From positions 510,465 to 574,464 of the forward strand of contig NC_000853.1 of the NCBI RefSeq assembly GCF_000008545.1: a stretch of DNA of 64,000 bases. The letters are read 5' to 3'. A program made the position numbers and the translations under genes. The notes under the pieces were generated by a model, which was not told where the DNA came from, searched no databases, and saw nothing but the letters and a program-made list of their open reading frames with translations. Each line of letters begins with the position of its first letter. Within the stretch, counting starts at the first letter, position 1. Shown one piece after another: positions 1 to 64,000 of the stretch. The stretch is from Thermotoga maritima MSB8 (lineage in GTDB: Bacteria > Thermotogota > Thermotogae > Thermotogales > Thermotogaceae).

Positions 1-277
1 TCTTCGAAAAGATAGTTCGCATTTCCTCGGAAAAGCGGCTGTAATCACCCGATTTTTCCATCATCCCTGAAAGAAGGTATATCAGAAAAACCGTCACTAT
101 GAGTGACCAGAAGGAATCTGAAGAGACTGTCCAGAAAAAGATTTCCAGAATGTTCCTCACCTTGAGAGAGAGAATCATCACGATGACACCGGAGAGCAGA
201 GAAATGGAAAGTTTTTTAAAAACTCTCTGCACAACAATGACTGTGAAGAGGGATAACAACACCGACAGAGTGTTCAA
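1..277 (-). CDS. N-terminal part of a multi-pass membrane protein (DUF401-like), cut by the window edge
   Basis: Reading the minus strand from position 277 gives 92 open codons that run off the left edge. The start is a TTG preceded by GGAGGT (plus-strand 287-292) at 9-nt spacing. The visible protein has hydrophobic stretches at about residues 3-15, 22-38 and 58-75, so it is an integral membrane protein. The pattern resembles the N-terminus of DUF401-family membrane proteins, whose function is not established; this family call is from memory. It lies just downstream of the terminator of the tRNA operon and reads in the same direction. Confidence 0.6.
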   Translation of the reverse strand, partial: MNTLSVLLSLFTVIVVQRVFKKLSISLLSGVIVMILSLKVRNILEIFFWTVSSDSFWSLIVTVFLIYLLSGMMEKSGDYSRFSEEMRTIFSK

Positions 278-310
278 GGCTCTTCTACCTCCACGACATA
301 AAGAAAAAGA

Positions 311-337
311 AGAAGGGGAAATTTCCCCTTCTTTTTT
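311..337 (-). terminator. Rho-independent terminator of the tRNA operon
   Basis: Positions 311-332 form a near-perfect palindrome (agaaggggaaa/tttccccttct), with a T-rich tract downstream on the minus strand and also one on the plus strand. It follows the last tRNA (Gly) by a few bases, so it most likely ends the three-tRNA transcript. It could act in both directions. Confidence 0.75.
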
Positions 338-340
338 GTC

Positions 341-415
341 TGGAGCGGGCGACGGGATTCGAACCCGCGACCCCCAGCTTGGCAAGCTGGTGCTCTACCA
401 CTGAGCTACACCCGC
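341..415 (-). tRNA. tRNA-Gly (GCC anticodon)
   Basis: The minus strand folds as a full cloverleaf. The acceptor stem GCGGGTG pairs with CGCCCGC, the anticodon stem CCAGC/GCTGG carries loop TTGCCAA (anticodon GCC), and the T-arm contains GGTTCGAATCC. The discriminator is T and CCA is encoded (341-343). It is the last of three tRNAs in one minus-strand operon. Confidence 0.95.
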
Positions 416-426
416 CTGCTCTATCT

Positions 427-513
427 TGGTGCGAGAGGTGGGACTTGAACCCACACGGGCTTCAGCCCACTGGATTCTAAGTCCAGCGCGTCTGCCAGTT
501 CCGCCACTCTCGC
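427..513 (-). tRNA. tRNA-Leu (TAG anticodon)
   Basis: This is an 87-nt class II tRNA with a long variable arm (gggctgaagccc region). The acceptor stem GCGAGAG pairs with CTCTCGC. The anticodon stem CTGGA/TCCAG carries loop CTTAGAA, giving anticodon TAG (CUA codons). Discriminator A and CCA are encoded (427-429). It is the middle gene of the Lys-Leu-Gly operon. Confidence 0.95.
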
Positions 514-518
514 ACCGC

Positions 519-594
519 TGGTGACCCGGGTGGGATTCGAACCCACGACCCCCTGATTAAAAGTCAGGTGCTCTGCCTGCTGAGCTACCGGGTC
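519..594 (-). tRNA. tRNA-Lys (TTT anticodon)
   Basis: A 76-nt cloverleaf: acceptor GACCCGG/CCGGGTC, anticodon stem CCTGA/TCAGG with loop CTTTTAA (anticodon TTT), T-arm GGGTTCGAATCCC, discriminator A and encoded CCA (519-521). It is the first tRNA of the operon, directly behind a good promoter. Confidence 0.95.
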
Positions 595-604
595 GCCGGT
601 ACAA

Positions 605-633
605 ATGATATCACAGACTGGAGAGGATTTCAA
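605..633 (-). promoter_or_regulatory. Promoter of the tRNA operon
   Basis: On the minus strand a -35 box TTGAAA (633-628) and a -10 box TATCAT (610-605) are separated by exactly 17 nt. The -10 box ends 10 nt before the first base of tRNA-Lys, so the transcript would begin almost at the tRNA. Confidence 0.7.
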
Positions 634-641
634 GAGGTGAG

Positions 642-670
642 TTGAGACTGCGAACGGTAGGTGTTAAAAT
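642..670 (+). promoter_or_regulatory. Promoter of the activase-fusion gene
   Basis: A -35 box TTGAGA (642-647) and a -10 box TAAAAT (665-670) with a 17-nt spacer stand 23 nt upstream of the ATG at 694. An SD sequence GAGGTGAT (681-688) precedes that ATG. The promoter lies back to back with the tRNA promoter. Confidence 0.65.
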
Positions 671-693
671 ATTCAACAAAGAGGTGATGTGAA

Positions 694-3600
694 ATGACCG
701 GCGTGTGCATCGGTTCCTCGAGTGTTTCATTCTACAGTGAAAAGGAGAAAGGAAATCTTCCTCACAACGGAGATCCCCTCGCCCTTCTTTCCATGATGAT
801 CCCCACCTTTCTCGATGAAGGACCAGTGGTCATCACAGGTCGAAAGACAAGAAAAATAATAGATCTGCCTCAGATATCTGAAGCAGAGGCAACGGAAATC
901 GCTTACAGGCATCTCATAAAAAAATACGGAAAGGTCGAAGCCGTTGTCAGTGCCGGCGGGGAGAACACCATTCTCTACAGAGTGAACGATAAGGGAATCA
1001 TAACCGGCATATACACGGGTAGCAAGTGCGCCTCGGGAACGGGGGAATTCTTCCTTCAGCAGCTTCAGAGGATGGGAATATCTCTTGAGGAGGCGAACAG
1101 TGTCGAGACGGAAGAGTACTATGAACTCTCCTCGAGGTGTACCGTTTTCTGCAAAAGCGATTGCACCCACGCGCTGAACAAAGGAGTTCCAAAAGAACTC
1201 GTTCTGAACGGCCTTGGAAAGGTGATGGCCGACAAGATAGTGGAACTGGCTCACAAGGCAGGAGTGAAGAAAGTCCTCCTTGTTGGTGGAACGACGAGAA
1301 ACAGGCTCATGTTGAAGCACCTGGAAAGAGTTCTGGAAGTGATCGTTCCGGAAGAAGCGCTGTTCTTCGAAGCCTATGGGGCTTACCTGTGGGGAAAGCT
1401 GAACGGAGTGGTATCAAAAAAGACCTTCACGATCAAAAAAGAAGAAATTACCAGTTTTCCCACTCACGAGCCTCTCAAAAAGTACCTGCACATGGTCGAG
1501 TTCAAGGAAATGCCGTTCCAGCAGGCAAGAGATGGAGATGTGTGTGTGCTGGGAATAGACGTTGGATCCACCACAACGAAAGCGGTGCTGATGAGATACG
1601 ATGATGAAGCCATCCTGGCGGGAGTGTACCTTCGAACTCTGGGAGATCCCATAAGAGCGGCACGACAGTGTTACTCTTCTATATTGGAGCAGCTCAACGG
1701 GACGAAAGTGAAGATAATCGGACTCGGTGTGACGGGCTCAGGGAGGAAGATCGTTGGGCTGTATTCTCAGACCGACGCCGTGTACAACGAGATAATGGCA
1801 CATGCAAAGGCGGCTGCTCATTTCGATCCGGAGGTGGACACGATTTTCGAGATAGGAGGTCAAGATGCCAAGTACACTTATCTGGTGAACGGGGTTCCGG
1901 CGGATTACGCGATGAACGAAGCCTGTTCAGCCGGGACGGGATCTTTCCTCGAAGAGGCAGCGGGAGAGTCCCTTGGAGTCCACTACACCGAGATCGGAGA
2001 TCTCGCTCTGAAAGGTGAAAATCCACCGAACTTCAGTGATCAGTGTGCGGCCTTCATAGGAAGCGACGTCAAGACGGCGGTGAACGAAGGGATCTCCAAA
2101 GAAGACATATGCGCCGGGCTTGTGTACTCCGTGTGTATGAACTACCTGAACAGAGTGAAGGGAAGCAGACCCGTAGGAAAGAAGATCTTCATGCAGGGCG
2201 GGGTTTGCTACAACAAAGCGGTGCCTGTTGCCATGGCTGCTCTCGTAGGGAAGAGCATAGTTGTTCCCCCGCACCCGGGTTTGATGGGCGCTTACGGAGT
2301 GGCTCTGCTCACCAAGGAGAATCTTGAACTCGGTTTTCTGGAAAAGAAAGAGTTCAAACTGAAGGAGTTGATTTCCAGAGAAGTCAGATACAGAGGAACG
2401 TTCATCTGTCCCGGTGGGAAAGAAAAATGCGATAGAAAGTGTGAGATCAGGATCATAGAGATCGATGGAAAGCGGTTCCCGTTCGGTGGTGCCTGCAACA
2501 GGTACGAAAACGTGCTGAGACACGCCAACATAGACAGCACGAAGTACAACTTCGTCAAAAACAGGGAGAAATACATATTCCACTTCAAGAGAGAAGTGAA
2601 GGGAACAAAGACCATCGGTTTGAGCAGATCTTTGGCGATGAACAACCTTTTCCCACTCTTCTACACCTTCCTCACAGAACTCGGTTTCGACGTTGTGATT
2701 CCCGAAAAGTCTGACAGACGCGGCTGGGAGATGATGAACTCCGAATTCTGCTTCCCGGTGGAACTTTCCCACGGCTACATGTACGATCTGATTTCGAAGA
2801 ATCCGGATCTGATATTCGTTCCAAGGTTGAGAGGAATCAAAGTGGAAAATTCAGAGAACTACAACGTCTTCTGTCCCTTTGTTCAGAGTGAAGTTGACTG
2901 GCTCACATCTGCGTTTCCTGAACTGGAAGAAAAGCTCGTGACGGGCTATTTTGATTTCTCGCGCGGTGATGAAAAGGAAGAATTTCTCAGAGTGGCTGAA
3001 AGGCTTGGAAGATCACGCGAGGAAGGAGAAAGGGCCTTTGAAAAGGCCTGGAAGGCTTTCAACGAAAGGTTTAATCTCATAAAGAAACAGTGGGATGAAT
3101 TCCTGAAGGTTCTTGATGAATCAGAATTCGGTGTGGTTCTCTTTGGAAGATCTTACAACGCCTTCTCTTCCGATGCGAACATGGGAATCCCCGAAAAATT
3201 CGCCACCCGCGGAATTCCCATCATCAACTTCGATTCCATACCCTTCGAGGATGAAAAGGGCTACAGAAACATGTACTGGTCATGGGGGGAGATGATTCTC
3301 AAAGCGGCACGTTTTGTCGAAAAGCATCCAAAACTCTTTGGGGTTTACATCACCAACTTCAGCTGTGGGCCTGATTCCTTCATCATCTCTTACTTCAGAG
3401 ACATAATGGCGAAGAAACCATCGCTCGTTCTGGAGCTCGACAGTCACACGGCAGATGCGGGCATAGAAACGAGAATCGAAGCCTTCATAGACATTGTGAA
3501 GAGTTATCTCAGACTGCAGAGAAAGAACGAAGAGAGAAAGAGTGCGAAAAGACCCCAAACGGTTCTGGAGAAAAACACCCTCTACGTGATCACTCCGGAC

Positions 3601-4941
3601 GGAGAGAGACTGCGACTCAACGATGAAAGGGTGAAGGTTGTTTTCCCGTCGATGGGTCAGTTCGGGTCTCAGTGTCTTTCTGCGGCTTTCAGATACTACG
3701 GTGTCAGGTCCGACGTTTGTCCTCCACCGGACGTCGAGGAGTTCAAACTCGGAAGGGGAAACTCTCTTTCGAAGGAGTGTCTTCCTCTTCAACTCACTCT
3801 TGGAAGCCTCATAAAGTACATCAGAGAGAAAGCAACCGATGACGAGATCATACTTTATTTCATGCCAGAGACGATGGGGCCGTGCCGCTTCGGGCAGTAC
3901 AGTGTCTTCATGAACCTGTGGCTCGACAGGAACAACGTGAGGAACGTGACGCTCTTCGGGTTGAACTCTGAAAACGCCTACGCGGGGCTTGGAATCGCTT
4001 TCAGGATCAGAGCATGGCTGGCTATTGTCGTTTCTGATGTATTCTTCGATGTGGAACGCGCTGTGATGACGCTGGCGAGGGACAAAGAAGAAGCAAAGAA
4101 AGTCCTCGAAGGATGCAGGGAAAAGATATTGAACAGTCTTGCGAACGATTCTCTCAGGGACTTCTTCAAAACACTCGATGAAGTCTCAGAGATACTTTCG
4201 GGTGTTGAGAGAATAATGGATTACGAAAAGGCGCCGAAGGTGCTGCTCACAGGAGAAATCTATGTGAGAAGAGACGAGTTTTCCAGAAAACACCTCGAAA
4301 ACCTGATGGAGAAGAACGGGATCATCATGCACATATCGCCGGTCCACGAGTGGATCTATTATACGGATTATCTGTACCTCAACAGGTTGATCTCTCCGAA
4401 TTCCACCCGCGTGGACAGACTGAAGAAACGAATCGAGATCCTCGTGAAAAGGTACGTAGAGAGAAGGGTGAAAAAAATCTTGGAAAAGAGCGGCTTTTAC
4501 AGGGTTCAGATGGTGGATGTGGAAGCCATTGTTGACGCGGCGAAAGACTACCTCAATCCGAAGCTCACCGGAGAAGCGATCCTCACCATAGGAACCATCC
4601 TTCATGAAATCGTGAATCACTACGATGGTGTCATCTCCATAGGACCCTTCGGTTGCATGCCGAGCAGGATAGCGGAAGCGGTTGTGAAAAAAGGCTTGAA
4701 AGAACAAAAAGAGAAGACCACAGGGGTTTTGAGAAAAGTACTGGACGAGTTCGGAGACCTTCCTGTGATACACATAGAATCCGATGGGAATCCGTTCACA
4801 CCAACGGTTCAAAGCAAGCTGGAGGCATTCATGTTCCAGGTCAGAAGATTGAGAAACTACCTGAACGGTCTGCTGAACACGGAGAACACCCTGGAGGAAA
4901 CTGAAGAGACTCTTCCTGAAAACATCAGGGTTGATTCATGA
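694..4941 (+). CDS. Giant BcrA/BadF-type ATPase (acyl-CoA dehydratase activase) fused to DUF2229 and dehydratase-like domains
   Basis: A 1415-residue fusion of the 2-hydroxyacyl-CoA dehydratase activase superfamily. Members use ATP to drive low-potential electron transfer from an Fe-S cluster. Two ASKHA ATPase modules are visible. The first has a KCASGTGEF motif near residue 112. The second starts near 285 with GIDVGSTTTK and has GGQDAKY and ACSAGTGSF (Cys 411). A DUF2229-type stretch follows near 570 (ICPGGKEKC, FGGAC), then a region resembling dehydratase subunits with FSCGPDS (Cys 891), KECLPLQ (Cys 1029), GPCRFG (Cys 1064) and FGCMPSR (Cys 1321). Activases alone are usually about 260 residues, so this is a complete electron-transfer machine on one chain. 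The ATG follows a good SD and promoter. The 3' end overlaps the convergent ABC gene by 17 nt. The substrate is unknown. Confidence 0.85.
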   Translation: MTGVCIGSSSVSFYSEKEKGNLPHNGDPLALLSMMIPTFLDEGPVVITGRKTRKIIDLPQISEAEATEIAYRHLIKKYGKVEAVVSAGGENTILYRVNDKGIITGIYTGSKCASGTGEFFLQQLQRMGISLEEANSVETEEYYELSSRCTVFCKSDCTHALNKGVPKELVLNGLGKVMADKIVELAHKAGVKKVLLVGGTTRNRLMLKHLERVLEVIVPEEALFFEAYGAYLWGKLNGVVSKKTFTIKKEEITSFPTHEPLKKYLHMVEFKEMPFQQARDGDVCVLGIDVGSTTTKAVLMRYDDEAILAGVYLRTLGDPIRAARQCYSSILEQLNGTKVKIIGLGVTGSGRKIVGLYSQTDAVYNEIMAHAKAAAHFDPEVDTIFEIGGQDAKYTYLVNGVPADYAMNEACSAGTGSFLEEAAGESLGVHYTEIGDLALKGENPPNFSDQCAAFIGSDVKTAVNEGISKEDICAGLVYSVCMNYLNRVKGSRPVGKKIFMQGGVCYNKAVPVAMAALVGKSIVVPPHPGLMGAYGVALLTKENLELGFLEKKEFKLKELISREVRYRGTFICPGGKEKCDRKCEIRIIEIDGKRFPFGGACNRYENVLRHANIDSTKYNFVKNREKYIFHFKREVKGTKTIGLSRSLAMNNLFPLFYTFLTELGFDVVIPEKSDRRGWEMMNSEFCFPVELSHGYMYDLISKNPDLIFVPRLRGIKVENSENYNVFCPFVQSEVDWLTSAFPELEEKLVTGYFDFSRGDEKEEFLRVAERLGRSREEGERAFEKAWKAFNERFNLIKKQWDEFLKVLDESEFGVVLFGRSYNAFSSDANMGIPEKFATRGIPIINFDSIPFEDEKGYRNMYWSWGEMILKAARFVEKHPKLFGVYITNFSCGPDSFIISYFRDIMAKKPSLVLELDSHTADAGIETRIEAFIDIVKSYLRLQRKNEERKSAKRPQTVLEKNTLYVITPDGERLRLNDERVKVVFPSMGQFGSQCLSAAFRYYGVRSDVCPPPDVEEFKLGRGNSLSKECLPLQLTLGSLIKYIREKATDDEIILYFMPETMGPCRFGQYSVFMNLWLDRNNVRNVTLFGLNSENAYAGLGIAFRIRAWLAIVVSDVFFDVERAVMTLARDKEEAKKVLEGCREKILNSLANDSLRDFFKTLDEVSEILSGVERIMDYEKAPKVLLTGEIYVRRDEFSRKHLENLMEKNGIIMHISPVHEWIYYTDYLYLNRLISPNSTRVDRLKKRIEILVKRYVERRVKKILEKSGFYRVQMVDVEAIVDAAKDYLNPKLTGEAILTIGTILHEIVNHYDGVISIGPFGCMPSRIAEAVVKKGLKEQKEKTTGVLRKVLDEFGDLPVIHIESDGNPFTPTVQSKLEAFMFQVRRLRNYLNGLLNTENTLEETEETLPENIRVDS

Positions 4942-5632
4942 GAGTCTCCAGCACCTCTTCTTCTATTTCTGAAAAACGAGGATCGGAGAAAGTTTTTATG
5001 GTTCTTGGCTTTGAAAACGGCACGCGTATTTCCTTCAAAATCCTTGCGGGGCGATCGGAGAGGATCAATATTCTGTCTGAAAGGAAGACCGCCTCCTCCA
5101 CGTCGTGAGTGATGAGTACGACTGTGCTTTTCATCCTGTGTACGATCTCAGAAAGCCATATCTGGAGTTTCTTTCGAGTGTAGGCGTCAACCGAAGAAAA
5201 GGGTTCATCGAGTACGAGAAGCTCCTCTCCCGATAAAACGGCCCTCAGAAGGGACAGTTTCTGTCTCATACCGCCACTCAGCTGGTACGGCCTTTTCTCT
5301 TCAAAGCCAGAAAGACCGAATCGTTCGAACAGTTCTTTTATGTTCGATGGCGGCTGTTCTTTTCTGAGAACGAGTGGGAGCACGGCGTTTTCATAGACGG
5401 TCATCCAGTCGAACAGCACATCCTTTTGAGGACAGTATCCAAGACGAGAAGTGAAAATCTCTATCTTTCCCTCGTAGGGAATCAGTCCCAGGATAGCCTT
5501 CACAACGGTTGTCTTTCCACATCCGGATGGTCCCACAAGGGAGAGGATCTCTCCCCTTTGAACCTCCAGGGAGAGATCCTCCACCGCTTTGAGTTCTCCG
5601 TATCGAACCGTGAGTTGGGATACCTTTATCAC
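4925..5632 (-). CDS. ABC transporter ATP-binding protein of the NMT1/THI5-type importer
   Basis: A 235-residue ATPase that powers uptake together with the permease and binding protein encoded just upstream. It has Walker A GPSGCGKTTV, a Q-loop CPQKD, the signature LSGGMRQKL, Walker B LLVLDEP and the switch His in THDVEE. The open frame extends further upstream. The start is set at GTG 5632 because it overlaps the stop of the binding-protein gene as GTGA, the usual coupling in this genome, and the protein then begins VIKVSQLTVRYGE as expected for the family. It belongs with the SsuB/TauB/ThiZ group. The role in thiamine-precursor uptake comes from operon context. Confidence 0.9.
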   Translation of the reverse strand: MIKVSQLTVRYGELKAVEDLSLEVQRGEILSLVGPSGCGKTTVVKAILGLIPYEGKIEIFTSRLGYCPQKDVLFDWMTVYENAVLPLVLRKEQPPSNIKELFERFGLSGFEEKRPYQLSGGMRQKLSLLRAVLSGEELLVLDEPFSSVDAYTRKKLQIWLSEIVHRMKSTVVLITHDVEEAVFLSDRILILSDRPARILKEIRVPFSKPRTIKTFSDPRFSEIEEEVLETLMNQP

Positions 5633-6579
5633 GGTAGGAACTCGTTTGTGAACGCCTTCGTCACGTCTATCATCTCTTTCAGGAATCCCATAGAGTGAAG
5701 CCATTCCGCGTATCTCCTCCAGACTTCTTCTTTCTGGTAGCCCCATTTTTCCGCGTCCGCTTTGTACTGGCCTGCGAGGTACTTTTGAGATTCTACAACG
5801 ATCTTTTCATCCAGTTCCGGAGCGTATTTGAGAAGTATTTTGGCTGCCTCCACAGGGTGCTGTATTGCGTACTCGTATCCCTTGGCCGTGGCTCTCAAAA
5901 ATCTTCTCACGAGATCTGGCTTTTGTTTCATGAGAGATTCGCTCGTTATCAGAACCGGTGTGTAGTAGTCAAAGACTTCGTCTATATCCTTCAGCGGGAG
6001 AAACTCTATCTCTATCCCTTTCACCTTGCTGGCAACGCCGTCCCATCCGTAGAAGATCCAGGCAAAGTCGAACACATCGTTCAGCGTTCCTGCGAAGAAA
6101 TCCATCTGTCCCACGTTCACAAAAATCACCTTTGAAGGATCTGCACCGTATTTTCTCATGATGTATTCTATGGTCGCCTTCTCTATGGGAGAACCCCAGC
6201 TTCCGTATCTCTTACCCTCCCAGTCTTTCACACTTTTGATTCCTTCGTCCTTTAGCCATGCGAAACCTGAAGTGTTGTGCTGAATGATGGCAGCTATGGA
6301 GACGATGGGCATTCCTTCTCCTCTGGAGAGGGTGACCGCTTCCTGATAGCTCACGCCGAATTCCGCTTTTCCACTCGCTACAAGCTGTTCCGCCGTCAAC
6401 CGAGACGGTTGAACGATCTTCACATCCAATCCTTCTTCTCTGTAGAATCCAAGGTCCTTGGCTACGTAGAGCCCCGTGTGGTTCGTGTTGGGATACCAGT
6501 CCAGTACCACCGTTACCTCTTCAGCGAAAAGTGCGAGGACAGAGATCAGAAACATCGCAATGAAGATCAGTCTCTTCAT
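5629..6579 (-). CDS. ABC transporter substrate-binding protein, NMT1/THI5-like (thiamine pyrimidine type)
   Basis: A 316-residue secreted binding protein. It has an N-terminal signal peptide (MKRLIFIAMFLISVLALFAE, likely cut after ALFA) and no lipobox cysteine. The mature protein opens with VVLDWYPNTNHTGLYVA, typical of the ThiY/THI5 family, whose known members bind formylaminopyrimidine or HMP thiamine precursors. The ATG has a strong upstream GGAGG and overlaps the permease stop as ATGA; the gene ends in a GTGA overlap with the ATPase. The ligand is inferred from the family and from the thiamine-binding-type protein at the head of the operon. Confidence 0.88.
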   Translation of the reverse strand: MKRLIFIAMFLISVLALFAEEVTVVLDWYPNTNHTGLYVAKDLGFYREEGLDVKIVQPSRLTAEQLVASGKAEFGVSYQEAVTLSRGEGMPIVSIAAIIQHNTSGFAWLKDEGIKSVKDWEGKRYGSWGSPIEKATIEYIMRKYGADPSKVIFVNVGQMDFFAGTLNDVFDFAWIFYGWDGVASKVKGIEIEFLPLKDIDEVFDYYTPVLITSESLMKQKPDLVRRFLRATAKGYEYAIQHPVEAAKILLKYAPELDEKIVVESQKYLAGQYKADAEKWGYQKEEVWRRYAEWLHSMGFLKEMIDVTKAFTNEFLP

Positions 6580-7328
6580 TGTACCAGCCTCCTTTCCTCG
6601 AACCAGGGTGTGAGTTTCCTGGAGAGAATATCAGCTATCTTGAAGACGACAACACTGAGCAAAACTACAACTATCACAGAGAGAAAGAGCCTGTCGGCTC
6701 TGAAGGTGTTCATCGCCCTTATCATGTATATGCCCAGACCCTTTTCTGCTCCAAGCCACTCTCCTATCACAGCGGAAACCACAGCGTATGTGGCGGATAT
6801 CTTGAGCCCAGAGAGAACGTAAGGTAACGTGTGCGGCAGTACAAGGTACCTGTAGATCTGGATCTTTGTTGCCTTCATCACTTTGAAAAGATCCAGAGCG
6901 TCCTGATCGATCGTTCTGAATCCTTCGAGAGTGTTGAGTGCAACTGGAAAGAGTGTGACGAACGCTACTATGCCTATTTTCGTGCCCACGCCCAAACCGA
7001 ACCAGATGATGACGAGCGGTGCCACGGCCACGATGGGTATCGCCTGTGAGATGATGAGGATCGGGTACATTACCTCTTTCACTGTCTGGAACAGATCCAT
7101 CAGAACCGCAAGCCCCACTCCCAACACGAGGCCTATAACCAGGCCAGAAAAGGCCTCAAGGATCGTGTAGAGACTGTGATCCATCAAGATTTTCCACTGC
7201 GAAAGCCCTTCGAGGACTATGGAAGAAGGTTTGGGAAGAAGATACTGTGGAACTTTCGAGAACTCCCACACGAAAATCAAAGCTATAAAAAACAGCCATT
7301 TAGCGGTACTTCGATACCTTCTCTTCAA
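6576..7328 (-). CDS. ABC transporter permease of the NMT1/THI5-type importer
   Basis: A 250-residue inner-membrane permease with about six hydrophobic segments and an EAA-like loop (GEWLGAEKGLGIYMI) that docks the ATPase. The open frame begins further upstream, but TTG 7328 has GGAGGT seven bases before it and gives the normal family N-terminus (MKRRYRSTAKWLFFIAL). With this start it overlaps the end of the preceding gene by 29 nt. It is the second gene of the operon 7584 to 4925. Confidence 0.88.
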   Translation of the reverse strand: MKRRYRSTAKWLFFIALIFVWEFSKVPQYLLPKPSSIVLEGLSQWKILMDHSLYTILEAFSGLVIGLVLGVGLAVLMDLFQTVKEVMYPILIISQAIPIVAVAPLVIIWFGLGVGTKIGIVAFVTLFPVALNTLEGFRTIDQDALDLFKVMKATKIQIYRYLVLPHTLPYVLSGLKISATYAVVSAVIGEWLGAEKGLGIYMIRAMNTFRADRLFLSVIVVVLLSVVVFKIADILSRKLTPWFEERRLVQ

Positions 7329-7584
7329 TCGTGATACCTCCAGCTTTGTAATCGATGTCCAGCTGTAGAACGAATCGTTTCGCGAACTGTTCAAGGTATC
7401 TGGCAAGCTCTTTCACACGATCCATGATTTCTTCGAATTCACCTTCCACGGTGGTGTTGGAGGGACCCACTTCGTATTTCATGCCCCATGAAGAGATCTT
7501 TTCGATCGCTCTGTCGATCACCTCGTGGAGTCTTCCATCTTCCACGGCGGGAACCACCTTTATGGAAACCGTTACTTTCGGCAT
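7300..7584 (-). CDS. MTH1187/YkoF-family thiamine-binding-type protein
   Basis: A 94-residue ferredoxin-fold protein (MPKVTVSIKVVPA at the N-terminus) of the MTH1187/YkoF family. The T. maritima counterpart (TM0486, from memory) has a published structure and was described as thiamine-binding. It is cytoplasmic, with no signal peptide. The ATG follows GAGGAGGTGG. As first gene of the ABC operon it supports a thiamine or thiamine-precursor role for the importer. No TPP riboswitch fits in the 66 bases upstream. Confidence 0.85.
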   Translation of the reverse strand: MPKVTVSIKVVPAVEDGRLHEVIDRAIEKISSWGMKYEVGPSNTTVEGEFEEIMDRVKELARYLEQFAKRFVLQLDIDYKAGGITIEEKVSKYR

Positions 7585-7650
7585 TTTTCCACCTCCTCAA
7601 TTCGGCTCTTCTAATTTGAATTATAACATAGTATAATAGAACCGGGAGGG
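7585..7650. promoter_or_regulatory. Divergent promoter region between the thiamine ABC operon and the MIP18/PrmC pair
   Basis: A short AT-rich gap with a TATAAT on the plus strand (7632-7637) and a TATAAT on the minus strand (7625-7620). No convincing -35 box is seen for either. On the plus strand the start point would fall very near the SD of the next gene, giving a very short leader. Confidence 0.35.
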
Positions 7651-7656
7651 ATGCCG

Positions 7657-9231
<1,575 letters not shown>

Positions 9232-9258
9232 CGTGGAAAGTAAAGTAGTCTACGAGAT

Positions 9259-9999
9259 TCATGAGATACCTCCCTCTTCCATCACTCTTCTGGCGAACTC
9301 GACGACGTCCATGTTGTACTTCAAAGTTGCGATATCGTCGAAAGGAGTTTCTCCCAAATTCACGATAACGAGCTTTCCGCCACTCCTGACAGTTATGAGG
9401 GGAAGCTCGGCAGCGGGATACACAACGAGCGAAGATCCCAGGACGATCATCAAACTGGCTCTGGATGAAAGCCCGATCGCTTCCCTGAGGGCATCTTGCG
9501 GCAGATTTTCCCCGAAGAACACGATGTTCGGCCTGATCAAGCTGTTGCAGTCGTCACAGAGTGGAACATCCGATGATTCGAGTTTCTTTATAACATCTTC
9601 GACGGTGTATTTTTTCTCACATCTCACACAGTAATACTCCTCAACGTTTCCATGGAGTTCTATCACTTTTTTACTGCCCGCTCTCTGGTGAAGTCTGTCT
9701 ATATTCTGTGTGATCACAGCCTCTATCAGGCCCTTTTCTTCCAGTTTTGCGAGCAGCACGTGTGCAAGGTTCGGTTTTGCTTGTAACATGGGGAAAATGC
9801 CTTCTTTAGCGAATCTGTAGAATTCCTCAGGGTGAGAATAGAAGAAATCTATGTCGAAGACATTCTGGGAATACTTTTTGTATATCCCATTCGGTCCTCT
9901 GAAATCTGGTATGCCGCTTGGGGTACTGATACCGGCTCCCGTGAGAGTGACGGTCAATCTGGATTCATTGAGAAGATCCAGGAATTCCTTCATTTTCAT
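9259..9999 (-). CDS. NAD-dependent protein deacylase, Sir2 family
   Basis: A 246-residue sirtuin. It removes acyl groups from lysines using NAD and releases nicotinamide and O-acyl-ADP-ribose. Visible are the NAD motif GAGISTPSGIPDFRG (from Gly 21), TQNIDRLH (about 97-104), the catalytic HG near 116, and a zinc site YCVRC and LCDDC. The length matches the well-studied T. maritima Sir2 (TM0490). The 5' end overlaps the upstream anchored-protein gene by 35 nt. A second ATG at 9993 sits at better SD spacing, so translation may begin two codons later. Confidence 0.95.
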   Translation of the reverse strand: MKMKEFLDLLNESRLTVTLTGAGISTPSGIPDFRGPNGIYKKYSQNVFDIDFFYSHPEEFYRFAKEGIFPMLQAKPNLAHVLLAKLEEKGLIEAVITQNIDRLHQRAGSKKVIELHGNVEEYYCVRCEKKYTVEDVIKKLESSDVPLCDDCNSLIRPNIVFFGENLPQDALREAIGLSSRASLMIVLGSSLVVYPAAELPLITVRSGGKLVIVNLGETPFDDIATLKYNMDVVEFARRVMEEGGIS

Positions 10000-10588
10000 T
10001 CACCCTTTTAAAGATAACTTTTGGAAACACCATGGATGAATCTGGACGCCAGATCAGAGTGTTGTTCTCACGTTCAGATGGGGTTGGTGTGACCGATATC
10101 ACAGCTGCGTCTTCAGGTAATTTCACGACGATCTCCGTTTCACCCGCTACGTTCATTGTGAGACTTCCCATGCTGGTGTCCAAGACATCACCCTTCACCT
10201 GTGCAGCTCCCCTCAGGAGCGTTGTTTCTGTGACTTCGAGCATACCTCCTGTGTCTTCAACTCTCACGTTGTAATCCAGTGGAACTATTTCTCTTCCAAC
10301 TTCTTTGCTGATCTGAGAAAAGTATTTATTCAACTCCTCCTTAGATGCAGAAGCATAATTGATCTTGTACTCTTCTTTTTTCTTCTCATCTTTAAAATAA
10401 AGCTTCGCACTGGTGGTGAACGTGGCGTTCCCGGAATAATCGTATTCCATGGTGCTCCTGTAGTATACTATTTCAAAGGGAGCTCTTCCTCCCAGAAAGA
10501 AAAAGAGAAATTCGACGAGCATGAAAACAACCATGATGATCAGCAAGATGTAGATGGTTCTTGAGCTCAACCTTTTCACTCTCCTCAT
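9965..10588 (-). CDS. Membrane-anchored protein of unknown function
   Basis: A 207-residue protein with a basic N-terminus, one transmembrane helix (about residues 10-35, TIYILLIIMVVFMLVEFLFF) and a beta-rich domain predicted outside the cell. I do not recognise a family. The start shown is ATG 10588; TTG 10603 upstream is open too, and neither has a textbook SD. It is the first gene of the minus-strand set with sir2 and the helix-turn-helix-like gene, divergent from trpS. Confidence 0.65.
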   Translation of the reverse strand: MRRVKRLSSRTIYILLIIMVVFMLVEFLFFFLGGRAPFEIVYYRSTMEYDYSGNATFTTSAKLYFKDEKKKEEYKINYASASKEELNKYFSQISKEVGREIVPLDYNVRVEDTGGMLEVTETTLLRGAAQVKGDVLDTSMGSLTMNVAGETEIVVKLPEDAAVISVTPTPSERENNTLIWRPDSSMVFPKVIFKRVNENEGIPGSSQ

Positions 10589-10636
10589 TCTTGATATTCT
10601 CAATTAATATTATCACAGAACATGGAGGGATAAAAG

Positions 10637-11623
10637 TTGAGAATACTGAGCGGCATGAGACCTACCGGAAAACTCCATATAGGTCATCTCGTGGGAGCTC
10701 TGGAAAACTGGGTGAAGCTTCAGGAAGAAGGAAACGAATGTTTCTACTTTGTCGCGGATTGGCACGCTTTGACCACCCACTACGACGATGTTTCGAAGCT
10801 CAAAGAATACACCCGCGACCTGGTGAGGGGATTTCTCGCCTGTGGAATAGATCCTGAAAAGTCCGTGATTTTTGTTCAGTCTGGTGTCAAAGAGCACGCT
10901 GAGCTTGCACTGCTTTTCAGCATGATCGTTTCTGTTTCACGTCTCGAGAGGGTTCCCACTTACAAAGAGATAAAAAGTGAGCTGAACTACAAAGATCTTT
11001 CCACGGCTGGTTTTCTCATCTATCCCGTTCTTCAGGCAGCCGATATTTTGATCTACAAAGCTGAAGGAGTACCAGTCGGTGAAGATCAGGTTTACCACAT
11101 AGAACTCACGAGGGAGATCGCCAGGCGTTTTAACTATCTCTACGATGAAGTCTTTCCAGAACCAGAAGCAATTCTGTCTCGGGTTCCAAAGCTTCCAGGA
11201 ACGGACGGCCGAAAGATGAGCAAAAGCTATGGGAACATAATAAACCTAGAAATCTCGGAAAAAGAACTGGAACAGACGATACTGAGGATGATGACCGATC
11301 CAGCGAGGGTGAGAAGGAGCGACCCTGGAAATCCGGAGAACTGCCCCGTATGGAAATACCACCAGGCGTTCGACATCAGTGAAGAAGAGAGCAAATGGGT
11401 ATGGGAAGGCTGTACAACGGCCAGCATCGGCTGTGTTGATTGTAAGAAGTTGCTGTTGAAGAATATGAAACGAAAATTGGCACCGATCTGGGAGAACTTC
11501 AGAAAAATAGACGAAGATCCACACTACGTGGACGACGTTATAATGGAAGGGACGAAGAAGGCCAGAGAAGTGGCTGCTAAAACGATGGAAGAAGTGAGAA
11601 GGGCCATGAACCTGATGTTCTGA
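10637..11623 (+). CDS. trpS: Tryptophanyl-tRNA synthetase with Fe-S cluster motif
   Basis: A 328-residue class I synthetase that charges tRNA-Trp. The HIGH motif is KLHIGHL near residue 15 and the KMSKS motif follows in the second half. Cys 236, 259, 266 and 269 form the C-x22-C-x6-C-x2-C pattern that binds a 4Fe-4S cluster in T. maritima TrpRS, probably helping anticodon recognition. The start is TTG with GGAGGG seven bases upstream. scpA follows after 9 nt, so trpS, scpA and scpB look like one operon. Confidence 0.96.
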   Translation: MRILSGMRPTGKLHIGHLVGALENWVKLQEEGNECFYFVADWHALTTHYDDVSKLKEYTRDLVRGFLACGIDPEKSVIFVQSGVKEHAELALLFSMIVSVSRLERVPTYKEIKSELNYKDLSTAGFLIYPVLQAADILIYKAEGVPVGEDQVYHIELTREIARRFNYLYDEVFPEPEAILSRVPKLPGTDGRKMSKSYGNIINLEISEKELEQTILRMMTDPARVRRSDPGNPENCPVWKYHQAFDISEEESKWVWEGCTTASIGCVDCKKLLLKNMKRKLAPIWENFRKIDEDPHYVDDVIMEGTKKAREVAAKTMEEVRRAMNLMF

Positions 11624-11632
11624 GGTGAAAGA

Positions 11633-12322
11633 ATGGATCTTGTCTTCAAACTTCCCGTTTTCGAGGGACCTCTCGATCTTCTGCTCTATCTTGTGAGGAA
11701 GAAAAAAGTAGATATCAGAGAAATACCCATTTCACAGCTTGCGGATGAGTTCGTGGAATATCTGGAGCATATGAAAAAGCTGGATATGAAGATCACCTCC
11801 GACTTTCTGGAAATGGCTTCCACTTTGATGGAGCTCAAGTCGAAAATGCTCATTCCGAGGGTGAGGGAAGAAGAGAAAGAATCGATAGACAGAAAGAAGG
11901 AGGAACTCTACAGAAGAATTGAAGAATATTCTAAAGTGAAGGAAATCGTTAGCATATTGAAGAAAGAAGAGAATCTTCTGAAGAGGAAGCGGGTCAGAGT
12001 AAGAAACGTTTTCTTCGAAAAGATAGAAGGGATAGAAAAATTCAGAGAGATCCTGAAAAGAATCTGGAAAGAAGAGGCCATGCGCGAGGCCGTGCATAGA
12101 GTGAAGAGTGAAACGCTTTCTGTTGAAGAGATGATGGAGAGAATACTTGATGAAATAGATGGTGAGATCGAGATCCTGCGATTGCTTTCCAGAGCGGAGA
12201 ATGTCTACGAACTGATAGTCAGGCTCTTGGCTATTCTCGAGCTTGTGAAGATAGGGAAATTGATTCTTGTGGGAGACGACAGGATCAGGAGGTACACAAA
12301 TGCAGCTCAAGGCCGCTATTGA
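11633..12322 (+). CDS. scpA: Segregation and condensation protein A
   Basis: A 229-residue kleisin that bridges SMC heads in the bacterial condensin. The N-terminus has the hallmark FEGPLDLLLYLVRKKKVDI; the middle is helical and charged, and a small winged-helix region closes the protein. The ATG follows GAGGTGAAAGA. scpB starts inside its last 23 nt. Confidence 0.93.
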   Translation: MDLVFKLPVFEGPLDLLLYLVRKKKVDIREIPISQLADEFVEYLEHMKKLDMKITSDFLEMASTLMELKSKMLIPRVREEEKESIDRKKEELYRRIEEYSKVKEIVSILKKEENLLKRKRVRVRNVFFEKIEGIEKFREILKRIWKEEAMREAVHRVKSETLSVEEMMERILDEIDGEIEILRLLSRAENVYELIVRLLAILELVKIGKLILVGDDRIRRYTNAAQGRY

Positions 12323-12803
12323 GGCACTCATATTTGCTTCAAATGGTATCACTCTGGAAAGGCTTATCAAAATACTCGAAAAAGATCCTGAGGAGATAAA
12401 AAGAGCCCTGGAAGAATTGAAGAAGGAATACGAAGACGAAGCGCACGGAGTTGTTCTGAGAGAGGTGAATGGAAGGTATCGTTTTTTCACCAAACCTGAG
12501 TACGCCGGTTTCGTTTCTAAGCTATCCGGAAGGAAGTACAAAAATCTCACCGATACACAGATGGAAGTGGTGGCACTGCTTCTCATCTCAGGACCGATTC
12601 CAAAGAGCGAAATAGACGCGTTCAGGGGGAAAGACTCATCCGCTGTTCTCTCCTCGCTTCAGAGAATGGGAATTGTCAGAAAGAAAAGAAAGGGGAAAAG
12701 CTATCTGTATCAGCTTTCCCCTTCGTTTGTTGAAAGCACCATGCTGGATGAAATATTGAAAGAGGTCTCACAGAAGCTCAGCAGCGATGGTGGCGAGTCT
12801 TGA
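12300..12803 (+). CDS. scpB: Segregation and condensation protein B
   Basis: A 167-residue protein with tandem winged-helix domains that partners ScpA and SMC in chromosome segregation. It begins MQLKAAIEALIFASNG, typical of the family. The start at ATG 12300 is chosen for AGGAGG at proper spacing, although the frame is open further upstream. It overlaps scpA by 23 nt and the convergent phoH-like gene by 36 nt. Confidence 0.92.
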   Translation: MQLKAAIEALIFASNGITLERLIKILEKDPEEIKRALEELKKEYEDEAHGVVLREVNGRYRFFTKPEYAGFVSKLSGRKYKNLTDTQMEVVALLLISGPIPKSEIDAFRGKDSSAVLSSLQRMGIVRKKRKGKSYLYQLSPSFVESTMLDEILKEVSQKLSSDGGES

Positions 12804-14024
12804 CCTTTCTCCCTTCTCCAGCTTTATCACCGCGGAAAGATCCGATTCCAGAAGTTTCAAGGCTGCGTAAACCAGTCCGTTTGTGTCTTTGTCCAGATAC
12901 GGAGTGTCGATCTGGTACGGATCCCCAACGAGAACGATCTTGGTGTCTTCTCCCACACGTGTGAGGATCGTTTTCACCTCGTGTGGAGTGAGGTTCTGTG
13001 CTTCGTCTATGATGATGAACTGCTTTGGTATCGATCTTCCCCTGATGAAGGATATTGCTTCCACTTCCAGTATTTCCTGTTTCTCGAGCTCCTTGATTTT
13101 CAAACCAGAAAGAGAAGATATCAGTTCAAGGTTGTCCATTATCGGTTGGAGCCACGGTTTCATCTTCTTCTCGAGTTCTCCGGGAAGATACCCGATGTCA
13201 CGTCCCATGGGAACCGTAGGACGAGTCACTATCAGTTTCTTGTAGCGTTTTTCAACGAGAACCTTGTAGAGACCGCAAGCGAGAGCAAGAAGCGTCTTTC
13301 CGGTTCCCGCGATTCCAACAAGGAAGACCAGAGGTATTTCGTCGTCCAGAAGGGCATCCATGGAAAAGATCTGTTCTCTATTCCGTGGAGAAATGCCCAT
13401 AGTCTCGAAAGGTTCCACTCTCAGAACTTTTCCTTTGCGATATTTCCCGTACACTCCACCCAGATCTATGTAGAAATTGTCGAGAAGATCGAGTTTCTTT
13501 TCCACAGTTACTTTCACTTTTAACTGTTTTTTGAGTTCTTCGTCATCGATTTCGACATACCCCTTTGGCATCGTCTCCAGCTCGGATCGATCAGTCAGGT
13601 AGTCTTGAGCGGGAATACCAAGAGAGTCTGCTTTCACCCTAAGATTTATATCCTTGCTGACGAGAATGGTGGGGATCTTTTCTCTGTTCATGAGCTCTAT
13701 CACGTACGCGAGAATGATGTTGTCCACGTAGCGTTCGTGAAGGAATCTTGGAACGTTCTCCACTTCTCTTTCCAAAACCATGACGCGGAGAATTCCACCG
13801 TTTTCCAGAGGAATTCCTTTTCTGAGATTTCCCTTCTTTCTGAGTTCATCGAGGTGTCGAATCACTTCTCGTGCGTTCTTTCCCACACTTCCGTGTTCTC
13901 TTTTCAGTTTGTCGAGCTCTTCAAGAACGGGAAGAGGGATGATCACGTTGTTGTCTTCGAAGGAGAAGATGGAATCTGGATCGTGAATCAGAACGTTCGT
14001 GTCGAGAACGTAGTTCTTAACCAT
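12768..14024 (-). CDS. PIN domain-PhoH ATPase fusion (PhoH2/YlaK type)
   Basis: A 418-residue protein joining an N-terminal PIN nuclease domain (YVLDTNVLIHDP, then conserved acidic residues to about 145) to a PhoH-type P-loop ATPase (Walker A GIAGTGKTLLA near 230, Walker B IIIDEAQNLTP near 340). Proteins of this design, called PhoH2 in mycobacteria, unwind and cut RNA. The start at ATG 14024 follows GGGGGT and lies 4 nt after the exonuclease gene. It is the last gene of the minus-strand run that begins with the peptide-type permease at 21097. Confidence 0.9.
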   Translation of the reverse strand: MVKNYVLDTNVLIHDPDSIFSFEDNNVIIPLPVLEELDKLKREHGSVGKNAREVIRHLDELRKKGNLRKGIPLENGGILRVMVLEREVENVPRFLHERYVDNIILAYVIELMNREKIPTILVSKDINLRVKADSLGIPAQDYLTDRSELETMPKGYVEIDDEELKKQLKVKVTVEKKLDLLDNFYIDLGGVYGKYRKGKVLRVEPFETMGISPRNREQIFSMDALLDDEIPLVFLVGIAGTGKTLLALACGLYKVLVEKRYKKLIVTRPTVPMGRDIGYLPGELEKKMKPWLQPIMDNLELISSLSGLKIKELEKQEILEVEAISFIRGRSIPKQFIIIDEAQNLTPHEVKTILTRVGEDTKIVLVGDPYQIDTPYLDKDTNGLVYAALKLLESDLSAVIKLEKGERSRLATIAAELL

Positions 14025-14028
14025 TTTA

Positions 14029-14589
14029 TTACCCCCGTTTTCCACGTATGAATTCGTTGACCCTGTTTTCACCAAGAAATTCAACAAGCTTCACAAAAAC
14101 TCTTGCGGTCACCAGGGCATCTGGAAGAGCACGGTGCCGTATCGTGGTTTTTATTCCAAGTCTTTCGGAGAGCCATTTGAGAGAATGAGGCCTTCCAAAG
14201 ATCTCTTCTGAAAGATCGAGTGTGTCGATGTAGGGATTCGTTATTGGAAAGTTTCCCGTTTCCTTTGCCATCATATCCAGAAAAGTGAGGTCGAAGTTGG
14301 CGTTGTGAAACACGAGCACCGTTCCCTTCACGTAATCCCTGAAAAGATCGTAAACTGTGTCCATGTCTGGCGCTTCCACGATGTCCATGTTGCTGATACC
14401 GTGAACTTTCTGAATCAGCGCAGGGATTCTTATTCTGGGATTCACGAGAGAGTGAAACGCTTTGTTTCTGTAGATCTTCCCCTTGAAGACAGGAACAGCG
14501 GCTATTTCAACTATCCGGTCTCCGGCAAAGGGATCGGTTCCCGTGGTTTCTGTGTCTACGACGCAAAAAACGGTGTCGTTCCATATCAT
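14029..14589 (-). CDS. DnaQ-like 3'-5' exonuclease (DEDDh family)
   Basis: A 186-residue exonuclease domain as in the epsilon/PolC proofreading family. Exo I is VVDTETTGTD, Exo II HNANFDLTFLD and Exo III HRALPDA, giving a complete DEDDh active site. It stands alone without a polymerase, so it may act as a free proofreader or repair/RNA exonuclease. The start at ATG 14589 follows GAGGAG with 8-nt spacing. Neighbours are a PIN-PhoH gene 4 nt downstream and the VIT1-like gene 12 nt upstream. Confidence 0.9.
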   Translation of the reverse strand: MIWNDTVFCVVDTETTGTDPFAGDRIVEIAAVPVFKGKIYRNKAFHSLVNPRIRIPALIQKVHGISNMDIVEAPDMDTVYDLFRDYVKGTVLVFHNANFDLTFLDMMAKETGNFPITNPYIDTLDLSEEIFGRPHSLKWLSERLGIKTTIRHRALPDALVTARVFVKLVEFLGENRVNEFIRGKRG

Positions 14590-14601
14590 GGCGAGCACTC
14601 C

Positions 14602-15456
14602 TCAGATTTCGATTCCAAAGATCTTCCTCGCGAGTATACCGACGAGGAAAGAAAATCCTGCCACACCGAAGCTCAAGAGGAACATCTCAAGAAAGTATTT
14701 CGCGAAATCCTTCTCTTTAACCACCGAGACAAAAAAGGTGAAAAGAAGAACTATGAGAACGGCTCCCGTCAAAGTAAGGACAAGTGATAAGAATGGGTTT
14801 TTAAGTATGAGGAATGGAGCTACCAGCACAGCGACCGTTATGATGTAAGCGATGCCTGTGTAGATGGCGGCTTTTAAGGGTTTGGATTCACCTGATCCTT
14901 CTTCCGCTCTCTGCGAAAGATACTCGGAAGCTGCCATGGAGAAGGCCGCAGCGATACCGGTTATCAAGCCGGACAATCCGACTATCTTGGTGTTTTGAAA
15001 GGCGAACGTGAGACCAGCGAGTGCCCCCGTCAGTTCCACGAGAGCATCGTTCAACCCGAGAACCATGGAACTCACGTAATTGAGACGCTCTTCGTCGAGC
15101 ATGTTCAGAAGCTCTTCTTCATGCTTTTCTTCGTCTTTGAGAATATGGACTACTTCTGGATACTCTTTCTCCAGTCTTTCATAGGCTCTTTCCGCTTTTT
15201 TCTCGTTGTTTTCCATGAGTTTGAGAGTGAAAGTCAAACCAAAAAGAACGGAAAGCAGTGAGTACCAGAATATCCTGATGTAAGAAGGCTTAACATCCTT
15301 CCCGGTGATGTTTTTCAGTTTTTCGTAGTGACTTTTCTCATCTTCCGCTATCGCAAGAAGGATCTCAGCGTTTTTCTTGTTCGTTCTCTTCGATAGCTTT
15401 CGATACACGTGGTATTCAGTGATCTCGTTTTTCTGAAAATCAAGAATTTCTTTCAA
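14602..15456 (-). CDS. Ferritin-like domain fused to VIT1/CCC1 metal transporter
   Basis: A 284-residue membrane protein. The N-terminal 60 residues and a second helical stretch (about 90-120) carry rubrerythrin/ferritin-type ligands (EITEYH, EDEKSHYEKL, DEEKHEEELL). The C-terminal half has about five transmembrane helices of the VIT1/CCC1 family (GLNDALVELTGALAGL). Related MbfA-type proteins export iron, and VIT1 proteins move Fe/Mn; an iron-sensing exporter is likely. The start is TTG 15456 with GAGGAGG upstream, overlapping the preceding ATPase gene by 17 nt. Confidence 0.88.
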   Translation of the reverse strand: MKEILDFQKNEITEYHVYRKLSKRTNKKNAEILLAIAEDEKSHYEKLKNITGKDVKPSYIRIFWYSLLSVLFGLTFTLKLMENNEKKAERAYERLEKEYPEVVHILKDEEKHEEELLNMLDEERLNYVSSMVLGLNDALVELTGALAGLTFAFQNTKIVGLSGLITGIAAAFSMAASEYLSQRAEEGSGESKPLKAAIYTGIAYIITVAVLVAPFLILKNPFLSLVLTLTGAVLIVLLFTFFVSVVKEKDFAKYFLEMFLLSFGVAGFSFLVGILARKIFGIEI

Positions 15457-16432
15457 GACTCACTTCCTCCTCAACCGGATTGAAACATCTGACGTAGTGG
15501 TTTTCTTCTATCTCGGAAAGCTCTGGTAGTTCTTTCAAGCACCTCTCCACTCTTCTTGGACAGCGAGGCAAGAAGGGACACACCGGTGGTATGTCGACCA
15601 TCCTTGGGGGTTGCCCCGGTATGGACTCGAGTTTTTCAAGTCTTTTATCCACTCTCGGCACGCTTCTCAGGAGCATCTTCGTGTAAGGGTGTCTGGGTGA
15701 GTAGAAGATCTGATCGGATGTTCCTATCTCGACCTGTCTTCCTCCGTACATCACCATAATCCTGTCTGCCATGGAAGCGATCACACCAAGATCGTGTGTT
15801 ATGAAGATGAGTCCCGTTTTGAACTCTTTTTGAAGTTCTTTCATGAGTTCCAAGATTTGTGCCTGTATGGTCACATCGAGGGCGGTGGTGGGCTCATCCG
15901 CTATGAGCACACTGGGATTGCAGGACAGGGCAATGGCTATAACCACTCTCTGCCTCATTCCACCGGAGAACTCGAAGGGATAGTTGTTCATTCTTTTTTC
16001 GGGTTCCGGTATTCCAACGAGTTCCAGCATTTCCACCGCTCTCAGATAGGCCCTTCTCTTGTCGTAGCCGAGATGATACCTGATCGTTTCCATGAGCTGG
16101 TCTCCTATCGTGTAAAGCGGATTCAGAGACATCATCGGATCCTGAAAGATCATTGCGATCTCTTTTCCTCGAATCCTGTGCATTTCTTTTTCGGGTATCT
16201 TCAGTATATCCTGACCTTTGTATATGATCTCACCGCTCACTATTTTTCCGGGAGGCTTTATGAGGCGCATTATGGATTTTACTGTCACACTCTTGCCGGA
16301 ACCAGTCTCACCGACGATTCCGAGAACTTCGTTGGAATTCAGCGAGAAGCTCACATCGTTCACGGCTTTGACTATTCCCTCTTCCATGTAAAACCACGTG
16401 CTGAGGTTTTTCACTTCCAGAAGCGTTGCCAA
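15440..16432 (-). CDS. Oligopeptide-type ABC transporter ATPase (OppD/DppD-like), second D copy
   Basis: A 330-residue ATPase with Walker [13 protein letters not shown]-loop [11 protein letters not shown], signature FSGGMRQRV, Walker [13 protein letters not shown] and the Cys-rich C-terminal tail ([14 protein letters not shown]) found in DppD/OppD proteins. Related Dpp ATPases bind a 4Fe-4S cluster there. The frame opens earlier, but TTG 16432 sits five bases after AGGAGGTGA and is preferred. This locus already encodes a D-like and an F-like ATPase, so this is a third ATPase, separated from the others by an unknown gene. Confidence 0.9.
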
Positions 16433-16444
16433 ACCGTTCACCTC

Positions 16445-16933
16445 CTATTTATCGAGAAAAACGAGTTCTCCAGTTGATGGATCGTACTCCGCCACACATT
16501 TTCCGTTTGAAAACACATAGATCTCCCCGCAGTAGTAAGAATTCTCAAACAGAGACTGATTTCCTTCGAAGAAACTCTCGATCACAGCTTCCAAAAACAC
16601 CTCTGCTGTAGCCATCTGTGATTCTGTGGCGGAAAGCCCTATCTTTTGAAAGAACGGTTCAACCAGTTCTTTCACTCTCTTTTTCACTTTCTCCGGCCAG
16701 TCCAGGTGGAGAACTACTTCGTTTGGCGGTACGATCGCTCTGTCCTTTTCTATTATCAGAGATCTCTCTCTGGTGTCGGTGAACTTGTATCTGTAGCGTT
16801 TTTCCCGAAGAATTTCCTCGACCATTTTTTTGACTTCTGGGTCTTCAACGTATATTCTCTTCACTTCCCACTTCACTCTAAAAAACAGAATGACGATAGC
16901 GATCAACAAAATTACCAGCCAGTACCTTCTCAC
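16445..16933 (-). CDS. Membrane-anchored unknown protein inside the ABC operon
   Basis: A 162-residue protein with one N-terminal transmembrane helix (about residues 4-19, YWLVILLIAIVILFF) and a soluble charged domain. No family is recognised. The start GTG 16933 overlaps the upstream ATPase stop as GTGA, and the next ATPase begins 12 nt downstream, so it is cotranscribed. A role linked to the transporter is possible only by position. Confidence 0.7.
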   Translation of the reverse strand: MRRYWLVILLIAIVILFFRVKWEVKRIYVEDPEVKKMVEEILREKRYRYKFTDTRERSLIIEKDRAIVPPNEVVLHLDWPEKVKKRVKELVEPFFQKIGLSATESQMATAEVFLEAVIESFFEGNQSLFENSYYCGEIYVFSNGKCVAEYDPSTGELVFLDK

Positions 16934-18084
16934 CTCAGCTCACCCGGGAAGTGACAGGCGACGAAGTGTCCCTCTTCAACCTCTCGAAAAGCCGGTTCTT
17001 CCTTGGAGCAAATCTCTTTCGCTATGGGACATCTTGTGTGGAATCTACAGCCAGACGGCGGATTTATAGGGCTCGGAACATCTCCCTTGAGAATGATTCT
17101 TTCCCTCTTCTTTGTTGGATCAGGTACCGGTATCGCAGACATGAGAGCTACAGTGTAAGGGTGGAGCGGTTTTTCGAACAAGTCTTTTTTAGGAGCAAGT
17201 TCCACCATCTTCCCAAGATACATCACACCTATTCTATCGCTTATATGCTTTACAACAGCCAGATCGTGCGAAATGAAAATGTACGTGAGTTTGTGTTCCC
17301 TCTGAAGATCTTCCATGAGGTTTATGATCTGACTTCTTATCGAGACGTCCAGAGCAGCGACGGCCTCGTCCGCCACGACGAGTTTGGGTTCCAAAGCCAG
17401 GGCACGTGCGATTCCGATTCTCTGGCGCTGACCACCGGAGAATTCGTGCGGGAATCTGTACACGTAAGCCGAAGGAATACCCACATCCTCCAAGATTTCT
17501 TTGATTCGTTTCTCTACTTCTTTCCCCCTTGCGATCCTGTGTGTGACGATGCCTTCACCCACTATGCTCTTCACTCTCAACCTCGGGTTCAGGGAGCTGT
17601 ATGGATCCTGGAACACTATCTGCATCTCTCTTCGAAATTTTTTCCTTTTCTCCGGTAGATCATCGAGAAGAATGGACATGAACTTCTTTGGAGAACCCTT
17701 TGCCTCCTCAAAGAAAATACGGGCGTACTCTCTGTCGACACCTTCCAGTTTTTCCACATCTGACTCCTTCATGTTGACGAACCTGCTCAGATAGGTTTGC
17801 TTTATGTATTTTTTTGCCTTGGAACGCGGCATGAAGTAGTAGGTCGTGTCTTCGTTGTCCACGATGATGCGTCCCGATGTTGGCTCGTACAGTCTGAGCA
17901 GGGTCATTCCAATCGTGGTTTTTCCACAACCCGACTCTCCAACGAGGCCGAAGGTTTCTCCCTCGTTTATGCTGAAGCTGACACCATCGACGGCCTTCAC
18001 CCATCCAACGATTCTCTTAAAAACACCAGCCCTTATGGGGAAATGTTTCACCAGATTTTCAACTCTGAGAATTTCCCTGCTCAC
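16930..18084 (-). CDS. Oligopeptide-type ABC transporter ATPase (OppF/DppF-like) with helical insertion
   Basis: A 384-residue ATPase with Walker [13 protein letters not shown]-loop [12 protein letters not shown], signature [10 protein letters not shown], a Walker B in which [12 protein letters not shown] replaces the usual DEPVSALDV, and a Cys-rich C-terminal tail ([11 protein letters not shown]). Between Walker A and the Q-loop lie about 70 extra residues (from [10 protein letters not shown] to KKFRREM), a helical insertion also present in the ATPase at 43523-44692. The GTG start follows GAGGTGTG. Typical family length is about 320. Confidence 0.92.
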
Positions 18085-18087
18085 GTT

Positions 18088-19092
18088 TCACACCTCGCTT
18101 TTTGCATGTCTCATTTCATCGAGTTTTTGCCAGAAGAAACACCTCACCTTGTGATTGCCATCCAGGTCTTCCAGTTCAGGTTCTTCAACGTCGCATTTTC
18201 CTTTTTCGAAGAATTCACATCTGGGATGGAATTTACATCCCGGAGGGAAGTTGAGCGGGTCGGGTACGTTTCCCGGAATGCTCTTCAGTCTCTCCTGTTC
18301 TACGTCTATTCTGGGAATGGATTCGAGAAGAGCATAGGTGTAGGGGTGCTTGGGTTCGGTGAAGATGGTTTTCACGTCTCCGTACTCGACCACCTTTCCC
18401 GCGTACATGACAGCAACTTTATCGGACATTTCCGCAACGACGCCCATATCGTGGGTGATCAGAATGATTGCCATTCCGTATTCTTTCTGGAGTTCCTTCA
18501 TGAGCTCCAGGATCTGAGCCTGTATGGTCACGTCGAGAGCGGTGGTGGGTTCGTCCGCTATGAGAAGACTCGGTCTGCAGGAGAGTGCCATGGCTATCAT
18601 AGCCCTCTGTCTCATCCCACCGGAGAGCTGGTGGGGGTACTCATCCACTCTCTTTTCAGGTTCGGGAATTCCCACTTTTCTGAGAAGATCTATCGCCATT
18701 TTTCTCGCTTCTTTTTCAGAGACGTTTTGGTGAAGAATTATTGCCTCCATTATCTGATCCCCTATCGTGAAAACAGGGTTCAAAGCCACCATGGGTTCCT
18801 GGAATATCATCGCGATCTCTTTTCCTCTGATCTTTCTCATTTCGTTCTCTGAAAGTTCGAGAAGATTCCTTCCTTTGAAGATAATCTTTCCGTCAACTAT
18901 CTTTCCGTTCTGATCCAGGAGTCTCATTATTGAGAGCGATGTTACACTTTTACCACTACCGGATTCCCCAACGATGCCCAGAGTTTCTCCCTCTCTGACC
19001 TCAAAAGAAACACCATCGACCGCCTTCACTACACCGTCTTCTGTATAGAAATAGGTTTTCAGATTTTCCACTCTAAGCAGAGGCTCTGTCAA
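18088..19092 (-). CDS. Oligopeptide-type ABC transporter ATPase (OppD/DppD-like)
   Basis: A 334-residue ATPase of normal OppD/DppD length. It shows Walker [13 protein letters not shown]-loop [11 protein letters not shown], signature [10 protein letters not shown], Walker [13 protein letters not shown] and the C-terminal Cys motif ([15 protein letters not shown]). It probably forms the heterodimer with the OppF-like protein encoded 3 nt downstream. The TTG start has AAGGAGGG upstream. It follows the OppC-like permease by 12 nt. Confidence 0.92.
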
Positions 19093-19104
19093 TTCGATCC
19101 CTCC

Positions 19105-20046
19105 TTAGAATTTTAGCCTTGGATCGAAAGCGTCTCTGAGCGCATCGCCCAGCAGATTCCATCCCAGAACGAAGAGAACCATAGCGGTACCGGGATAAAC
19201 GAGAGCGTACCAGTGCTTTCCTATCTCCATCATCCAGTCTCTCGAGTAACTGAGGATGGATCCCCAGTCGGCGTATCCCTGGGGGGCACCGAGTCCCAAG
19301 AAGCTGAGCACAGCGGCCGTTATCACGAGAGATCCCATGTTCATGGAAGCCCATATCAGGACAGGGAAAATGGTATTCGGAAGAACGTGTTTCAATATGA
19401 TGAGAAAATCGGGCACACCTATTGCTTTCGCTGCCAGGACGAATTGTTCTTCCCTCACCTGAAGAATGTTTCCTCTGATGAGCCTTGCCGCTCCCATCCA
19501 TCCGAACACGATCATTGCTATCATAACCTTGTCGAGACCCGTCCCGAGAACGGTTGTCAACACAACAGCTGCTATGAGGAAGGGGATAGAGAGAAAGATA
19601 TCGGTGATCCTCATGAGAACCTCATCTATCCATCCTCCAAAGTAACCTGAGATTGAACCTATGAACACTCCTATCAAGAGTCTTGCGAGTGTGACTATGA
19701 GACCTATCTTGAAAGCCGTTCTTGTGCCCCAGACGATTCCGTATAAGATATCACGGCCACCAATGACACCGAATGGGTGATAATCAACGCAGCGTATGGG
19801 TTCTCTGTTGGGATTCTTCGCCAGGGCATCCTCTTTCGTGGTAGGGGGTTGTGGGCTCTGATTCCAGCTCACCACAGGCATCAAGTAAGGATCGGGTAGC
19901 TTGGCTCTGGTGAGCGGGTGAATGGGAGGAGCTATAACAGGCGCGAGAATGGCTATCACCACGAAGAAGAGCACTAGAGAGAACCCTATGATGGCGGATG
20001 GATCTCTAAAAAATCTCTTCATTATTCTTTTGAATTCCTGATTCAC
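19105..20046 (-). CDS. Oligopeptide-type ABC transporter permease (OppC/DppC-like)
   Basis: A 313-residue inner-membrane permease with an N-terminal OppC segment (FRDPSAIIGFSLVLFFVV) and about six transmembrane helices. An EAA loop (AAKAIGVPDFLIILKHVLPN) contacts the ATPase. It ends GDALRDAFDPRLKF, as typical OppC proteins do. The GTG start 20046 follows GAGGTGA. It lies 13 nt after the OppB-like gene. Confidence 0.93.
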   Translation of the reverse strand: MNQEFKRIMKRFFRDPSAIIGFSLVLFFVVIAILAPVIAPPIHPLTRAKLPDPYLMPVVSWNQSPQPPTTKEDALAKNPNREPIRCVDYHPFGVIGGRDILYGIVWGTRTAFKIGLIVTLARLLIGVFIGSISGYFGGWIDEVLMRITDIFLSIPFLIAAVVLTTVLGTGLDKVMIAMIVFGWMGAARLIRGNILQVREEQFVLAAKAIGVPDFLIILKHVLPNTIFPVLIWASMNMGSLVITAAVLSFLGLGAPQGYADWGSILSYSRDWMMEIGKHWYALVYPGTAMVLFVLGWNLLGDALRDAFDPRLKF

Positions 20047-20059
20047 GTCGTTTCACCTC

Positions 20060-21097
20060 TCATCCAAGTCTTATTCTGGGATCTATAAGAGCGTACAGAA
20101 TATCTATGATGAGATTTCCAACTACAAGAATTGTTGAGAAAAACAACGCAGAAGCCATCACCGAAGCGTAATCGAGCTGCAGGGCTGCCTGCGCGGTGAA
20201 ACTTCCCACACCCGTTCTGTTGAAGACCGTTTCCACGATCACAGTACCGGAGAAGAGACCGATGACCATACCACCGGCGACAGTGGTGACAGGAATCAAA
20301 GCATTTCTTCTGGCGTGTTTGTTTATAACCACATCCTCGGGAAGACCCTTTGCCCTGGCGGTTCTCACGTATTCTTTATTCAGGACTTCCAGCATGCTCG
20401 ACCTGGTGATTCTCAGAAGATACGCCCACCAGAGCCACGAAAGAGTTATGATGGGACCTATAAGGTGTTTCAGCCCATCCCAGAAGATGTCCAATCTGCC
20501 GTTCAAGAGTGCGTCTATTGTGATGAGCTTTGTGTAGCGATGAAATTCTGGTGATTTGATCACTTCTTCAGCCCACATACTCAGATTCCCAGGAGGAAGC
20601 CAGTTCAGTATGCTGTAGAAGATCATCAGAACGAGCAATCCAAAGACGAAATCAGGGAAAGACCAGCCAACCACGGCGAAGATTCTTATGAAATGATCGA
20701 GGAATTTTCCTCTGTGAACCGCAGCCTTCACACCAAGCCATATTCCAACGAATACGACGGGAAAAATTGCATAAAGCGCAAGTTCAACGGTGTATGGAAG
20801 TCTTCTCAAAAGAGCATCTTTCACCGGTTCTTTCCCAACAAGGGACCACCCGAGATCACCTCTCAGAGTGTTTGCGAGCCATTTGACGTATCTCACAACG
20901 AAAAAGTCGTTCAAGCCGTACTTCTCCTTTAGAGCGTCCATCTGCTCGGGCGTTAACTTGTCCAGCATGTTCGGGTTGACGTACGCTGCGAGTAATTTAT
21001 CCGGCCCGAGGGACTGGATCATGGAAAAAACGATGAAGGTGACTCCTAAGAGAATCAGGGGCAAGAGCAGAAGTCTTCGTATGATGTATGCGGTCAC
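20060..21097 (-). CDS. Oligopeptide-type ABC transporter permease (OppB/DppB-like)
   Basis: A 345-residue permease and first gene of the operon. The N-terminus MTAYIIRRLLLLPLILLG is typical of OppB, as are the EAA loop (ARAKGLPEDVVINKHARRN) and the ending DPRIRLG. The start GTG 21097 is chosen for AGGAGG eight bases upstream; GTG 21106 is also open. No substrate-binding protein gene is present upstream, where tmRNA stands on the other strand, so the ligand cannot be read from context. Confidence 0.92.
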   Translation of the reverse strand: MTAYIIRRLLLLPLILLGVTFIVFSMIQSLGPDKLLAAYVNPNMLDKLTPEQMDALKEKYGLNDFFVVRYVKWLANTLRGDLGWSLVGKEPVKDALLRRLPYTVELALYAIFPVVFVGIWLGVKAAVHRGKFLDHFIRIFAVVGWSFPDFVFGLLVLMIFYSILNWLPPGNLSMWAEEVIKSPEFHRYTKLITIDALLNGRLDIFWDGLKHLIGPIITLSWLWWAYLLRITRSSMLEVLNKEYVRTARAKGLPEDVVINKHARRNALIPVTTVAGGMVIGLFSGTVIVETVFNRTGVGSFTAQAALQLDYASVMASALFFSTILVVGNLIIDILYALIDPRIRLG

Positions 21098-21141
21098 CTG
21101 GTACACCTCCTGGTCGTAAATTGGGTATGCACCTTCATATG

Positions 21142-21147
21142 ATTATA
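21142..21147 (-). promoter_or_regulatory. Candidate -10 box of the three-ATPase ABC operon
   Basis: The minus strand has a perfect TATAAT about 45 nt upstream of GTG 21097. No good -35 box is seen at 16-18 nt. The site faces away from the tmRNA promoter, and their -35 regions would nearly overlap. Confidence 0.4.
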
Positions 21148-21171
21148 CAACATACCCTGAACCTTCCGACA

Positions 21172-21199
21172 TTTGGAAGAGTCTGAACAGTGGTATAAT
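21172..21199 (+). promoter_or_regulatory. tmRNA promoter
   Basis: TTTGGA (21172-21177), a 16-nt spacer, and an extended -10 (TGG then TATAAT, 21194-21199) lie about 20 nt upstream of the mature tmRNA 5' end, leaving a short leader for RNase P to remove. Confidence 0.65.
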
Positions 21200-21219
21200 A
21201 AGGATGGATTGATAAACCA

Positions 21220-21575
21220 GGGGGCGAACGGGTTCGACGGGGATGGAGTCCCCTGGGAAGCGAGCCGAGGTCCCCACCTCCTCGTAAAAAAGGTGGGACA
21301 AAGAATAAGTGCCAACGAACCTGTTGCTGTTGCCGCTTAATAGATAAGCGGCCGTCCTCTCCGAAGTTGGCTGGGCTTCGGAAGAGGGCGTGAGAGATCC
21401 AGCCTACCGATTCAGCTTCGCCTTCCGGCCTGAATCGGGAAAACTCAGGAAGGCTGTGGGAGAGGACACCCTGCCCGTGGGAGGTCCCTCCCGAGAGCGA
21501 AAACACGGGCTGCGCTCGGAGAAGCCCAGGGGCCTCCATCTTCGGACGGGGGTTCGAATCCCCCCGCCTCCACCA
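21220..21575 (+). ncRNA. ssrA: Transfer-messenger RNA (tmRNA)
   Basis: tmRNA rescues stalled ribosomes and tags the unfinished protein for degradation. The 5' end GGGGGCG pairs with the 3' acceptor strand CGCCTCC, followed by A and encoded CCA (21573-21575). The tRNA-like T-arm GGGGTTCGAATCCCC is present at the 3' end. The resume codon is GCC at 21311, and the encoded tag reads ANEPVAVAA before tandem stops TAA TAG (21338-21343), matching the Thermotoga tag I remember. The pseudoknot-rich region 21350-21540 is consistent with the family. Length is 356 nt. Confidence 0.95.
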
Positions 21576-21582
21576 GAAAGAG

Positions 21583-21605
21583 GGCGCTTCAAGCGCCTTT
21601 TTATT
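21583..21605 (+). terminator. Rho-independent terminator of tmRNA
   Basis: Stem GGCGCT (21583-21588) and AGCGCC (21592-21597) with a 3-nt loop, followed at once by TTTTTATTTTT. Confidence 0.85.
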
Positions 21606-21688
21606 TTTCTTCTATCTCTTTGAATCATTGTTTATTCATTATTAACGGTAATGTTGGATTTGTGTTTGTTTTTCTTAATCAATATCCC

Positions 21689-21717
21689 TTGAAGAGGCTC
21701 GTAAAAAGTAGTATATT
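21689..21717 (+). promoter_or_regulatory. groESL promoter
   Basis: A -35 TTGAAG (21689-21694) and a -10 TATATT (21712-21717) are spaced by 17 nt. The predicted start falls inside the CIRCE operator, so repressor binding would block initiation. Confidence 0.7.
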
Positions 21718-21721
21718 TATA

Positions 21722-21748
21722 TTAGCAGTCGAATGATGAGAGTGCTAA
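21722..21748 (+). promoter_or_regulatory. CIRCE operator (HrcA binding site)
   Basis: The inverted repeat TTAGCAGTC, 9 nt, GAGTGCTAA matches the CIRCE consensus (TTAGCACTC-N9-GAGTGCTAA) with one mismatch in the left arm. It lies between the -10 box and the groES SD. HrcA is the known repressor of this element; hrcA itself is not in the window. Confidence 0.9.
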
Positions 21749-21769
21749 ACATCTACGAAGGAGGGATGG

Positions 21770-22048
21770 ATGATGAAAGTGATACCTCTCGGTGAAAGAC
21801 TCCTCATCAAGCCCATCAAAGAGGAAAAGAAGACAGAGGGAGGAATCGTTCTTCCAGATTCCGCAAAAGAAAAACCGATGAAGGCAGAGGTCGTAGCCGT
21901 GGGAAAGATCGATGACGACGAAAAATTCGACATCAAAGTTGGAGACAAGGTTATTTACTCCAAATATGCGGGTACAGAAATAAAGATTGATGATGAGGAT
22001 TACATCATCATCGATGTGAATGACATACTCGCGAAAATCGAAGAGTGA
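21770..22048 (+). CDS. groES: Co-chaperonin GroES
   Basis: A 92-residue Cpn10 that caps the GroEL chamber. It opens [15 protein letters not shown] and has the mobile loop ([15 protein letters not shown]) and the ending [11 protein letters not shown]. Two ATGs stand in tandem (21770, 21773); AAGGAGGG fits the second slightly better. It is under CIRCE control and followed by groEL after 14 nt. Confidence 0.97.
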
Positions 22049-22059
22049 AGGAGGTGTGA

Positions 22060-23679
<1,620 letters not shown>

Positions 23680-23685
23680 TGGAAA

Positions 23686-23717
23686 TAAAGGGGGCCCTTG
23701 GCCCCCTTTACTTTTTT
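23686..23717 (+). terminator. Rho-independent terminator of groESL
   Basis: A perfect 11-bp stem (23686-23696 with 23700-23710), loop CTT, followed by C and six T residues. It begins 7 nt after the groEL stop. Confidence 0.9.
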
Positions 23718-23828
23718 AGTTTTTGTGGTATGATGAAAATATCAATAGTTCCTTTCAGGTATGGAAATCTGTTGCGGAAGAGGTCCAAGAACTCGTTTGA
23801 GTTGATTCAATACTTCCTCAGAGGTCTT

Positions 23829-23856
23829 AAAAAAGAAGGGGCGTTTGCCCCTTCTT
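23829..23856 (-). terminator. Terminator of the rarA-macrodomain operon
   Basis: A 10-bp stem AAGAAGGGGC/GCCCCTTCTT (23833-23842 and 23847-23856) with loop GTTT. On the minus strand it follows the stop at 23866 by 9 nt and runs into a T tract. It could also stop plus-strand transcripts. Confidence 0.8.
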
Positions 23857-23865
23857 TTGGTTTCA

Positions 23866-25665
23866 TCAAACGCTGAACTTTTCTTCGAAAATCTTCGTTG
23901 TTTCCTCATCTATGTTGCATATGCGGATCTCTTCCAGAGTGGTATCAGGATGTTGATCGATGAAATCTCTTATTGCTTTTGAAAAGATTCCCACCGCTCT
24001 TTCTTTCGGAAATCCGAATATTCCTGTACTGATAGCAGGCATTGAGATGCTCTTCAATTTCAGTTCGTGAGCTCGAAGAAGAGCGTTGTAAACTGCTTTG
24101 TAGAGAAGTTCGTCCTCTCCATGACTGCCTCCTCTCCAAACGGGCCCCACGGTGTGGATCACGTATTTTGCCTTCAGCTTTCCAGCGCTGGTTACCACCG
24201 CTTCACCTGTCGGGACTCTTCCTCGTTCTTGAACGATCCTGTCGCTTTCTTCCTGGATAACGCTTCCACCTGCTCTCACGATCGCTCCCGCTACTCCTCC
24301 TCCGTGTTTCAGATATTCGTTCGCCGCGTTCACTATGGCGTCCACTTCTTCTCTTGTGATGTCTCCCTTTACGATTCTGATCTTTTTCCCTTTGTATTCC
24401 AGTTCTTTTCTCACTTCGGCCATACTTTCACCCCCGTACTTCTCGGGCCAGAGTTTTCTGAGCCTTTCAAAGAGTTCTTCCTCAAAACCTACTCTCTTTG
24501 GCTGGAAGATGACCTCATTTTTCAACTTTTCTGGAAGATAGTTCGTTTTCACGAAACCACCGAAATCATGGGGATAAAGATACCCTTCTCCGTATCCACG
24601 CTTTTTCATCTCTTCGGTGACGGGATTTCTCAGAAAAAGCGGTACGTCCTCCACAGGAAGTTCCTGGACTTTTTTCATTGCGAGATAAACAGAGTTGCTC
24701 TTGGGAGCGAGGGAAAGATAGACGGCACACTCTACAAGGTTCATCAAACATTCGGGAAGTCCCACGTGTTCGACAGCGATGGAGGTCGAAACGGCGATAT
24801 GTAGAGCGTTTGGGTCGGCGAGTCCAACGTCTTCGCTGGCGAATATGATCATTCTTCGTGCTATGAATCGCGGGTCTTCTCCCATCTCTATCATTTTGAC
24901 GAGGTAGTAAACAGCGGCGTTTGGATCGCTACCTCTCATACTCTTTATGAAGGCCGAAGCGAAATCGTAGTGTGATTCCTTCGTGTACCCGCTCACGTTT
25001 CCCAGCAGAGTTTCCAGGTCCTCAAGAGTTACTCTCTTGTTTTTGAACGCCTGGTGGACGATCTCCAGGGTGTTCAAGAGTTTTCTGGCGTCTCCTTCGG
25101 AATGCCTTACTATGGCTTTCTCTACCGATTCTTCCAGATCGATGTTGAGAACCTCTGTTGCTTTTTTCAAGATCTTCATCAGGTCCTCGTCAGAGAGTTT
25201 TTTGAAATAAAGAATCCTGCACCTTGAGAGAAGTGCAGGTACGATGACAAAACTCGGATTTTCAGTTGTTGTCGCAACCAGTACGATGTCTCCTCGTTCA
25301 ACATGGGAAACCAGAACCATCTGCTGGTTTTTGTTCAGGCGGTGTATTTCATCGAGAAAGAGAAGCAATTTTTTTCCATATTTTCTCAACTGTTCTCCTC
25401 TTTTGAGAACGTTCTTTATTTCAGAAACCCCGTGAACGGTGGAGCTCAGATAAACTACCTCGCCGTTGAAATACCTTTTCAGCAGTGAAAAAACCGAGGT
25501 CTTACCAGACCCCGGTGGTCCATAGAGGATAGAAGAGAACATGTTGCCTGTCTTTAAAGTTCGCCGGAGAATCCCTTTATTACCGAATATATGATCCTGA
25601 CCGACGAAATCCTCGAAGTCTTTCGGCCTGAGCAGTTCACTCAAGGGTTTTTCTGAAATACTCAA
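23866..25665 (-). CDS. rarA: RarA/MgsA replication-associated AAA+ ATPase fused to a C-terminal macrodomain
   Basis: A 599-residue fusion. Residues 1 to about 415 are Rar[10 protein letters not shown], Walker [10 protein letters not shown], Walker [11 protein letters not shown], sensor TTENPSF, sensor-2 region [11 protein letters not shown], and the tetramerisation domain ([16 protein letters not shown]). RarA acts at stalled replication forks. Residues from about 420 form a complete macrodomain: [22 protein letters not shown] and [10 protein letters not shown], the ADP-ribose-binding and O-acetyl-ADP-ribose hydrolase signatures. TTG 25665 is the start shown; its SD is weak and it overlaps galE by 29 nt. 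An internal ATG with its own SD at the domain border could give a free macrodomain. Confidence 0.93.
24424..24435 (-). promoter_or_regulatory. Internal ribosome binding site at the RarA/macrodomain border
   Basis: On the minus strand GGGGGTGA (24435-24428) stands four bases before an in-frame ATG (24423). From this ATG the last 185 residues ([14 protein letters not shown] onward) would be made as a stand-alone macrodomain. It may be chance, but it is stronger than the SD of the full-length start and is placed exactly at the domain junction. Confidence 0.4.
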
Positions 25666-26566
25666 CGGTGAGCTTCAATCCCTCCTCAAGGGAAACTTTG
25701 GGTTCCCAGCCGAGCTTTTCCTTCGCCTTCGTGTAATCGAGAATGCTCTTTCTCACGTCGCCCTTACGCGGTGGTTTATAGACAGGCTCTTTATCGTAGC
25801 CAGTGATCTCTTTCAGCAGTTTGAAGAGCTGGTTCACGGTTGTGCCCCTTCCCGTTCCTATGTTGAAGACTTCGTTGTCGCCTTTCTCCATGGCGAGAAG
25901 ATTCGCTCTGACCACGTCATCAACGTAAACGTAGTCTCTGACGTACTCTCCATCACCGAATATGTGAACTTCCTCTCCCCTGAGCATCCTTTCAGTGAAG
26001 ATGGCCACCACGCCCGCTTCACCGTACGGATCCTGTCTTGGCCCGTAAACGTTGGCGTATCTGAGAACTGTGTACTTCAGCCCGTACTCTCTCGCGAAGA
26101 ATTCCAGATACATCTCGGTGCTGTACTTCGCTATGCCATAAGGGGATATCGGATGAGGTATCTCCGTTTCCGGTGTTGGAAAGACCTTCACATTCTCTCC
26201 GTATATCGCCCCACCGGTGGACGAAAAGATGAATTTTTTAACACCGTACTTGATGGATTTTTCAAGAAGCACAAGAGATCCGATGATGTTCGTTTTTGCG
26301 TCTCTGGCGGGTTCCCTAACAGAGATGGCGACACTAGCCTGAGCGGCGAGGTGAAAGACATACTCGGGTCTGTGTAGAGAGAAGATCCGCTCCATCATTT
26401 CTTCGTCCTCTATACTCTGTTCATAAAACAGTGCGTTTCTGTTGAGGTTTTCAACCTTTCCAGAAGATAGATTGTCCACCACAATGACACCGTATCCGTT
26501 TTCTATCAGTTTGTCCACCACGTGGGATCCTATGAAGCCCGCTCCGCCTGTTACCAGAATGTTCAT
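25637..26566 (-). CDS. galE: UDP-glucose 4-epimerase (GalE-type SDR)
   Basis: A 309-residue extended short-chain dehydrogenase. NAD binding is by [15 protein letters not shown]; the active site shows SSTGGAIYG and [11 protein letters not shown] (Tyr-x3-Lys). It interconverts UDP-glucose and UDP-galactose; the T. maritima homologue (TM0509, from memory) is a characterised epimerase. The ATG follows GAGGAGG and overlaps the upstream regulator stop as ATGA. It sits between DNA-related genes, with no other sugar genes nearby. Confidence 0.9.
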
Positions 26567-27081
26567 GGTTGAGCCTCCTCTTCTTCATCTTCTTCCATAA
26601 TTCTGGCTTCTTCAGGGATTTCCCGAACGTTCACGAGTCTTCTGCTCTCTTCGAGAAATTCCTTCAGTTCCTGCACCTTGCTCTCATCGAAATTCACCAT
26701 TATGTCGTAAAATCTCTTGAATCTTTCTCTCGTTTTCGTATCCAGGAAGTGTGAGAAATGACGCGAGAGTTTTTCCGCGGTGGGTGAAGGTATTCCCATC
26801 ACGTAGAAGAAAAAGTTCCTGAGTCTGTTCTGAGAACCTCTCAACGATCTTGCTCTTCTTTTACCCTTCTCGGTAAGGGTTATGTATCCATACTTCTCGT
26901 ATTCGACGTATCCAAGTTCCGCCAGTCTTTTCATGGCATTCGTCACACTTGGAAGGCTCACTCCCATCTTTCTCGCGATGGTGCTCACCCTCGCCGCGGG
27001 TTGTTTCTGAAGTATCTCCTGAATCACTGCAAGGTAATCTTCGAGCGCAGGTGTCAGGGTTTTCTTCCTTCCTCTAGGCAT
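26563..27081 (-). CDS. DtxR/MntR-family-like transcriptional regulator with degenerate metal site
   Basis: A 172-residue regulator with an N-terminal winged helix (TPALEDYLAVIQEI, RVSTIARKMGVSLPSVTNAMKRLAELGYV, KYGYITLTEKG) as in DtxR/MntR. Against MntR ligands (D8, E11, H77, E99, E102, H103 in B. subtilis) the Asp is present, but E11 aligns with Ala and H77 with a Gln/Asn stretch. The C-terminus is very acidic ([10 protein letters not shown]). It could respond to something other than Mn or Fe. The ATG follows GGAGGG and lies 4 nt after the glycosylase stop. Confidence 0.8.
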   Translation of the reverse strand: MPRGRKKTLTPALEDYLAVIQEILQKQPAARVSTIARKMGVSLPSVTNAMKRLAELGYVEYEKYGYITLTEKGKRRARSLRGSQNRLRNFFFYVMGIPSPTAEKLSRHFSHFLDTKTRERFKRFYDIMVNFDESKVQELKEFLEESRRLVNVREIPEEARIMEEDEEEEAQP

Positions 27082-27085
27082 GCTA

Positions 27086-27664
27086 TCAACCCTCCTTCTT
27101 TATGAAACTTTTTGCTTTCTCAATATCCTCAAGAACGATCCTTCTGAGTTCATTACTTCTATTTCTCAGGAGATAACTCGGATGGAATGTTGGAATGACC
27201 TTTTTTCCTCCGAGCCAGTCGATGGGATTTCCTCTGACCTTAGTTATGGATACCTTTTTCCCATCCACGAAGAAAGACAGCGCCGTGGCTCCGAGAGCAA
27301 CTATCACATCTGGGTTGATGATTTCGATCTGAGCGAGTAAAAAATGTCCACATGCCGCCTGTTCTTCAGGAGTGGGTGTTCTGTTGTTGGGAGGCCTGCA
27401 TTTCACAACGTTGCATATGTAAACATCTTCTCTTCTGATACCTGATTCTCTGAGCAGTTCCGTCAGAAGCATTCCCGCTCTGCCGACGAAAGGTCTTCCC
27501 GTCTTGTCTTCTTCCTCTCCCGGTCCTTCTCCCACAAAGACAATCCTCGTATCCAGATTTCCTTCTCCTACGACAACGTTTGTCCTATTCAGATGAAGTG
27601 GGCAAGCCGTACACTTTTTCACTCTTTCTGACACTATCTCCATGAGTTCTTCCCTTGTATACAA
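27086..27664 (-). CDS. Uracil-DNA glycosylase, family 4 (Fe-S)
   Basis: A 192-residue thermostable uracil-DNA glycosylase that removes uracil produced by cytosine deamination, a frequent lesion at high temperature. It shows the active motif GEGPGEEED, the C-terminal HPSYLL, and four cysteines of the 4Fe-4S site (CTAC near 18-21, VVKCRPP, AACGHF). Start TTG with GGGGGAG upstream. It is the first gene of the operon continuing with the regulator, galE and rarA-macrodomain. Confidence 0.95.
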   Translation of the reverse strand: MYTREELMEIVSERVKKCTACPLHLNRTNVVVGEGNLDTRIVFVGEGPGEEEDKTGRPFVGRAGMLLTELLRESGIRREDVYICNVVKCRPPNNRTPTPEEQAACGHFLLAQIEIINPDVIVALGATALSFFVDGKKVSITKVRGNPIDWLGGKKVIPTFHPSYLLRNRSNELRRIVLEDIEKAKSFIKKEG

Positions 27665-27721
27665 GCCTTTCTCCCCCGGATTCTGGTAAAATATTTCTGG
27701 AAATTATCAGAACCTTACTTA

Positions 27722-27750
27722 ATTTTATCATCCACTATAAATTTTTCCAA
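27722..27750 (-). promoter_or_regulatory. Promoter of the udg-regulator-galE-rarA operon
   Basis: On the minus strand TTGGAA (27750-27745) and TAAAAT (27727-27722) are separated by 17 nt, giving a leader of about 50 nt before TTG 27664. The plus-strand fliJ promoter must lie in the same AT-rich gap but is not clear. Confidence 0.5.
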
Positions 27751-27773
27751 AAATCTTATTGGGGTGATGATTC

Positions 27774-28208
27774 GTGCCTTTTAGATTTAGACTTCAGAGA
27801 ATATACGATGTTCGAAGAAAGGAAGAAGAAACTTTGAAAAACGATCTCTCAAAAATCAATGAAAAAGTGGAAAATACCCAGAGAATTATACAACAACTTT
27901 CCGCTGAAAAGAAGCGAATAGAAAGTAATTTTCTTCACAAAAAGGTTCTCAGAAAGGAAGATCTCCTGAATATGGAGATGCAGATGATGTTTTATGAAGA
28001 AGAGATCAAAAAAAAGCAAAGTGAACTTTCTGAACTGATGAAGGAACAGGAAGAAACGAGAAGAAAACTTTTTGAAAAAATGAAGGAGAGAAAGATTCTT
28101 GAAAAATTAAAAGAAAGAAAGATGCGAGAGTACCTTTACGAAGAGAACCTCAAAGAAAGGAAGACCATGGATGAAATAGCGGAGAGGAAATTCTGGTGGG
28201 AAAGCTAA
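27774..28208 (+). CDS. fliJ: Flagellar export chaperone FliJ-like protein
   Basis: A 144-residue, almost entirely coiled-coil protein. It opens MPFRFRLQRIYDVRRKEEE, the FliJ signature, and ends with the family-like DEIAERKFWW. FliJ escorts substrates to the flagellar type III ATPase. Start GTG follows GGGGTGAT. No other flagellar gene is in the window, so it is an orphan copy. Coiled-coil proteins give weak similarity, which limits certainty. Confidence 0.75.
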   Translation: MPFRFRLQRIYDVRRKEEETLKNDLSKINEKVENTQRIIQQLSAEKKRIESNFLHKKVLRKEDLLNMEMQMMFYEEEIKKKQSELSELMKEQEETRRKLFEKMKERKILEKLKERKMREYLYEENLKERKTMDEIAERKFWWES

Positions 28209-29710
28209 CTCTCTCTGAACCTGTACTGAAGCGCTTCTGCGAGGTGACTCATTTCTACACCGTTCGAACCTTCCAGATCCGCTATTGTTCGTGAGATCTT
28301 CAGAACTTTGTCGATCTTCCTACCCGACAGTCCATATCTTTCCACGTATCTTTTCAGGAGATCCTCACTCTTCTCGTCCAGCTGGACAAACCTCCTCAGC
28401 ATTCTGTGAGACATCTGTGAATTGCAGGAAATATGAGTATCCCTGAAACGTCTTTTTTGTATTTCCCTCGCCTTCATCACCCGCTCTCTGATTGAAGAGC
28501 TTTTCTCTCCTTCGGGTTTTTTCATCATTTCCTCGAAGGAGAGCTTCGGGACGTTGATCACCAGGTCCATCCTGTCCAGAAGAGGACCCGAGATTTTCTT
28601 TCTGTACCTCATGATGTCTCTGGGAGAGCAGACACAGGGTTGTTTCGGGTCACCAAGATTTCCACAGGGACAAGGGTTCATGGCACCAACAAGCATGAAG
28701 CGGGCGGGGTAGGTGACGGTGAACTTCGCTCTGGCAACCGTGACGATACCTTCTTCGAGAGGCTGTCTCAGGGCTTCCAGCACATCTCTTTTGAACTCCG
28801 GTAGCTCATCGAGGAACAGAACACCGTTGTGTGCGAGAGAAATCTCACCGGGTCTTGGGTTGGTACCACCACCGATGATGGAGACAGTCGACGCCGTGTG
28901 ATGGGGAGCTCTGAAGGGACGGAGTTTCACGATCCCGGGATAACCAGATGCGCTGTACACCTTGCTCGTCTCGAGGATTTCCTCTTCGGACATGGGAGGA
29001 AAGATCGTGGGAATTCTCTTCGCTATCATGGTCTTCCCGGAGCCGGGATTTCCTACCATGAGGATGTTGTGAAAACCTGCGACGGCTATCTCCACCGCTC
29101 TTTTCACCATCTCGTGGTCTCTAACATCGGAGAAATCGATCTCGTATTCCAAGTTCGTGTTTTCTATACCCGAATACTCGATCCGTTTCAGCGTTCTATC
29201 TCCCCTCAAGAACTCAACGCATTCTCTGAGAGATTCCACTGCGTATATATCCAGTTCTTTCACGCATTTTGCTTCCTCTTCGTTCTCTTTTGGGATGAGC
29301 ACCGTACCACTGAACATTTCTGAAAGAGAAAGGAGAACGGGAAGAACCCCGTTCACCCTCTTCACTTCTCCATTCAGCGAGAGTTCTCCTATAGCGAGGA
29401 TGTTTTCGCTCACCTGAACTATTCCTGTTGAAGCGAGTATGCACAGTGCGATTGGCAGGTCGAGCATGGAACCTTCTTTTCTCACGTCTCCAGGAGCGAG
29501 GTTCACCACGTATTTACCGTGTGGAAGAGAAAATCCACTGTTCAGAATAGCGCTTTTCACCCTTTTTCTGCTCTCTTTCACGGCGGTGTCACCGAGGCCA
29601 ACCACGTCTATATCGTTGAAAACGCTCCTGTTGTCGAAATCTACTTCAACATCTATTTTCATTGCTTCTATTCCCTGTATCGTGGCGGAGGAGAGTTTGT
29701 TGTAGTTCAC
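28205..29710 (-). CDS. comM: YifB/ComM family Mg-chelatase-like AAA+ ATPase
   Basis: A 501-residue protein with an N-terminal Lon-protease-like domain (residues 1-170), an AAA+ Mg-chelatase core (Walker [13 protein letters not shown], Walker [10 protein letters not shown]), a Cys cluster ([18 protein letters not shown]) and a C-terminal helical domain. ComM is a hexameric helicase that extends branch migration during natural transformation. The GTG start has AAGGAGG and overlaps the proS stop as GTGA; the 3' end overlaps fliJ by 4 nt. Confidence 0.93.
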
Positions 29711-31440
29711 CTGACAGCCTCCTTGGGATCGTACTCCCGCTTCATCTTTTCCAGTGTCTCCAGAAGCGCACCGAAACCGTTTTTGATGTTCACCTTGACG
29801 AGTTCTTTCGAATAGCGTTTCTTCAGTTCAACAACACCTTCCTTGAGGGATCTTCCCACGTTTATTCTTATGGGAAAGCCTATGAGATCGGCGTCTTTGA
29901 ATTTGAAACCAGGCGAGACTTCTCTGTCATCCAGAACAACCTCTTCTCCTTTTTCTGAGAGAACCTGGTAAATCTTCTCACCCACCTGCTTCTGTTCAGC
30001 GTCGTTCATGTTCAGAATGTCCACCACAACGGTGTAAGGGGCGATCGAAAGGGGCCAGATCATACCGTTCTCATCGTGGAAATGTTCCACAACAGCCGCC
30101 ATCGTTCTGGAAACTCCCCAGCCATAACAGCCCATGATGAAAGGCTTCATCTCACCGTTTTCATCCATGAAGTAGGCCTTCATGGCTTCGGAGTATTTTG
30201 TGCCGAGTTTGAAGATGTGACCAAGCTCTATCCCTTTTGTCGCCTTGAGAGGCTCACCACAGACGGGACAGGGATCACCCTCCACCACCGTTCTCAGATC
30301 GTACCACTCGTCCACCTTGAAATCTCTGGGGTGGTTTGCGTTTACGTAGTGCGTATCCTCTTCCATACCCCCAACGACGAAGTTTTTCAGTCCTCTGACG
30401 CTGTGATCGGCCACTTTCTTCACATCCACACCGATGGGTCCAATGAATCCGACGGGAACTCCGAAGTCCTTCAGAATTTCTTCTGGGGTTGCCATTCTCA
30501 GCGACTGATCTTTCAAATGTGCTTTGAGCTTCGCTTCGTTGAGCTCCAGGTCTCCCCTTATAAGTACCATTACGTATCCTTCTCTTCCTTTGTAAAGAAG
30601 GGACTTCACAATCTTCGACGGAGGAACACCGAGAAACTCTGAAACTTCCTCGATCGTCTTCACCCCGGGTGTGGGAACCTTCTTGAGGGGTTTCTCTTCT
30701 TCCTGTTCCTGAGTGTATTCACCTTTGTATTCGGCTTTTTCGTCGCTTGCCTGGTAGCCGCACTTTTCACAGAAGAGTACGTTCGTCTCTCCTATTTTCG
30801 CAGGAACGACGAACTCGTGGGAAGCGTTCCCTCCGATGGCACCCGTTTCTGCCTCTATGATCATGTACCGCACACCAAGCCTTTCCATGATTCGGGAGTA
30901 CGCTTTTTTGAACTGTTCGTACGTCTCGTCCAGAGATTCCCAGCTTGCGTGAAAGCTGTAAGCGTCCTTCATGATGAATTCTCTCGCCCTGAGAAGGCCG
31001 AAGCGTGGTCTGATTTCGTCTCTGTACTTGTTCGCTATCTGATACAGAGTGAGAGGAAGCTGTTTGTATGAACGAAGTTCGTTCTTCACAAGGTCCGTGA
31101 CGATCTCCTCGTGCGTGGGACCGAGTGTGAAGTCTCTTTCGTGCCTGTCTTTGAGTTTCATCATTTCGGGACCGTAATCGTCCCACCTTCCTGACTGTTT
31201 CCAGAGTTCCGCAGGTTGAAGGATGGGCATCAGAATTTCCTGTGCCCCTATCCTGTTCATCTCTTCTCGAACTATGTTCTCTATTTTGAGAAGCACTCTT
31301 CTTCCTAATGGGAGGTAGGTGTATATACCGGCGGCTACTTTTCTTATGAAGCCTCCTCGAAGAAGATACTCGTGGCTTACTGTCTCAACATCGGAAGGGG
31401 TTTCTTTGAGAGTAGGAGCATAGAGGTCTTTCATCCGCAA
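29707..31440 (-). CDS. proS: Prolyl-tRNA synthetase (bacterial type)
   Basis: A 577-residue class II synthetase. Motif 1 region [12 protein letters not shown], motif 2 FRDE-like ([17 protein letters not shown]), and motif 3 near [11 protein letters not shown] are visible. The editing insertion of bacterial ProRS ([20 protein letters not shown]) lies between motifs 2 and 3. The TTG start has GGAGGAG at 7 nt; ATG 31434 is an alternative. It is cotranscribed with comM. Confidence 0.96.
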
Positions 31441-31511
31441 GGCCGATCTCCTCCTCGATTTCGAGTTCTTTTGAAACTATTGTATCATAGATAGGAAAAG
31501 GAGGATGGGCC

Positions 31512-32423
31512 ATGCGATACAGAAAGCTCAGCGATTATCTGAAGGAAAGATACGGTGAAAGGGTCCAGAGAATAGTGATACACGGGGGATTTTCCTGTCC
31601 GAACAGGGACGGCACGAAAGGGAAGGGTGGCTGTATTTACTGTGATGCCACGGGAAGTGGCTTCACCACTCTGATGAGGCTCCCGATAAGGGAGCAGGTT
31701 ATGGAAATGAAGAAAAAATACGAAAAGCGGGGGATCAAGAAATTCATCGCGTACTTTCAGTCGTTCAGCAACACCTACGCCCCTGTTGAGATGCTCAGAG
31801 AACGCTACGAGGAAGCTCTCGTGGACGATAGTATAGTTCAGCTATCTGTCTCCACGAGGCCCGATCTCGTGCCCGAACGAGTTCTGGATCTGTTCGAAGA
31901 ATTCAAAAAGCGTGTCGATGTTTCCGTTGAGCTTGGCCTTCAGACGGCAAACTATAGAACACTCAAGAAGATCAACAGAGGCCACACCCTCGCGGAGTTC
32001 GTGGATGCCGCTGTGAGAGTGAAAAAGAGAGGCATCGAACTCGTGGTGCATGTGATTTTGAATCTGCCCTGGGACGATATGGAGGATGTGGTAGAGACGG
32101 CCAAGATCCTCTCCGCTCTCGATGTGGACGGTGTGAAACTCCACTCGCTTTACGTGGTGGAAGGAACAAAACTCGCGGAGATGTACAAAAAGGGAGAAGT
32201 AAAAATCTGTTCACTCGAGGAGTACATCGACAGAGCGATCACATTTCTCGAATACCTCTCCCCAAACGTGGTCATTCACAGACTGGTCGCAGATCCTCCG
32301 AGAAAGGGAACGATCTTCGGTAACTGGGGAAAGAGCAAGATAGAAATCATCAACATGATAGAAGAAGAACTCGAGAGGAGAGATACGTATCAGGGCAAGA
32401 AGTTTGATTATCTTAACAGGTAG
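31512..32423 (+). CDS. Radical SAM protein, YhcC-like (TIGR01212 type)
   Basis: A 303-residue radical SAM enzyme of the Elp3-related YhcC group. The cluster cysteines are in FSCPNRDG and GGCIYCD; further conserved parts are YFQSFSNTYAP and ELGLQTANYRTLKKINRGH. The reaction of this family is not established to my knowledge. The ATG follows AAGGAGG. The next gene starts within its last 20 nt. Confidence 0.88.
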   Translation: MRYRKLSDYLKERYGERVQRIVIHGGFSCPNRDGTKGKGGCIYCDATGSGFTTLMRLPIREQVMEMKKKYEKRGIKKFIAYFQSFSNTYAPVEMLRERYEEALVDDSIVQLSVSTRPDLVPERVLDLFEEFKKRVDVSVELGLQTANYRTLKKINRGHTLAEFVDAAVRVKKRGIELVVHVILNLPWDDMEDVVETAKILSALDVDGVKLHSLYVVEGTKLAEMYKKGEVKICSLEEYIDRAITFLEYLSPNVVIHRLVADPPRKGTIFGNWGKSKIEIINMIEEELERRDTYQGKKFDYLNR

Positions 32424-33459
32424 TCTTTTTCTCTTGATTTTCGGGTGTATTCCTGTTCACAACCACACGCTTTCGTTCCTCGTCTGGATAGCGGGGGACA
32501 ACGATTTGGAGCAGTTCATCTTTCAGGATCTGAAGGAGATGATGGGAAATCCATCTTGGATAAACGTTTTCGCTCTGGTAGATTACAGGTCTTCTTCTGA
32601 TACGCTCTACCGTGTGGAGGAAGGTTTGATTCCTCTGGAAACTTTCGATGAGATAAACTCAGGAGATCCGGTTGTTCTTTCTTCTTTCCTGAACGCGTAC
32701 AGGGGAGAAGATCTTTCCTTACTCGTTATCTGGAACCACGGAGATTGGTGGCGTGGAGAGTCTCAAAAACAGGTTAAAGGTGTGGCTTACGATTTCGTAA
32801 ATCTGGATTTTTTCACCATAAAAGAGATAAAGAGTGTTTTGAGAGACTCTCCCGTTACGGTACTGGGCTTCGATGCCTGTTTGATGGGAACGTTTGAGAT
32901 CCTGTGGGAACTGAAAGATTGCGCTCGATACGTGGTTGTGTCTTCAAAAGAGGCGCCCGGGAACGGCTGGGACTACTCAGTGTTGAGGTACTCAAAAGAT
33001 CTCTCTTCCCTTCTCTCGAACATCGTTAAGAGATACGGAGAGATCTACGGCACAGAATATTCTCTGAGCGTCTGGGACACTTCGAAACTGGATGAGATCA
33101 TGCTGTGGTTGGACAGAGTTGCCCAGTACATGATCGAGAACAACCTTTCTCCGTGGGAGTTCGAAGTTGAAAGAAGAACTGCGGGCGGAAGTACCACCGA
33201 ACTCGTAGAACTTGGAAGTTTTGCAAAATCGCTTCAAAATTCATCAGATGTTGTCCTCAGAGAGTACGGAGAAGGTCTCTACAGTGCCATAGTTTCTGCG
33301 AGGGTCTACGGAACACCTGATAACTACACGGACCTAACGATTTATCTGCCTCAGAATATGAAAAATCCAGAGTACTGGGACGATTTCGTTGCTTTAAGCG
33401 ACTTCACCTCGGAGAGCTCCTGGGACGATCTCATCGAACACTGGAGGGATAAAAATTGA
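32404..33459 (+). CDS. Clostripain-related (C11-like) cysteine peptidase, lipoprotein
   Basis: A 351-residue exported protein with a lipobox (LLIFGC, Cys near residue 15), so probably anchored to the outer face of the inner membrane. It carries the clostripain dyad: His in VIWNHGDWWRG and Cys in LGFDACLMGTFEI. C11 peptidases cleave after basic residues. The start is TTG 32404, overlapping the radical SAM gene by 20 nt; the SD is modest. The next gene overlaps by 4 nt (TTGA), giving a four-gene operon. Confidence 0.85.
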   Translation: MIILTGSLFLLIFGCIPVHNHTLSFLVWIAGDNDLEQFIFQDLKEMMGNPSWINVFALVDYRSSSDTLYRVEEGLIPLETFDEINSGDPVVLSSFLNAYRGEDLSLLVIWNHGDWWRGESQKQVKGVAYDFVNLDFFTIKEIKSVLRDSPVTVLGFDACLMGTFEILWELKDCARYVVVSSKEAPGNGWDYSVLRYSKDLSSLLSNIVKRYGEIYGTEYSLSVWDTSKLDEIMLWLDRVAQYMIENNLSPWEFEVERRTAGGSTTELVELGSFAKSLQNSSDVVLREYGEGLYSAIVSARVYGTPDNYTDLTIYLPQNMKNPEYWDDFVALSDFTSESSWDDLIEHWRDKN

Positions 33460-34070
33460 AAAGAGTGAACATGAACCTGGCCTGGATGGGCGTTGTCTTT
33501 TCTGCAATGAGTTCGATTCTGCTGTTAGAATATTACAGGGAGATTCTGGCAGGATCTCCCAGTTATACCCTTGGGACTGTGACTCTTTTTCTTTCTCTGA
33601 TTTCCACGATTTCTCTTTTGATCGTTTACAGACAGTGGAGTGTGCTCCTGAACATCAACGTTCTGCAAACTCTGAGACTGGCGGAGCAGCGTTCTGTGAA
33701 CTTGAACGAAAAGCCGTTTGTTCCAAACTGGCCGTACATTGCCTTTATAGCCTTCTGGTTTCTCGAGTTTCTCTTTGCGGGAATATGGTTTTTCTCCCTG
33801 CTTCAGTTGATCTTTTTTGTGATCTTTCTTCACTACCTGTTTGAAACTATAAGGAAACTCCAAGAGATCAAGATCCACCTTTACAGAACCCTTTTCAACA
33901 TCGACTACAAACCGGTCATAAAGGAAAGGAACGTGTTATCGGTTTTTCTCCTCACTCTATTCACTCTCGGTGTGTACTGGTTGTATCTGGTTGTCAGGCT
34001 CTCTCGAGAAATAAACGAATTTCTCGATATGGACGATCGAATCATGAGAAATCTGGAGGTGAAATCGTGA
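33456..34070 (+). CDS. Multi-pass membrane protein, DUF4234-like C-terminus
   Basis: A 204-residue protein with hydrophobic segments at about 8-28, 40-58, 94-127 and 165-180. The last ([19 protein letters not shown]) looks like DUF4234. Function unknown. The TTG start follows GGAGGG and overlaps the peptidase stop (TTGA). The next gene overlaps by GTGA, so all four genes from 31512 are coupled. Confidence 0.75.
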
Positions 34071-34261
34071 AGGCCTGCCCGAACAAGGAGAGGAACCTCT
34101 CTTACTGCAACTGTTCTTATCCTGGATGTCCGAGAAAGGGCATCTGCTGTGAATGTATGCACTATCACAGACAACATGGAGAACTTCCCGCGTGTTATTT
34201 CCCGAACGACGCGGAGAAAACCTGGGACAGATCCATCGAGCATTTCAAAAGAGTGGTGTGA
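34067..34261 (+). CDS. Small Cys-rich protein (DUF6485-like)
   Basis: A 64-residue protein with seven cysteines near the N-terminus ([19 protein letters not shown], then [10 protein letters not shown]) and a late Cys in LPACYFP. The pattern matches small DUF6485 proteins, presumably metal-binding. Function unknown. GTG start in a GTGA overlap. The stop lies inside a hairpin shared with the convergent gene. Confidence 0.8.
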
Positions 34262-34279
34262 GGGAGAACCTCACACCAC
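34253..34279. terminator. Bidirectional terminator hairpin between convergent genes
   Basis: A perfect 11-bp stem GTGGTGTGAGG/CCTCACACCAC (34253-34263, 34269-34279) with a 5-nt loop. It overlaps the stop codons of both converging genes. The minus-strand side has a T-rich tract; the plus side only CTTTGAT. Confidence 0.65.
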
Positions 34280-35200
34280 CTTTGATACGAGTTCGCACAC
34301 CTTTTCGAGAAAGGCTCTGTCTTCTTCGGAGAAAGGAGAAGGACTGTACGAATCTATATCCAGTTCTCCTATGATTTTTCCATCTTTGAAAATGGGAACC
34401 ACGATTTCCGCTTTCGTCTTTGGACTGCAGGAGAGATAGTTTGTTTCTTTGCTCACATCCTGAACAACGAAGGTCTCTTCTCTCTCCGCTGCCTGACCAC
34501 AGATTCCAACTCCGAACGGTATCTCCACGTGTTCTGTTGGCTCTCCTACGAACGGACCGAGTTTCAGCTTTCCATCCTCCACGAAGTAAAATCCCACCCA
34601 GTCGTAGTACGAAACGTGGTTTCTCAAAAATTCGCACAGATCACCGAGAGCTTCTTTTCCTCTTTTTAAAATCTTCTCGATTTCCTTCAGCAGAGAATCG
34701 AAGTACTCTTTTTTTCCTCCGTAGTTCCCGATTTCTTTTCCTTTTCTGAACTCTATCACCGCGTGGAGCGTGGCGAGTGAAAGCTCTCTTAGAAGTCCCT
34801 TTCTCCAGAGAGAGAACACATCCATCACCACGATCTTCTCTTTCTCTCCATCCACAACAACCCAGTCTGAAAGACCCAGAAGCGACATGAGGAACACGGA
34901 GAAGTCTTCTCTTTTCAAATCGAGGAAATCTTCTCTCTCTGAGAGCGATTCTGCGCACTCTATTTTTTTGTTCCTCGAGACGTCCAGCCAGTCCCACTTG
35001 AATCTATCGAGCTCTCTTCGTTCTATTTCCCGAAGGATCTTCTCGATCTTTTCATCGTTCAATTCGAGTTTTCTCTCGTAGTTTGGGACTATCGGGCCGA
35101 ACTTTCTTCTCAACTCTCTCCAGAAGTCAATCCATTTCGTTTTGTCCCACTTCAATATCTCGAGACACTCTTCCACCTTGTTCTGAACGATGCTTCTCAT
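34271..35200 (-). CDS. GAF-domain protein, free methionine-R-sulfoxide reductase-like, with an extra N-terminal domain
   Basis: A 309-residue protein. Residues from about 170 to the end resemble fRMsr: YYDWVGFYFV, LGPFVGEP, FGVGICGQA, VVQDV, YLSCSP, EIVVPI and ELDIDSYSPSPF. The two cysteines (GICG and LSCS) align with E. coli Cys94 and Cys118; the third (Cys84) is not seen. fRMsr reduces free methionine sulfoxide. The first 170 residues are an unrecognised charged helical domain (KWIDFWRELRRKFG). The ATG follows GGAGGG and overlaps mnmA by 4 nt. Confidence 0.8.
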   Translation of the reverse strand: MRSIVQNKVEECLEILKWDKTKWIDFWRELRRKFGPIVPNYERKLELNDEKIEKILREIERRELDRFKWDWLDVSRNKKIECAESLSEREDFLDLKREDFSVFLMSLLGLSDWVVVDGEKEKIVVMDVFSLWRKGLLRELSLATLHAVIEFRKGKEIGNYGGKKEYFDSLLKEIEKILKRGKEALGDLCEFLRNHVSYYDWVGFYFVEDGKLKLGPFVGEPTEHVEIPFGVGICGQAAEREETFVVQDVSKETNYLSCSPKTKAEIVVPIFKDGKIIGELDIDSYSPSPFSEEDRAFLEKVCELVSKVV

Positions 35201-36273
35201 CGAATTCCCTCCTTTATAATCGCTCCTCCAAGGAGTGTGTCTCCATCGTAAAAGGCGGCAATCTGACCCGGTGTGACGGCGAAGACTTTCTTCTCGAAAC
35301 TGACCTCCACTTCGTTATCTTTCACCTTGACAACTGCAGGAGCTTCTTCCGATTTTTTCCTCACTCTGCAGACACATCTGAACTCTTCAGGCACTTCAAC
35401 ATGCCAGACGGGATCTTCTGCGATCAAACCGGAGAAGAAAACATCTTCCAGATCTGATACGACAACAACGTTCTTCTCCGGAATCTTGCCCCTCACGTAG
35501 TACCTTCTTCCGAATTTTTCTATTTTGAAGCCCTTCCTCTGACCGATTGTGTAGAGAGGATACCCGAAATGCCGACCAACGACCTCTCCCTCGGGTGTGA
35601 TGATATCTCCATCTTTGAGCGTTATACCTTCGTCTTTCAAAAAGTTTTCGATGCTGCCATCCGGTATGAAGCACACATCCTGACTTTCCTGTTTCTTTGC
35701 AACGTGTATTCCCGCTTCTTCTGCGATTTTTCTGATCTCTTCTTTCGTGTAGATACCGTTTGGGAAGATGAGTCTTTCTATTCTCCAGGGCTCGATCCTG
35801 GCAAGGAAATACGACTGATCTTTCTTCAGATCCACACCCTTTTTTATCACCTTTCTTCCGTACTTTTCGCTGAACTCTATTCTCGCGTAGTGTCCACTCG
35901 CAAACGCATCGAATCCCTGGTTGAGAACGTAATCCATGAGGTATCCAAATTTCACGAAACGATTGCAGTGTGCGCAGGGATTCGGAGTGAGGCCTTTGAG
36001 AAGATCCCTCTTGAACGGTTCGATGACTTTCTCTCTGAAGATCTCCTTCACATCGACGATCTCTATCTCCACTCCGAGAAAGTGTGCTATTCTCATCGCG
36101 TCGGCCGTATCCGATGGACTGCAACAGACCTTCTTCTTTATCTCTTTTTTGATGAAGAATTCATCTTCCTTCGTTTTCATGTGGAAAGCCTTTACCTCGT
36201 GCCCTTCTTTCAGCAACAGATAGAGAGCTACCGCACTGTCCACTCCTCCACTGAGTGCTACCCCTACTTTCAA
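35197..36273 (-). CDS. mnmA: tRNA-specific 2-thiouridylase MnmA
   Basis: A 358-residue enzyme that thiolates U34 of Lys, Glu and Gln tRNAs. It has the PP-loop LSGGVDSAVAL, the catalytic Cys in NPCAHCN, the second Cys in SQDVCFIPDG, and YTIGQRKG. An additional VCCSPSDTADA stretch after the PP-loop is present. TTG start with GAGGAGGTG. Divergent from hslV. Confidence 0.95.
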   Translation of the reverse strand: MKVGVALSGGVDSAVALYLLLKEGHEVKAFHMKTKEDEFFIKKEIKKKVCCSPSDTADAMRIAHFLGVEIEIVDVKEIFREKVIEPFKRDLLKGLTPNPCAHCNRFVKFGYLMDYVLNQGFDAFASGHYARIEFSEKYGRKVIKKGVDLKKDQSYFLARIEPWRIERLIFPNGIYTKEEIRKIAEEAGIHVAKKQESQDVCFIPDGSIENFLKDEGITLKDGDIITPEGEVVGRHFGYPLYTIGQRKGFKIEKFGRRYYVRGKIPEKNVVVVSDLEDVFFSGLIAEDPVWHVEVPEEFRCVCRVRKKSEEAPAVVKVKDNEVEVSFEKKVFAVTPGQIAAFYDGDTLLGGAIIKEGIR

Positions 36274-36354
36274 GTTCGCACCTCCTCATTTAAGATGATA
36301 CCATTTCCTTTATTTGAGAAATTGAGTTAAAATAACTTGAGGAGGTGTTGAACC

Positions 36355-36885
36355 ATGAAATTTCACGGAACAACGATACTGGTTGTGAGAAGAAACGGGC
36401 AAACGGTGATGGGAGGAGATGGTCAGGTCACTTTCGGTTCGACCGTTTTGAAGGGAAACGCGAGAAAGGTTAGAAAGCTTGGGGAAGGAAAAGTACTCGC
36501 TGGTTTTGCGGGATCTGTGGCGGACGCCATGACGCTCTTCGATAGATTCGAAGCGAAACTGAGGGAATGGGGCGGCAACCTCACAAAGGCCGCCGTTGAG
36601 CTCGCGAAAGATTGGAGAACGGACAGAGTTCTGAGAAGACTGGAAGCCCTGCTTCTTGTGGCAGATAAAGAGAACATCTTCATCATATCGGGAAACGGCG
36701 AGGTCATCCAGCCCGACGACGACGCGGCCGCCATCGGCTCAGGAGGACCTTACGCACTCGCAGCTGCCAAGGCCCTTCTCAGGAACACCGATCTCTCCGC
36801 GCGGGAAATCGTGGAGAAAGCGATGACGATAGCAGGTGAGATCTGCATCTACACGAACCAGAACATAGTGATCGAAGAAGTTTAG
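36355..36885 (+). CDS. hslV: ATP-dependent protease subunit HslV
   Basis: A 176-residue proteasome-like peptidase. Start [15 protein letters not shown]; the catalytic Thr is probably Thr 6 exposed by removal of MKFHG, a slightly longer propeptide than in E. coli, where only Met is lost. [17 protein letters not shown] and [11 protein letters not shown] are conserved. Strong SD AGGAGGTG. It forms HslUV with the next gene, 11 nt downstream. Confidence 0.97.
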
Positions 36886-36896
36886 GAGGTGTTCTT

Positions 36897-38288
36897 ATGA
36901 AGAGTTTCGATGAAATGACTCCGAAGGAAATCGTTCAAGAACTCGACAAATACATAGTTGGTCAGTACGAAGCGAAAAAAGCCGTGGCGATAGCAGTTCG
37001 AAACAGAATCAGAAGACAGAAGCTTCCAGAAGAGTGGAGAAAAGAAGTACTTCCCAAGAACATCCTGATGATCGGACCCACGGGTGTGGGAAAGACAGAG
37101 ATCGCCCGGAGACTGGCTCAGCTTTCCGGATCCCCGTTCTTGAAAGTCGAAGCGACGAGGTTCACGGAAGTGGGATACGTGGGAAAGAACGTGGACTCGA
37201 TGATAAGAGATCTGGTTGAGATCAGTGTTAACATGGTGAAACAGGAAAAGATAAAAGAAGTGGAAAGGCAGGCGGAAGAGCTGGTTGAAGAGCGAATTCT
37301 CGATGCTCTCGTTCCCGAATCGAAAGCCATGCCGGTTGTCACGAATCCCTTCATAAACCTCATAACCGGTGGACAGCAACAGCAGTACACACCGGAAGAC
37401 AGGAGAAGGTTCAGAGCGAAAAGGGAAGAGATGAGGGAAAAGCTGAGAAAGGGAGAGCTGGAAGATGAAGAGATCGAAATAGAACTCGAAGAAACGGTTT
37501 CTCCGTTCATGGGAATCTTCGGACCGGGTATGGAAGACCTCGGGATAGAAATCACGAATATGTTCAGCGGAATGCTTCCAAAGCGAAAGAAGAAGAGAAA
37601 AATGAAAGTCTCTGAAGCGAGGAAGGTTCTGTTGCCTTTGGAAGCGGAAAAACTCATAGACATGGACAAGGTGGTGCAGGAAGCACTCGACAGAGCTCAG
37701 AACAGGGGAATCATCTTCATAGATGAAATAGACAAGATCGCCGGGAAAGAGAGTGCGGTGGGGCCAGATGTCTCCAGACAAGGTGTTCAGAGGGACCTTC
37801 TCCCCATTGTCGAAGGTACCACGATCATGACCAAGTACGGACCGGTGAGAACGGATTTCATCCTCTTCATAGCGGCCGGCGCATTCCACGTTTCACGACC
37901 ATCGGATCTCATTCCGGAACTTCAGGGACGTTTCCCGATACGTGTAGAACTGTCACCCCTCACCGAGGAGGATTTCGTGAGGATATTGAAAGAACCAGAG
38001 AATGCCATCATAAAACAGTACCAGGCACTTCTTTCAACGGAAGGTGTGGAACTCGTCTTCACCGAGGATGGAATCAGAGAAATGGCTCGAATAGCGTATC
38101 AGCTGAATCAAAGACTCGAAAACATCGGAGCCAGAAGGCTCTACACGGTCGCTGAAAAGGTCCTCGAGGAGATCTCTTTCGAAGCACCGGATATTCCAGA
38201 AAAGAGGGTCGTTGTGGATGCCGAATACGTGAGAAGAAGACTCGAAAAGATCGTTCAGGACGAGGATCTGAGCGCGTACATACTGTGA
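36897..38288 (+). CDS. hslU: ATP-dependent protease ATPase subunit HslU
   Basis: A 463-residue Clp/HslU AAA+ unfoldase. [18 protein letters not shown] opens the protein, Walker A is [11 protein letters not shown], an I-domain insertion spans about 110-245, Walker B is [10 protein letters not shown], and the C-terminal tail ends DLSAYIL, which docks into HslV. SD AGGAGGTG. It is the second gene of the long plus-strand run. Confidence 0.97.
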
Positions 38289-38298
38289 GGTGTTTCCC

Positions 38299-38928
38299 GT
38301 GAGGGTTCTTCTTCCTGCTTTTCTTCTGCTGCTCGCCGTTGGCTGTGCTCTGGTGAGCCCTGGAAAGGCGGATCTGTACGTCTATTTGTTCAACGTGGGA
38401 ACAGACGAAAACGTTACTGTGGATCTGGAAAGCAGTCATTTATCGGTGAACGGAAAAGAGTACACGCTCAAGGATGTATTGGCCAATGAGGGAGTCCTTT
38501 TGAACACGGTGGATATACCGTTCGATCTGTCGGATTTTGAGCTCACCGTGGCGGCTACGATCGTGTTCGATGAGCAGACAGAAGAAGTGTCTTTCAAAAC
38601 AACACCGGTGGTGCTTTACCACTCCGCGGGAAAGTTCAGCACCGACACGGTGCTGAGAAGCAACGCGTACCAACTCCTCGATCTCGAAAACAAGAAAATT
38701 TTCGCAGTGGAAGACCCTGTGAAGGTGTACGGTGAACTCACCAGCGAGGGAAGTGTGGTGACGCTGAGTTTCGGGGAATACGAAATGAAAGTTCCCGTTT
38801 ACAATGGGGAATTCCTGTTTTATCTGCCAGGAACGGATGAAAGTTACGATGTGGATGTGTTTTTTGATAGTGATTCAACATCCCTCACCATACAGGAGGG
38901 GAGGGACGAATACGAGGTCCCGTTCTAA
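38299..38928 (+). CDS. Putative lipoprotein of unknown function
   Basis: A 209-residue exported protein with a signal and lipobox (LLAVGCALV, Cys near 16) and a beta-rich acidic domain. No family recognised. The start is GTG 38299, six bases after GAGGTG; the frame is also open from GTG 38290. It follows hslU by 10 nt. Its 3' end overlaps the FtsL-like gene. Confidence 0.7.
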   Translation: MRVLLPAFLLLLAVGCALVSPGKADLYVYLFNVGTDENVTVDLESSHLSVNGKEYTLKDVLANEGVLLNTVDIPFDLSDFELTVAATIVFDEQTEEVSFKTTPVVLYHSAGKFSTDTVLRSNAYQLLDLENKKIFAVEDPVKVYGELTSEGSVVTLSFGEYEMKVPVYNGEFLFYLPGTDESYDVDVFFDSDSTSLTIQEGRDEYEVPF

Positions 38929-39211
38929 ACTGAGGCCAAGAAGGCGGAAGCATTTCAGAGTTAATCTGGGACTTCTGACGCTTCTTTTCTTTATGATCTT
39001 TGTTTTTCTCGTGAGCTATCACAACTATCAGGTGGCACTGGAGAAGCACAATCGGTTGATGTCGAAATACCAGGAATTGAAGACAAAGATAGAGGAACAG
39101 AAAGCGCTGAACGAGAAGCTCTTAGAGGTGATAGAGAATGAAAAACTTCGTGGTCACAACCTCACACAAACCGGACAGGGAGCAGGTAATGAAAGCGAAG
39201 GAACTCGCTGA
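38906..39211 (+). CDS. FtsL/DivIC-like small membrane protein without a canonical start codon
   Basis: A roughly 101-residue bitopic protein: basic N-terminus (RSRSKLRPRRRKHFR), one transmembrane helix (LGLLTLLFFMIFVFLVSY) and a coiled coil (KHNRLMSKYQELKTKIEEQ), the layout of FtsL/DivIC division proteins. A very strong SD AGGAGGGGAGGG (38894-38905) is followed in frame by ACG 38906 and ACG 38912, with no ATG, GTG or TTG until within the membrane helix. Upstream in-frame starts lack an SD. ACG 38906 is shown as a guess. It overlaps the lipoprotein gene by 23 nt and the methyltransferase gene by 74 nt. Confidence 0.55.
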   Translation, partial: TNTRSRSKLRPRRRKHFRVNLGLLTLLFFMIFVFLVSYHNYQVALEKHNRLMSKYQELKTKIEEQKALNEKLLEVIENEKLRGHNLTQTGQGAGNESEGTR

Positions 39212-39902
39212 AAAACTCGGCACCATCTACGTTTCAAGAAGGAGATTGAAAGAGTTCAAAGTGGACTTTTACTACGTGGTGGAGAAGAACAGAATCTCAA
39301 TAAAATGGCCCGGAGGAGAGTTCTTTTTTCATCCTTCTTCGGCTATCCTCCGGATGAGGAACATAAGAAGCGGTCAGAAGGACTACCTGATAGAATCCCT
39401 TCAACCGGAGGGAAACGAAATCGTGCTGGATACGACCTTTGGTCTTGGAAGCGAAGCCATCCTCATGGCCGCTTTTCTTCCTGAGGGTAAGGTAATCGGT
39501 CTTGAAGGATCCATTCACATATACACCATCGTGAAATACGGAATGGAAAATTTTGAGACTGACATTCGGTGGTTGAAAGACGCTTTAAAAAGAATAGAGC
39601 TTTATCACGCGAATTTCAAAGAATACATCAGAAGTCAGCCCGACAATTCTTTCGATGTGGTCTACTGTGATCCCATGTTTGAGAATCCCGTGTACGAGTC
39701 CTCTGCCATGAATCCTCTGAGGCCCTTCGCTGTGTACGACACGGTGAACGAAGAAGACATTGAGGAAATGCTGAGAATCGCGAAGAAGAAGGTGATCCTC
39801 AAAAGCCACGTGAAGGATTCTCTCTTCAAAAGAATCAGGGTTGACGAACTGAAAGGTTCCAGAAAGAGCGGTGTTCTCTATGGGGTGATATACAAGCGAT
39901 GA
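39138..39902 (+). CDS. Class I SAM-dependent methyltransferase (RsmJ-like)
   Basis: A 254-residue protein with an N-terminal domain (residues 1-65) and a Rossmann methyltransferase domain. HPSSAILRMRNIRSG, VLDTTFGLGSEAI, GLEGS and VVYCDPMF are visible, resembling the YhiQ/RsmJ group that methylates 16S rRNA. The substrate here is inferred. The ATG follows GAGGTGA and lies inside the preceding gene. It is coupled to miaA by ATGA. Confidence 0.8.
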   Translation: MKNFVVTTSHKPDREQVMKAKELAEKLGTIYVSRRRLKEFKVDFYYVVEKNRISIKWPGGEFFFHPSSAILRMRNIRSGQKDYLIESLQPEGNEIVLDTTFGLGSEAILMAAFLPEGKVIGLEGSIHIYTIVKYGMENFETDIRWLKDALKRIELYHANFKEYIRSQPDNSFDVVYCDPMFENPVYESSAMNPLRPFAVYDTVNEEDIEEMLRIAKKKVILKSHVKDSLFKRIRVDELKGSRKSGVLYGVIYKR

Positions 39903-40816
39903 AGATAGCCATAGTCGGTGGGCCCACTGCTGTTGGAAAGACAGATATCATGATCGAAGTCTGTGAAGAAATAGGTGCGGAGATCATCTCGATGGACTCG
40001 AGGCAAATCTATCGTTATATGGACATAGGAACAGCCAAACCAACACCAGAGCAGAGAAAGAGGGTTCTTCATCACATGATAGATATCATCGATCCTGATG
40101 AGTATTACAACGCTTTCATGTACAGGAAGGATTCTCTGAGAGCAATGGAAGACGTTCTCAGACGTGGGAAGATTCCTGTTTACGTTGGAGGAACGGGGCT
40201 GTACGCGGACGCGCTGGTTCGGGGTATATTCGAAGGAGTGCCTGCCGATGAAAACATAAGAAAAGAACTCAGAGAACTAGAGAGAAGAGAACCCGGGATT
40301 TTGAGAAAAATGCTCGAAGAGCTCGATCCTGAAGCGGCGACGCGCATTCATCCGAACGATCTCAAGAGAACGATCAGAGCCCTTGAAGTTTACATGAAAA
40401 CGGGAAGAAGGATCTCGGAACTTCAAAAAGAAGCAAAGGGTGACGACAGGTTTTTCATAATTGTTTTGACTCGGGAAAGGTACGAACTTTACGAGAGAAT
40501 AAACAAAAGAGTTGATAAGATGATAGAGATGGGCCTAGTAGATGAGGTGAAGAGACTCTTGGGGATGGGATATTCGAAAGATCTCAATTCGATGAAAACG
40601 ATAGGATACAAAGAAGTCATTGACTATCTGGAAGGGAAGTACGATTTTGACAAGATGGTTCATCTCATAAAACGAAACACCAGACACTTTGCCAGAAGAC
40701 AGATCATATGGTTCAAAAGATACAAAGAAGCTGTGTGGTACAATTTAACGTTCGAAGATGTAGGAGAAGTAAAGGAGAAACTCAAGAAGCTGATAGTTGA
40801 AAATTTTTCAGTATAA
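39899..40816 (+). CDS. miaA: tRNA dimethylallyltransferase MiaA
   Basis: A 305-residue enzyme that adds dimethylallyl to A37 of tRNAs reading UNN codons. P-loop GGPTAVGKTD, SMDSRQIYRYMDIGTAK, VGGTGLYADAL and KRNTRHFARRQIIWFKR are hallmarks. ATG in a 4-nt overlap. hfq follows, as in many bacteria. Confidence 0.96.
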   Translation: MKIAIVGGPTAVGKTDIMIEVCEEIGAEIISMDSRQIYRYMDIGTAKPTPEQRKRVLHHMIDIIDPDEYYNAFMYRKDSLRAMEDVLRRGKIPVYVGGTGLYADALVRGIFEGVPADENIRKELRELERREPGILRKMLEELDPEAATRIHPNDLKRTIRALEVYMKTGRRISELQKEAKGDDRFFIIVLTRERYELYERINKRVDKMIEMGLVDEVKRLLGMGYSKDLNSMKTIGYKEVIDYLEGKYDFDKMVHLIKRNTRHFARRQIIWFKRYKEAVWYNLTFEDVGEVKEKLKKLIVENFSV

Positions 40817-40852
40817 TTCTATTTTGAAATCACATCGAGGGGGGAGTTGGCC

Positions 40853-41125
40853 TTGGCGGAGAAGTTCAACCTTCAGGACAGGTTTCTGAATCATCTCAGG
40901 GTTAACAAGATCGAAGTGAAGGTGTATCTGGTGAACGGTTTTCAGACAAAGGGATTCATCAGATCTTTCGACAGCTACACGGTCTTGCTGGAGAGCGGAA
41001 ACCAACAGAGCCTCATCTACAAACACGCGATCAGCACGATCATTCCTTCTTCTTATGTGATGCTGATGCCAAAGAAACAGGAAACAGCACAGGAGGCTGA
41101 GACCTCTGAAAACGAGGGATCTTGA
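40853..41125 (+). CDS. hfq: RNA chaperone Hfq
   Basis: A 90-residue Sm-like protein that helps small RNAs pair with mRNAs. Sm1 ([21 protein letters not shown]) and Sm2 ([11 protein letters not shown]) are clear, opening [19 protein letters not shown] 40853 is chosen for its spacing from AGGGGGGAG; an in-frame TTG at 40847 is too close. The Ser/Glu-rich tail ([14 protein letters not shown]) is short. Confidence 0.95.
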
Positions 41126-41138
41126 AGGGAAAAAAGCG

Positions 41139-42359
41139 GTGATCGTTGCTGTTGGTAAAGATGAAGAGAAAATAAAAGAGTCTCTCGAAGAAATGAAGGG
41201 TTTGTGTAAAACCCTCGGTGTTGAAGTTGTTGAATGGCTCTGGCAAAAGAGAGCAAAACCGGATCCGGCTACCTACCTTGGAAAGGGGAAATTGCAAAAG
41301 CTCAAAGAGGTAGTTGAATTCTGTGAAGCGGATCTTGTGGTCGTTGACGATGAAATCACACCGGTGCAGTACAAAAATATGCAATCAGAACTGAACGTAG
41401 ATGTTCTTGACAGAACGCAGGTGATCCTTGAAATTTTCGCTCGCCACGCAACGAGTGAAGAGGGAAAGCTCCAGGTGGAGATGGCGAGTTTGCTTTATGA
41501 GCTTCCAAGGCTCGTAGGAAAGGGTGAGGAACTCTCCAGACTCGGTGGAGGTATTGGCACCAGAGGACCGGGTGAACCCTTGCTGGAGGTTTTGAGAAGA
41601 CACATAAAAAACCGCATCGCACAGCTTCGAAAAAGATTGAAAGAAATAGAGCAAGAAAGGAACACTCAGAGAAAACAAAGGCTGGAAAAGAAAATTCCAC
41701 ATGTCTCTATAGTTGGATACACAAACGCCGGGAAATCTACTCTTCTCAAGGTTTTAACCGATAGTGATGTGTACGTCGCCGACAAACTCTTTGCCACTCT
41801 CGAGCCCGTCACGAGACGGTTGAAGCTGAAAAGTGGAAGAGTCATTCTCGTGAGTGACACTGTCGGGTTCATCAGAAAGCTACCTCACACCATTGTGAGT
41901 GCGTTCAAAGCGACACTCGAAGAGATAAAGTATTCGGATGTGCTCATACATCTTGTTGACGCTTCTGATCCGTATCTCGAAGAAAAGATGAAAGCTTCTG
42001 AGAAAGTTTTGGAGGAAATCGGTGCCGATAAGATTCCAAGGATTCTGGTTTTCAACAAGATCGATCTCTGTCCCAGAGAGAGGATAGAAACGCTGAAATG
42101 GAAGTATCCGGAGGCTCTGTTCATTTCAGCAGAAAAAAGGATAGGACTGGATCAGCTTCTGGACAGGCTGGAAGAAGTCATAAGCCAAAGGGATGTTCAG
42201 GAAACTTTGAAAGTTCCCCTGGAAAAGATAGGGCAGATCTACGCTCTGAAAGATCGACTGGAAATACTGAACGAAGATTACAGGGAAGGGTACGCTCTGA
42301 TTACGTTGAAAACTGATCGGGAAACTCTTGAGATGTTGAAAAGGAAGGTGGCATCTTGA
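41139..42359 (+). CDS. hflX: GTPase HflX
   Basis: A 406-residue GTPase that splits or rescues ribosomes. The N-terminal HflX domain has [12 protein letters not shown] and [10 protein letters not shown]; the G domain has G1 [10 protein letters not shown]3 DTVGFI and G4 NKID. The GTG start 41139 is shown. An upstream in-frame CTG (41106), nine bases after AGGAGG, would add eleven residues (opening [10 protein letters not shown]) and may be the real start. hfq-hflX order is common in bacteria. Confidence 0.93.
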
Positions 42360-43297
42360 GAATTGTCTTTGTGGGGACACCGGAGTTCGCAGCAGAAATA
42401 CTGGAGCATTTGATCAAAAACGGATTCAACGTGGTGGGTGTGGTCACCCAGCCGGACAAACCAAGAGGGCGGGGAAGAAAAGTTGCACCAACTCCGGTGA
42501 AGGCAGTGGCTGAAAAACACGAAGTTCCTTTCATTCAACCCGAATCGATAAACAAGAAAGAAGCTTTAGAATTTCTCCGATCTGTGAGGCCAGATGTTAT
42601 AATAGTCGCATCCTACGGAAAGATCCTGGGTGAGAAGGTACTTTCTCTTCCAAGACTCGGTTGTTACAACATTCATCCTTCTCTTCTTCCAAAATACAGG
42701 GGTGCTTCTCCTATACAGAGAGTGCTCGAGAACGGTGAAGAAAGAACGGGCGTCACCATATACAAAATGGTGAAAGAGCTCGACGCTGGTCCCATTGCAC
42801 TCCAGAAGGAAATTTCTGTAGATCCATTTGAAACTTTCGATCAGTTAGAGAAACGTTTGATAGAACTGTCGAAAGAGATGTTGATCGAGTTTCTGGAGAA
42901 ACTGAAAACGGGGAACATAGAGCTGAAAGAGCAGGACCATTCTCGAGCAACCTATGCTCCAATGATAAAAAAAGAGGACCTGATTGTGGATTTTTCAAAG
43001 GACGCTGAATCGGTGAAGAACAAGATCAGAGCTTACGATTCCAGGCCCGGTGCAAGAGCTTTCTTGGGAAACGTTGAAGTGAAATTGTTCGGAGTGACAG
43101 CGATAGATAGTTCGGGAGATGAACCAGGTTTGATAAACTATATTGATAGGGAAGGTGCATGGATAGGTACCGGCGACGGAAAAGTGAAAGTGAGATACAT
43201 TCAATTTCCCGGAAAGAAGAAGATGACCTTCTGGGAAGCAAAAAACGGAAGATTGATAATCGAAGGCATGAGATTCGAAAGGAGGTATGAGAGTTGA
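42356..43297 (+). CDS. fmt: Methionyl-tRNA formyltransferase
   Basis: A 313-residue enzyme that formylates initiator Met-tRNA. The catalytic region shows [24 protein letters not shown] and LDAGPI; the C-terminal OB-like domain follows. TTG start in a TTGA overlap with hflX. The usual partner def is not adjacent. Confidence 0.96.
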
Positions 43298-43506
43298 GAA
43301 GGTTGAACTATTTCATGCTCAAAGGTGCAAAAACAGAGGAAGATTACAAGAGAGTTAAAGAAGCCATCGAGAAACTCGACGGTGTTTTCAAGGTAGATTA
43401 CGAAATGGCGGCTGAGGTTGTCGGCGTGGATTACGATGATGAAAAGGTCTCCAAAGAGCAAATAAAAAGCGCTGTGGATAGTTTGGGATACACACTCATC
43501 GTGTAA
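43294..43506 (+). CDS. HMA-like small protein lacking the CxxC metal motif
   Basis: A 70-residue ferredoxin-fold protein resembling heavy-metal-associated domains ([37 protein letters not shown]). The metal loop GMxCxxC is replaced by LKGAKTEED, with no cysteine at all, so classical Cu binding is excluded. TTG start with AGGAGG, overlapping fmt by TTGA. It is followed by the ABC operon after 16 nt. Confidence 0.72.
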
Positions 43507-43522
43507 AGGGGAGCTGTTCAGG

Positions 43523-44692
43523 ATGAAGACTATCGAGGTGCTGAGTCTGAGAAAGTATTTCCCGATCAGAAAAGGATTCCTTGTGAAAAAGATCGTTGGT
43601 TACGTGAAAGCGGTCGATGATATCTCTTTTTCCGTGGAAAAGGGAAAAACGTTCGCCCTCGTTGGCGAGTCGGGATGTGGAAAAACAACGACTGCAAAGA
43701 CGATCCTGCGCCTCACGAATCCCACTGCGGGCCGTGTTGTGATCGACGGTGACGACACCACGTATTACTTCATGAAAAGAAGAGATGCGGAGAACTATCT
43801 GGAAACGACCTACGTGGATATATTCCGCGAAATGAGGGAAAAACTCTCACCGGATCAGATTGTGGACGTGCTCGAGGATGTGGATAAGAAGTACGCGGAG
43901 ATCTTCTTTAAAGAAGCGAAAGAAAGCGAAGAGAAATTCTATCAGATCCTGCTCGACGACATCGATGAAAAGAGGATGAAATTCAGAAGGAAGATACAGA
44001 TCGTCTTTCAGGATCCCATGAGTTCCTTGAACCCGAGAATGACGGTTGGCGACATCCTCACTGAGCCCATTCTGTTCCACGGACTGGCGAAAACACGAGA
44101 AGAAGCCGTAGATATGGCAAAAGATCTTCTCAAAAGCGTGGGACTCAAGGAATATCACCTCGAAAGATATCCCCATCAGTTCAGTGGAGGCCAGAGACAG
44201 AGAATCGCTATCGCAAGGGCGATCTCCATAAACCCCGAGATAGTGATACTCGACGAACCCACGGCTTCACTGGACGTTTCCGTTCAGGCACAGGTTATAA
44301 ACCTGTTTCTCAAACTGCAGGAAGAGAAAGGTTTCACATATCTTTTCATCTCGCACGACCTTGGACTTGTGAGATTTATAAGCCACGAGGTCGGCATCAT
44401 GTACCTCGGCAGGATCGTGGAGATGGGAAACACCGATGAGATATTCGACAATCCTCTTCATCCGTACACCCAAGCGTTGCTTTCTGCTGTTCCCGTGCCG
44501 GATCCGAAGGTTGAGCGTACAAGGAAACGCATCATCCTCAGGGGTGGGGTTCCAAGCCCGATCAACAGGCCGACTGGCTGCTTCTTCCATCCGAGGTGTC
44601 CTTACAAGATGCCTGTGTGTGAGAAAGAATATCCGGTGATGAAAGAAATTTCTCCGGGTCACTGGGTAGCGTGTCATTTACATTCGTCATAG
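43523..44692 (+). CDS. Oligopeptide-type ABC transporter ATPase (OppF-like) with helical insertion
   Basis: A 389-residue ATPase: Walker [13 protein letters not shown]-loop IVFQDPMSSLNP, signature [10 protein letters not shown], Walker B VILDEPTASLDV, Cys-rich tail CFFHPRCPYKMPVC. It shares with the ATPase at 16930-18084 the roughly 70-residue insertion after Walker A (DTTYYFMKRRD to MKFRRKI). It is the only ATPase of this transporter locus; no OppD partner gene is adjacent. Confidence 0.92.
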   Translation: MKTIEVLSLRKYFPIRKGFLVKKIVGYVKAVDDISFSVEKGKTFALVGESGCGKTTTAKTILRLTNPTAGRVVIDGDDTTYYFMKRRDAENYLETTYVDIFREMREKLSPDQIVDVLEDVDKKYAEIFFKEAKESEEKFYQILLDDIDEKRMKFRRKIQIVFQDPMSSLNPRMTVGDILTEPILFHGLAKTREEAVDMAKDLLKSVGLKEYHLERYPHQFSGGQRQRIAIARAISINPEIVILDEPTASLDVSVQAQVINLFLKLQEEKGFTYLFISHDLGLVRFISHEVGIMYLGRIVEMGNTDEIFDNPLHPYTQALLSAVPVPDPKVERTRKRIILRGGVPSPINRPTGCFFHPRCPYKMPVCEKEYPVMKEISPGHWVACHLHSS

Positions 44693-44707
44693 AGGAGGTG
44701 TGATGTT

Positions 44708-46447
44708 ATGCGTAGGTTTCTTGGTATTTTCCTTATGATTGCAGCCGTTGCACTTTTCGCAGAACTTTCACCGTTCGCTCAGTTCGAAACGTACATCGGA
44801 GCAGAGTTCACAGGACAGTACGGGGGAGTGCTCGTAGTACCGACGCTTTCTGGTCCCAGAACGTGTAACAATGTCGTGGCTCAGGAGACGAGCTCTAGAG
44901 ATGTTATAGCGAGGTTCATGGCTTCCATGATCGAGCTCGACAATTACGCAAGGATCCATCCCGCTCTCGCAGAAAGCTGGGAACTCATCCAAAACGAGGA
45001 CGGAAGCATGGAAATCGTTTGGCACCTGAGGAAGGGTGTCAAATGGAGTGACGGAACACCGTTCACAGCAGACGATGTGGTCTTCACAATTAACGATGTC
45101 TATTTCAACCCTGACATACCGAACGATATGCAGGATCTCTTTGCAGACAACTGGCCAGTAGCCGAAAAGCTCGACGATTACACGGTGAAGACAACTCTCA
45201 AGGAAACTTACAGACTTGCGGTAAGGTACATTGGAGGTATTCCCATCTTCCCAAAACACCTCGCGGAACCGTATGTGAAAGAAGGAAAATTCAAGGAATT
45301 CTGGACGGTTGACGCCATCAACAAGGGAGAAATCGTGGGACTTGGTCCGTTTATTCCGGTTGAGTACGTTCCCGATCAGTACGTGAGATTCGTGAAGAAC
45401 CCCTACTACTGGAAGTACGACAAAGAAGGAAAGCAGCTTCCTTATCTCGACGGTATCATCTTCAAGATCATTCCGACACAGGATGCACAGAGACTCGCGT
45501 TTGAAAACGGAGAAGTCGATGTGTACGGACCTCGCGGAACAGAGTACGCAGAACTCAAAGCCATGGCAAGAGAAAAAGACTGGGTTGTGGGTATCGGAGG
45601 CCCGAACTTTGGAACCACTTTCATCAGTTTCAACTGGAACGCTCCCGATCCTGTGAAGCGGAAGTGGTTCAGGAACGATTTCTTCAGAAGGGCAGTGGCG
45701 TACGCCATCGACAAGCAGTCGATGATCGATACACTCTACAACGGCCTCGCGGTTGAACAGTGGGGCCCCATCAGTCAGGCTGCGACCGTTTATTACGATG
45801 AATCCGTTCTCAGAAAGTACCCGTACAACCTCGATCTTGCCAGAACGATGCTCAAGCTCGGTGGTTTCAAATGGGATGAAAACGGTCAGCTCCTCGACAG
45901 CGAAGGAAACCCGGTGAAGTTCATCATCATGACTAACGCCGGAAACCAGATCCGCGAAGGAATGGGTAACATCATAACAGAAGCGCTCAAAAAACTCGGA
46001 ATGGATGTCACCTTCGCTCCCATCGATTTCAACACGCTCGTCCAGAAGCTTGTTGTGAACGGTGACTGGGAAGCCGTCATAATAGGACTCACCGGATCCG
46101 ATGAACCTCAGGGAGGAGCCAACGTCTGGAGAATCAAGGGATCTCTCCACTTCTGGAACTACCATCCGGAGGTCAAAGACTTCGTCGATCCCAACGATTA
46201 CTACCTGCCAGACTGGGAAAAAGAGATCGACAGAATCTTCGAAGAGAACGTGAAGATACTCGATCAGCAGAAAGTCGTAGATATGTTCAGAGAATTTCAG
46301 AGGCTCGTGTCTGAACACATACCGCTCATCTACACCACCCAGCAGCTCTATCTCTACGCCTACAGCAACAAACTTCACAACGTGGAACCCACCGCTTTCG
46401 GCGGTGTGTGGGGTTGGAACCAGGATTGTGTCTGGAAAGAGCAGTAA
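44708..46447 (+). CDS. ABC transporter substrate-binding protein, family 5 (peptide/oligosaccharide type)
   Basis: A 579-residue secreted binding protein. Signal peptide MRRFLGIFLMIAAVALFAE without lipobox; the family-5 stretch VWHLRKGVKWSDGTPFTADDV is clear. In Thermotoga many members of this family bind oligosaccharides rather than peptides, so the ligand is open. The ATG follows GAGGAGGTGTG. A GC-rich hairpin after the stop probably raises its expression over the permeases. Confidence 0.92.
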   Translation: MRRFLGIFLMIAAVALFAELSPFAQFETYIGAEFTGQYGGVLVVPTLSGPRTCNNVVAQETSSRDVIARFMASMIELDNYARIHPALAESWELIQNEDGSMEIVWHLRKGVKWSDGTPFTADDVVFTINDVYFNPDIPNDMQDLFADNWPVAEKLDDYTVKTTLKETYRLAVRYIGGIPIFPKHLAEPYVKEGKFKEFWTVDAINKGEIVGLGPFIPVEYVPDQYVRFVKNPYYWKYDKEGKQLPYLDGIIFKIIPTQDAQRLAFENGEVDVYGPRGTEYAELKAMAREKDWVVGIGGPNFGTTFISFNWNAPDPVKRKWFRNDFFRRAVAYAIDKQSMIDTLYNGLAVEQWGPISQAATVYYDESVLRKYPYNLDLARTMLKLGGFKWDENGQLLDSEGNPVKFIIMTNAGNQIREGMGNIITEALKKLGMDVTFAPIDFNTLVQKLVVNGDWEAVIIGLTGSDEPQGGANVWRIKGSLHFWNYHPEVKDFVDPNDYYLPDWEKEIDRIFEENVKILDQQKVVDMFREFQRLVSEHIPLIYTTQQLYLYAYSNKLHNVEPTAFGGVWGWNQDCVWKEQ

Positions 46448-46453
46448 TCTATC

Positions 46454-46474
46454 GGGAGGGGATCTTCCCCTCCC
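46454..46474 (+). promoter_or_regulatory. GC-only hairpin between binding-protein and permease genes
   Basis: An 8-bp stem GGGAGGGG/CCCCTCCC with loop ATCTT starts 7 nt after the stop. No U run follows, so it is probably an mRNA-stabilising or partial attenuating structure that keeps binding protein in excess of the membrane parts. Confidence 0.6.
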
Positions 46475-46505
46475 CTTCAAATTCTGTTCAAAGAGGTGAT
46501 CTTGC

Positions 46506-47471
46506 TTGCTCAAGTACATCGCACGTAGATTGATCATCATGATTCCTGAGCTCATAATCATCTCTTTCATAGTTTTCATCATCATGGAGGCGGCTCCAGG
46601 AGATTTCCTGGACATGTACCGTCTCGATCCTTCCGTTTCTCAGCAGTTTCTCGAGAAGATGGAAAAGGAGCTTGGCCTGGACAAGCCCTGGATCGTTCAG
46701 TACGGCATCTGGCTGAAAAACGTTTTGAAAGGAGATTTTGGTTACTCGTTCTACTACAGAAGGCCCGTTTCCACACTCATCTGGGAGAGGGTCTTCGCTA
46801 CGGTGATACTCTCCGTTTCTTCCCTCGCGTTCGAGTGGTTGCTTGGAATAATCGTCGGTGTTTTCTCGGCTCTGAAGAAGTACAGCATCTGGGATAAGAT
46901 TCTCACAGTTGTCGCTTTCAGTGGAATTGCCCTTCCAGGGTTTTTCCTGGCCATTCTGCTCCTTTACATGGCTGCGAAGACCGGCTGGTTTCCAATCGCC
47001 GGTATGGTCTCGGTGAATCACAACCAGATGACAACCTGGGAGAAGTTCAAGGATATCGCATCTCATCTTGTTCTTCCAACCATCGCTCTTGGTTTCGGTG
47101 GTTTTGCTTCCCTCATGAGATACATGAGAGGTAGTCTTCTCGACGTGCTGAACGAGGACTACGTGGAATTTGCCCGTGCGAAAGGAATGCCAGAACGTGT
47201 GGTGATATACAAGCACGCCCTGAGGAACGCTATCAACCCCATGATCACTTTCCTTGGGTTCAGTATTTCCAACGTTCTCGGAGGAGCGGTCATCATAGAG
47301 AACATCTTTGCCTGGCCCGGCATGGGAAGGCTCATTTACCAGGCACTCCTTCAGCAGGACATTTACATCGTTATGGCGTCCGCCGTGATCAGTGCGATAA
47401 TGCTCGTGATTGGTAACCTTGTGGCGGATGTGCTTCTCGCCGCTGTGGACCCAAGGGTCAGATTCGAGTGA
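46506..47471 (+). CDS. ABC transporter permease (OppB-like)
   Basis: A 321-residue permease. N-terminus MLKYIARRLIIMIPELII, EAA loop ARAKGMPERVVIYKHALRN, end DPRVRFE. Start TTG with GAGGTGAT. It pairs with the unusual OppC-like permease 13 nt downstream. Confidence 0.93.
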   Translation: MLKYIARRLIIMIPELIIISFIVFIIMEAAPGDFLDMYRLDPSVSQQFLEKMEKELGLDKPWIVQYGIWLKNVLKGDFGYSFYYRRPVSTLIWERVFATVILSVSSLAFEWLLGIIVGVFSALKKYSIWDKILTVVAFSGIALPGFFLAILLLYMAAKTGWFPIAGMVSVNHNQMTTWEKFKDIASHLVLPTIALGFGGFASLMRYMRGSLLDVLNEDYVEFARAKGMPERVVIYKHALRNAINPMITFLGFSISNVLGGAVIIENIFAWPGMGRLIYQALLQQDIYIVMASAVISAIMLVIGNLVADVLLAAVDPRVRFE

Positions 47472-47484
47472 GGGAGGAATCGCA

Positions 47485-49035
47485 ATGGCTGAGGAAAAGA
47501 CGATGATAGAGAACGGGGAAATAGAGTTTAAGGAAAGGGTCCTTTCCAGGAGGGAACTCGTCTGGAGAGCCTTCAAAAGAAACAAACTCGGAATGTTCGG
47601 GCTGTACGTTCTGATCGTCCTCTATCTCATGGCGTTGTTCGCGGATTTTCTCTCCCCGCACCATCCCTACGAACAGTCTCTCAAGCATTCCTTCGCTCCT
47701 CCCACGAAGATACACAGGGAGTACAAGGGAGAACGAGTGGGTGCCTACGTGCTTCCCACGATAAGCTACGTGGACAAAGCAACTTTCGAGAGAAAATTCT
47801 ACGAAATGCTCTTCCCGAAAAGGCTCGTTCTCGATGTCTTCGGAACACAGGTTGAGTACGAAATCGGAAAAGACGGTGTAACGGGATTCTCTTTCATGCT
47901 GGACGAAGAGTATTACATCGTTCCAAAGGACGGCACCATGAAATACGCCGGTTCAACAACGAAAGTGGTTGATTACCTTCTGTTCGGATACGACGAAAAG
48001 GTTCTAACGAAAGGAGAGGCAGATATAGAAACCTCTTCCGAAGCCGCGAAAGACACGTACTTTGGGAAATACGGTTTCAGACTTGGCCTGAATTCCCCCG
48101 ATGAGATCGAAAAGGTCGTCATAAAAGAGAAGCTCAACATGATCCTCGTGAAAAAAGGTGAAGACATTGAGATGATCACAGGAAAGGTGATCGACTACGA
48201 CTACAAAACTTATCCGGTGAAGTGGTTTGTCAAATCCTGGGGTGGAGATGCGAAGAACCGTATAGGGTACCTCTTCTGGATCTTTCCGTTCCACTATCAT
48301 CTCTTTGGGGTGGACAACTACGATAACAACGAGTACGTGAGACTCTACATCATGGGAGCTGACCAGTATGGAAGGGATGTGTGGAGCAGAATAGTGTTCG
48401 CTTCCAGGATCTCGCTTTCCATAGGTTTCATCGGAATGTTCATCACGTTCGCCCTTTCGCTCGTCTTCGGTGGTATTTCCGGCTACTATGGAGGCATCGT
48501 GGACGAATTCATGATGAGGTTCTCCGAGATCATCATGTCGCTGCCGGGTTTCTACCTGCTCATCCTTTTAAGATCTCTTCTACCACTCGATATCCCATCC
48601 ACACAGGTGTATGTACTCCTTGTGTTCATTCTCTCTTTCATCGGCTGGGCAGGAAGAGCCAGGGTTATAAGGGGAATGGTTCTTTCAATAAAACAGCGTG
48701 AATTCGTGGAAGCGGCGAGGGCACTTGGTTTTCCTGACACGAGAATTCTCTTCAGGCACGTTCTGCCCAACACGGCAAGCTACCTCATCGTTGCCGCGAC
48801 CCTTGCAATACCCGGTTACATTCTCGGTGAAGCGAGCTTGAGTTTTCTTGGACTCGGTATCAGGGAACCGAGTGCCAGCTGGGGGCTCATGCTCGCACAG
48901 GCTCAGAACGTCACCTACATGACGAAGTACCCCTGGCTTCTCATACCCGGTATCTTCATCTTCATCACCGTGCTTTCTTTCAACTTCGTTGGTGACGCGT
49001 TGAGAGACGCTCTGGATCCGAGGTCTCTCGGATAG
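47485..49035 (+). CDS. ABC transporter permease (OppC-like) with about 200-residue extracytoplasmic insertion
   Basis: A 516-residue permease, whereas OppC is usually about 300. The first helix (about 37-57, FGLYVLIVLYLMALFADFL) is followed by a long beta-rich domain to about residue 285 before the family motif GADQYGRDVWSRI (near 290). The remaining helices, EAA loop (AARALGFPDTRILFRHVLPN) and end DALRDALDPRSLG are normal. The insertion should face the periplasm. ATG 47485 follows GGGAGGAAT; the frame is open further upstream but without an SD. Confidence 0.92.
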   Translation: MAEEKTMIENGEIEFKERVLSRRELVWRAFKRNKLGMFGLYVLIVLYLMALFADFLSPHHPYEQSLKHSFAPPTKIHREYKGERVGAYVLPTISYVDKATFERKFYEMLFPKRLVLDVFGTQVEYEIGKDGVTGFSFMLDEEYYIVPKDGTMKYAGSTTKVVDYLLFGYDEKVLTKGEADIETSSEAAKDTYFGKYGFRLGLNSPDEIEKVVIKEKLNMILVKKGEDIEMITGKVIDYDYKTYPVKWFVKSWGGDAKNRIGYLFWIFPFHYHLFGVDNYDNNEYVRLYIMGADQYGRDVWSRIVFASRISLSIGFIGMFITFALSLVFGGISGYYGGIVDEFMMRFSEIIMSLPGFYLLILLRSLLPLDIPSTQVYVLLVFILSFIGWAGRARVIRGMVLSIKQREFVEAARALGFPDTRILFRHVLPNTASYLIVAATLAIPGYILGEASLSFLGLGIREPSASWGLMLAQAQNVTYMTKYPWLLIPGIFIFITVLSFNFVGDALRDALDPRSLG

Positions 49036-49036
49036 A

Positions 49037-49618
49037 ATGCTGAAATACAGACTGAGAAGTAAGAGAGTTGAAGAACTCGTTGAGTACGCGCAGGCAGGAT
49101 TCAAAGAAGCCATCGACCTCATTGTTGAGAAGTATTACCCTATGGTTGTTAAGATCGCTTCCCAGTATTTTGCGAGCTGGGCCGAACACGAAGATATAGT
49201 TCAAAACGGCCTTGTGGGATTGATAAAGGCGATTTTCTATTACGATAAAACCAAAAGCTCTTTCACGTCTTTTGCATGGAGGAGTGTTGACTCCGAGATA
49301 AAGTCCTTTCTCACTTATCTGAACAGAAAGAAGAACAGGATGCTCTCAGACGCTGTGAACGTGGATGGTATGGAAAAAGAGGAAGATGACGCACCTTTTG
49401 AAGTGCCCGATAGCGAGACCGATGTTGCCAGAAGCGCATTTTCTGGCATAATTTTAGAAACAGTCCTTGAACTATTGAATGAAAAAGAAAAAGAGATCTT
49501 TCTCAGATGGCTTGATGGATGCTCATACAGCGAGATAGCGAAAGAGCTCGGTGTGAACACAAAGAAAGTTGACAACACGGTTCAGAAGGTGAAGAGAATG
49601 ATTTCTGGATTAGGGTGA
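49037..49618 (+). CDS. RNA polymerase sigma factor (SigH-like, sigma-70 family)
   Basis: A 193-residue group 3/4-type sigma factor. Region 2 has AEHEDIVQNGLVGLIKAIFY and FTSFAWRSVDSEIKSFL; region 4 has SEIAKELGVNTKKVDNTVQK. The linker is acidic (EKEEDDAPFEVPDSE). It resembles SigH of Firmicutes; no anti-sigma gene is recognised, though the next gene encodes a one-helix membrane protein. ATG one base after the permease stop. Confidence 0.9.
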   Translation: MLKYRLRSKRVEELVEYAQAGFKEAIDLIVEKYYPMVVKIASQYFASWAEHEDIVQNGLVGLIKAIFYYDKTKSSFTSFAWRSVDSEIKSFLTYLNRKKNRMLSDAVNVDGMEKEEDDAPFEVPDSETDVARSAFSGIILETVLELLNEKEKEIFLRWLDGCSYSEIAKELGVNTKKVDNTVQKVKRMISGLG

Positions 49619-49624
49619 TCGAAG

Positions 49625-50242
49625 ATGAAAAAAGACAGTCTCGTAACGTTTTTCGCTTCTTTGATAGTCATCGCTATTTTACTCTTCTTCGTGCTGTCTG
49701 TTTTCAATTTCTATTTTTTGAAGAAGCTTGAAGCCAGGATGGACGAAGTGGAAAAACAGTTTCAAACCACACTGGAAAGTTACGAAGAGCGACTGAAGAT
49801 ATTAGAGGAACTTCTGAAACCCAATTCCATTATCAGTCGCTATATAACTGCGTACGAATACTTTGAAAAAGCCAGCGTGGATTTTGAAAGGATATTTTCT
49901 GAGATCGAAGACGATCCCACGACTGGATACATGAGGATTTTTGTCATAGGGAACGATCCTGTGTGGATCACCGTCAAGGACGGAAACGAAGTGCTCTTTT
50001 CAAGGGACGTGAAGCCAGGTCTTTCACCTTACAGGTTCTTCTACTACAAAAAACCGAAGATCTCCACAGAATACGATATTGTAATACCACGAGACGCCAC
50101 CTTAATAGTGGGGATTCCAAACAGGGTGTTCCTGCTCGTTTTCGGGGTCGGGACAACCTACCATCCCACGAAGATCGTTCAGGTACAGCAGACCAGAATA
50201 GACAACATCGAGCGTGATTTGAAGCTTTACATACCTAAATAA
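49625..50242 (+). CDS. Membrane-anchored protein of unknown function next to the sigma factor
   Basis: A 205-residue protein with one N-terminal helix (about 7-33), a coiled coil (34-65, KKLEARMDEVEKQFQTTLE) and a beta-rich outer domain. No family recognised. It lies 6 nt after the sigma gene. Position makes an anti-sigma or sensor role conceivable, but no anti-sigma motif is seen. A GC-rich hairpin follows it. Confidence 0.7.
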   Translation: MKKDSLVTFFASLIVIAILLFFVLSVFNFYFLKKLEARMDEVEKQFQTTLESYEERLKILEELLKPNSIISRYITAYEYFEKASVDFERIFSEIEDDPTTGYMRIFVIGNDPVWITVKDGNEVLFSRDVKPGLSPYRFFYYKKPKISTEYDIVIPRDATLIVGIPNRVFLLVFGVGTTYHPTKIVQVQQTRIDNIERDLKLYIPK

Positions 50243-50250
50243 AAACACAA

Positions 50251-50270
50251 GGAGGGACTTTCGTCCCTCC
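50251..50270 (+). terminator. Hairpin ending the long hslV-to-sigma run
   Basis: Stem GGAGGGAC/GTCCCTCC (8 bp) with loop TTTC starts 8 nt after the stop, followed by a moderately T-rich tract (catactttgtgtcttgtctt). A likely transcription end, though the T run is imperfect. Confidence 0.65.
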
Positions 50271-50294
50271 CATACTTTGTGTCTTGTCTTCATC

Positions 50295-50322
50295 GGGTCA
50301 GGGGGGATCGGGGGGATGAGGG
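50295..50322 (+). other. G-quadruplex-like tract
   Basis: Four G runs on the plus strand: GGG (50295-50297), GGGGGG (50301-50306), GGGGGG (50310-50315) and GGG (50320-50322), with loops of 3-4 nt. This meets the usual G4 pattern. It lies in the 183-nt gap between a terminator hairpin and the SMC-like pair, about 100 nt upstream of the next start. Confidence 0.55.
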
Positions 50323-50425
50323 ACACGCAAGTTAGAATTTAACCGATCTCCGTAACATCCTCTTGAAACGATGAAAAAGAACGCCTTAAATTTTCTTGAA
50401 AAACCCTTGAAAAAGGAGGGGTGAA

Positions 50426-51010
50426 ATGAAGTACATTTTGATCAAAGGTTTGAGGTTTTTCGACTACCCGGGGGGCTGGTTGTTTTTTCGGAAAGAACTG
50501 GACAGCGCAAAACTTGAACTTTTGAACCACGTCTTGAGGACATTTGAAGGAGTGTTTGTGTTTATAAACCTCTTTTCAGAAGAGGTGGATCCTATCATCG
50601 CTGAAAAATTCATAAAGGACTATATTCCTCAGAATTCGATTGTTCTGGATGAGATCGTGGATTATCTCGATGTTTCTGTTGAACGAAGGCTGGATTTTTC
50701 CTACCCTGAGTTCACGTCTTCTCCCCTCTCTGAAAAATGTGAATGCCTCGTGTACGATGGTGAAAGATTCGAAAGAATAGATCTTTCGGGTTTCAAAGTA
50801 AGGCTCGAAGAAATAAGTGTTTTCAGCGAATTGATGGAAGTTCCCGAGGAGTCTTTTACCCTTTTGAAAGGGATCCTCTGGGATCGGGAAGTCGAGAGAA
50901 TAAAGAACAAAAGAAGCGTAAAGTTCGTTGGTAAAATCTTGAAAAAGAAAAACCGGCCAAAGCTTGATGCATTGCTGCTGGAAGAAATCGAAACGGGGGA
51001 TGAAACATGA
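50426..51010 (+). CDS. Unknown protein, partner of the SMC-like ATPase
   Basis: A 194-residue soluble protein that I do not recognise. It is hydrophobic/aromatic at the N-terminus (YILIKGLRFFDYPGGWLFF) and ends in a basic then acidic helical stretch. It shows no metallophosphoesterase motifs as expected for an SbcD-type nuclease. ATG follows AAGGAGGGG. It overlaps the ATPase gene by 4 nt (ATGA), so the two are coupled. Confidence 0.75.
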   Translation: MKYILIKGLRFFDYPGGWLFFRKELDSAKLELLNHVLRTFEGVFVFINLFSEEVDPIIAEKFIKDYIPQNSIVLDEIVDYLDVSVERRLDFSYPEFTSSPLSEKCECLVYDGERFERIDLSGFKVRLEEISVFSELMEVPEESFTLLKGILWDREVERIKNKRSVKFVGKILKKKNRPKLDALLLEEIETGDET

Positions 51011-53283
51011 AAATAGAGCGTGTACACGTTGAAGGGTTTGGAAAATTCGAGAATTTTTCTTTCCCCCTGAAAAGCGGGTTGAACATCATCTTCGGAGGGA
51101 ACGCAGCTGGAAAAACCACCCTTGCGAATTTTATAAGATACTGCCTCACGGGAGAGCTTCCCGAACTTGAGAACTACAGGCCATGGTTTTCGAACAGGTT
51201 TGGGGGATATCTCGAGACGAGTGAGGGAAGGGTGGAATTCGGTCAGGGAAGACTGGATCCCGAACTGTTTTCCTTCACTTCTTTCATATCGGAGGGAGTG
51301 GACAACACCCTCAACGGTTCGAAAAAGGTCGCTTCCTTCCTTATGGAAAGCTACAGAAACAGACCCGAAGCAGTGGAACTTGAAAGGATATTGAACGAGG
51401 ATTTCTCTGTCTTGATGAAGAAGACGAAAGAACTGGAGGCTGAGATCTCAAACCTGAAAGAGAGAGTTGAGGCCTGGAAAGAAAAAAGGCGATCGCTCCT
51501 TCTGGTTTTGAAGAGAAAGAAAGAGCTTTCGCGGGATCTTCAGGAGAAGAGAAGACTTCTGGAGGAAGAGATCGATAGATTCGAGAGTGAAAAATCTGAG
51601 AGATTGTCTTCTATCGAAGCCAGAATCAATGAGGTGAAAGCGGAGCTTCTCCGTGTTGAAAAAGAACTCGAGGAGATCGAAAGGGAAACAGCGGTTCCTG
51701 AGGAAAAAGTTCGTGAAGCGATCGAGCTTGCCCAGAAACTGGATTATTTGAGAGAGCGCGGTGAAGAACTGAAAAGAGAGATAGAATCACTCGAGGAAAA
51801 ATCGAAAGATACGGAAGAAAGACTGAAGACGATCATGAAAGACTTCTCCGTCAGCAGTCTTGAGGAACTGAAACTCAAGTTGGAGAACATGAAGTTACAG
51901 ATAGAACTGGTGGAAAACGAGCAGAAAGCAAAGCTGAACGAGATAATAGGTCATCTCAGAGAGCCTCTCAGGGAAATTGATGAAAAACTCGAAGAAATTC
52001 AGGCAAAGATCGAAAATACAGGTGACCACATGAAGCGCTTCGACAAAACACTTTCTATTTTCAGGGTTTTTGTTGCCGTCTTCCTGACCTTTGCTCTGGT
52101 TTCCATCATTTTTGCCTTTCTCAAGCCGGGATACCTGTTCTTCTATCTGACACTGGCAGGAACAGGTGCCTCTGTGATTTCCATGTGGAACTATTACAGG
52201 TTGAGAAAGAAATTGTTTGAACTTGAAAGTGAGTTCATGAATCTTTCGACACAAAAGAGGTCTTTGATCGAGAGAAAGAACCAGATCGTGAGCAAGCTGA
52301 AGGAAACCGCAGGTGTTGATAACATCGAAGAACTCGAAAAATTTTTGAGGGATCAGATCGTGAAGAAGGTCTTCGAAAGAATACCGTTTCTTTCGAAGTA
52401 CGGAAGTGAACCACGAAAGGCGGTTGAAAACGTGGAAGAACAGATGAGAGAACTTCTGATTTTGAAAAGCTCCGTTGAGGCTTCTCTGTCCGACAAGAAA
52501 AAGAATCTGGAAGAACTGCAGGAGTACTCCAGAGAGCAGGAAGAAGTACTGAAAAACACGCTGAAGGAAATAGGAGTCGACAGCGAAGATAAATTGAAGG
52601 TGTTGAGAGACCTTCTGGAAAGACGTGCAAATCTGAGAAAAACCAGAGATTCACTGGAAAAAGAAATCGCTAACCTCATGAAAGAAAAAGAAGAGATAGA
52701 ATCAAGCAGATCAAACGCGAGAATAGAAGAACTCAAAAGAGAAGTGGAACAGATAGAAAGTGAACTGGAGAAACTCGTGGTTTCACCTCTCGAGGAACCT
52801 TTCGATGTTCTGGAAGCTCTCTTCAGGAAGAAGGTTGAACTCGAGATTCTTGAGCGGGCCATTGGTTACATTCCCGAGTTTAAGGATCGGATCAAAAAAG
52901 AACACGAGGAACTGTTGAGGGGTTACACAAGGGATCTGGCAGTAGAGTTGACGGATGTTTACAGAAGGTTCTTCAAAGAAAATCAGGTTTTCAAGGTTTC
53001 TCCGGATCTGATGGTGACGATTAACGTTCCCGAAGAAAAAAAGGTTGTCGATGTGTTGAACACCTCCGCTTTGAAACTCCTGAGTTTTCAGATGAAGAGG
53101 TTCATAAGTCGTGTTCTGGAGATTGAGAGTCCCTTTGTTGTGGACAACACTTTTGTCGATCTGGACGATGAGAAGATAGATCTACTCTGGCAGGAACTGA
53201 AAGAGGTGTCCAAGACCAGACAGGTTGTACTATTCACCAGCGACAGGAGGCTTTTGAAAGAAGAACCCGTTTTGAAACTCTAA
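51007..53283 (+). CDS. SMC/Rad50-like AAA ATPase with a membrane hairpin in place of the hook
   Basis: A 758-residue protein. Residues 1-100 form an SMC/RecF-type N-terminal half (IERVHVEGFGKFENFSF, P-loop GGNAAGKTT at 30-38). Coiled coils span about 125-345 and 398-600. Between them, about 350-395, lie two hydrophobic helices (FRVFVAVFLTFALVSIIFAF, then LFFYLTLAGTGASVISMW) where Rad50 has its zinc hook. The C-terminal head has SPFVVDNTFVDLDDE near 710, a Walker B/D-loop in which the catalytic Glu is replaced by Asn, and no clear LSGG. It resembles YhaN-type proteins. Membrane attachment is inferred. Confidence 0.82.
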   Translation: MKIERVHVEGFGKFENFSFPLKSGLNIIFGGNAAGKTTLANFIRYCLTGELPELENYRPWFSNRFGGYLETSEGRVEFGQGRLDPELFSFTSFISEGVDNTLNGSKKVASFLMESYRNRPEAVELERILNEDFSVLMKKTKELEAEISNLKERVEAWKEKRRSLLLVLKRKKELSRDLQEKRRLLEEEIDRFESEKSERLSSIEARINEVKAELLRVEKELEEIERETAVPEEKVREAIELAQKLDYLRERGEELKREIESLEEKSKDTEERLKTIMKDFSVSSLEELKLKLENMKLQIELVENEQKAKLNEIIGHLREPLREIDEKLEEIQAKIENTGDHMKRFDKTLSIFRVFVAVFLTFALVSIIFAFLKPGYLFFYLTLAGTGASVISMWNYYRLRKKLFELESEFMNLSTQKRSLIERKNQIVSKLKETAGVDNIEELEKFLRDQIVKKVFERIPFLSKYGSEPRKAVENVEEQMRELLILKSSVEASLSDKKKNLEELQEYSREQEEVLKNTLKEIGVDSEDKLKVLRDLLERRANLRKTRDSLEKEIANLMKEKEEIESSRSNARIEELKREVEQIESELEKLVVSPLEEPFDVLEALFRKKVELEILERAIGYIPEFKDRIKKEHEELLRGYTRDLAVELTDVYRRFFKENQVFKVSPDLMVTINVPEEKKVVDVLNTSALKLLSFQMKRFISRVLEIESPFVVDNTFVDLDDEKIDLLWQELKEVSKTRQVVLFTSDRRLLKEEPVLKL

Positions 53284-54134
53284 CTGCAGATCATCTCTTT
53301 GCTGCACCTTTCACATTCGAGCTGAACGGTGGTGTGGGTTATCCCGTATTTTTTCAATCTTTTTTCTATTTCGTCTATGATCTTCTGGGCGTCCTTCAGC
53401 TCCATGTTGTCCACTTCAACGTGACACTCGAAGTGGATTTCTTTCTCTCCCACTCTCCAGGCGTGAAAATGGTGGGCGTTCCTCACACCTTCTATTTTTT
53501 CAATTTCCTCCTTTATTTTCTCAAAGTCCAGGTTCGGTGAGGCTTCCATGAGAATTTCAAGAGACTCCTTCACTATCTCATAGGCTTCTTTGAACATGTA
53601 TAAGGCTATAACGAAAGCGAGAACAGGGTCGAGCCAGTATATTTTCCAGACCCTCATGAAAACAGCCCCAAGAACCACAAGGATCGAGGACAGTGTATCC
53701 GCGATGAGATGCAGGTACGCAGATCGAACGTTCATACTTTCTTTGCTGTGGGTGTGAAGAAGGATGACAGAAAAGAAGTTGGCAGCGAGACCTATCGAGG
53801 AGACGAGGAGAAGCACCGACGTGTGAACGGTGGCGGGACTCAACAATCTTTTCACCGCTTCGATGACAACGAGTGTTGAAACAACGAAGATGGATACGGA
53901 GTTCAAGAAAGCCACAATGATTTCGCTTCTTCTGTAGCCGAAGGTGTACTTTTTGTTCTTTGGTTTCTCGCTGATCTTCATCGCGATGAAACTTCCAAGA
54001 AGACTCATGGTATCGGAAAAATTATGAAGGGAGTCGCCCAGAAGGGCGAGACTCCCGGATATCAAGCCACCGACCACTTCAGAGAGTGTTATGATGGCGT
54101 TCAGCCATATGGAGAACAGCAGTTTCTTCTTCAC
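53280..54134 (-). CDS. Cation diffusion facilitator transporter
   Basis: A 284-residue CDF protein with six transmembrane helices and a cytoplasmic domain. The transport site is complete: HNFSD in helix 2 (GDSLHNFSDT) and HLIADT in helix 5. The C-terminal domain has HHFHAWRVG and a Cys-rich end (ECERCSKEMIC) that may bind metal. It exports Zn, Fe, Co or Mn. GTG start with GAGGAGG, 13 nt after trpB2. Confidence 0.93.
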   Translation of the reverse strand: MKKKLLFSIWLNAIITLSEVVGGLISGSLALLGDSLHNFSDTMSLLGSFIAMKISEKPKNKKYTFGYRRSEIIVAFLNSVSIFVVSTLVVIEAVKRLLSPATVHTSVLLLVSSIGLAANFFSVILLHTHSKESMNVRSAYLHLIADTLSSILVVLGAVFMRVWKIYWLDPVLAFVIALYMFKEAYEIVKESLEILMEASPNLDFEKIKEEIEKIEGVRNAHHFHAWRVGEKEIHFECHVEVDNMELKDAQKIIDEIEKRLKKYGITHTTVQLECERCSKEMICS

Positions 54135-54147
54135 GTGTTTTTCCTCC

Positions 54148-55416
54148 TCACACGTACGCTGTAAGATCGAGCAGACCGTGGCCGCTCAGAGTGAATACTA
54201 TCACACGTTCTTTTCCTTCTTCTTTCGCTTTCTTTGCTTCCCTTATGGCTCCTGCGATGGCGTGAGCGGATTCCGGGGCGGGAATTATCCCTTCGAGCTT
54301 TGCGAAGATCTTCGCTGCCTCGAACGTCTCGTCCTGATCGAAAGCCTGTGCCTCCACGAGTCCTTCTTTCACGAGTCTTGCGATTATCGGAGCGGAGCCG
54401 TGGTATCTGAGACCTCCCGCGTGTATCTTCGGAGGAATGAAGTCCTTTCCAAGGGTGTACATTTTCAGCAGAGGTGTGAGTCCTGCGGTGTCACCGAAGT
54501 CGTAATCGTAATTCCCTTTTGTCAGGGATGGACACGCGGCGGGCTCGCAGGCAACGAACCTGATATCCCTTCCGGAAAGTTTGTCTGGAACGAAGGGAAG
54601 TATCGTTCCTCCAAAATTCGATCCTCCTCCGTGACATCCCAGTAAGATGTCTGGTTTTTCACCTATGAGTTCGAGCTGTTTCTTGATCTCGAGGCCTATA
54701 ACCGTCTGGTGGAGCAGAACATGGTTCAATACGCTTCCGAGGGAGTACTTCGTGTTCGGATCAGACACGGCCACTTCCAGTGCTTCACTGATGGCGATGC
54801 CAAGACTACCTGGATTGTCTGGATCTTCACTCAGGATCTTTCTTCCGAAATTCGTTTCTTCACTGGGACTTGGAGTTACCTTTCCTCCGAAAAGGTTCAT
54901 CATGTATTTTCTCATCGGTTTTTGCTGGTAGCTGACCTTCACCATGAACACTTTTACTTCCAATCCGAACTTGGCACCGGCGTACGAGAGAGCGCTGCCC
55001 CATTGTCCCGCTCCCGTTTCTGTGACGAGTCTTTTGACTCCTTCTATCTTGTTGTAGTAGGCCTGGGCGATGGCCGTGTTCGGCTTGTGGCTTCCAGTGG
55101 GGCTCACTCCTTCGTACTTGTAGTAGATCCTCGCCGGAGTCTGGAGGTACTCTTCTAAGAAAGTGGCTCTGATGAGGGGAGTGGGTCTGTAAACGGCGTA
55201 TTCTTTCAGAACGGGCTCGGGTATTTCGATGAACCGCTCTTCTGAGACCTCCTGTTCGATCAGACTCATGGGGAAGATAACAGAGAGCTTCTCGGGTGAA
55301 ATGGGTTGTTTCGTTTCGGGGTCCAGCGGCGGATCGAGTTTGAACGGAAGATCTGCGAGTACGTTGTACCAGTGCTTTGGAATTTCCTCAGGTTTCAAAT
55401 TCACAACAATTCTCAT
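54148..55416 (-). CDS. trpB: Tryptophan synthase beta chain 2 (TrpB2)
   Basis: A 422-residue PLP enzyme, longer than TrpB1 and with the TrpB2 N-terminal extension. The PLP Lys is in [10 protein letters not shown] and the phosphate loop in [10 protein letters not shown]. TrpB2 makes tryptophan from indole and serine, or phosphoserine in some archaea, without tight binding to TrpA. It stands apart from any trp operon. ATG follows a GGAGGGGG stretch. Matches T. maritima TM0539 from memory. Confidence 0.94.
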
Positions 55417-55432
55417 ATTCCCCCTCCTTCAG

Positions 55433-55441
55433 TGATATAAT
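55433..55441 (+). promoter_or_regulatory. Extended -10 promoter of the fumarase-malic enzyme operon
   Basis: TGA then TATAAT (TATAAT at 55436-55441) forms an extended -10. No clear -35 is seen. It is about 20 nt upstream of the TTG start and overlaps the leader of the divergent trpB2. Confidence 0.5.
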
Positions 55442-55461
55442 CTCTCTTGAGGTGAAGAGCT

Positions 55462-56280
55462 TTGATAAACAAACATGTTATTTCCGAAAAGATCAAGAAG
55501 GCTATCGTTGAAGCCAACATAAAGATCAATCCAGAGGTAGAGGAAATCATCGAGCGGTACGAAGGTCCCTTTTCAGATATAATAAAGGAAAACTACCGCG
55601 TTTCCAAAGAGGAAAAACTTCCACTCTGTCAGGACACAGGGATAGTGGAATTCTTCGTCTTCATCGGTCACGAGGTAAAACTGGAAGAACCCATCGAGGA
55701 AACTCTGAACAGAGCCGTTGGAGAGGTGTACAGCGAGTATCCTTTTCGTTATTCGGTCGTCTCCGATCCGCTCTTTGAGAGAATCAACACTGGAACGAAC
55801 ACTCCCGCAATCGTCCACATCTTCCAGGTGAAGGGGAAATCCCTTGAGATCAGATTTCTGGTGAAAGGTGGGGGCAGTGAAAATCTCACGGTTCTTCGTA
55901 TGATGACTCCCACCTCGGATGTGGAGAAAGTCAAAGAATTCGTTATCGAGCACATCAAAGAACACGGAGCAAAGGCCTGCCCGCCGCTTCACGTGGGTAT
56001 CGGAATCGGAGGAACAGCCGATAAGGCCCTTCTCCTCTCGAAGTTAGCGCTTACGAAGAGCTTCAAAGAGAGAAACAAAGATCCAAAGTACGCAGGGCTC
56101 GAAAAGGAACTTGAAAAGGAACTCAACTTTCTCGGAATAGGCTTTCAAGGTCTCGGAAAGGGTATCACCGTTTACTCTGTTCACATAGAACATTTTCCGA
56201 CCCATATCGCCACCCTACCGGTTGCCGTTTCGGTGGATTGTTACCTCTGCAGAAGGGGGAAAGTGACTTTTGAGGATTGA
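55462..56280 (+). CDS. Fumarate hydratase class I, alpha subunit (TtdA-like)
   Basis: A 272-residue Fe-S hydro-lyase subunit. Cluster cysteines are in LPLCQDTG, ACPPLHVG and DCYLCRRG; GIGIGGTADKALLL is conserved. With the beta subunit it hydrates fumarate to malate (or acts on tartrate in relatives). TTG start with GAGGTGA. The beta gene begins inside its last 11 nt. Confidence 0.94.
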   Translation: MINKHVISEKIKKAIVEANIKINPEVEEIIERYEGPFSDIIKENYRVSKEEKLPLCQDTGIVEFFVFIGHEVKLEEPIEETLNRAVGEVYSEYPFRYSVVSDPLFERINTGTNTPAIVHIFQVKGKSLEIRFLVKGGGSENLTVLRMMTPTSDVEKVKEFVIEHIKEHGAKACPPLHVGIGIGGTADKALLLSKLALTKSFKERNKDPKYAGLEKELEKELNFLGIGFQGLGKGITVYSVHIEHFPTHIATLPVAVSVDCYLCRRGKVTFED

Positions 56281-56764
56281 AGATCTGAAAGCCGGTCAGG
56301 AAATTCGCTACTCCGGTAAGCTCATCGTGATGAGAGATCAAGCTCAAAGACGTTTGAAAGAGATCGTCGATAGAGGAGAAGAACCACCGGTGGATCTCAG
56401 GGGTCAAATTGTCTTTTACGCGGGCCCCGCCAAAACGCCGTCTGGAAAGCCCGTGGGTGCCATAGGACCCACCACGAGTGCTCGAATGGACGACTACCTG
56501 GAGATGCTTTTCAAATTGGGAGCCATCGCAACGATAGGGAAGGGAAAGCGTTCAAAAAAGGCGATAGAGGCCTGTAAGAAGTGGAAGAGGGTTTATTTCG
56601 TTACCCCAAGCGGTACGGCCGCTGCCCTCTCGAAAAGGGTGAAGAAATCGAGAGTTTTGGCCTTTGAAGACCTCGGTCCCGAAGCGATCTACGAGATAGA
56701 AGTGGAGGATTTTCCTCTCATCGTGGCGATCGACAGCAACGGGAACACGATTTTCAAGGAGTGA
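56270..56764 (+). CDS. Fumarate hydratase class I, beta subunit (TtdB-like)
   Basis: A 164-residue swivelling-domain subunit. LIVMRDQAQRR, IVFYAGPAKTP, GAIGPTTSARMD and GTAAALSKRV are hallmarks. TTG start 56270 after GGGGGAAAG. It is followed by malic enzyme in the same operon. Confidence 0.94.
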   Translation: MRIEDLKAGQEIRYSGKLIVMRDQAQRRLKEIVDRGEEPPVDLRGQIVFYAGPAKTPSGKPVGAIGPTTSARMDDYLEMLFKLGAIATIGKGKRSKKAIEACKKWKRVYFVTPSGTAAALSKRVKKSRVLAFEDLGPEAIYEIEVEDFPLIVAIDSNGNTIFKE

Positions 56765-56769
56765 GGGAT

Positions 56770-57900
56770 GTGGATGCGCTCGAGATACACAGATTTCTGA
56801 AGGGAAAGATAAGAACTGCCCTTCCTGTTGAAAAGGTTGACAGGGAGACGCTATCTCTGCTCTACACACCCGGTGTCGCAGATGTTGCCAGAGCCTGTGC
56901 TGAGGATCCAGAAAAGACCTACGTTTACACCTCAAGATGGAACACGGTTGCCGTTGTTTCAGACGGAAGCGCTGTTCTGGGACTCGGTAACATAGGGCCT
57001 TACGGTGCTCTTCCAGTGATGGAGGGGAAAGCCTTTCTTTTCAAGGCCTTCGCCGATATCGACGCCTTTCCCATCTGTCTTTCCGAATCCGAGGAGGAAA
57101 AAATAATCTCCATTGTGAAGAGTTTAGAGCCGAGCTTTGGCGGCATAAACCTTGAGGACATAGGAGCGCCGAAGTGTTTTCGAATCCTTCAGCGCCTCTC
57201 GGAAGAGATGAACATTCCTGTTTTCCACGACGACCAGCAGGGAACCGCCGTTGTGGTGTCCGCAGCTTTTCTCAACGCGCTGAAACTCACGGAGAAAAAG
57301 ATCGAAGAAGTAAAGGTGGTTGTGAACGGTATAGGAGCTGCTGGCTACAACATCGTGAAGTTTCTGCTCGATCTTGGTGTGAAAAACGTTGTAGCTGTCG
57401 ACAGAAAAGGCATCCTCAACGAAAACGATCCGGAGACCTGTTTGAACGAGTACCACCTCGAAATCGCACGCATCACCAATCCGGAAAGGCTATCCGGTGA
57501 TCTTGAAACAGCCCTGGAAGGTGCTGATTTCTTCATAGGTGTTTCGAGGGGAAACATTCTGAAACCAGAGTGGATAAAGAAGATGAGCAGAAAACCTGTG
57601 ATATTCGCCCTCGCGAATCCTGTTCCCGAGATAGATCCAGAACTCGCAAGGGAAGCGGGTGCCTTCATAGTTGCAACGGGAAGATCAGATCATCCAAATC
57701 AGGTGAACAACCTTCTCGCTTTCCCCGGCATTATGAAAGGAGCCGTGGAGAAAAGATCGAAGATCACGAAGAACATGCTTCTCTCCGCCGTGGAAGCCAT
57801 CGCTCGCTCGTGTGAACCAGAACCAGAGCGCATCATACCGGAGGCTTTCGACATGAAGGTTCATTTGAACGTCTATACTGCTGTCAAAGGTTCAGCGTGA
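56770..57900 (+). CDS. Malic enzyme (malate to pyruvate)
   Basis: A 376-residue oxidative decarboxylase of the short bacterial type. LYTPGVADVARA, the metal site FHDDQQGTAVV and Rossmann motif GIGAAGYNI followed by VAVDRKG (Asp suggests NAD preference) are seen. With fumarase it converts fumarate to pyruvate, giving reducing power. GTG 56770, eight bases after AAGGAG, is preferred; GTG 56761 overlaps the upstream stop. Convergent with the ABC permease (9-nt overlap). Confidence 0.94.
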   Translation: MDALEIHRFLKGKIRTALPVEKVDRETLSLLYTPGVADVARACAEDPEKTYVYTSRWNTVAVVSDGSAVLGLGNIGPYGALPVMEGKAFLFKAFADIDAFPICLSESEEEKIISIVKSLEPSFGGINLEDIGAPKCFRILQRLSEEMNIPVFHDDQQGTAVVVSAAFLNALKLTEKKIEEVKVVVNGIGAAGYNIVKFLLDLGVKNVVAVDRKGILNENDPETCLNEYHLEIARITNPERLSGDLETALEGADFFIGVSRGNILKPEWIKKMSRKPVIFALANPVPEIDPELAREAGAFIVATGRSDHPNQVNNLLAFPGIMKGAVEKRSKITKNMLLSAVEAIARSCEPEPERIIPEAFDMKVHLNVYTAVKGSA

Positions 57901-59130
57901 GAAGAATTTCAACCTTTTCTCTCTTTGCCATCCGAGAACAACGTAATCTGAGTTGAATATTCTGAACACAAAAACTGTGGTGACAATCGAAAAGATGAGA
58001 AGGTACAGAATTCCTGAAACAATGAGACCGTAGTCTCCATAGAAAGCCAGCTTTGGAGACATTATGGGATGGGAGAAAGGAATCAGGAAAACGATCACTT
58101 TGAGAACTCCTGGAAGGTTCGAAAAATCCATTATCATGTTCGCTATCATCGGAACCAGTGCGAGTATCGAAATGGGAAACGTGAGAAGCTGAGCGCTTCT
58201 GTAGTCTTTTGCCATCATACCGAGTAGCATACAGAGAGAAAGGCCGGCTAAGATGGAAAGAAAGAGACTCGACCCCATCAGCAGGAAATCCACAGCCTTA
58301 AAGTTCAACCCCATTCCCTGAACATTCTGCGTCAGAGAATTCAGGTAGCTGTAAAAGCCTGCCATGTATATTCCCGCAAGGATCAGACCAACGATCGCAC
58401 TTCCCACGATCTTTGCGAGTGCGATGTGTTCTCGCTTCACGGGCATCGTGAGGAGTGTCTCGAGGGTCTTGTTCTCTTTCTCCATCGCGAGTGAAGAGAT
58501 GAGGGAAGATCCCGACATGATTATCAGCATCATGATGAGAATGGGAATCATTATGTTTTGAGAGTAGAAGACGTTCATTATCGCTTCTGGTGAGTGATTT
58601 TTGAAGAGGCTTCCCCTCAAGTAGGTGTGTTGAACGATCTCGAGTGGATCGAACAGAAGCTGGGCTTTTTTCGGATCGTTCAGTAAGAATGAAGCAAGCT
58701 GCACCTTGAGGGATTCGATCAGGGATGAGATCGTACCCGTGGAGACCGCTTCTGACAGGCCGGTTCCTCTCAGGTACCACACAATTTCCAACCGCGCTTT
58801 TTCACCTGATTCCAAGCTTTGAGAAAAACCTTTGGGTATCACAATGATCGCAGGAGCCTTTTCCTTCTTCACAGCTTCTTCCGCTTCTTTCAGATCACTT
58901 CCTGCGTACACGATATCCACCATATTGCCGAGTGCTTTTTCTGCGAGTTCGGCGATCGTTCCTGTGTCTTCCCTCACGATCGCCACCTTCTGACCAACAG
59001 TGGATTTCTCTACGGTGCTTTTGAACACGTTGCCCAGTGAACCGTACAGAACAGCCACCACAATGACAGAGACAATTGCTCCCAGATTGAGAAGTTCTTT
59101 TATCTCTTTCTTCAGAAGTTTTCCGAACAT
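57892..59130 (-). CDS. ABC-2 type exporter permease (NatB-like)
   Basis: A 412-residue membrane protein: one N-terminal helix, a large outer domain (about 45-185) and five or six C-terminal helices, the NatB/ABC-2 layout (MEKENKTLETLLTMPVKREH is typical). NatB relatives export Na; others export peptides or drugs. It overlaps the ATPase gene by 19 nt. Confidence 0.88.
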   Translation of the reverse strand: MFGKLLKKEIKELLNLGAIVSVIVVAVLYGSLGNVFKSTVEKSTVGQKVAIVREDTGTIAELAEKALGNMVDIVYAGSDLKEAEEAVKKEKAPAIIVIPKGFSQSLESGEKARLEIVWYLRGTGLSEAVSTGTISSLIESLKVQLASFLLNDPKKAQLLFDPLEIVQHTYLRGSLFKNHSPEAIMNVFYSQNIMIPILIMMLIIMSGSSLISSLAMEKENKTLETLLTMPVKREHIALAKIVGSAIVGLILAGIYMAGFYSYLNSLTQNVQGMGLNFKAVDFLLMGSSLFLSILAGLSLCMLLGMMAKDYRSAQLLTFPISILALVPMIANMIMDFSNLPGVLKVIVFLIPFSHPIMSPKLAFYGDYGLIVSGILYLLIFSIVTTVFVFRIFNSDYVVLGWQREKRLKFFSR

Positions 59131-59846
59131 TTCACCACCTCCTCGAAGACCTCTTCGATGTTCTGTGCTTTGTACCTTTCCTTGAGTTCTTCAACGGTTC
59201 CCGTTTCCACAATCGTTCCGTTGTGAATCAGCGCTATTCGATCACAGAGGAATTCCACTTCGAGCATGTTGTGAGAAGAGACCAGTATGGTGAGACCTTC
59301 CTGAGATGCCTGTTTCAATATCTTTCTCACTTCTCTTGCGTTGAGGACATCGAGGCCGGAGGTGGGTTCGTCGAGGATGGCGAGACGAGGATTCACCATC
59401 AAAGCCCTCGCTATGAGGAGTTTTCTCACCATACCTTTGCTGTAGGTTGAGACTCTGTCTTTTATCTTTTCACCGAGACCGGCGATCTCCGTTGCCCGTT
59501 CGACCATCTCTTCTATCTCGCTTGAGCTGGAAGCGTAGAAACCCGCAACGAATCTCAGGTATTCGATTCCCTGCATGTTCCTGTAGGCGCCCGCTTCTTC
59601 GGGAAGGTAGCTGATCAGCTTTCTCACTTCGTGTGGTTCTTCAACAACGTTCTTTCCAAATACGGTGACGATTCCGGAGGAAGGCTTGATCAGCGTGGAG
59701 ATGATCCTGAGTGTGGTGGTCTTTCCCGCACCGTTCGGTCCTATGAGACCAAAGATCTCTCCTTCTTCGATCTCAAAAGAAATTCCCTTCAGGATCTCTT
59801 TCTTTCCAATTCTTTTTCTCAGATCCTTTACAACCACTGCCCCCAT
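59112..59846 (-). CDS. ABC exporter ATPase (NatA-like)
   Basis: A 244-residue ATPase: Walker A GPNGAGKTTTLR, Q-loop YLPEEAG, signature YSKGMVRKL, Walker B LAILDEPTSGLDV, His in SSHNMLE. ATG follows GGGGGTG. It is 11 nt downstream of thrB, so the exporter pair reads as the end of the threonine operon. Confidence 0.9.
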   Translation of the reverse strand: MGAVVVKDLRKRIGKKEILKGISFEIEEGEIFGLIGPNGAGKTTTLRIISTLIKPSSGIVTVFGKNVVEEPHEVRKLISYLPEEAGAYRNMQGIEYLRFVAGFYASSSSEIEEMVERATEIAGLGEKIKDRVSTYSKGMVRKLLIARALMVNPRLAILDEPTSGLDVLNAREVRKILKQASQEGLTILVSSHNMLEVEFLCDRIALIHNGTIVETGTVEELKERYKAQNIEEVFEEVVKCSENF

Positions 59847-59857
59847 CGATACACCCC

Positions 59858-60703
59858 CTATTCTGAAACTATCATCCCCCTGTTGTTCACCCTCAGCTTC
59901 AGAACGTCCTTGAGATAGGGAATCCCTTCAAAGTCATTTATATTGGAACAAACAGAAGGACCGGATCCGCTTACAAACCAGTACTCGGGATTTTTTGATA
60001 AGATGGCTTCCACAAACTCTTTCATCTTCTTATTGCCGTTTATCCTGTAGTTCTGGTGAAGTCGATCTCCCACGTATTTCAGAGCCTCTTTGATCTTTCC
60101 AGCTGCGATCTTTGCAAGGAACTGGCATGAATTCTTTATGTTGAAGACCGCATCTTCGAAAGGGACCTTCTCCGGAAGGATCTTTCTCATCTCGTTTGTA
60201 CATACTGGAAAATTCGGAACAAGAAATGTGAGAGAAAGATCGATCTCGAACTTTTCAAAATCAAGATGACTTCCGTTTTGATAACAGACCACAAGCCCCC
60301 CTGTGAAAGCGGGTACAACGTTGTCAGGGTGTCCTTCCAGCTCCACAGCGAGTTTCATGAGATCTTCCCGTGAAAGATTTCTGCCCGTTCCTTCGTTCGC
60401 AATGTGGAGTGCCGCGACGATCACAGCGGCGCTCGATCCAAGACCGCTCGATACAGGGATGTTGCATGTCTGCTTGATCCTGACTGGCGGAACTCTGTAC
60501 CCGGTTTTTCTCTCAAAGAACCTGAGGACTTCGAAAAACAGATTGTGGTCCTTCAAATCCGAAGCGTATTTTCCAGTACTTTCTATGGTTGTCTCTTTTG
60601 TATCGAAAGAAAACTCCACTTCGTTGAAAAGATCCAGCGCGAGTCCAAAGACGTCGAATCCCGCTCCGAGATTGGTCGTTGTGGCCGGTACCAGGACCTT
60701 CAT
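59858..60703 (-). CDS. thrB: Homoserine kinase
   Basis: A 281-residue GHMP kinase that phosphorylates homoserine. [17 protein letters not shown] opens the protein; the ATP loop is [14 protein letters not shown] and motif 3 is [14 protein letters not shown] in an ATGA overlap with thrC. Product feeds ThrC. Confidence 0.95.
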
Positions 60704-61746
60704 ATGTCGAGTACCTCCAGAATCTCTTCTACTCTTCCTTCTATGATCCTTGGGGGTTCAAGCTGTGAGATGACGATGTTCGGATCTTTCAAACCGTTCC
60801 CTGTGAGGGTACACACAACGATCTCTCCACCCCTGAAGATTCCCTGTCTGTGCTTCTTCAAAAGCCCCGCTATCGATGCAGCGGATGCGGGCTCACAGAA
60901 GATCCCTTCTTTCTGAGCCAAGAGTCTCTGTGCGCGCAGTATTTCTTCGTCGCTCACCATGTCGATGTCTCCACCCGATTCATCGCGTGCCCGGACCGCT
61001 TTTTCCCAGTTCGCGGGGTTACCGATCCTTATTGCAGTGGCGACCGTCTCCGGGTTTTCTATGGGATGACCGCGAACTATGGGGGCGGCCCCTTCCGCCT
61101 GGAATCCCATCATCTTCGGCAGTTTGGTGGAGAACCCATGCTGATAATACTCCTTGTATCCCATCCAGTAAGCGGAGATGTTGCCCGCGTTTCCCACGGG
61201 GATGAAGTGGTAGTCCGGTGCATCTCCGAGCTCGTCGACTATCTCAAAAGCGGCCGTTTTCTGACCTTCGAGTCTGTAGGGATTGATACTGTTCACGAGT
61301 GTGATGGGATATTTGGATGTGATCTCCTTGACCAGTTCCAGACACTTGTCGAAATTCCCTCTCACCTGAAGCACCACGGCGCCGTATATCATCGCCTGAG
61401 CCAGCTTTCCGAGTGCGATCTTCCCTTCTGGTATCAGAACGATCGCCTTTATTCCTGCCCTTGCGGCGTACGCGGCAGCGGATGCGGAGGTGTTCCCCGT
61501 TGAAGCGCACATGATGGCTTTCGAGCCTTCTTCCAGTGCCTTTGCGACGGCAACGACCATTCCTCTATCTTTGAAGGACCCCGTCGGATTGGATCCTTCG
61601 TACTTCACGTAGATGTTTATTCCGAGTTCCCTGCTCATGTTCACAAGAGGTATGAGAGGAGTGTTCCCTTCATTCAAAGAGAGCATAGGGGTTTTGTCTG
61701 TTACGGGAAGAAATCTTCTGTACTTTTCGAGTATGCCCAATTTCAT
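60700..61746 (-). CDS. thrC: Threonine synthase
   Basis: A 348-residue PLP enzyme that turns phosphohomoserine into threonine. PLP Lys in [27 protein letters not shown] is conserved. ATG 61746 overlaps the upstream stop (TGATG); GTG 61749 and TTG 61740 are alternatives, the last having the best SD spacing. Second gene of the thr operon. Confidence 0.95.
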
Positions 61747-63908
61747 CACTCCCTGTCCAGTTCGAATCTGCTGTGTATCGCCTTCACGGCATCCTCCACG
61801 TATTTTCCGTCTATGATCACAGAAATCCTGCTGCTCGATGCACTGATCATATCGATGTTGATCCCCTCGTTCGCCAGTGTTTCAAAGAGAGTAGCGGAGA
61901 TTTCCGGTGTTGAAGTGAGGTTCACCCCTACGATGGAGACCTTTGCGAGTCCTTTTTCAATGATGATCTCTTTTGCTTCGCTTCTTGTTTTCAGAAGATC
62001 GATGTCGAGTTTTCCAAGCTGGGACTCCGGAACGATGAACGCCACGGTGTTGTACTCCCCGCTCTTCATTCCCTGTATGATCATGTCGATGTTCACTCCC
62101 ATCTGAGAGAGAGTTCTCATAATCCGTGCTGCGACACCGGGTTTGTCCGGTACATCCTTCAGAACAACCTTCGCCATACCGTCTTCAAAGGTAACCGCCC
62201 TGACGATTGGATTCTCCACTTTTGTCCCCTCCCATATAAGGGTTCCACGAGTTTCTTTGTGTGCGTTCTTTATGAGAACCTTGACACCATACTTTCTCGC
62301 GAATTCCGCCGCTCTCGCCTGCAGCACCTGGGCACCGTGTCTCGAGAGCTCGATCATCTCTTCCCAGGAGAGCTCTTTTATCACCCGCGCGTCTTTTACG
62401 ATCCTGGGATCCGCCGTGTACACCCCGTCCACGTCTTTGTAGAGCTCACACAAATCCGCTCCCAGTGAGTAAGCGAGAGCGATCGCTGTGAGATCTGAGC
62501 CACCCCTCCCAAGTGTGGTGATATCCCCCGTTTCGGTTATACCCTGAAACCCGGCGACAACGGGTATGAAATCCTGCTTCAGATACCTCGAAATGATATC
62601 CGTGTTGATGTCGATGATCCTCGCTGATCCGTAACGCTTGTCGGTTATGATCTTCAGCTGATTTCCAGTGAAAGAGATCGCTTTGTAGCCTCTCTTTCTG
62701 AGTGCGATGCTCATGAGAGCCACACTCTGTATTTCTCCCGTCGAGAGGAGAAGATCCAGTTCTCTCGGGTCGGGGTTTTCATCTATCGTCTTTGCGAGTT
62801 CTATCAGGTGATCTGTGGTGTCTCCCATGGCGGAAAGCACGACAACGGGCTTCACACCGCTCTTCTTTCTCTTTATGATTTTCTCGGCCACTTTCTCGAG
62901 TTTTTCCACATCGGAGATAGCGGCTCCACCGAACTTCATCACCACAACCGAGAACTTCTCGGCACCGCCGAGCACCTTGTATTTCGCCACTCTGAAAAGA
63001 TCCGCTATCACGGCGCTGGCGGTGGGATATCCACCCGCTCCCCTTCCCTTCAGCAGAAAATCTCCAGCGAGATCAGTTGAAACTTCTATCGCGTTGTCTA
63101 CACCATCCACGTTGAAGAACGGATCCTCTGGTGTCACTTCTCTCAAACGTACCTCGTATCTGTTTGTTGAAAAATCGAGTTCCCCGATCAGCTTCAGCTT
63201 TTTTCCGGAGCGAACGATCTCTTTTAGATACTCCGGATCTATTCTGGTTATGCCCTCGAACTGCACGCTGTTTATGCCCGGAAACCTTCCCGTTACCACA
63301 CCAGCTAAGACGGAGACCTTGTACGCCACGTCGTAACCTTCGATGTCGTTTGTGGGATCAGCTTCAGCATAGCCAAGTTCCTGTGCTTCTTTCAGAACTT
63401 CTTCGAAATGTCTTCCCTTGCTCATCTCCGTGAGGATGTAGTTCGTCGTTCCGTTCATTATTCCGCGTATCCTGGTGACTTTCTGAAAGATCAGATAATC
63501 CTGAAGGAGAGATATGATGGGAATACCCCCACCCACGGATGCCTCGAAGAAAAGCTTCCGTTTTTTTATGTACTCTGAGAACTCGTTGCCGTATTCGGAG
63601 ATGAGATTTTTGTTTGGAGTTACGACGATTCGCCCCAGCTCCAAGGCACGTCGCACAAGATCGACCGCCACATCCGTTCCACCTATTGCTTCTACAACCA
63701 CATCGCTGTTCAAAATGAGGTCATCGAAATCGAAAGCTATCTCCTCTTTCGGAACACCAAGCAGTTCGTACTTTTGAGGAGAGCGATTTATCACCTTCGA
63801 AATGATGAACTTTTCACCGATCCTTTTTTCTATTTCATTTCCTCTTTCTTTCAGTATGCGGTATATACTGCCACCCACAGTTCCAAGCCCTGCGATTCCT
63901 ACCCGCAC
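61746..63908 (-). CDS. Bifunctional homoserine dehydrogenase-aspartokinase in reversed domain order
   Basis: A 720-residue fusion. Residues 1 to about 325 are homoserine dehydrogenase ([40 protein letters not shown]). Residues from about 330 are aspartokinase ([37 protein letters not shown]) ending in two ACT domains ([28 protein letters not shown]). E. coli ThrA has the opposite order. The two ACT repeats suggest feedback control by threonine or lysine. GTG 63908 with AAGGAG 8 nt upstream is chosen; the frame opens at 63965. Confidence 0.95.
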
Positions 63909-64000
63909 TTTTCTCACTCCTTGGGAAGAGTTTGTGAACATTTTAAAGGATCGATATGTTCTCATCTTATCCTAAATTTTACATTTTCATGATAAAAATG

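Follow-up and report, generated by a model that had tools for sequence, protein, structure and literature searches.

The ATPases outside the Thermotogota that lie nearest to the one considered here are, by sequence, those of the YhaN (SbcE)-YhaO family. SbcE (YhaN) of B. subtilis has been described as an SMC-like protein involved in double-strand-break repair (PMC4205851), and yhaONM, called a putative break-repair cluster, is switched on in B. pumilus together with the SOS genes (PMC3896406). The AAA_27/AAA_23 head of YhaN is split by coiled-coil arms that carry a hydrophobic hairpin at mid-coil, and the gene for its partner lies directly upstream, often with a 4-base overlap. That partner, YhaO, is a protein of about 406 aa with DxH, GD, GNHD and GHxH motifs. 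In the literature that we searched, which was partial, YhaN and YhaO received passing mentions only and no paper on TM0535-TM0537 was found; we do not claim that a nuclease-dead pair is unpublished.

SMC and Rad50 proteins are usually viewed as ATP-cycling motors or nuclease gates. In ABC ATPases the residue following the Walker B Asp activates water, and in Walker B Glu-to-Gln trap mutants the heads tend to stay engaged. The locus described here lies in a window of 64,000 nucleotides (the whole stretch of DNA that was analysed) from Thermotoga maritima MSB8. It encodes a small partner protein and an ATPase, which we take to be TM0536 and TM0537 respectively. On balance we favour the view that the pair is a degenerate, membrane-anchored YhaN(SbcE)-YhaO relative, a cousin of Mre11-Rad50, that serves as a non-cutting clamp or scaffold. 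It would be a well-conserved variant of YhaN-YhaO in which a naturally occurring Walker B Asn has become fixed. The features of the locus, in window positions, are as follows.

50251..50270, + strand: terminator-like hairpin between the upstream gene for a 205-aa protein and the pair (consensus scan only)
50363..50392, + strand: weak promoter-like site, 9/12, 5' of the partner (consensus scan only)
50426..51010, + strand: partner open reading frame, 194 aa, boundaries exact; probably what is left of a YhaO (Mre11/SbcD-type) subunit after decay, devoid of metal-binding motifs
50711..50728, + strand: partner motif F-T-S-S-P-L, residues 96-101; candidate equivalent of the YhaO/SbcD 'GSP' loop after GHxH
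51007..51010, + strand: ATGA overlap of the partner stop and the ATPase start, read from the sequence
51007..53283, + strand: YhaN-type SMC/Rad50-like ATPase, 758 aa (Pfam, VIA-align and exact open reading frame)
51094..51120, + strand: Walker A, residues 30-38, GGNAAGKTT, intact (sequence and alignment)
52066..52185, + strand: predicted transmembrane hairpin at the coiled-coil tip, residues 354-393 (hydrophobicity and AF2)
53056..53070, + strand: ABC signature in degenerate form, LNTSA, residues 684-688 (LS-x-[GAS]-T in the family)
53143..53148, + strand: Walker B Asp713 followed by Asn714, which replaces the catalytic Asp/Glu (VVDN; sequence and alignments)
53236..53244, + strand: switch region T-S-D, residues 744-746 (T-C-H in most YhaN relatives)

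The family of the ATPase is established by matches to AAA_23, AAA_15 and AAA_27 above the Pfam cut-offs (AAA_27 at 9.1e-6, 25.8 bits against a cut-off of 22), with Walker A in the N-terminal part. NCBIfam gave generic SMC/Rad50-like matches only, all below cut-off, and a PDB sequence search returned nothing at E 0.01. The AF2 model, built with 24 sequences (mean pLDDT 74.1, pTM 0.37), has an alpha/beta head formed from both ends of the chain and two long helical arms. Foldseek placed Rad50 and Smc5/6 at the top of the list, and VIA-align superposed the head on Rad50 5da9_A at Z 21.0 (rmsd 4.4 over 321 residues) and the ATPase on Rad50 3qf7_A at Z 20.0 and on a Lamassu chain at Z 17.7. The pair shares with Mre11-Rad50 (SbcCD) the head fold (Z 20.0-21.0) as well as the two-gene layout.

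An earlier note on this DNA had placed two hydrophobic helices between the arms, where Rad50 has its hook, and this is upheld. The mid-coil stretches at residues 354-372 and 375-393 have mean Kyte-Doolittle (KD) values of 2.90 and 1.28, with a loop of two residues between them and K/R-rich flanks on both sides, while the Rad50 from the same genome, taken as a control, peaks at 0.70 mid-coil. At the arm tip the AF2 model has helix 282-372 and helix 376-435 with only a tight turn of three residues (373-375) between them, not the soluble helical bundle that would have spoken against a hairpin, and at the moderate confidence of the model there is no folded SMC hinge domain between the arms. Neither protein contains a CxxC, and no zinc hook was found in the ATPase, whose single Cys is at position 46. 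In Thermotoga the second helix scores low (KD 1.18-2.03; 1.28 in this species), and in most other genera it is stronger; insertion into the membrane, to whatever depth, is a prediction.

The catalytic residues are where the Thermotoga ATPase differs from YhaN, since the Asp/Glu has become Asn, T-C-H has become T-S-D and the signature reads LNTSA. The GKTT of Walker A was present in 34/34 genomes read. The replacement of the Walker B acid by Asn, already noticed in the earlier note, is clear from VVD713-N714, and the same position was Asn in 36 of the 39 Thermotogota genomes in which it could be read (42 were examined, but the contigs of G011, G034 and G054 end inside the gene). The exceptions, G048, G086 and G093, have Asp and all carry full-length partners. 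Outside the Thermotogota the count was 45 Asp, 3 Glu and 0 Asn, from the 48 parsed of 77 loci belonging to the best 80 of 192 relatives. The T-S-D switch occurs in 34/36 of the Asn genomes, whereas elsewhere C-H is the commonest pair (27/48). The signature, which had been called not obvious, is indeed degenerate: Thermotoga genomes have LNTSA and other genera retain LS-x-[AS]-T or near variants, although a few picks made by the regular expression fall outside the true signature. In a 19-row alignment Asn714 is invariant, as are Walker A, the Asp of Walker B, that of the D-loop and a Gln close to the switch. Identity to the first sequence is only 22-56% for 16 of the other 18 ATPases, and at such divergence the invariance of the Asn argues for a kept function and not for drift. 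With Asn in 36/39 against 0/48, the alignments indicate that Asn714, the hairpin and the degenerate signature are not chance features.

Nor is this a standard SbcCD pair, as had been suspected. The Rad50 of the same genome has FFIDEGF and THD, residues which the window ATPase lacks along with the CxxC hook, and the same genome's Mre11 has DWH, GNHD and GHIH, whereas the window partner is devoid of metallophosphoesterase motifs. Since a normal Mre11-Rad50 pair is thus present elsewhere in the genome, the window pair need not be required for the usual processing of breaks.

The partner had been described as a protein without nuclease motifs, and this is confirmed: it has 0 Pfam matches and neither GNHD nor GHxH, and the DxH and GD metal motifs are likewise missing (loose DxH and GD expressions give accidental matches in short partners, e.g. 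DAHF on another strand, which were not counted). NCBIfam and the PDB gave no credible match to it, a single PDB sequence match being at chance level, and PADLOC gave 0 matches. An AF2 model of the window partner, built from three sequences, had a pLDDT of 36.3 and was not used. The pairing is constant, the partner gene lying directly before the ATPase in every Thermotogota locus that was read through, and the ATGA overlap, which is exactly as first noted, makes translational coupling likely. Most of the Thermotogota partners are of a short type of 180-246 aa (after choice of the start) and the remainder are of a full-length type of 352-433 aa; the partner of G023 is interrupted by a run of N, an assembly gap.

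The partner had also been described as unknown; it has relatives across the Thermotogota, and most likely it is a decayed YhaO and not a novel protein. Among the full-length YhaO types of this phylum G086 is intact, G093 has GQID for GNHD and GSEH for GHxH, and the G048/G054 partners have lost the motifs while 342 columns still align with the YhaO profile (prob 99.7, E 2.8e-25). In the same order the match to Pfam Metallophos weakens, from 4.8e-16 in L160 and 9.8e-10 in L161 to 0.023 in L132 and 0.052 in L133, and there was none in L135 or in the short partners scanned. The short partners of one sub-family, L123-L127, match YhaO in register through 'PENV' (E 4e-4; score 29.8 against 12.9 +/- 2.4 in shuffles, reached by 0/60), and the final 50 columns of this sub-family align with the C-terminal end of the full-length bridging proteins (E 1.4e-3; score 25.2 against 11.2 +/- 1.8, again reached by 0/60), these hhalign E-values being uncorrected for about 100 comparisons. 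All short partners pooled gave nothing significant against YhaO (E 0.53), and the sub-families of Thermotoga, two other large groups and L135 had no significant YhaO match when taken alone; the link therefore runs through L123-L127, to which the other short sub-families can be connected because they match each other (e.g. Thermotoga against L123-L127, E 2.9e-8).

A further point of contact is the motif [SNTD][ST][SNC]P, found in 36/37 short partners read. From motif order and spacing we infer that F-T-S-S-P-L of the window partner is the equivalent of the GSP loop. PENV and GSP lie a median of 104 residues apart in YhaO (from the 39 parsed of 51) but only 15-18 apart in nine of the short partners, so that the short partner seems to retain the N-terminal region and the GSP-like loop without about 87 internal residues. 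Descent of the partner from YhaO is in our judgement probable, being supported by these comparisons and by the position of the gene though not proven.

The ATPase was matched in 42/61 related genomes by sequence search and in 44/103 genomes of the phylum by profile search, where the matches in G086 and G093 belong to another YhaN lineage. A match in G008, by eye an ordinary SMC, was dropped from the counts. Within the order, read by family code, 38/45 genomes carry the ATPase, and it is absent from genus g12 (4/4); the pair is single-copy and order-wide. No relatives were found in viral contigs, and a scan of genome contigs with the single sequence gave no match. When 84,980 species genomes were scanned there were 192 relatives of the ATPase, and the 80 best of these were examined. 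Of the non-Thermotogota relatives parsed from this set, 45/48 have a mid-coil stretch of KD at least 1.6 and 33/48 have a YhaO-type metallophosphoesterase with all four motifs (by regular expression) directly upstream; a separate scan found a YhaO-type protein adjoining the ATPase in 51 of the 80 loci. On this evidence the predicted hairpin is a YhaN-family feature and in itself not new. Two planctomycete YhaN-like ATPases, L111 and L112, have no such stretch (KD about 1.1) and lie alongside an intact YhaO, and at the threshold of the scan a hairpin was likewise missing from relatives of the Rhodobacteraceae type, of about 1140 aa (L075, L082, L085, L108, L117).

In a head-domain tree (44 sequences, 279 columns) all Asn-type ATPases formed one clade with support 99. 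An AU test allowed L132, which has Asp and a broken full-length YhaO, as sister of this clade (p-AU 0.525), and rejected L160/L161 as direct ancestors placed inside it (p-AU 0.007). The decay of the nuclease in L161 is therefore separate from that in the Thermotogales, and the full-length decayed proteins are not clearly the direct ancestors of the short partners. L160 and L161 are themselves sister YhaN-YhaO pairs of one family, of which one has an intact YhaO and the other a broken one.

Nuclease loss is also found in the Planctomycetota, where a hairpin-bearing YhaN again lies next to a broken YhaO, but where the partner is full-length and the parsed ATPases keep Asp-Asp. Of the aligned planctomycete YhaO partners, 14/15 lack GNH and the first His of GHxH, H4 being left out of this reading because it was misaligned. 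The loci concerned are L087, L091, L093, L097, L098, L099, L102, L105, L106, L109, L110, L113, L115 and L116, the broken motifs including AGGSIDPP and GGRH, with Asp-Asp in the adjoining YhaN where it was parsed. Judged from these alignments the planctomycete loss is independent of the losses in Thermotogota, and such repeated loss suggests that the complex has a role with no need for cutting; the main job of the ancestral complex may never have needed it. Only in the Asn clade is the motor residue changed as well.

Both genes are under purifying selection. For the partner, dN/dS was 0.062-0.201 in ten pairs with dS >0.1, and for the ATPase it was at most 0.24 where dS was unsaturated, compared with 0.05-0.094 for two neighbour genes. 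The pair thus changes at about twice the rate of the genes around it, yet is not decaying. In three very close Thermotoga pairs the partner values were 0.30-0.78, with few changes.

We propose that the complex probably holds DNA or membrane and does not cut DNA. The ATPase would be the YhaN subunit, with two heads in which ATP should still bind, Walker A and the Asp of Walker B being preserved. Because Asn takes the place of the water-activating residue in both sites of the homodimer, hydrolysis would be slow or absent and the heads would tend to stay engaged. The arms would lead to the helical hairpin, inserted in the inner membrane, and the partner would be a YhaO minus the metal ligands and about 87 residues of the catalytic core, and the portion retained probably braces the ATPase heads. 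Heads that are ATP-bound and not reset by hydrolysis could then keep DNA, or the edge of the nucleoid, close to the membrane. We put forward tentatively that the heads are locked by ATP, that the two proteins form a complex, that this binds DNA and that it acts as a tether; some slow turnover of ATP may still occur with Asn714, or the ATPase may have a different partner subunit. More speculative, and in our estimation rather doubtful, is the wider proposal that the whole order keeps a hydrolysis-blocked, membrane-anchored SMC/Rad50-like ATPase with a pseudo-nuclease as a permanent ATP-locked DNA-membrane tether, the nuclease of a YhaN-YhaO machine having been turned off first and then its motor. 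If true, both enzymes would be off and the complex nevertheless conserved, so that a structural role would be separable from catalysis. The pair could then also serve structural studies as a thermostable complex trapped by nature, and would give reason to ask what membrane-anchored YhaN-YhaO does beyond nuclease action.

It is unlikely that the complex is a still active ATPase, in which Asn714 does no harm or water is activated by a different residue, and which acts in DNA repair or uptake like SbcE of Bacillus. The invariance of Walker A, of the Asp residues in Walker B and the D-loop, and of the Gln near the switch would fit such an enzyme, as would the described ties of SbcE to break repair (PMC4205851) and of yhaONM to SOS induction in B. 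pumilus (PMC3896406); against this, all 48 other-phylum relatives read have Asp or Glu where Asn stands, and in Thermotoga the signature is degenerate too. A partner of different origin, an unrelated small protein that displaced YhaO beside a YhaN-type ATPase and brought a new activity to the complex, would account for the lack of any Pfam or PADLOC family and of a credible NCBIfam or PDB match, and for the sub-families, most of them, that lack a YhaO profile match. We consider it improbable, since the slot, strand and overlap are those of YhaO, one sub-family matches the N-terminal half of YhaO in register and bridging proteins at its C-terminus, and full-length broken YhaO proteins occur in the same phylum.

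Outright decay of both genes into functionless remnants would explain the fast divergence, which leaves the window partner with matches in only 8/61 genomes by single-sequence search, and its dN/dS of about twice that of the neighbours, higher still in the three very close pairs. With open frames in about 40 genomes, dN/dS of 0.06-0.20 in ten pairs and an invariant Asn and Walker A, however, this reading is already largely refuted and has very little probability left. The earlier note had suggested a membrane-linked DNA or defence machine; the hairpin predicts a membrane link, but the defence part is not supported. A Lamassu/SMC-type anti-phage or anti-plasmid module is suggested by matches of the ATPase to LmuB models (up to 3.4e-17, the best stretch being residues 1-56) and by the alignment to a Lamassu chain given above. 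The likeness to LmuB is however a generic one of SMC-like heads, as what the ATPase matches is no more than the head and coil common to numerous SMC-like families; no LmuA or LmuC was recognised beside it, the partner has no PADLOC match, the hydrophobic hairpin and the order-wide distribution set the pair apart from Lamassu, and the neighbour genes are ordinary, so that we regard such a module as highly improbable. The membrane-anchored, non-cutting relative of YhaN-YhaO is the reading that we retain.

The neighbours of the pair, by eye and Pfam, include pyrH-, phoH-, trpB- and amylase-like genes, and the cation-efflux gene downstream is convergent. Directly upstream, at 49625-50242 of the window, lies the gene for the 205-aa protein, which has no confident family and by eye an N-terminal hydrophobic segment; it is conserved in Thermotoga and in G010. 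Directly 5' of it, at 49037-49618, is a gene for a sigma-70-family factor, whose top scores were against SigH-type models, below the cut-offs.
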